DNA of 23,621 nucleotides from Treponema sp. (GTDB taxonomy: Bacteria > Spirochaetota > Spirochaetia > Treponematales > Breznakiellaceae). The notes under the pieces are model-generated. The model saw nothing but the letters and a program-made list of their open reading frames with translations, was not told the DNA's origin and searched no databases. Position numbers and translations under genes: made by a program. The stretch is from contig JAISOR010000170.1 in assembly GCA_031275535.1 (NCBI GenBank), forward strand, positions 1-23,621. Direction: 5' to 3'. Positions within the stretch are counted from its first letter, which is position 1. Every line of letters begins with the position of its first letter. This document shows positions 1 through 23,621 of this stretch, in pieces.

Positions 1-54
1 AACAAGAATGCTTTGTGTTTCTTCATTTTGAAAAATCTTCCTTCGCTTAAAATT

Positions 55-72
55 CCCGCCCACAAGGGCGGG
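55..72. terminator. GC-rich hairpin, possible terminator of an upstream gene
   Basis: A perfect 7-bp inverted repeat, CCCGCCC/GGGCGGG, closes a 4-base loop. On the - strand the stem is followed by AATTTTAAG, on the + strand by no T-run, so terminator function is uncertain. The rest of 1-130 holds nothing else I can identify. Confidence 0.3.
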
Positions 73-142
73 TCGCCGTCAATTTTCAAAAAAACCTTAT
101 ATTTCTTGAAAATTTGTACGGTAATAGCGATCATAAATTATT

Positions 143-195
143 TATAATGTACGTGTCAAGTGTCTCTACTTCTTTAAAAGAGACACCTATAGAAT
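143..195 (+). promoter_or_regulatory. Putative promoter/operator of the XRE regulator
   Basis: An 8-bp perfect inverted repeat (GTGTCTCT at 160-167, AGAGACAC at 179-186, 11-base spacer) lies directly before the XRE gene. Two -10-like boxes are present: TATAAT at 143-148, placing the repeat just after the start site, and TAGAAT at 190-195, seven bases before the ATG, placing the repeat across the -35 to -10 region. Neither has a good -35. The repeat is a natural candidate for autoregulation by the downstream HTH protein; that role is inferred from position only. Confidence 0.4.
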
Positions 196-202
196 ACAAA
201 AC

Positions 203-526
203 ATGGATTTGGACCAACTTTTTGTCCACAATGTAAGGAAATGGCGTAAAAATAGGGGGTTTTCCCAAAAATCACTAGCGGAACGGTGCAACGCGGCCCA
301 TTCCTATATCAGGCAAATTGAAAGCGGGAGCGGAAAGCCCTCTTTCGCCTTTATCGGGAAGCTCGCCAATGCTCTGGGCGTTGAAGCCTACCAGCTTTTT
401 TATGACGAGACGGCAGAAGGGAGCGAAAAATCTTTGCAAATGGATCATATAGAATCAATAAAAACGGATTTCCTTGAAAAGATGGCCCATGAATTTGATA
501 CTGTTGTTGACAAGCTGAAAAAGTAA
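203..526 (+). CDS. XRE-family helix-turn-helix transcriptional regulator
   Basis: This 107-residue protein is a small DNA-binding regulator of the Cro/C1 (XRE) type. Residues about 8-63 form the HTH_3 domain: FSQKSLAERCNAAHSYIRQIE carries the helix-turn-helix, and the following PSFAFIGKLANALGV segment is the usual fourth and fifth helix pattern. The remaining 40 residues are charged and probably helical, perhaps a dimerisation tail. No Shine-Dalgarno sequence precedes the ATG, which would fit a leaderless message if the TAGAAT box at 190-195 is the -10. The gene stands alone, with no restriction, phage or toxin gene beside it, so its target is unknown beyond likely self-regulation through the inverted repeat upstream. 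Length and sequence resemble stand-alone XRE proteins common in treponemes and firmicutes. Confidence 0.85.
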   Translation: MDLDQLFVHNVRKWRKNRGFSQKSLAERCNAAHSYIRQIESGSGKPSFAFIGKLANALGVEAYQLFYDETAEGSEKSLQMDHIESIKTDFLEKMAHEFDTVVDKLKK

Positions 527-667
527 GCTTTGCTCCCGCATATCCCTTGTTTCACTTGGTAATATCACGTTCCTCTTTCCGTGTGTATATGGTTGATTGG
601 ACAGTGGCACAGGTTTGATGTGAGGCTTATCCTGCCATATCTATGGAGATTCCTGCCCTACACAATC

Positions 668-716
668 TTGAAACAGACCGCTCCGGGGTATATGATAGCC
701 TATACTGATAAAGGAG
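668..716 (+). promoter_or_regulatory. leuS promoter and ribosome binding site
   Basis: TTGAAA (668-673) and TATGAT (691-696) are separated by 17 bases, a near-consensus sigma-70 promoter. AAGGAG at 711-716 sits nine bases before the leuS ATG. The short leader between them shows no T-box or attenuator. Confidence 0.75.
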
Positions 717-725
717 TCCAATTTC

Positions 726-3194
726 ATGGCTAAGTATCCCTTTGAGAGCATTGAACCGAAATGGCAGAAGTACTGGGAGAACCATAAAACCTTCCGGGCC
801 CTGGAGGATCCCTCCTTTCCCAAGGAAAAGCGCCGGTATGTGCTGGATATGTTCCCCTATCCCTCCGCCCAGGGCCTGCATGTGGGGCATCCCGAGGGTT
901 ATACCGCCACGGATATCTATTGCCGGTACCTCCGAATGAAGGGGTACAACGTACTTCATCCCATGGGCTTTGACGCCTTTGGGCTTCCGGCGGAAAATTA
1001 CGCCATCAAGACCGGGACCCATCCGGCGGTGACCACCGCCGCGAATATCGAAAAATTCCGGACCCAGATCAAGGCCCTGGGTTTTTCCTACGACTGGGAC
1101 CGGGAAGTGGATACCTCCAACGCGGAATACTACAAGTGGACCCAGTGGATCTTCCTTAAACTCTTCGAAAAGGGCCTGGCCTATGAGGCGGAGAGCCCTA
1201 TCAACTGGTGTCCCTCCTGCAAGACCGGGCTGGCCAACGAGGAAGTGAAGGACGGGGTCTGTGAACGCTGCGGAACCAAAACGACCCGGAAGCGGATCCG
1301 CCAGTGGATCCTGCGGATCACCGCCTATGCCGAGCGGCTCCTGGCGGATCTGGAGGGCCTCGATTGGCCCGAGCCGGTAAAACTTATGCAGCGGAACTGG
1401 ATAGGCCGTTCCGAGGGGGCCAACGCGGTTTTCAAAATCGACGGCCATGCGGGCGGGAATGAAAAGCCCCAAGGACTTTCCATAGAGATATACACCACCC
1501 GGCCGGATACCCTCTTTGGGGCGACCTACATGGTCCTGGCCCCGGAACACCCCCTGGTGGAGCGGATCACCACTGCGGAACAGAAGGCCGCGGTGGCCGC
1601 ATACCTGGAGGCGGCGGCCAAGAAGAGCGATCTGGAACGGACCGATCTGGCCAAGGATAAGACCGGGGTTTTTTCCGGGGCCTATGCCATTAACCCCGTG
1701 AACGACGCCAGGATCCCCATCTGGATCGCCGATTATGTGCTTATATCCTACGGAACCGGCGCCATTATGGCGGTCCCCGCCCATGATGAACGGGACTGGG
1801 ATTTTGCCAAGGCCTTTAATCTGCCGATCATTCAGGTGGTTTCGCCCTCGCCGCCGGGCGGCGGCCCGGCAGATTCCCCGGAGGAACCCGCCGAATGTAC
1901 CACCGCGGAGGGCTGGGCGGTGAATTCCGGCCAATTCAACGGGCTCCCCACCGCGGAGGCCATGGAGCGGATCACCCGCTGGCTTGAGGAGCGGGGCATC
2001 GGGAAACGGGCGGTGAACTATAAACTGCGGGACTGGATCTTCAGCCGCCAGCGCTATTGGGGGGAGCCCATCCCCATTGTCCACTGTGAAAAATGCGGCA
2101 TCGTGCCCCTGCCGGAAACGGAGCTGCCCCTGACCCTTCCGGAGGTTCAGTCCTATAAGCCCACGGGCACCGGCGAGTCCCCCCTGGCCCTTATCCATGA
2201 ATGGACCGACACCCGCTGCCCCAAATGCGGCGGCAAGGCCCGGCGGGAAACCAATACCATGCCCCAGTGGGCCGGTTCCTGCTGGTATTATCTGCGCTAC
2301 CTGGACCCCAAAAACACCGGGGCCTTTGCGGCGAAGGAAAAGATCGATTACTGGGCCCCGGTGGACCTCTACGTGGGGGGCACGGAACACGCGGTGCTTC
2401 ACCTGCTCTACAGCCGTTTCTGGCATAAGGTCCTCTATGATCTGGGTTTGGTGAATACCCCCGAACCCTTTCAGCGCCTGGTAAACCAGGGCATGATCCT
2501 GGGGGAGGACAATCAGAAGATGAGCAAGAGCCGGGGGAACGTGATAAACCCCGACGAGATCATACAGAATTACGGCGCCGACGCCATGCGGGTCTACGAG
2601 ATGTTCATGGGCCCCCTGGAGGTGAGCAAGCCCTGGATCACCGCGGGCCTGGTGGGGGTCTCCCGTTTCCTGGAACGGCTCTGGGCCCTGGGCGAAAAAC
2701 CCCTGGCCGGTGAGGATGCTCCGGCAGAGGCCGGCCTGGTCCGGCTCCTGCATAAGACCATCAAGAAGGTTTCTTCCGATACCGCCGGCCTCAACTTCAA
2801 TACCGCCATCAGCCAGATGATGATCTATTCCACTGAACTGGCGAAATTAAAGGAGCTTCCCCGGAAACTCTGGGAACCCCTGGTCATTATGATAGGGGCC
2901 TATGCGCCCCATCTGGGGGAGGAACTCTGGGAAAAACTGGGCCATACCGAATCGGTATCCAAATGCCCCTGGCCCGTATACGACGAATCCCTTGCCGCCG
3001 ATGAGGAGCTTACCATTGTGGTACAGGTGAACGGCAAGATCCGGGATAAGTTCACCGTTGCGGCGGGGACCGGCAGGGAGGAACTGGAGCGGAGCGCCCG
3101 GACCCTGCCGGGGATCCTCCGGTGGCTCGAAGGGCAGACCCTGGTCAAGGTTATCACCGTGCCCGATAAGCTGGTGAATTTCGTGATCCGTTAG
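726..3194 (+). CDS. leuS: Leucyl-tRNA synthetase
   Basis: LeuS charges tRNA-Leu with leucine in the cytoplasm (class Ia synthetase). The 822-residue length is in the normal bacterial range. The HIGH signature is HVGH at residues 52-55 and the KMSKS loop is at 598-602. A zinc-knuckle-like pair CPSC (162-165) and CERC (179-182) is present. The CP1 editing domain shows the threonine-rich TTRPDTLFG motif (from residue 257) and [15 protein letters not shown], the usual post-transfer editing pocket. A second Cys pair (CPKCGG) precedes the [14 protein letters not shown] core segment. The C-terminal [10 protein letters not shown] segment is typical. It is a single-gene transcription unit with its own promoter, converging on tyrA with only 24 bases between the two stop codons. 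Nothing is missing or odd. Confidence 0.98.
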
Positions 3195-3216
3195 CCGGGC
3201 CCCGGCGCGGCCGCGC
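3194..3216. repeat. GC palindromes between convergent leuS and tyrA
   Basis: The 24-base gap holds two adjacent dyads: GCCGGGCCCCGGC at 3194-3206 and the perfect 12-base palindrome GCGCGGCCGCGC at 3205-3216. They may act as a compact bidirectional stop for both genes, but no T-run follows on either side. Confidence 0.35.
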
Positions 3217-3218
3217 TC

Positions 3219-4181
3219 CTAAACCATGGCGGACCGCCGTTCCCGGACCGCCTGTAATGTTTCCCGCAGGTCCTTATCCGCCCCCTGGCGGATAAGGTGT
3301 TTTAGCGTATCCAGGCTTCCCTCGAACTGTTCAATCCGTTCCAGCAGCTTCTCCCGGTTTTCCAGGAACAACTCGGTCCACATGGGGGCGTTGAGCATGG
3401 CGATCCGGGTCAGGTCCTCAAAGCTGCCCCCCCCAAACCGGGTAATCCCCGGATCGCCCTCGCAGTGGATGAGCGCCGCGGCGATAACATGGCAGAGCTG
3501 GCTGGTAAAGGCGATCTTCCGGTCGTGTTCCTCCGCGGTAGTTTCCACGATCCGGCCAAACCCCATCCGGTAAATCAGGTCCTTGAGGAAGCGCAGGTTT
3601 TCCGGCCTGTTCCGTGTAAGGGGGGTAAGGATATAGTTTTTTCCGTTAAACTTACAGTCCCCCGCGTGGGCCAGGCCCCCCTTCTCGCTGCCCGCCATGG
3701 GGTGGCCGGGGATAAAGTCCAGGTCCTCTCGCAGGGTCTTTTCCATGGCCGTGACAATGCTCCCCTTAATTCCCGCAATGTCGGTGATGAGGGTCCCGGG
3801 CCGGAAGGCCCCCATCCGCTGTTCCATAAAATGGAGCAGGGTCGAGGGATTAAGGCAGAGGAATACCAGGTCGCAGCGCTCCAGCATCGGTTCCGGGGAA
3901 CTAAAGCCCTGGTCGATGATCCCCCGGGCCATGGCCGCGTCCAGGGTTTCCCGGTCAATGTCGCAGCCCAGGATCCGTCCCCGCCGGCCCCGGCCCGCCC
4001 CGGCAGGGCCGGTTTCCGTCTTGCCGGGCTTCGCCGGGCCCTCCGGGTGGCCGATGATGCTCCCGGCCCCCTCGGTTTCGATGGAACCGACGGTTCTGAT
4101 AGAACCGAGGGCCATGGCGATGGCGCCGCCCATGAGCCCCAGGCCCAGGATCCCCACGGTGCAGTCTTCAATGGGTTTCAC
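3219..4181 (-). CDS. tyrA: Prephenate dehydrogenase
   Basis: TyrA oxidises prephenate to 4-hydroxyphenylpyruvate using NAD(P)+, the committed step to tyrosine. The Rossmann motif GLGLMGG is at residues 13-19, with the acidic end of beta-2 at D74 (GCDID). HPMAGSE (160-166) and SQLCH (227-231) are the family's catalytic and substrate-binding signatures. I chose the GTG at 4181 because GGGGAGGAG lies a few bases upstream; a TTG at 4211 is also in frame but has no such site. The start overlaps the end of the DAHP synthase gene by 14 bases, implying translational coupling. Residues about 27-69 are a Gly/Pro-rich insertion between helix A and beta-2, not expected in the family, containing a small tandem repeat (GSIRTV/GSIETE). 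No ACT or chorismate mutase domain is fused. Confidence 0.93.
   Translation of the reverse strand: MKPIEDCTVGILGLGLMGGAIAMALGSIRTVGSIETEGAGSIIGHPEGPAKPGKTETGPAGAGRGRRGRILGCDIDRETLDAAMARGIIDQGFSSPEPMLERCDLVFLCLNPSTLLHFMEQRMGAFRPGTLITDIAGIKGSIVTAMEKTLREDLDFIPGHPMAGSEKGGLAHAGDCKFNGKNYILTPLTRNRPENLRFLKDLIYRMGFGRIVETTAEEHDRKIAFTSQLCHVIAAALIHCEGDPGITRFGGGSFEDLTRIAMLNAPMWTELFLENREKLLERIEQFEGSLDTLKHLIRQGADKDLRETLQAVRERRSAMV
4073..4108. repeat. Two tandem 18-bp palindromic repeats inside tyrA
   Basis: Positions 4073-4090 and 4091-4108 are imperfect copies of an 18-base unit (CGGTTTCGATGGAACCGA and CGGTTCTGATAGAACCGA). Each unit is itself an inverted repeat; the second has perfect arms CGGTTCT/AGAACCG around GAT. 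They lie within the extra segment of the TyrA Rossmann fold and keep the frame. Confidence 0.7.
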
Positions 4182-5217
4182 AGGAACTCCTCCCCAGGGC
4201 CCGGCCCTCAAGGGCCGCGTATTTTTCCAGCGCCCCCATCAAAACGCTGAATTCGCCGGGGGTGATGGACTGTTCCCCGTCGCAGAGGGCCGCTTCGGGG
4301 TTGTTGTGGACCTCCAGGATAAGGCCGTCCGCCCCGGCGGCGATGGCGGCCTTGGCCATGGAGGGAACCATCCAGGCAAGGCCCGTGGCGTGGCTGGGAT
4401 CCACAATCACCGGCAGGTGGCTCTGCCGTTTCAGGATGGGGACCGCGCTCAGGTCCAGGGTATTCCGGGCAAAGGTGTCAAAGGTGCGGATCCCCCGTTC
4501 ACAGAGGATGATCCGGTCGTTCCCCCCGGCCATGAGGTATTCCGCGGCCATGAGCAGCTCCGTCACCGTGGAGGCCAGGCCCCGTTTGAGCAGTATGGGT
4601 TTGCGGCAATGGCTCAGTTCTTTAAGGAGGGTGAAATTCTGCATATTCCTGGCCCCCACCTGGATAATGTCCACATCATCAAAAAGTTCAAGCTGATGAA
4701 TGGCCATGAGTTCGGTGACGATGGGGAGCCCGGTCTCCTTCTTCGCCGCCAGGAGCAGATCCAGGCCCTCGCATCCCAGGCCCTGGAAACTGTAGGGGCT
4801 GGTCCGGGGCTTAAAGGCCCCGCCCCGCAGAAAGTCCGCCCCCGCCTCTTTTACCGATTGCGCAATCGAGAGGATCTGTTCCCTGGTCTCCACCGAACAG
4901 GGCCCGGCGATGATCCCCAGATGCCCCCCGCCGATATGCCGGACCTCCCCGTCCGGTCCGGGGATATCCAGCCGGGTGTCCTCGGGATGAAAGGCCCGGT
5001 TCGCCCGTTTATAGGGCTCCTGGACCCGGAGAACCTTTTCCACCAGGTGGTGGGCCTGCAGGGTCTCTTCGTTAATCCCCGAGGTGTCTCCTATAAGGCC
5101 CAGCACCGTCTGGGAGGCCCCCTGGGAGGTATGGACCCCCAGGCCCCGTTTTTCCAGCAGGGCGATAAAGCCCCGCAGCTCCTCCGGCGGGGTTCCCCGC
5201 TTCATGGCGATAATCAT
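4168..5217 (-). CDS. aroF: 3-deoxy-7-phosphoheptulonate (DAHP) synthase, type I-beta
   Basis: This enzyme condenses phosphoenolpyruvate and erythrose-4-phosphate, the first step of the shikimate pathway. The 349-residue protein has a small N-terminal ferredoxin/ACT-like domain (about 1-65), as in Thermotoga DAHP synthase, then a TIM barrel. Barrel motifs include AGPCSVE (104-110, metal-ligand Cys107), the substrate-binding RGGAFKPRTSPYSFQG (131-146), QVGARNMQNF (186-195), LLKRG (209-213) and DPSHATG (273-279, with the metal-ligand His). In Thermotoga the N-terminal domain mediates inhibition by tyrosine; the same is inferred here. The ATG at 5217 is preferred over one at 5232 because GGAGGAG sits six bases before it. 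It is the first structural gene of a two-gene operon with tyrA, behind a tyrosine-codon leader and terminator. Confidence 0.95.
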   Translation of the reverse strand: MIIAMKRGTPPEELRGFIALLEKRGLGVHTSQGASQTVLGLIGDTSGINEETLQAHHLVEKVLRVQEPYKRANRAFHPEDTRLDIPGPDGEVRHIGGGHLGIIAGPCSVETREQILSIAQSVKEAGADFLRGGAFKPRTSPYSFQGLGCEGLDLLLAAKKETGLPIVTELMAIHQLELFDDVDIIQVGARNMQNFTLLKELSHCRKPILLKRGLASTVTELLMAAEYLMAGGNDRIILCERGIRTFDTFARNTLDLSAVPILKRQSHLPVIVDPSHATGLAWMVPSMAKAAIAAGADGLILEVHNNPEAALCDGEQSITPGEFSVLMGALEKYAALEGRALGRSSCETH

Positions 5218-5248
5218 GATACGCTCCTCCATAAATTTCTTAGGGCAT

Positions 5249-5279
5249 AAAAAAAGGGAGACCCCAACGGAGTCTCCCT
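5249..5279 (-). terminator. Attenuator (intrinsic terminator) before aroF-tyrA
   Basis: On the - strand a 10-bp stem (arms 5278-5269 and 5265-5256, one G-U pair, 3-base loop) is followed directly by seven T residues (5255-5249). It lies between the Tyr-rich leader ORF and the aroF ribosome binding site, so termination here would prevent expression of both enzymes. Its 5' arm and loop (5275-5262) are also complementary to leader bases 5342-5329: eight consecutive pairs plus four more after a 2x2 mismatch. This supplies a competing antiterminator. Confidence 0.88.
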
Positions 5280-5304
5280 GAATGTTCAGGCTTTGACGGT
5301 CTTC

Positions 5305-5385
5305 TCAGACTTTCAATCTGATCGACACAGACTCCGGAGGGGACGAGGATTGATAATAATAGTAATACCCTACAAAGCCTTTCAT
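5305..5385 (-). CDS. Tyrosine-rich leader peptide of the aroF-tyrA attenuator
   Basis: This is a 26-codon ORF beginning MKGFVGYYYYYQ, with codons 7-11 all Tyr (TAT TAC TAT TAT TAT) and ending in TGA. It starts 16 bases from the predicted transcription start, with AAAGGA nine bases before the ATG. The run of codons for the end product of the downstream genes, followed by a terminator with a mutually exclusive pairing partner, is the classic ribosome-mediated attenuation arrangement known from trp, his and phe operons. When charged tRNA-Tyr is scarce, a ribosome stalled at codons 7-11 should leave 5342-5329 free to pair with the terminator's 5' arm and permit read-through. Additional pairings are visible: GGCUUUG (5379-5373) with CAAAGCC (5295-5289), and a hairpin at 5318-5304. 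It is too small to be a conventional protein and was recognised by codon content and position. Confidence 0.88.
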   Translation of the reverse strand: MKGFVGYYYYYQSSSPPESVSIRLKV

Positions 5386-5407
5386 GCCGTGAATTCCTTT
5401 AAAAGGA

Positions 5408-5436
5408 ACTATAGAGAAAACGGAAATTAGTGTCAA
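5408..5436 (-). promoter_or_regulatory. Promoter of the aroF-tyrA operon
   Basis: Reading on the - strand, TTGACA (5436-5431) and TATAGT (5413-5408) are separated by exactly 17 bases. The predicted start near 5401 gives the leader ORF a very short untranslated region, as expected for an attenuator leader. Confidence 0.85.
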
Positions 5437-5456
5437 TAGTCCTGCGGATAAATCCA

Positions 5457-5605
5457 GCAATTCCGAATTTGAACGAAAAAATGGCCCGGACAGAACATCA
5501 GAAAGCGGCCACGCTTGCCCCTACGGGGCTTCGGTCAAGTGTCCGCTTTGAGATAACCCGTCCGGGCCGTCTTGTCTTTCTCCAATCGTGGAATTGCCGG
5601 TTTTT
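5457..5605 (+). ncRNA. Candidate structured RNA (nested inverted repeats)
   Basis: Nested complementary segments form one long interrupted hairpin. Outer stem GCAATTCC (5457-5464)/GGAATTGC (5590-5597). Then GGCCCGGAC (5483-5491)/GTCCGGGCC (5560-5568). Then a symmetrical 10/10 internal loop, AAAGCGG (5502-5508)/CCGCTTT (5543-5549), and ACGCTTG (5511-5517)/CAAGTGT (5536-5542). The apical part contains CCCC-TAC-GGGG. The last stem pairs fully only as + strand RNA, through a G-U pair; on the - strand it has an A-C mismatch. A T5 run follows the outer stem at 5601-5605. On the - strand, the 9-bp stem is followed by ATTTTTT, so a terminator reading leftwards is also possible. I do not recognise tmRNA, SRP RNA or RNase P signatures. 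Stem, bubble and terminal loop recall 6S RNA in outline only. A weak -10-like GATAAA is at 5447-5452. Confidence 0.45.
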
Positions 5606-5623
5606 ATAAGGAATTTAATCATG

Positions 5624-5666
5624 AACCCCGCAAACAAATCCGGGGATCTGTTCGTGGGGTTATTTT
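5624..5666 (+). terminator. Long hairpin with short T-tract
   Basis: AACCCCGCAAACA (5624-5636) pairs with TGTTCGTGGGGTT (5649-5661) over 13 positions with one mismatch and one G-U pair, which forms only in + strand RNA. ATTTT follows. It may end a + strand transcript from the structured region before it. Confidence 0.45.
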
Positions 5667-5688
5667 AAACTGAGAAATACCGGCCCCG

Positions 5689-5710
5689 CGCCCCGCCATA
5701 GGGCAGGGCG
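5689..5710 (-). terminator. Hairpin downstream of the lipoprotein gene
   Basis: On the - strand CGCCCTGCC and GGCGGGGCG form a 9-bp stem (one U-G pair, 4-base loop) about 30 bases after the lipoprotein stop codon. No strong U-tract follows, so this is a probable but weak transcription end. Confidence 0.4.
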
Positions 5711-5741
5711 TGAAGGCCTTGGTTTATTGCCCGGATTCTTA

Positions 5742-6299
5742 CTAGCGAGTCAATATTATTTCCGGGGCTTCATCATCCATCATACCGGCAGGCAGCAATA
5801 CTTTTGTCCCGTCCTGATTTATCTGTACTCCCTCCATACCACTCAGGCTTAAAGGAATCGGACCTTGTGTCCAGGTTTCGATTAAAGAATTGCCTTCAAT
5901 CACGGCACTTGAATCAAATTCCTTATAAAACTCCAACAGCTCCGTTATTTTCGAACCGGAGAAGGTCGAAATACTACGCACGTTTATAGTCTGCTGGCCC
6001 TCTGCAATGGTCGTAGTTATTTCAATACTGCCCGTTATGCTGATGGCGCTTGGGTCTATGCCGGCAAGGCTAAGCATGCCCGCTATAAAAGATCCTTCCT
6101 CGTCCTCATCAAGTACTTGCTTAAGGGTTTGGGTGCCATTGCTATACGATCCCTTCCACGTCCCCCCCAATTGATCCAATTGAGCTTGCTCGGTAATCTC
6201 AGTCCAGACATCCGCTTCATCATCACTACAAGCGGCAAGCAAACCGAATGTCAGCGCCAGGACCAACATTCCCACCAAAAGATACCATCTGTTCTTCAT
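5742..6299 (-). CDS. Small putative lipoprotein, function unknown
   Basis: This 185-residue protein begins MKNRWYLLVGMLVLALTFGLLAAC, a lipoprotein signal peptide with lipobox cysteine at residue 24, followed by the acidic SDDEAD linker. It is therefore expected to be lipid-anchored in the envelope. The mature part is rich in Thr, Ser, Ile and Gly with alternating beta-type stretches (SITGSIEITTTIAEGQQTINV) and an early GGTWKGSYSN segment. This resembles small lipocalin-like or unannotated lipoproteins of treponemes, but I cannot name a family. The ATG at 6299 is chosen because GGAG lies six bases upstream and the signal peptide starts there; an in-frame extension to 6395 is unlikely. It is a single gene whose long upstream region contains a 19-base poly-G tract, so expression may be phase variable. 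Confidence 0.75.
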   Translation of the reverse strand: MKNRWYLLVGMLVLALTFGLLAACSDDEADVWTEITEQAQLDQLGGTWKGSYSNGTQTLKQVLDEDEEGSFIAGMLSLAGIDPSAISITGSIEITTTIAEGQQTINVRSISTFSGSKITELLEFYKEFDSSAVIEGNSLIETWTQGPIPLSLSGMEGVQINQDGTKVLLPAGMMDDEAPEIILTR

Positions 6300-6349
6300 A
6301 CAATACTCCGATTCGCGGGGTTCTGCGTTGCAAAACTCCCTATTATGTG

Positions 6350-6366
6350 CATACCCAACGGGTATG
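6350..6366. repeat. Short hairpin in the lipoprotein leader region
   Basis: CATACCC (6350-6356) and GGGTATG (6360-6366) form a perfect 7-bp stem with a 3-base loop about 50 bases before the lipoprotein ATG. A role in message stability or regulation is possible. No riboswitch consensus is recognised. Confidence 0.45.
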
Positions 6367-6516
6367 GCTTTCCGCCAAAGACGGATTAAACCCACAGAGA
6401 GAATATGCGCTTAAAACACCGCGCCGCGTTCTGTGCCCCTTGGGCCTTAGAAAGAGACGGATCTGTAGAGAAATATAAATATATGGAAAGTATGTATCTG
6501 TTAGTAAACCATGTAT

Positions 6517-6535
6517 GGGGGGGGGGGGGGGGGGG
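6517..6535. repeat. Homopolymeric poly-G tract, 19 bases
   Basis: Nineteen consecutive G residues on the + strand (C on the coding strand of the lipoprotein gene) lie about 220 bases upstream of that gene. A run this long is prone to slipped-strand length change. On the - strand it is immediately downstream of a TATAAT box (6550-6545) and upstream of a TTTACT/TATATT pair, so length changes would alter either the early transcribed region or promoter spacing. Confidence 0.85.
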
Positions 6536-6731
6536 TAATTATATATTATAAAAGAAATAAAATGCGTTGTCGGGATGCGCCGGGTCATGGGGAGCCATTA
6601 AGGAAACAGTGGAACGGAACGCCCGATCATCCTTTTGCATGGGGAGATTATAGATCGAAGACAAGCCAAGTACAAGCCGACCGTGAATTTTGCACATCAA
6701 TTTTATTAAAGAAACGCCCATGGGCCAGGCA
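6536..6731. other. Intergenic region with a possible promoter toward the lipoprotein gene
   Basis: On the - strand CCGACA (6573-6568) and TATAAT (6550-6545) are 17 bases apart, predicting a transcript starting near 6538 at the edge of the poly-G tract. The rest of the stretch to the rluD-like stop codon shows no convincing ORF. The region 6367-6516 between the tract and the leader hairpin also holds no gene that I can support. Confidence 0.4.
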
Positions 6732-7634
6732 CTAAAGATGCCTGAGCAGTTCCCGGAAACGGGGCGGCAGGGGGGTCCTGAAGGTCCTGGGCTCCCCGGC
6801 CCCCGGCAGGGTGAGGGAAAGGAGCTTCGCATGGAGCATGAGGCTTGCCCCCGGAAAGAAGGGATCCGGGGAACCGTAGATGGGGTCCCCCAGGATGGGG
6901 CAATCCAGGTGGCGCAGGTGTACCCTAAGCTGGTGGGTCCGGCCGGTTTTGGGCCGGAGGAGGAGGAGGGAATAGTTTCCCCAGGAACGGATGACCCGGT
7001 AAGCGGTGACGGCGATTTTTCCCTTTTCGGAGGATACGGCAAAACGCTTGCGGTCCCGGCGGTCCCGGCTTATCCGGGTTTCAATAATGCCCCGGCTGTC
7101 TTTTAAGGAGCCCCGGATAAGGGCGGCGTAGGTCTTCCGGACCTTCCGGGCCTTGAACTGATCCGCCAGGAAGGCCAGGGCCCCCTCATCGTAGGCGGCG
7201 ATAATTACCCCGGAGGTGTCCTTGTCCAGGCGGTGGACGATGCCGGGGCGGAGCCCCTCTCCCCCGCCCCCCCGCAGGAGCCTCCGGTATAAAAGGGCGT
7301 TAGCCAGGGTCCCGGCGGGGTTGCCCGCGCCGGGATGCACCACCATGCCCTGGGCCTTATTGATCACCACCACCCTATCATCTTCATAGAGGATCTCCAG
7401 GGGTATATCTTCGGGGATCAGATCTACAGGCTCCGGGGGGGCCCAGCAGAGTTCAAGGGCGTCCCCGCCCTTTACCGGCCGGGACAGCTTGACCGGTTTT
7501 CCGTTGAGCCGTACTTCCAGGGCCCTGGTTTTAAGCTGTGAACGGGTAAGGAGTTTAAGATGTTCCGCCACATACCGGTCAAGCCGGAATCCCCGGGGAA
7601 TGTCTTCTTCCACCGCGCCGGAATAGGAGGGCAT
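6732..7634 (-). CDS. rluD: RluA/RluD-family 23S rRNA pseudouridine synthase
   Basis: The enzyme isomerises specific uridines in large-subunit rRNA to pseudouridine. The 300 residues comprise an N-terminal S4-like RNA-binding domain (about 16-75) and the RluA-type catalytic domain. The catalytic motif HRLDKDTSG is at 134-142 with Asp137 as the expected nucleophile, and RTHQLRVHL plus LGDPIYG are the conserved later motifs. Architecture matches RluD, but RluC-type specificity cannot be excluded by reading alone. The ATG shares its A with the TGA of the preceding gene, so translation is coupled. It is the last gene of the seven-gene operon and no strong terminator is evident after it. Confidence 0.9.
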   Translation of the reverse strand: MPSYSGAVEEDIPRGFRLDRYVAEHLKLLTRSQLKTRALEVRLNGKPVKLSRPVKGGDALELCWAPPEPVDLIPEDIPLEILYEDDRVVVINKAQGMVVHPGAGNPAGTLANALLYRRLLRGGGGEGLRPGIVHRLDKDTSGVIIAAYDEGALAFLADQFKARKVRKTYAALIRGSLKDSRGIIETRISRDRRDRKRFAVSSEKGKIAVTAYRVIRSWGNYSLLLLRPKTGRTHQLRVHLRHLDCPILGDPIYGSPDPFFPGASLMLHAKLLSLTLPGAGEPRTFRTPLPPRFRELLRHL

Positions 7635-8170
7635 CAGGAACCTCCGGCCCGGACTTCGTCTTCCTCTGCCGGCGCCTCGGGCTGGGGGGGCTCCTCTTCC
7701 TCGGGCCAGGGCCGCCGTATAATGATGGGATCCCCTGCGGGTATCTGCTGGGCCTGCCGCTCCGCCTTGTTTCTCTTATACCGGACGATAAGGTAATCCG
7801 CCAGGGATATCAAAACGGACCCCGCCGCCGCTATCCCCAGGGTTATAAAATGCTGGTCCGTGGTCATGTCAATAGACCCCGCGGTTTTTAGCGGCCAGGG
7901 GGCATACCGTCTGTCCCAGTCATGGGCGGCGGATCGGTAGAGATCCATGCCAAGGCTGGCGAAAAAAACAGTAAAGGGAAAGGAGCCAAAGGCCACGATT
8001 TCGGCCCGCCTAAGGTCCTTAGCCCAGAGGGGAAAATCGCTGGTATCAAACTGGGTGGCGGGCAGGTTTGAAATAGAATTGGCCACCGTGGATGATGTTT
8101 GTCCGTATACCGCCATACCCGTACAGCTAAGGAGTAAAACAAGGCCGATATATCGCTTTATTTTGATCAT
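7634..8170 (-). CDS. Membrane protein of unknown function with acidic Pro-rich tail
   Basis: The 178-residue protein has a cleavable signal-like start (MIKIKRYIGLVLLLSCTGMAVYG, likely cut after about residue 23). Two hydrophobic segments follow, about 59-76 (IVAFGSFPFTVFFASLGM) and 109-127 (FITLGIAAAGSVLISLADY), then a basic stretch (YKRNKAERQ). The C-terminus is low-complexity, rich in Glu and Pro. I recognise no enzymatic motif and no named family. Its ATG overlaps the YggS-type gene's stop (ATGA), and its own stop overlaps the next start, so it is embedded in the operon and very likely a real protein. Envelope location is inferred from the segments. Confidence 0.75.
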   Translation of the reverse strand: MIKIKRYIGLVLLLSCTGMAVYGQTSSTVANSISNLPATQFDTSDFPLWAKDLRRAEIVAFGSFPFTVFFASLGMDLYRSAAHDWDRRYAPWPLKTAGSIDMTTDQHFITLGIAAAGSVLISLADYLIVRYKRNKAERQAQQIPAGDPIIIRRPWPEEEEPPQPEAPAEEDEVRAGGS

Positions 8171-8862
8171 GTCTTCCTTTCCCCGAACAGGGCGGTGCCT
8201 ATCCGTACCAGGCTTGACCCCTCTTCTATGGCGATCTCAAAATCATTGGACATACCCATGGAAAGACAGGTCCAATCGCAGTCCGGGAACCGGGCCTCCA
8301 GTTTATCCCTGGCCGCTGCCAGGGAACGGAAGGAAGCCCTGATGGTTTTTTCATCCTCCGTATAGGGCGCCATGGTCATAAGGCCCCGGATTTCGAGGTT
8401 CGGAAAGGCCAGAACCTTCTCCGCGGCCCGGCAGAGGCTGTCCGTATCGGGATAACCGGCCTTGGAAGCCTCGCCGGTGTGCATTTCCAACAGGATCATT
8501 AAAGGCCCTTCCCGTTCACCCGTCAAGGCCCCCAGGCCGGTGATAAGTTCATCCCGGTCCACCGACTGGATGGCGTCAAAGAGGGCCGCCGCGGTCCGGG
8601 CCTTATTACGCTGGAGGGAGCCTATCATGTGAAGTTCCGTACCGGGGTGGCCCGGCTTAAAACCGGTAAATTTGCGGACCGCCTCCTGCACCCGGCTTTC
8701 CCCAAAAAGCCGGATCCCCCCGTTCCAGGCCTCTTCCAGGGCGGGGCTTTCGTGGAATTTCGACACCCCCATAAGCCGCACCGCCGCCGGGTCCCGGCCT
8801 GAACGGAGGCAGGCTTCGTGGATCCGTTCATTGATACGCCCCAGCGCCTCAGCGATGGTCAT
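8167..8862 (-). CDS. yggS: YggS/PLPBP-family pyridoxal-phosphate homeostasis protein
   Basis: Proteins of this family bind pyridoxal 5'-phosphate on a lysine and buffer vitamin B6 and amino-acid pools; no catalytic reaction is established. The 231-residue length is typical. Lys35 in GVSKFHE is the PLP lysine. HMIGSLQRNK, IRGLMTMAP and the C-terminal LSMGMSNDFEIAIEEGSSLVRIGTALFG are the family hallmarks of the TIM-barrel fold. The ATG at 8862 follows GGAGGAAACC closely and overlaps the rsmA end by 14 bases; a longer in-frame extension upstream runs through rsmA and is not used. In many bacteria yggS lies near division or comE-type genes; here it is within the comEC-rsmA operon. Confidence 0.93.
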   Translation of the reverse strand: MTIAEALGRINERIHEACLRSGRDPAAVRLMGVSKFHESPALEEAWNGGIRLFGESRVQEAVRKFTGFKPGHPGTELHMIGSLQRNKARTAAALFDAIQSVDRDELITGLGALTGEREGPLMILLEMHTGEASKAGYPDTDSLCRAAEKVLAFPNLEIRGLMTMAPYTEDEKTIRASFRSLAAARDKLEARFPDCDWTCLSMGMSNDFEIAIEEGSSLVRIGTALFGERKT

Positions 8863-9778
8863 GGTTTCCTCCTCGGGGTTCCCGGCCCCCTGCCTGGGAA
8901 CAAGGCTCCAGAGCCTCCGCCAGGGCAATAAAATCGGAGAGGGCCAAATTTTCGGCCCGTTCATTGGGCCTGATGCCGCAGGAACCAAGGACCCCCAGAC
9001 AGATCTCTTCGGCGCTTTGTTTCCGCCCCTGTTCTCTGTTAATTATACGGGAAGAAACAAAATTTTGCAGGTTGTTTTTTACGGTCTTCCGCCGGGCCGC
9101 AAAAAGGCCGCGGACCAGGGGCTTAAAACAGGGGGGATACCCGCCGGGATCGATGTCGGTCCGAAGATCAAAACGGATCCCCTGGGAATCCACCCTGGGG
9201 GGCGGATAGAAGGAGGCCCCCTTGAATACCGGCAAGGGGCTCATGGTATAGGCGGAAGCGCAGAGTACGGAAAAGGAAGAATAATCCCCCGACCCCGGAG
9301 CCGCCGTGATCCGCCGGGCCACTTCCCGCTGGACCGTGACTACCATGCGGGTAAAGAAAAAATCGTTCTCGATAAAGTCCGCCAGCAGGGCGGCGGCGAT
9401 ATTATAGGGAAGGTTCCCCAGCAAATAAGGAGGAGGGCGGCCCGCCTGGGGCCATGTTTTAAGCACGTCCCCGGGAATCAGGACAAAGCCGGGGACGCCG
9501 CCGAAAAATTCTTCCAGCACCCCGAGGAAGCCCCGGTCAATTTCAAAGGCCGTTACCAGGGCGCCCCTGGCGATAAGGCCCTGGGTCATGGCCCCCAGGC
9601 CGGGGCCTATTTCCCAGACCCCATCCCCCGCCCGGAGTTCCAGGGCGTCCAGGAGCCTTTCCCGGGCATTCCGGTTAATCAGGAAATTCTGGCCGAATTT
9701 TTTCTGCATCCCCAGGCGGCGCTCGCTTAGAAAGGCCCGCAGCGCCGGGGGGGAGTCGTAATTAAGGGAAGGGGGCAA
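8849..9778 (-). CDS. rsmA: 16S rRNA dimethyladenosine transferase RsmA (KsgA)
   Basis: RsmA transfers four methyl groups from S-adenosylmethionine to two adjacent adenines near the 3' end of 16S rRNA, a late step in 30S maturation. The SAM-binding loop EIGPGLG is at residues 56-62, an acidic ribose-contact residue at Glu79, and the catalytic NLPYN at 122-126. The FYPPPRVDS segment is also family-typical. MQKKFGQNFLINRNARERL is the usual N-terminal signature. I choose the TTG at 9778 because GGAGGA lies six bases upstream and the resulting N-terminus (NYDSPPALRAFL) resembles that of treponemal relatives. This start overlaps comEC by 17 bases. At 309 residues it is slightly longer than E. coli KsgA, with a Gly/Arg-rich tail created by overlap with the next gene. 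Confidence 0.93.
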   Translation of the reverse strand: MPPSLNYDSPPALRAFLSERRLGMQKKFGQNFLINRNARERLLDALELRAGDGVWEIGPGLGAMTQGLIARGALVTAFEIDRGFLGVLEEFFGGVPGFVLIPGDVLKTWPQAGRPPPYLLGNLPYNIAAALLADFIENDFFFTRMVVTVQREVARRITAAPGSGDYSSFSVLCASAYTMSPLPVFKGASFYPPPRVDSQGIRFDLRTDIDPGGYPPCFKPLVRGLFAARRKTVKNNLQNFVSSRIINREQGRKQSAEEICLGVLGSCGIRPNERAENLALSDFIALAEALEPCSQAGGREPRGGNHDHR

Positions 9779-11273
9779 GCGTATTCCTCCATCGTAAACG
9801 CCGGTTCCTAAGGCATATACAGAGCAGGGCCGCACCCAGGGACAGGGCTAATTCCACCGCCGGCCCCCTGCTCACGATGCCGGGGACCAGGGCGGCCAGG
9901 GAAACCAAACGGCCCAGCAGGGCATAGACCAGGGAAAGGGCCGCGGCCACCGGGCGGGCCAGGACGGGGATAAGCGGCTCCAGGGCTAACCAGGCCAGGG
10001 TTCCGATCATAAAAAGGGTAGTCAGGGGAACGATGATGAGTCCCGCGGCTATTCCGATGGGCCGGACCACGCCGAAACCGGCGGCGCTTACCGCCGAGGT
10101 GGCCGTATAGGCCCCCAGGGAGGCGGACAGGGGGCCGGCCAGGACCTCCGGGACGGGGCCCCGGATAAGATCGTGCAGGGCCTGCCCTATAAAGAGAATG
10201 CCCCCCAAGGCCAGGTAGGAAAGGATGAATGAAAGGCTGTCCCCCGAAGCGGGCCGGAGGGCAAGCTGGATCAGGAAGGCCAGGCCCAAAAGGAAGGCGG
10301 GCCGCCGGGGCAGGACCCCCAGCAGGGCCGCGGTTCCCAGGAGGTACATGATCGCCGCCCGTTCCAGAGAGGCCTGGGCCCCCACCAGGTACACGTACGC
10401 CAGGACAAAAACCGCCCCCGCCATGGCGGAGGCCCGTAAACCCAGGGCCCTTCGGAGGAGGAAGGCCAGGAGCCCCGAGAGGACGGCCAAATGCATACCC
10501 GACAGGGCCAATACATGGGAACACCCGGCGTATTGATACGCCTGGGCAAGCCCGGTGTCAAGGTTATCCCGGATCCCCAGGAGGAGGGCCGCGCCCAGGC
10601 CGCCCCAGGCATAGGGGGCCAGGCGGTCCAGGAGCCCCAGCCGTATTCCGGTCCGGAACTGTTCCCAGGCCGGCGCCGGGGCAAGGATATGGACCGACCG
10701 GGCCCGGAAAAGGCTGCCCCCCCCGGATTGGGGGGGCACAAAGGAACCTTCAATATACACGGCGCTGCCCCGGCCGAATTCCTTTAACCGGGGAATAGCG
10801 CCGGAGGGGAAAAAGACCAGGACCACCCCCCTGGCCGAACTGCGAATTCCCCCCTTTCCCGCGGCGCCTTCCAGCTCCAGGTATCCCATACCCCGGCCGT
10901 CCTGTAATTCCCGGGGATCTTCCCGGAGTACCCCGGAGATGCCGGTAACCCGGTCTTGGGGAAGCCCCAGGTGAATCATGTAGGGAACGGCGGCCCTGGC
11001 GCAAAGGCCCAGGATCAGGCCCGCCGCAAGGGCCATAACATGGCGGTTTATGCCGCGGCAGCGGCGGCTCCGGAGGGGATCGGAAAAAACCAAGCCCGGA
11101 CTACAGGCCAGGACCCGGCAGAGGCTGAGGATTCCCAGGAGGACACAGACCCCTGCCCCGACCCCGGAGATCCACCGGACCCCGGCCAAGTGCAGCAGGT
11201 TTAAACCGTAATAAGTTCCCGCGGCCCCTAAAACGGCGTACAAGAGCGGGGCTGGTCTTTGAATTCCTACCAT
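9762..11273 (-). CDS. comEC: ComEC/Rec2-family DNA-uptake channel, lacking the metallo-hydrolase domain
   Basis: ComEC forms the inner-membrane channel through which single-stranded DNA enters during natural transformation. The 503 residues include N-terminal membrane segments (about 10-55 and 78-100), an OB-like soluble portion (about 105-200) and the polytopic Competence domain. The Competence domain opens with the diagnostic HVLALSGMHLAVL (from residue 253) and continues through SFILSYLALGG and eight or so hydrophobic helices to the C-terminus. The usual C-terminal metallo-beta-lactamase-like domain is absent: the protein ends after the last helix (LCICLRNRRLRW). The ATG overlaps the preceding stop codon by several bases with no clear Shine-Dalgarno sequence, so it probably depends on coupling. 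No comEA or comF is in the window, so competence cannot be asserted. Confidence 0.88.
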   Translation of the reverse strand: MVGIQRPAPLLYAVLGAAGTYYGLNLLHLAGVRWISGVGAGVCVLLGILSLCRVLACSPGLVFSDPLRSRRCRGINRHVMALAAGLILGLCARAAVPYMIHLGLPQDRVTGISGVLREDPRELQDGRGMGYLELEGAAGKGGIRSSARGVVLVFFPSGAIPRLKEFGRGSAVYIEGSFVPPQSGGGSLFRARSVHILAPAPAWEQFRTGIRLGLLDRLAPYAWGGLGAALLLGIRDNLDTGLAQAYQYAGCSHVLALSGMHLAVLSGLLAFLLRRALGLRASAMAGAVFVLAYVYLVGAQASLERAAIMYLLGTAALLGVLPRRPAFLLGLAFLIQLALRPASGDSLSFILSYLALGGILFIGQALHDLIRGPVPEVLAGPLSASLGAYTATSAVSAAGFGVVRPIGIAAGLIIVPLTTLFMIGTLAWLALEPLIPVLARPVAAALSLVYALLGRLVSLAALVPGIVSRGPAVELALSLGAALLCICLRNRRLRWRNTLAPFP

Positions 11274-12484
11274 TTGAGCCGGTTCAACGCCTCCCTGGCC
11301 GCGATCTGTATGGATTCCGGGTAAGTGAGATAACCAATATAGAGTAAATAATCAAAGGCGATTTTATCGCCGATCTCTCCCAGGGCTTTGACAATGGCCA
11401 GGGTAAGGACCTCGTCAAATTCATTGATCCGTTCCATCTGGGAATTTATAAAACCCAACTGGAGGGCCAGAACCTGGGCGGCCTCGGAGCTTTCCATGGC
11501 CCCCAGACAGGCGACGGCTTCGCTGAACTGGGCCTTGGAAGCCAGGCCGTTGGCATAGTCCTTCTGAACCCGGTAGTAATGCCTAATCGCCAGGCTGGTG
11601 GCCCTGGTCCACTTTAGCTCCGTAAGCAGTTGTACCGAGGCATACCGCAAATTGGAAATGGCGGTTTCCCCTTCCGCACTATCGGGGAACAGATCAAGGC
11701 TTACCTCCAGGGCTATCTGCGCCAAATCCCCCCGTTCCGCATCGGTAAACTTCTTATTGTAGCTCCCCTCCCGAAAGGCTATCAGTTTTTCCGCCGGGGG
11801 ATTTTTCCGTATTACATCGATAAGATACTGCTTATAGTCCCCCTCTATGGAGGCCAGCGCCCCGGAGGCTTCCTGGGTAATCGAGTCGGGATACCCGGCG
11901 ATCATGGCGGAAAACAGCACCGGGAAAGAAGAACCGTCCCCCAGGCGGGACAGGGTGGAGATACAGGCCGAGAGGGTGGGAAAATCCGGCGTCATCCCGG
12001 AACGGTATAGATTATTCTGGTTTGCCAAAAATTGATTCAAATCTTCTACTAACTGCCCGTTTCCCCTGCCTAAGAGGGCAAGGGCATTGAGTACCTCGAC
12101 CCGGGTAAGGGAATCCCGGTAGGCCAGGAAAACCTTCCAGAGGGTTTCTACCGAGGCCCGGTGGCCGGAAGCGCCCGCCCCCCGGGAGGCCAGCACCGTA
12201 AGGGCTATCATATCGGGATCATCCCGGAGTATCTCCGCATTCCGGAGGGCAAAATTGAGGGCAAACTCGTAGAGGGGCCCGATGAATTCAGCGGCCCGTT
12301 CATCGGTAGCCGCGTCCCGCAGGATCCCCGCCTTGGTCGACAGATTGGCCCGGATAAAATTCCGTTCATAGGAAGCCCGTATGGGCTCGCCATCCTGGGC
12401 CGGCGCCGGTGACGCGGCAAACAAAAACCCCAAAATACACCATATGGCAGGGGAATTCCCCTTTTTCCTGCATCTCCGGTTCAT
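11267..12484 (-). CDS. Exported HEAT-repeat-like protein
   Basis: The 405-residue protein has an N-terminal signal peptide (basic start, hydrophobic WCILGFLFAA, probable cleavage after APA near residue 29), so it is expected in the periplasm. The mature part is almost wholly helical, with repeating units such as RVEVLNALALLGRGNG, TQEASGALASIEGD, LTLAIVKALGEIGDKIAFDYLLYIG and ESIQIAAREALNRL, the paired-helix pattern of HEAT/ARM repeats. Such proteins act as scaffolds; no enzymatic motif is visible and the partner is unknown. GTAGGAG lies five bases upstream of the ATG. It is second in the operon, 15 bases after the PilZ gene, and overlaps comEC. Confidence 0.78.
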   Translation of the reverse strand: MNRRCRKKGNSPAIWCILGFLFAASPAPAQDGEPIRASYERNFIRANLSTKAGILRDAATDERAAEFIGPLYEFALNFALRNAEILRDDPDMIALTVLASRGAGASGHRASVETLWKVFLAYRDSLTRVEVLNALALLGRGNGQLVEDLNQFLANQNNLYRSGMTPDFPTLSACISTLSRLGDGSSFPVLFSAMIAGYPDSITQEASGALASIEGDYKQYLIDVIRKNPPAEKLIAFREGSYNKKFTDAERGDLAQIALEVSLDLFPDSAEGETAISNLRYASVQLLTELKWTRATSLAIRHYYRVQKDYANGLASKAQFSEAVACLGAMESSEAAQVLALQLGFINSQMERINEFDEVLTLAIVKALGEIGDKIAFDYLLYIGYLTYPESIQIAAREALNRLKW

Positions 12485-12499
12485 AAATGCTCCTACAAC

Positions 12500-13582
12500 T
12501 TATACGGCATTGTTATCCGGGCCGCTTTGATCATCCTGATTTTCTACCTCTTCATCTAAAAGACGGAAGGGAATAAAATCGTCATCCTCCGGCAACATAC
12601 CGAATACTTCTCCTAATATATAGTTTCTGGTCTCTATAGGAAGGGGATCCGCCTCAACATGCAGCAGGGAACGGTTTGTATCTTCCTTGTATTCCACAGA
12701 ACGGACGGTCCCGCTCATGCTCAGGGGGTTATTGTCCAGGACAAATTGGACTTTTATCCTCATGCCCGGCATGGCCTTACCCCCAATGGTAATGGCACAT
12801 CCCGTATCGGAGAGATCCTCCAGAAAACATTTAAGCCCCGGTATGACCTCAAGCTTATTTGCGGTTTCCTCTTCGCTAATCAGATAGAGAAAGGCCGATT
12901 TATGGGTCTTTACCCGGACGGATTTTCGCTTTTGGGTTCTAAAGAGGGAATCGGAATGGGTAATTTTGAGGGATAAGATGCCCTTGGAATATACTTCATC
13001 CAATACATCACTGTCAAAAACATATCCCGCATCATCTTCCCGCCAAAAATACACCGAAATACGCATACCGTTCCACGAAAAACCGGACGGAAATTTAGGA
13101 TTGGTAGGCCGGGAAATGACGAGATACTGACTAGTGTTTTTGATAACCTTCGATCTGAATACCCCGGAACCGCTTATCAGAACCCGTAAATCCTGGGACT
13201 CACTGATCTGCCGGGAACTGCTGATGCCGTTTTTAACCCGGGGTTTTGACATTTCAATCTTTTTACGGTACTCATAGAGCTTGGAAAGAAAATCCTGGGC
13301 CGACTGATCCTCGTCATTTCCGGAAAGGCGCATGGTCCGGACCAGAGAGCGGATGCAGATATCCAGTTGATTCTGGGACCAAAAGAGGGAACCGGGGTCT
13401 TCCAGATTGGATTTTTGCGCCAAATTCTTAAGGAGCCCAATTTCCTTAAAGCTGAAACCCGCATCTTTGCCCTTGGCATAGAATTGTATCCAGGATCCCT
13501 GTTTTTCCTTCTTAGCCCGGGACAAAAAAAGGACGAGGATTCCCAGCATCGGAATAATAACTATTAATACAAATAAAAGCAT
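12500..13582 (-). CDS. Membrane-anchored PilZ-domain protein (c-di-GMP receptor)
   Basis: The 360-residue protein has one N-terminal transmembrane helix (residues 2-20) followed by a basic stop-transfer region (SRAKKEK), leaving the rest in the cytoplasm. Residues about 40-130 are a helical region; about 130-210 are a beta-rich YcgR-like N-domain; about 215-340 are the PilZ domain. The c-di-GMP signatures are present: RxxxR at Arg219-Arg223 (RKSVR) and the (D/N)xSxxG motif as DLSDTG at 256-261. The protein therefore probably binds c-di-GMP and may modulate motility or envelope functions, as PilZ proteins do in other spirochaetes. It is the first gene of the operon, starting about 30 bases after the predicted transcription start. 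The tail is very acidic. The exact output is not deducible here. Confidence 0.88.
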   Translation of the reverse strand: MLLFVLIVIIPMLGILVLFLSRAKKEKQGSWIQFYAKGKDAGFSFKEIGLLKNLAQKSNLEDPGSLFWSQNQLDICIRSLVRTMRLSGNDEDQSAQDFLSKLYEYRKKIEMSKPRVKNGISSSRQISESQDLRVLISGSGVFRSKVIKNTSQYLVISRPTNPKFPSGFSWNGMRISVYFWREDDAGYVFDSDVLDEVYSKGILSLKITHSDSLFRTQKRKSVRVKTHKSAFLYLISEEETANKLEVIPGLKCFLEDLSDTGCAITIGGKAMPGMRIKVQFVLDNNPLSMSGTVRSVEYKEDTNRSLLHVEADPLPIETRNYILGEVFGMLPEDDDFIPFRLLDEEVENQDDQSGPDNNAV

Positions 13583-13616
13583 TTTCCCAATTCCCTAATT
13601 CAGCTACAATAATAAA

Positions 13617-13645
13617 ACTATACCGCAGCCCGCAAGGACTGTCAA
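13617..13645 (-). promoter_or_regulatory. Promoter of the PilZ-comEC-rsmA-rluD operon
   Basis: On the - strand TTGACA (13645-13640) and TATAGT (13622-13617) are separated by 17 bases, identical in boxes and spacing to the aroF leader promoter. The predicted start near 13610 precedes the PilZ gene by about 28 bases. The -35 overlaps the ribosome binding site of the divergent CPBP gene. Confidence 0.85.
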
Positions 13646-13657
13646 AAGGAGTATGCC

Positions 13658-14296
13658 ATTAACGCCCTCATAGAAGCGCTGCTTCTCTATTTTGTTCTTT
13701 TTTTCCCCAATATCAATTTCTCCGCCGCGGCCCCGGAATATATCGCCTTTTCTATAAACCGGGAACTGAACCGCTTCTTTATATATAATATACCATCTTT
13801 AGCCCTTGTGTGGTACCTCCTTTTGCGGGGGGGGGCCAAAGCCGCCTGGGTCAAGCCCGGCTTAGGGGACCTGCGATCCGCCCTGCTGGCCTTTCCGGGC
13901 CTTCTGGGCATCGGCTTCCTCGTTTCCCTTATGGGGACCCTGTTCCCGGGGCTTCCGGCCCCGCCGGGCATGGAAGCTCCCCAGGGCTTGGTTCCCTGGC
14001 TGGTTTTGATCATCGCATCTTTGGGTACCGGTTATTTGGAAGAAACCTACTTCCGGGCATATCTTTATACCCGGTTTACCGAAGCAGGCCTGGGCCCCCT
14101 TAGAAGCGCCGCTGTTTCGGCGGCCCTTTTTACCCTCTGCCACCTCTACGAAGGTCCCTGGGGCGCCCTGAACGCCCTGCTGGCGGGGCTCTTCCTGTCC
14201 CTGGTGTTTTTACGCCGAAAATCCCTCCACGGCCTGGCCTGGGCCCATGGGGGCTACAATGTCTTTGCCTATCTTCTCTCCGCCGCGGGGGCTTAG
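13658..14296 (+). CDS. CPBP-family intramembrane protease, apparent ATT start
   Basis: This is a CAAX-protease/bacteriocin-processing (CPBP, ABI) family membrane protein, a glutamic-type intramembrane protease. Its motifs are EExxxR as EETYFR (128-133), a histidine in the second motif (His162, TLCHLYEG) and HxxxN as HGGYN (197-201). Several hydrophobic helices span the 212 residues. The first canonical in-frame start, GTG at 13808, would cut off 50 residues including a good first membrane helix. Coding character and the family's N-terminal helix extend upstream to ATT at 13658 (NALIEALLLYFVLFF follows), placed exactly six bases after AAGGAG (13646-13651). There is no ATG, GTG or TTG in frame between the upstream stop (13613) and 13808. 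An ATT start is therefore inferred; a sequencing error is the alternative. It is divergent from the PilZ operon and its substrate is unknown. Confidence 0.8.
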   Translation: MNALIEALLLYFVLFFPNINFSAAAPEYIAFSINRELNRFFIYNIPSLALVWYLLLRGGAKAAWVKPGLGDLRSALLAFPGLLGIGFLVSLMGTLFPGLPAPPGMEAPQGLVPWLVLIIASLGTGYLEETYFRAYLYTRFTEAGLGPLRSAAVSAALFTLCHLYEGPWGALNALLAGLFLSLVFLRRKSLHGLAWAHGGYNVFAYLLSAAGA

Positions 14297-14335
14297 TACA
14301 TTTGGTTATTGGCTTTGACCGGAAGTACGTGCCTT

Positions 14336-14737
14336 TTACCAAATATATTTTAATCCGTCTTTTTTATAGATTTCAATTTTTGTATCCTTACTCACAAATA
14401 TATATCCATTTTTTATACACTGGTATATTAACATCCTATCAAACGGATCTTTATGGATATTTTTTGGGGGGAGATACATACTATTTAATGCATCCACTGG
14501 TTCTAATGGGATTAATTCAAATCCCATTTCTTCACAATATTCCGGAATCCTTTTTATGTCCGAAGAATCCATTATTAATTTTCCAATACTATGTTTTAAG
14601 GCTATTTCCCATAGTGATACCGCACTTACGAGTATTTCATTATGGGCATTTTTTATTTCTTGTATTGCCTTTTCGGATAATTCATTGCTTTTCCCAATTG
14701 ACCATAATAATGCATGTGTATCTAACAATAATTTCAT
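14336..14737 (-). CDS. vapC: PIN-domain toxin (VapC family)
   Basis: VapC toxins are metal-dependent ribonucleases that block translation by cutting tRNA or rRNA. The 133-residue protein has the PIN acidic set: Asp6 (LLLDTHALLW), Glu44 (SLWEIALK), Asp97 and Asp100 in HKDPFDRM, with a further Asp118. The LWEIALKHSIGKL and HKDPFDRMLIYQ segments are typical of PIN proteins paired with Phd-type antitoxins. The start overlaps the antitoxin stop by four bases (ATGA), the standard coupled arrangement. AT-rich composition contrasts with flanking genes and suggests acquisition. All catalytic residues are present, so it is probably active. Confidence 0.92.
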   Translation of the reverse strand: MKLLLDTHALLWSIGKSNELSEKAIQEIKNAHNEILVSAVSLWEIALKHSIGKLIMDSSDIKRIPEYCEEMGFELIPLEPVDALNSMYLPPKNIHKDPFDRMLIYQCIKNGYIFVSKDTKIEIYKKDGLKYIW

Positions 14738-14973
14738 TGTATTCCCAATAATTCTTCAGAGGTCATCTCAAAATCATCCTTAAATTCAATTTTTATTTTC
14801 CCATCCAAAATACCAATTTTCCGCTCAATTTTTTTTCCTTCATTGTATGGGACAATCATTGCTATGGGTTTTTTAGTCTTACCATATAGTATTCCCACCT
14901 TCTTCCCGTTTTTTACTTCTTTGAGAATTTCAGAGAAATGAGTTTTAACCTCTCCAACAGCCATTGCTTTCAT
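14734..14973 (-). CDS. Phd/YefM-type antitoxin paired with VapC
   Basis: This 79-residue protein neutralises the adjacent PIN toxin and normally represses its own operon. The N-terminal MAVGEVKTHFSEILKEVKNGKKVGILYGKTKKPIAMIVPY follows the Phd/YefM DNA-binding fold. The C-terminal IEFKDDFEMTSEELLGI is the toxin-binding tail typical of the group. I choose the ATG at 14973 because it lies seven bases after a TATAGT box and begins the conserved fold; no Shine-Dalgarno is present, so the message is probably leaderless. An in-frame ORF extending to 15039 runs through the promoter and repeat and is not used. A palindrome over the -35 is the likely operator. Confidence 0.88.
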   Translation of the reverse strand: MKAMAVGEVKTHFSEILKEVKNGKKVGILYGKTKKPIAMIVPYNEGKKIERKIGILDGKIKIEFKDDFEMTSEELLGIQ

Positions 14974-14980
14974 GAATATG

Positions 14981-15009
14981 ACTATACCATATTTTTGACA
15001 ACTTGTCAA
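14981..15009 (-). promoter_or_regulatory. Antitoxin-toxin promoter with palindromic operator
   Basis: On the - strand TTGACA (15009-15004) and TATAGT (14986-14981) are 17 bases apart. The -35 is half of a perfect palindrome, TTGACAACTTGTCAA (14995-15009), well placed for antitoxin binding to block RNA polymerase. The predicted start falls on or next to the A of the antitoxin ATG. Confidence 0.85.
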
Positions 15010-15027
15010 GATCGGGTTTTTGACAGG

Positions 15028-15067
15028 TTTTTGAGACATTTTTATACTTTTTGAGACATTTTTATAC
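15028..15067. repeat. Two exact tandem copies of a 20-bp AT-rich unit
   Basis: The unit TTTTTGAGACATTTTTATAC occurs at 15028-15047 and 15048-15067 without a mismatch. The second copy contains the stop codon and last codon of the nucleotidyltransferase/HepT relic. A related GTTTTTGACAG lies just before the first copy. Confidence 0.9.
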
Positions 15068-15561
15068 TATAAATAAACTCAAATTTTCTTTTAAAATTTT
15101 CCACATATTTTCAATTTGTTTTACTAAATTTTCCATTCTGGTCCATTCAAGTTGGAATCCATAGGTGTGCCTTATAAAATGCCTGAATTTTAGATATTCT
15201 TCCATGCTTTCCTGTAATTCTTTTGGGAATATAGCTTTTCTGCTCTCATTTGATACAAAAGCCTTTTCCAATCCAAGTTCAATAACTTCTCCCAAGGAAT
15301 TCAAAAGATTATAAAAATCCCTTTGAAAATCAAAATCAACAAGATCTACTCTGTTTGACAATTCCTTATCCAAATGCGCGTATACTTTAAAAAATCTCTG
15401 GGGCGGTAATCCTGATATTCCAATATCAATATCAGAATTTTCATGAATTTTACCGGTTACCATTGATCCAAATAAATGGCCTGACAACCTTCATTTCTGA
15501 GTAACTCTATCGCTTTTTTTATGTCTTCCCGATAGTTTTCAGGGATTTTTTCAAGGTTCAT
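15062..15561 (-). pseudogene. Frameshifted MntA-type nucleotidyltransferase joined to a HepT-like HEPN segment
   Basis: From the ATG at 15561 a reading frame encodes the usual start of a minimal nucleotidyltransferase (NLEKIPENYREDIKKAIELL ... EGCQAIYL) and stops at 15457. The next frame, from about 15475, continues with the active site LFGSMVTG...SDIDIG, an exact GSx10DxD motif, and a later Asp (VDLVDFD). The expected join, AIYLFGS, is broken at an (ATTT)2 sequence (15477-15470); one more ATTT unit would restore the frame to about 167 codons. After the nucleotidyltransferase fold the same frame enters EEYLKFRHFIRHTYGFQLEWTRMENLV, the C-terminal part of a HepT-like HEPN toxin with an intact RX4HXY motif (Arg102, His107, Tyr109 in the 141-codon frame opening at 15487). 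The N-terminal half of HepT is missing. In HepT/MntA pairs these are separate proteins, MntA AMPylating HepT; here they look fused by deletion and then frameshifted. Confidence 0.72.
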
Positions 15562-15591
15562 GCTAACATTTCACTATTTTTTCCAAATTTT

Positions 15592-15597
15592 TGTCAA
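15592..15597 (-). promoter_or_regulatory. -35-like box before the nucleotidyltransferase relic
   Basis: TTGACA on the - strand (15597-15592) is followed after 18 bases by TGAAAT (15573-15568), six bases before the ATG at 15561. As with the neighbouring antitoxin there is no Shine-Dalgarno sequence, which would fit a leaderless message. The -10 is weak. Confidence 0.35.
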
Positions 15598-15620
15598 TGA
15601 GGTCTCCTATCGTAAGGGAT

Positions 15621-17423
15621 TTAAAGCTCAGAAGAATCCCCATCCCCGGCGGCGGTGGAAAGGACCCTTGTTTCCCCGGCCCCAAAGGCTACCCAGCGGG
15701 TTTCCCAGGGCTCCAGGCCCAGGGTCCGCGGCAGGGGCCCCCCGGGGGGACAGAGCCCCGGCGGAAGGTCCAGGGCCGCCGGATTGGAGGCCAGGTTCTG
15801 GACGCAGAGGACCCGGCGGCCCTCCGGGGCCGGCCCCCGGAGCAGGGCAAAGACCGCGCCGCCGGCATCCAGGGCCTGCTGGGGCACATCGGGGTTAAAG
15901 GCCGCTTCCCGCCGCCGGAAGCCCAGCAGCCGGTTGAAACCCCGGTATACATGGGACCGGAAGGAGGCGGGATCATCCAGCTCTTTTTCCACCCCGCCGA
16001 TGGGGGGCCTTTCCCGGTTGATGGCCCGGTTAAAGCCCAGGAGCCCCGGCCCTTCCTTCCAGGCCTCCGAACCGATCCAACTGTGAAAATACACCGCCGG
16101 CAGCCCCGAAAGGGCCAGAAGCACCCCCTGGGTGGCCAGGAAGGCCCGGGCCCGCAGTTCCGGCGGGCCCAGGGATTCGGGGGCGCTTATGCTGGGGTAG
16201 GAGCAGTTAAGCTCATAGGGCACGGGGCCCTCCGGGCTTGCCTTATAGGAGATCAGCCCCCCCCGGTTCCGGGCCTCCTCCAGGGTTGCGGCAAAGGCGG
16301 CTTCATCCACCAGGCCCTTGGCGGGGGTAAGCCCCACCCCGTCGTGGCTGGCAAGGAAATTCAGAAAAAGGCAGCCCCTTTCCGGCCCCGGCAGGCTCCG
16401 GGCCCAGGCGCGGAGGGGACCGGCGTCCCCCGAAACCGCCGCATGGAGGACCAGGGGGGGAAGGGCAAAATTGTAGACCATGTGGGCCTCGTCCCGGCTG
16501 CCAAAATAGGAGATATTCTGTTCATGGGGTACATTAGTTTCGGTCAGGATCAGAATATCCAAGCCCAGGGCGTCGATAATAGCCCGGAAGAGTTTTACCA
16601 CCCCATGGGTTTTGGGATGGTGCAGGCAGGGGGTCCCATCCTCTTTCCATAAATAGGCAATAGCGTCGAGGCGTACTATTTTAGCGCCCCGCCGGACATA
16701 TTCCAGAAATATCTTGACAAATTCCAGCAGGACCCGGGGATTGGAAAAATCATAATCCGCCTGATCCGCGCTAAAGGTAGTCCAGACCCAGATCCCGGAA
16801 CCGTCTTTCCGGGTAAAGGGGCTCAGCAGGGGATGGGTCCGGGGCCGGACCACGGCAGAATAGTCATAATCCGCGGATCTGGTGATATACCAGCCGGCGT
16901 ATTCCTCTTCCCGGGCCAGGAAACCCTTGAACCAGGGACTCTGCACGCTTCCGTGGTTTACCACAAAATCGAAGACCGGTTTAAACTGACGGCCCAGGGC
17001 CGCGATGTCGTCCCAGGTTCCAAACCGGGGGTCCACTTTCCGGTAATCGATAACCGAAAAACCGTCGTCCGAGGAATAGGGGTGGAAGGGGAGGATATGC
17101 AGATAGGAAAAGCTCCCCCGGTTCCGCCTGGCCAGAAACCGGGACAGCCGGATAAGGCCCGTCTCTTCCGGGCCGGGGCCCTCCGGCCCCCCGGTCCCCG
17201 GCTCTGTCCCCCCGGCGGCAAGCATATCCCCGTAGGCGATAAGCAGGGCGTCCCCGGCGGTGATGGGACAACTCCCGCCGGACGGCTCCGGGGAAACCGC
17301 TTCCCGGCCCGGAAAGGCCTCTTCCAGAATATCCATCAACTTGGGATACACCTCATCCGCGGCCCTATCCCCGTAGATAAAACGGAGCAGGGCCTTGATC
17401 CTCTTCCCATCATCGGCTTTCAT
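15621..17423 (-). CDS. GH13_18 sugar phosphorylase, probable glucosylglycerate phosphorylase
   Basis: Enzymes of GH13 subfamily 18 phosphorolyse alpha-glucosides such as sucrose or 2-O-glucosylglycerate, releasing glucose-1-phosphate. The 600-residue protein has the clan motifs: FVVNHGS (from 153), RLDAIAYLWKEDGTPC with nucleophile Asp253, LTETNVPH with acid/base Glu295, and FLASHDGVG with transition-state Asp361. HILPFHPYSSDDGFSVIDY (109-127) is characteristic of the subfamily. The YLWKE-GT-C and KTH segments after the nucleophile match the glucosylglycerate branch better than true sucrose phosphorylases; this is from memory of motifs, so substrate is tentative. The ATG at 17423 is preceded by GGGGGAGG at good spacing. 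Residues about 71-88 are a Gly/Pro/Glu low-complexity insertion. No transporter or kinase lies next to it. Confidence 0.85.
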   Translation of the reverse strand: MKADDGKRIKALLRFIYGDRAADEVYPKLMDILEEAFPGREAVSPEPSGGSCPITAGDALLIAYGDMLAAGGTEPGTGGPEGPGPEETGLIRLSRFLARRNRGSFSYLHILPFHPYSSDDGFSVIDYRKVDPRFGTWDDIAALGRQFKPVFDFVVNHGSVQSPWFKGFLAREEEYAGWYITRSADYDYSAVVRPRTHPLLSPFTRKDGSGIWVWTTFSADQADYDFSNPRVLLEFVKIFLEYVRRGAKIVRLDAIAYLWKEDGTPCLHHPKTHGVVKLFRAIIDALGLDILILTETNVPHEQNISYFGSRDEAHMVYNFALPPLVLHAAVSGDAGPLRAWARSLPGPERGCLFLNFLASHDGVGLTPAKGLVDEAAFAATLEEARNRGGLISYKASPEGPVPYELNCSYPSISAPESLGPPELRARAFLATQGVLLALSGLPAVYFHSWIGSEAWKEGPGLLGFNRAINRERPPIGGVEKELDDPASFRSHVYRGFNRLLGFRRREAAFNPDVPQQALDAGGAVFALLRGPAPEGRRVLCVQNLASNPAALDLPPGLCPPGGPLPRTLGLEPWETRWVAFGAGETRVLSTAAGDGDSSEL

Positions 17424-17439
17424 ATAGGCCTCCCCCTTA

Positions 17440-17468
17440 ATCTTACCCCATAGCCCGGGATATCTCAA
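17440..17468 (-). promoter_or_regulatory. Probable promoter of the GH13 gene
   Basis: TTGAGA (17468-17463) and TAAGAT (17445-17440) on the - strand are 17 bases apart, close upstream of the strong GGGGGAGG ribosome binding site. The AT-rich gap from here to 17639 shows no further feature that I can support. Confidence 0.55.
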
Positions 17469-17639
17469 CAAAAAAGAGCGCCAGACCCAGGGTGGGTGTG
17501 GATAAAGGCATTTGAGTTTAATCTCGTGACCCTATTATTCATTAAATGTAAAAAAAACTCGTATTGTAAAAAAAAATCCTAATATTTATTTCCATTACAA
17601 ACTACAAATAAAACAGATCATTTAAAAAAAGGTATTCGG

Positions 17640-18395
17640 ATGAGTAATCTTATTGTTATGGCATGGGCCCTGTCATTGGGATTTGTGCCAAATTCGTCGC
17701 TTAAAATAAGCAACAATTCATCAATAGAGGCTTCCAATTTTCAGGTCCAGAACTTGGGGGTTGGTTTTTATCTTGCAGACTGTATATGTATTTATACCAC
17801 CGTCGAAATTCGGGAGACCAAAAATCAGGATATTTATTTTGATCCCTTCCGCAGCGATTTCCTGATAGGAGGATCGATCTATTTTAAGAACCTTTCACTG
17901 GGCGTTTCACACGAATGTAATCATGATATTGTGACGAACACGAAGCTTCATAAGTATAATGGCTGGGAAGCGTCATTTGAAAAAGTGTATCTAAACTATA
18001 CCATACCCATTTACACAGATTGGGGAATAACCATAACTCCGTCAATCACGCTGGCGGATCAATTTGTTGAAAAGGTGCGCATAAAAAGCAACAATGAAAA
18101 TAAATATTTTGGTTATAACGCCATATCTGTTTCGCCAAACATTTTTTTCTCGGAACTCCGGCTTGAAGTGGAATTTTTATGTCTGCGATCCCGTATAGCG
18201 TTTCAGGCGGGGTATACAACTCATAATAATAGCCGTGCGTATACCCAATTCGAACTAGGGGCGGAACTGTTTTATAAAAACATTTCCCTGGGCCTTGATT
18301 ATATCAAAAGAAAAAATATGCAAAAAAATGCGGGCTACTCATTAGAGGGGCTGGTGCTGTTTATCCGGTTCCGGGGAAAATCGGGCCTGTTGTGA
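17640..18395 (+). CDS. Beta-rich envelope-like protein of unknown function
   Basis: The 251-residue protein has a hydrophobic start (MSNLIVMAWALSLGFV) that may act as a signal sequence. A series of short alternating hydrophobic strands with aromatic belts follows (FLIGGSIYFKNLSLGVS, VYLNYTIPIY, GITITPSITLADQF, LRLEVEFLCLRSRIAFQAGY, YTQFELGAELFYKNISLGLDYI), the pattern of an outer-membrane beta-barrel. An unusual HECNHD cluster is at 91-96, in a position that could be a metal or active site. I do not recognise the family; lipid-A-modifying barrels were considered but their motifs do not match. AAAGG lies about ten bases before the ATG. It is strikingly more AT-rich than its neighbours, has its own strong terminator, and stands as a single-gene unit, suggesting transfer. 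Confidence 0.65.
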   Translation: MSNLIVMAWALSLGFVPNSSLKISNNSSIEASNFQVQNLGVGFYLADCICIYTTVEIRETKNQDIYFDPFRSDFLIGGSIYFKNLSLGVSHECNHDIVTNTKLHKYNGWEASFEKVYLNYTIPIYTDWGITITPSITLADQFVEKVRIKSNNENKYFGYNAISVSPNIFFSELRLEVEFLCLRSRIAFQAGYTTHNNSRAYTQFELGAELFYKNISLGLDYIKRKNMQKNAGYSLEGLVLFIRFRGKSGLL

Positions 18396-18407
18396 TCGGA
18401 ATGGTTC

Positions 18408-18435
18408 GGGGGGAACTGATCTCCCCCCTAGCTTT
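18408..18435 (+). terminator. Intrinsic terminator after the beta-rich protein gene
   Basis: GGGGGGA (18408-18414) and TCCCCCC (18422-18428) form a 7-bp stem with a 7-base loop, followed by TAGCTTTTT. Good spacing and a T5 run give a clear intrinsic terminator. Confidence 0.85.
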
Positions 18436-18466
18436 TTAAGCCCCCTTCGGGTAAACTAAAATTCTT

Positions 18467-19867
18467 ATGTCTCTGTTGCGGAAATGGGGCCGGGGTTTTG
18501 CTGTTCTTTTTCCTGCCCTTATGGTCATGCTTGCCTTTTCTTCCTGTTCCCGGCTTTTGGGCTGGGGGGTACTGTTGTGGTCCCTGGAGGACCCGGCCAT
18601 TCCCTCCGGCACGGTGTTGCCGGTGTATATCCGATCCAACATAGACCAGGTATGGGTTGCGGGGATTCCCGGCGCCTTTAAGACTCCCGGTATTGAAATA
18701 GATAAGTTTGAAATTCCCCTCTGGCAATTAGAATTAGTGGGGGGGAAAGGGGCGGCGGAAAAAAGGGCGGCGGCCTTCTCCGAATTTGCCCTGACCTATG
18801 CGGAAACCATGCAGGACGGCCTGCCCATCCGGGACAATCCCGATAACAGCGCCCGGCGGGTCTACCGCTTAAAAATAGGCCAGATCGTCAAGGTCCTGGC
18901 CCGGGTTCCGGGGAACCCCGCCATAAGCGCCTCGGGGGATCCCCTTCCGGGGGAATGGTACCAGGTCCTTACCGAAGACGGAACCACGGGGTACTGTTTT
19001 TCCTACCGGCTTACGTTCTTCGAACACGAAGGGGGGCCCCTGGCAATCAGCCGGGCATCGGAGGAAAAGGTGGAGGACCCCGATCTTGACCTGGTCCTGT
19101 CCAAAACCTGGTCCCCCGACTGGTACGGCGCCATGGTATCCTCAAGAAAAATAGATCTGGAGGACCTCTCAAGGAAGTGGTATTTTTCTCCCGGCCAGGA
19201 CTCGGGGCTTGCCCATATATACCTGCCGGCGGTGGACAAGATCTTTTCCTATACCGCCATCCGGCCCCTGGGGAACCGTTCCTGGCGTTTTGAAGGCGCC
19301 CCCCTGCAGATGAGCCTCCGTTCCGATACCACCCTGGCGGTACAGTATACCGAAAGCGGCGGAACCCCCCGGACTCTGCTTTTTGTGGCCCTTTCCATGG
19401 ATGTGGAGGATCTTATCATCCAGGAAACGGAACGCCGGGCCGCCCTGTTTCAAACGATTTATACCCAGGGACCGGTCTTTTCCAGCGCCAATTACGGGAC
19501 CCTCTCTTTTTCGGAGGAGGGAAAATTTTCCTGGACCGGTTATGAACGCCTGGTACCCCAGGTTATCCCCCCCTTAACCGCGGGAACGGGGCAGGTGGTA
19601 ATGGGCCTGTTCCTGGCCGCGTCCCTGGAAGACCGCTACAACGGGGCCTTTTCCTTCAGGTTTGGGGGGATAGAAACCGCCGGCGGGGCGGCGGAGGCCG
19701 GCGGGACCGTACACTTCATGTATACCCTGGACAGCCAGGGGCTCCGAATGGAATACGTGAGCCCGGAAAACATAGAGGGGGTCACCGTTACCCGGCGGGC
19801 CGCGTCCCCCATGGTTATCTATTTCTTCAGGGCTGCCAATCAGTGGCTTGAAATGCCGCTGGAGTAA
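18467..19867 (+). CDS. Lipoprotein with bacterial SH3-like domain
   Basis: The 466-residue protein starts with a lipoprotein signal (SLLRKWGRGFAVLFPALMVMLAFSSC, lipobox cysteine at residue 27). Residues about 110-185 look like a bacterial SH3 module: GLPIRDNPDNSARRVYRLKIGQIVKVLARV ... GEWYQVLTEDGTTGYCFSYRLTFFE, the pattern that binds cell-wall peptides or serves as a protein-binding module. The remaining 280 residues are beta-rich with no enzymatic motif known to me. Treponemes carry similar SH3-containing lipoproteins of unknown role. There is no clear Shine-Dalgarno sequence before the ATG; TAAACT and TAAAAT boxes lie within 20 bases upstream, so a leaderless message is possible. The ABC-F gene begins two bases after its stop, so they are co-transcribed. 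Confidence 0.8.
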   Translation: MSLLRKWGRGFAVLFPALMVMLAFSSCSRLLGWGVLLWSLEDPAIPSGTVLPVYIRSNIDQVWVAGIPGAFKTPGIEIDKFEIPLWQLELVGGKGAAEKRAAAFSEFALTYAETMQDGLPIRDNPDNSARRVYRLKIGQIVKVLARVPGNPAISASGDPLPGEWYQVLTEDGTTGYCFSYRLTFFEHEGGPLAISRASEEKVEDPDLDLVLSKTWSPDWYGAMVSSRKIDLEDLSRKWYFSPGQDSGLAHIYLPAVDKIFSYTAIRPLGNRSWRFEGAPLQMSLRSDTTLAVQYTESGGTPRTLLFVALSMDVEDLIIQETERRAALFQTIYTQGPVFSSANYGTLSFSEEGKFSWTGYERLVPQVIPPLTAGTGQVVMGLFLAASLEDRYNGAFSFRFGGIETAGGAAEAGGTVHFMYTLDSQGLRMEYVSPENIEGVTVTRRAASPMVIYFFRAANQWLEMPLE

Positions 19868-19869
19868 CC

Positions 19870-21906
19870 ATGGCCTTTGTCCAATTTACCAAGGTTTCCC
19901 TGGCCTTTGGGGACCGGGACATCCTTAAAGAGGTGAACCTTAACCTGTCCGCCGGGTCCCGGGCAAGCCTGGCGGGGGTCAACGGGTCCGGGAAATCTAC
20001 ATTGATGAAGATTATCGCGGGAAAACTCGCCGCCGATTCGGGGGAACGGGCGGTTCAAAAGGGATGCCGCGTCTCTTACCTCCCCCAGTCCGGAATCGTC
20101 CATCGGGGCAGGACCCTGCGGGAAGAGGCGGAAACCGCCTATGGCGAGATCCTCTCCCTGCTTCAGGAGATGGAAACCATAGGCAGAACCCTGGAAAGCG
20201 CCGTGTCCGACGACGGCCCCACGGCGGCCCTGCTTGGGGAATACCACCGGATCCAGGAGAGGGTGGAAAATTCCGGTTATTATTCCCGGGCCCAGAATAT
20301 AGCCATGGTTCTGGAAGGGCTCGGTTTTTCTTCCGCCGATATGGACCGGCAGGCGGAGGAATTCTCCGGGGGCTGGCAGATGCGGATCGCCCTGGCAAAG
20401 ATCCTTCTGGAGCGGCCGGACATTCTGCTCCTGGACGAGCCCACCAATTACCTGGACATTGAGGCCCGTTCCTGGCTGGAAGCGTGGCTTAAAAATTTTA
20501 CCGGGGGCTATCTCCTGGTTTCCCATGATCGTTACTTTCTGGACGTAACCGTTACTGAAGTGTACGAACTCTTCCAGGGGCGGCTCAAACGGTATGCGGG
20601 AAACTATACGGACTACGAGAAGCTCCGCCAAACCGAGTTGGAGAGCCTCATGAAACGCTATGCGGCCCAGCAGGAGGAAATCGCCCGGGCGGAGGATCTG
20701 ATCCGCCGTTTCCGGTACAAGGCTACCAAGGCCGCCATGGTACAGGAACGGATAAAGAAGCTCGAAAAGATGGAACGCCAGGGGCTGCGGATCGAGATTC
20801 CCGAAAATCTTAAAAAGATCAGCATCACCTTTCCGCCGCCCCCCCATGCGGGCCGGGTGGCCCTGACCCTGGAGAAGATCGGGAAAAGCTACGGATCCCG
20901 GCGGGTCCTTGCCGGCCTGGACCTGGTGCTGGAATCGGGGGAAAAACTGGTGGTCGTGGGCCGGAACGGGGCGGGAAAAACCACCCTCCTGCGGATCATC
21001 TCCGGGATGGACCGGGATTTTGAGGGCCTCCTGAATTATGGCACCGGTATCGTACCGGGTTATTTTTCCCAGGATGCGGCGGAAACCATGACCGGAACCG
21101 AATCGGCGCTGGAATTCATGGAAGCCGGGGCGCCCACGGAGCTTATCCCCAGGGTCCGGGATATGCTGGGGGCCTTTCTCTTCCGGGGAGACGATGTATA
21201 TAAACCCATTTCGGTCTTATCCGGGGGGGAAAAGAGCCGCCTGGCCCTGCTTAAAATGCTCTTAAAGCCCATGAACCTCCTTATCCTGGACGAACCTACC
21301 AATCACCTGGATATCCATTCCAAGGACATACTCCTGGATACCCTTAAAAAGTACACCGGAACGATTATCTTTGTTTCCCATGACCGGGCTTTTATGGAAG
21401 CCCTGTCTACGAAAACCCTGGAACTGAGCCAGAAGGTTCCCGGCGCCGCGGAACCGGCGGCATCCCGGCTTTTCTACGGGGACTATGCCTATTACCTGGA
21501 CCGGATCGAACGGGAAGGGCCGGAGGCCCCCGGAACCGCCCCGGTAACAGCCGCCGCCCCTGCGGCGGCGCCTCCGGTAAAAGAGGAACCCCCGCCGGAG
21601 AGGTCCCCCCTGCCAAAGATCATCTTGATCAAGGGGCAGGAACGCCGGGAGGCGGAAAAACAACGCCAGGCCCTCATCCGCCGGCTGGAACGGCAGGAGG
21701 CGGAGATACTCCGGTCCCTGGAAACCCTGGAGGCGGAAAAGGCCGCCCTGGAAGCAGAAATCGGACGGCCCGAGATCTATTCCAACGGGGAGAAGGCCCG
21801 GGCGGTACAGCTCAAGCTCAGTCGCGTCACCGGGAATATTGAGATAAAAACAAAGGAATGGGAAGAAAAAGCAGGGGAACTAACGCGGCGGCGCCTGCAA
21901 ATCTGA
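19870..21906 (+). CDS. ABC-F family ATPase (Uup/YdiF type)
   Basis: ABC-F proteins have two ATPase domains and no membrane part; they act on the ribosome to relieve stalling or alter antibiotic binding. In this 678-residue protein, domain 1 has Walker A GVNGSGKST (36-44), signature SGGWQ (166-170) and Walker B LLLDEP (about 186-191). Domain 2 has Walker A GRNGAGKTT (364-372), signature LSGGEKSR (from 450) and LLILDEPTNHLD. A charged interdomain linker about 270-310 (RRFRYKATKAAMVQERIKKLEKMER) is the P-site tRNA-interaction motif region. The C-terminal 100 residues are an Ala/Pro linker then a coiled coil (QALIRRLERQEAEILRSLE...), as in Uup. GGAG lies five bases before the ATG. Whether it gives resistance or is housekeeping cannot be told. 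Confidence 0.93.
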   Translation: MAFVQFTKVSLAFGDRDILKEVNLNLSAGSRASLAGVNGSGKSTLMKIIAGKLAADSGERAVQKGCRVSYLPQSGIVHRGRTLREEAETAYGEILSLLQEMETIGRTLESAVSDDGPTAALLGEYHRIQERVENSGYYSRAQNIAMVLEGLGFSSADMDRQAEEFSGGWQMRIALAKILLERPDILLLDEPTNYLDIEARSWLEAWLKNFTGGYLLVSHDRYFLDVTVTEVYELFQGRLKRYAGNYTDYEKLRQTELESLMKRYAAQQEEIARAEDLIRRFRYKATKAAMVQERIKKLEKMERQGLRIEIPENLKKISITFPPPPHAGRVALTLEKIGKSYGSRRVLAGLDLVLESGEKLVVVGRNGAGKTTLLRIISGMDRDFEGLLNYGTGIVPGYFSQDAAETMTGTESALEFMEAGAPTELIPRVRDMLGAFLFRGDDVYKPISVLSGGEKSRLALLKMLLKPMNLLILDEPTNHLDIHSKDILLDTLKKYTGTIIFVSHDRAFMEALSTKTLELSQKVPGAAEPAASRLFYGDYAYYLDRIEREGPEAPGTAPVTAAAPAAAPPVKEEPPPERSPLPKIILIKGQERREAEKQRQALIRRLERQEAEILRSLETLEAEKAALEAEIGRPEIYSNGEKARAVQLKLSRVTGNIEIKTKEWEEKAGELTRRRLQI

Positions 21907-21931
21907 AAGAACAAAACGTGCTTTGGCTTTA

Positions 21932-22393
21932 TTAGTCTATCGATATGGATAAACAAAGACCTTGATCGATAAAAATCTTGAAGGGAATACAGAGAAGCCG
22001 GGACCTCTCCTCCGGGATGACCACCAAATGGGCCCTTCCCCGTATAATATAGGGTAATGAAATAATTATTTTGTAGGTGTCTTCCAGATTTTTCTTTACA
22101 TTACCGCTAATAATATTGACAAGTTCCCCAATCATGTCAACCACATCGCTATCCAAATAGGAATGGGTCTTACCGGTTAAAATTCGGGTAATCTCCAGGG
22201 CTGTTTCCGTTTTCATAGAAATAGCCACGATTCCCCTGGTTTCACCCGTAAGCGCAATAAGGCCGCTGATATCCCAATTCAAAAAATCTTCTTTTTTCGA
22301 AAAATATACCCGCTCAGGGACCAGATCGCATTTTACAAAATCTTTAAAAACAGAAGTACAAACATCGATAAAAGGCTGTATAAATTGTTCCAT
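21932..22393 (-). CDS. cheX: CheX-type CheY-P phosphatase
   Basis: CheX dephosphorylates the response regulator CheY-P and so resets flagellar signalling; it is the main such phosphatase in spirochaetes. The 153-residue protein contains the diagnostic ExxN motif in DMIGELVNIISGNVK, Glu90 and Asn93. The surrounding mixed alpha/beta pattern (GLIALTGETRGIVAISM, TALEITRILTGK, HLVVIPEE) is that of the CheC/CheX/FliY fold with a single phosphatase helix, as in CheX rather than CheC. No cheA, cheW or cheY lies in the window, so it is detached from a che operon, or it could be a chemotaxis-unrelated paralogue. There is no Shine-Dalgarno before the ATG; TATAAC about ten bases upstream suggests a very short or absent leader. 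Convergent with the ABC-F gene, with 25 bases between. Confidence 0.85.
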   Translation of the reverse strand: MEQFIQPFIDVCTSVFKDFVKCDLVPERVYFSKKEDFLNWDISGLIALTGETRGIVAISMKTETALEITRILTGKTHSYLDSDVVDMIGELVNIISGNVKKNLEDTYKIIISLPYIIRGRAHLVVIPEERSRLLCIPFKIFIDQGLCLSISID

Positions 22394-22449
22394 AATATAG
22401 ATGTTATAGCAAAAAAGAAAGGCCCTGTATAGAAGCTCCCCGCGATGCC

Positions 22450-22478
22450 TTGAACTGGTGGAATTCTATCATTATAGT
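22450..22478 (+). promoter_or_regulatory. galE promoter
   Basis: TTGAAC (22450-22455) and TATAGT (22473-22478) are separated by 17 bases. The leader contains a small hairpin, GCCCC-CTAA-GGGGC (22486-22499), then AAGGAG (22522-22527). Confidence 0.82.
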
Positions 22479-22533
22479 TAGGATAGCCCCCTAAGGGGCC
22501 TCGAATTTCCCAACAAGAGCGAAGGAGCGTATT

Positions 22534-23520
22534 TTGAATGTATTGATTATCGGCGGGGCGGGGTATATCGGCAGCCATGTGGTCCGGGAATTTCTGGATC
22601 AGGGACATGGGGTTACGGTATACGATAATCTTTCCAGCGGAAGCCGGGAAAATCTTTTTCCCGAGGGGAGCTTTATCCATGGGGATATCCTGGACTATCA
22701 CTCCCTGGCAGCGGCCGCTAAGGGGGGATTCGACGCGCTTATCCACCTGGCGGCTTTTAAGGCCGCAGGGGAATCCATGCTGAAACCGGAAAAATACTCG
22801 GTCAACAATATCAACGGGACCATCAATATCCTGAATGCGGCGGTAGAGGGGGGGATCAAAAACATCGTCTTTTCCTCCAGCGCCGCGGTCTACGGCGAAC
22901 CCGAATATCTTCCCATCGACGAAAAGCATCCCGCCAAACCGGAGAACTACTACGGCTTTACAAAGCTGGAAATTGAACGTTTCCTGGGCTGGTATGAGAA
23001 GCTCAAGGGGCTCCGGTTTGCCGCGCTCCGGTACTTCAATGCCGCGGGCTATGATGTTACGGGCCGGATTACCGGTCTTGAAAGGAATCCCGCCAACCTT
23101 ATCCCGGTTATTATGGAAGCCGCCTGCGGTATGCGGGGCGAGGTACAGGTCTTTGGAAACAATTATGACACCCCCGATGGAACCGGGGTGCGGGACTATA
23201 TCCATGTGAGCGATCTTGCGGCGGGTCATGTGATGGCCCTGGAATATATCAGGGAGAAGGGGAAAAGCCTTATCGTCAACCTGGGCAGCGAGACCGGCCT
23301 TTCGGTGCTGGAGATCATCGAGGCCGCCCGGAGGATCAGCGGTAAACCCATCCCCGCCAAAATCACCGGCCGCCGGCCGGGGGACCCCGCCAGGCTCACC
23401 GCCTCCGCCCAATTCGCCCGGGAAGCCCTGGGTTGGACCGCCAAATACTCGGACCTGGACACCCTGATACGGACCAGTTGGAATGCCTATAGGAAAAACA
23501 AAACCCCGGAGGAATCATGA
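22534..23520 (+). CDS. galE: UDP-glucose 4-epimerase
   Basis: GalE interconverts UDP-glucose and UDP-galactose, supplying sugars for envelope glycans and galactose use. The 328-residue protein is an extended SDR: NAD-binding GGAGYIGS at 7-14, the serine motif SSSAAVYG at 114-121, and the catalytic pair Tyr140/Lys144 in YGFTK. Downstream RYFNAAG, GTGVRDYIHVSDLA and the C-terminal RRPGDPARLTAS segment are typical of GalE. The start is TTG at 22534, six bases after AAGGAG. The stop overlaps the ATG of the next gene (ATGA), so the two are coupled. UDP-GlcNAc or UDP-glucuronate epimerase activity cannot be excluded by reading. Confidence 0.93.
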   Translation: MNVLIIGGAGYIGSHVVREFLDQGHGVTVYDNLSSGSRENLFPEGSFIHGDILDYHSLAAAAKGGFDALIHLAAFKAAGESMLKPEKYSVNNINGTINILNAAVEGGIKNIVFSSSAAVYGEPEYLPIDEKHPAKPENYYGFTKLEIERFLGWYEKLKGLRFAALRYFNAAGYDVTGRITGLERNPANLIPVIMEAACGMRGEVQVFGNNYDTPDGTGVRDYIHVSDLAAGHVMALEYIREKGKSLIVNLGSETGLSVLEIIEAARRISGKPIPAKITGRRPGDPARLTASAQFAREALGWTAKYSDLDTLIRTSWNAYRKNKTPEES

Positions 23521-23621
23521 AAGAGAAACTATTCAGCTATATAGAAAAAAACGTCTCCCTGGCGGTGGAGCTTGAAACCGAATTATGCAAACGGCCCGCC
23601 ATTGCCCCGGATTCCGGCGGT
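23517..23621 (+). CDS. Partial ORF, probable M20-family metallopeptidase start
   Basis: The first 35 codons of a gene cut by the window end (MKEKLFSYIEKNVSLAVELE...). The stretch LETELCKRPAIAPDSGG resembles the N-terminus of M20 peptidases (ArgE/DapE group), where a short helix is followed by IPAxSPESGG. The evidence is only this motif, so the family is tentative. The ATG overlaps the galE stop by four bases; the coding sequence runs off the right edge without a stop. Confidence 0.5.
   Translation, partial: MKEKLFSYIEKNVSLAVELETELCKRPAIAPDSGG

Follow-up and report, generated by a model that had tools for sequence, protein, structure and literature searches.

The aroF-tyrA operon on the minus strand of the window, the 23,621-nucleotide stretch of Treponema DNA analysed here, is very probably controlled by a ribosome-mediated transcription attenuator that senses charged tRNA-Tyr. 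Between positions 5436 and 5217, a promoter, a Shine-Dalgarno-like AAAGGA, a reading frame of 26 codons and an intrinsic terminator follow one another and lead into aroF (Table 1). A first-pass annotation of this DNA had proposed attenuation by a run of tyrosine codons, and the promoter, the short frame with five Tyr codons in a row and the terminator with its T tract are all present. Its 8+4 bp antiterminator (5342-5329 with 5275-5262) is reproduced by the computed fold. The recurrence of the leader, the terminator and the competing folds, all read from sequence, make ribosome-mediated attenuation by the Tyr run the best reading of the region.

Table 1 Features of the aroF-tyrA leader region and operon in the window
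Feature	Positions	Strand	Basis or remark
Sigma-70-type promoter, TTGACA-17-TATAGT	5436-5408	-	11/12 matches
Shine-Dalgarno-like AAAGGA	5400-5395	-	9 nt 5' of leader ATG; read from sequence
Putative leader peptide ORF MKGFVGYYYYYQSSSPPESVSIRLKV, 26 codons + TGA	5385-5305	-	Sequence and relatives
Segment 1 (candidate protector strand), AGGCUUUG.AGGG	5380-5368	-	8+4 bp with segment 2; fold
Five consecutive Tyr codons (proposed sensor)	5367-5353	-	Sequence and relatives
Segment 2, CCCC..CGGAGUCU (predicted antiterminator 5' strand)	5342-5329	-	Fold and relatives
Hairpin P2, within predicted antiterminator junction	5328-5298	-	Fold; contains leader stop codon
Leader stop codon	5307-5305	-	Inside hairpin P2
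Hairpin P3, CCUGA-ACAU-UCAGG	5290-5277	-	Fold; overlaps terminator base
Intrinsic terminator (segments 3 + 4), AGGGAGACTCC-GTT-GGGGTCTCCCT	5279-5255	-	Sequence and covariation
U tract of terminator, T6	5254-5249	-	Sequence
aroF, DAHP synthase	5232-4168	-	NF006421.0, 461 bits vs cutoff 335; PF00793, PF18152
tyrA, prephenate dehydrogenase family	4211-3219 (start approximate)	-	PF02153, PF20463 above gathering scores

The genes behind the leader make the amino acid that its codons specify, since aroF and tyrA both belong to tyrosine synthesis. A short frame with codons for the product of the operon thus lies between the promoter and the first gene, and an intrinsic terminator lies between this frame and the first gene. 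The proposal that DAHP synthase and prephenate dehydrogenase genes stand downstream of the leader is borne out by the NF006421.0 and Pfam matches. tyrA overlaps the end of aroF and carries the two prephenate dehydrogenase domains, PF02153 and PF20463, and all of its NCBIfam matches fall under the curated cut-offs. Translation of aroF may start at 5217 (ATGATTATC, after GGAGGAG) instead of at the first ATG at 5232. In 39 of 44 leader-bearing relatives, a tyrA-like match begins no more than 300 nt from the point where the aroF match ends. The neighbouring leuS lies on the plus strand and is convergent. Upstream of the promoter, at 5571-5475 on the minus strand, an extended GC-rich inverted repeat (GGCCCGGAC...GTCCGGGCC) with ATTTTTT directly after it was seen by eye and is perhaps the terminator of an upstream minus-strand gene.

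The leader recurs in related genomes, as the first-pass annotation had proposed to check. A contig search with the aroF of the window gave 242 relatives, and the analysis went on with the 80 best; by title these are mostly Treponema or Spirochaetaceae MAGs, and their isolate codes suggest a termite-gut origin for most of them. Upstream sequence of 200 nt or more was available for 79 aroF genes (that of the window and 78 from the best-80 loci). Among these regions, a short open reading frame with a run of three or more TAY codons is found in 32, with four or more in 21 and with five or more in 12. None is found on the reverse strand at any of these lengths, and dinucleotide shuffles give means of 0.1, 0.0 and 0.0, respectively. 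Tyr runs before aroF are thus far in excess of chance. When whole-genome additions were included, repeats removed and matches of at least 60% identity kept, 93 distinct aroF upstream regions were obtained, and 45 of them carry both leader and terminator. This count results from 46 automatic calls, from which L022 and L079 were removed by eye and to which L124, missed by the terminator filter, was added by eye. The pair is absent from the other 48, which include outgroups, one contig too short to judge and the relative of highest identity (L001); L004 is scored as lacking it with 121 nt of upstream sequence and an intact terminator.

The spacing of the elements is regular. The stop codon lies 18-32 nt from the terminator in 43 of the 45 leaders, the exceptions being L020 and L076. 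A single GGAG or GGAA site is found within 40 nt past the last Tyr codon in 37 of the 45, and the distance from that codon to the start of the site is 17 nt in 22 of these 37 and 11-19 nt in 36; the GGAG core of segment 2 in the window also starts at 17 nt. Longer leaders occur in L003, L009, L016, L029 and L106, in which, by eye, a strand resembling GACAGAUA precedes the Tyr run and can pair with UAUCUGUC just past it, enclosing the Tyr codons; this strand is absent from the short leaders, including that of the window. Runs of five TAY codons are not confined to aroF leaders. A scan of eight whole genomes gave matches in six, located in the aroF leader (four genomes), upstream of a dnaN-like gene (five) and inside a longer reading frame (one). 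The runs directly 5' of the dnaN-like gene (L091, L092, L093, L094 and L096; gene named by eye) are a decoy for Tyr-run searches; we take the gene to be dnaN, and the runs resemble the DnaA-trio repeats of oriC.

Leaders of a related kind are found in a second family, that of genome G002; judging from the titles of L076 and L077, these are Treponema of the rumen and gut. Of the 195 genomes in the family, 126 give a match at E 1e-100 or better, a count that takes in the second DAHP synthase. An aromatic leader with a terminator is present in 44 of 53 distinct upstream regions of this family, with Tyr, Phe and Trp codons mixed. L070, L076 and L077 belong to both the 44 and the 45, and the second-family set omits L151, L178 and L201, which duplicate L070, L076 and L191, as well as the leader-bearing L202.

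In some close relatives that keep the operon the run has been lost, which the first-pass annotation had counted against attenuation. Such losses are found, for example, in L001, L002, L006, L045, L051, L054 and L055; in these relatives the whole leader is gone, and remnants of the promoter or terminator persist in L001, L045 and L054. In L001 the promoter adjoins the terminator with no leader between them, and in L045 and L054 the terminator is damaged. Together with L022 and L037, these loci retain aroF-tyrA while the leader ORF is gone and the promoter stands beside the terminator or the terminator is damaged; the five are apparently decayed attenuators. Presence of the leader was mapped on a tree of 143 aroF rows, with 86 labelled as having one (L202 carries one and is labelled none). 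The label is clustered, with 18 changes against 44.9 when shuffled, and at least eight changes are forced by well-supported branches. The tree omits loci from L206 onward, upstream regions shorter than 150 nt, matches below 60% identity among L001-L150 and translations shorter than 300 residues. This distribution fits an old leader that was lost several times, and gains are also possible.

The terminator could also be read as a fixed brake or as the end of an upstream unit, with the Tyr-rich frame being incidental; terminators are common before operons, and L001 and L037 keep one without a leader. This explanation is extremely unlikely, because the Tyr runs lie far above shuffled expectation, because the frame is regularly spaced between promoter and terminator and because the 5' arm of the terminator, segment 3, matches the leader by complementarity better than shuffled or swapped sequences do. 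This complementarity was scored as the degree to which each leader sequesters its own segment 3. In the clade of the window it amounts to 0.78 against 0.50 in shuffled sequences (n = 42; 16 singly at p<0.05), and in the second family to 0.64 against 0.38 (n = 44; 19 singly at p<0.05). It exceeds swaps with unrelated loci with p 4.5e-12 and 3.3e-7, respectively, the rows not being independent; singly, a rank p<0.05 against swaps is reached by just 7 of 42 and 2 of 44 leaders.

Compensatory changes in the stems, another check suggested by the first-pass annotation, are seen in the terminator, in P3 and, between clades, in the helix of segments 2 and 3; within the clade of the window this helix gave none beyond chance. 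Alignment A1 contains 42 of the 45 leaders, L070, L076 and L077 being left out. In it, 95.5% of the terminator cells are paired, with 24 double changes against 7.1 in shuffles and none of 500 shuffles as high, and the covariation score of P3 exceeds all 500 shuffles. The helix between segments 2 and 3 is paired in 78.3% of cells, compared with at most 52.8% for slid versions. Its covariation in A1 does not go beyond column shuffles, 62 of 500 of which reach the score, because the core of the helix hardly varies within the clade. Between clades the two strands change in step, for example as GGAG/CUCC, GGAAGUC/GACUUCC, AGAGUUC/GGAACUCU and GAAGGUUUC/GGAACCUUC; the last three of these, and also UGCAGAGC/GCUCUGCA, are second-family pairs. 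Several of the 44 second-family leaders, such as L077, L157, L189, L190 and L192, have no convincing pairing of segments 2 and 3.

The predicted antiterminator is best drawn as a three-way junction, in which segment 2 pairs with the 5' arm of the terminator around inner hairpins. Folding was constrained by assumed ribosome edges, 12 nt ahead of the first A-site base and 18 nt behind the stop codon. The mean pairing probability between the segment 2 core and segment 3 exceeds 0.5 in 42 of the 45 loci when a ribosome occupies the last Tyr codon; it does so in 35 with the ribosome at the first Tyr codon and in 21 without a ribosome. When the entire terminator is free to compete, the pairing is kept in two loci (the window and L007) and lost in 43, so that the switch must be kinetic in those 43. 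In the window, the junction is the minimum-energy fold with the ribosome at the first Tyr codon (-38.4 kcal/mol), and the terminator is excluded although it is fully available. With the ribosome at the stop codon the terminator forms (-19.1 kcal/mol), and behind this ribosome segments 1 and 2 pair over 8+4 bp (-13.1 kcal/mol). Two inner hairpins lie between segments 2 and 3 in 41 of the 45 loci (mean z -2.8; 33 of the 45 below -2), and the leader stop codon falls within an inner hairpin in 44. The length of P2 varies much between loci. Against shuffles, the best single helix is significant (p<0.05) in just 18 of the 45 loci, the frame of L124 being misread in this comparison. Folding and comparison indicate an antiterminator in competition with the terminator, set free by a stalled ribosome.

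These folds suggest the following switch, in which we infer the ribosome positions, the kinetics and the response to tyrosine. When Tyr-tRNA is short, the ribosome would stall in the Tyr run and block the pairing of segment 1, leaving segment 2 free. Segments 2 and 3 would then close the three-way junction with P2 and P3, so that the terminator could not form and the operon would be read. When Tyr-tRNA is ample, the ribosome would reach the stop codon inside P2 and dismantle the junction. Behind the finishing ribosome, segments 1 and 2 would pair, or segment 2 would be partly covered, and segments 3 and 4 would then form the terminator.

How the antiterminator is blocked at the end of the leader had been left open by the first-pass annotation, which named a GGCUUUG/CAAAGCC stem as one candidate. 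This stem has at least 7 bp of Watson-Crick pairing in the window; as a general blocking stem it was rejected, as pairing of at least 7 bp between those regions occurs in just 7 of the 45 loci, the window included. The recurring partner of the start-proximal strand is instead the antiterminator strand, segment 2. The pairing of segments 1 and 2 exceeds chance with a combined p of 2e-9 and is singly significant (p<0.05) in 12 of 42 leaders, with p 0.13 in the window, and it was not found in L124. Of 42 leaders, 26 have TCC as codon 3 or 4, with a G after it in 23; the leader of the window lacks it. By these models, a start-proximal strand can pair with segment 2 when no ribosome stalls, and the finishing ribosome may melt P2 and let segment 1 reclaim segment 2. 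The protector pairing is the weakest of the sequence-testable features of the attenuator.

The codon content of the leaders bears on what the ribosome would read. By one counting rule for both families, the aromatic clusters of the clade of the window contain 204 Y, 42 F and 1 W (42 leaders, with F in 28 and W in one), and those of the second family contain 194 Y, 77 F and 16 W (44 leaders, with F in 34 and W in 15). The clade of the window is thus Tyr-dominated, not Tyr-only. Runs of a single residue that recur in this way could also belong to an arrest peptide, in which the nascent poly-Tyr chain makes the ribosome stall in response to a small molecule, in place of stalling by empty tRNA at the codons. 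Nascent-peptide stalling occurs in other leaders, such as TnaC. Nevertheless, an arrest peptide is very unlikely here, because run length, position in the frame and neighbouring residues vary freely and Y, F and W are intermixed in no fixed order in the second family; codon reading accounts for this better than a peptide signature would.

The same stalling might report phenylalanine as well as tyrosine, which we consider unlikely. Phe occurs in the aromatic cluster of 28 of the 42 clade leaders, making up 42 of 247 positions, and codon 4 of the window leader is Phe. AroR, a leader of Corynebacterium glutamicum with the motif Phe-Tyr-Phe, is reported to react to Phe but not Tyr, although it contains a Tyr codon (PMC11802643). 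However, the run of the window is pure Tyr, with Phe codon 4 preceding it and two other codons between, the second gene of the operon is tyrA, and relatives possess a separate fusion of DAHP synthase and prephenate dehydratase. This second DAHP synthase, fused to prephenate dehydratase and an ACT domain, was seen at L131:100-2100 on the minus strand; L131, the one scanned, has PF00793, PF00800 and PF01842, and further long open frames like it are found among the aroF matches of about 48% identity. The fusion likely serves the Phe branch. A Phe leader ahead of the fusion gene was considered and rejected, the eight upstream regions of L131-L138 having no consistent aromatic leader.

At about even odds, these observations reflect an old and widespread family of DAHP synthase leader attenuators in spirochaetes that reads codons for Tyr, Phe and Trp together. 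The termite-gut Treponema clade would hold a narrowed form of it, dominated by Tyr and almost without Trp, as a sensor of the Tyr-branch enzyme (in the window the run is pure Tyr), with the Phe branch served by the DAHP synthase-prephenate dehydratase fusion. Its antiterminator would be a three-way junction that is dismantled by translation ending in one of its hairpins. In AT-rich spirochaetes (L206-L229), another leader, ending in Gly-Val-stop and carrying Y/F clusters such as YAYYFFYYGV, precedes aroF in 15 of 24 loci. The filter gave no terminator between this leader and aroF. In the seven loci folded, a hairpin surrounds the stop codon and changes in step (GGCGU/ACGCC, GGUGU/ACACC). These leaders may point to a different kind of control of aroF.

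Tyrosine operons are known mainly under the control of T-boxes or TyrR. The probability that a T-box, or a different riboswitch binding tRNA or a ligand, controls the present operon is vanishingly small: no Rfam family reaches its gathering threshold anywhere in the window, and the three hits within 5200-5480 all lie far below their gathering scores. T-boxes are reported to act on tyrosine genes in other species (PMC1262725).

The pheA, pheST and trp leaders of Escherichia coli carry codons for the end product and switch between competing 1:2, 2:3 and 3:4 pairings. The aroF leader described here is like them in its end-product codons and, by prediction, in the competing pairings, of which 1:2 is the weakest, and differs in that their codons are Phe or Trp. 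In none of these leaders do we know of a three-way junction whose inner hairpin holds the stop codon. The E. coli attenuators are outlined in PMC11802643. By its sequence-testable features, the present leader reads as a ribosome-mediated attenuator. A close counterpart is AroR, the leader before aroF of C. glutamicum (Neshat et al. 2014 as cited in PMC11802643 and PMC11525245; leader also in PMC4046766). Both are leader peptides with aromatic codons ahead of a DAHP synthase operon, with ribosome-mediated attenuation described for AroR and proposed for the present leader; AroR has three residues, Phe-Tyr-Phe, a reported response to Phe instead of Tyr, and an actinobacterial host. The uORFC-13-1 motif before aroF of Acholeplasma, an upstream ORF with a terminator predicted by comparison, belongs to another phylum and has at least one Phe codon, with no Tyr run described in the relevant section of PMC8632094. 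For E. coli aroF-tyrA without TyrR, an attenuator sensing Tyr-tRNA has been suggested for the same operon (Camakaris et al. 1980 as cited in PMC2659441), and the hypothesised aroF attenuation is also mentioned in PMC8632094; it is a suggestion there, with no leader peptide described in the cited passages. Putative attenuators have been listed before tyrA operons of various bacteria, with no spirochaete among the rows listed in PMC1173090. Among the literature matches listed, mostly outside subscription journals, no attenuator with a Tyr-run leader and none in a spirochaete was found. The pure Tyr run and the phylum are therefore probably new, as is the junction antiterminator. With the stop codon inside it, the predicted junction offers a concrete and testable account of how an antiterminator could be shut off by a ribosome that completes the leader. 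The codon content, from Tyr/Phe/Trp to Tyr-dominated, offers a natural series for the retuning of an attenuator from several amino acids towards one. If true, a Tyr switch read by the ribosome extends leader attenuators to tyrosine and to spirochaetes.
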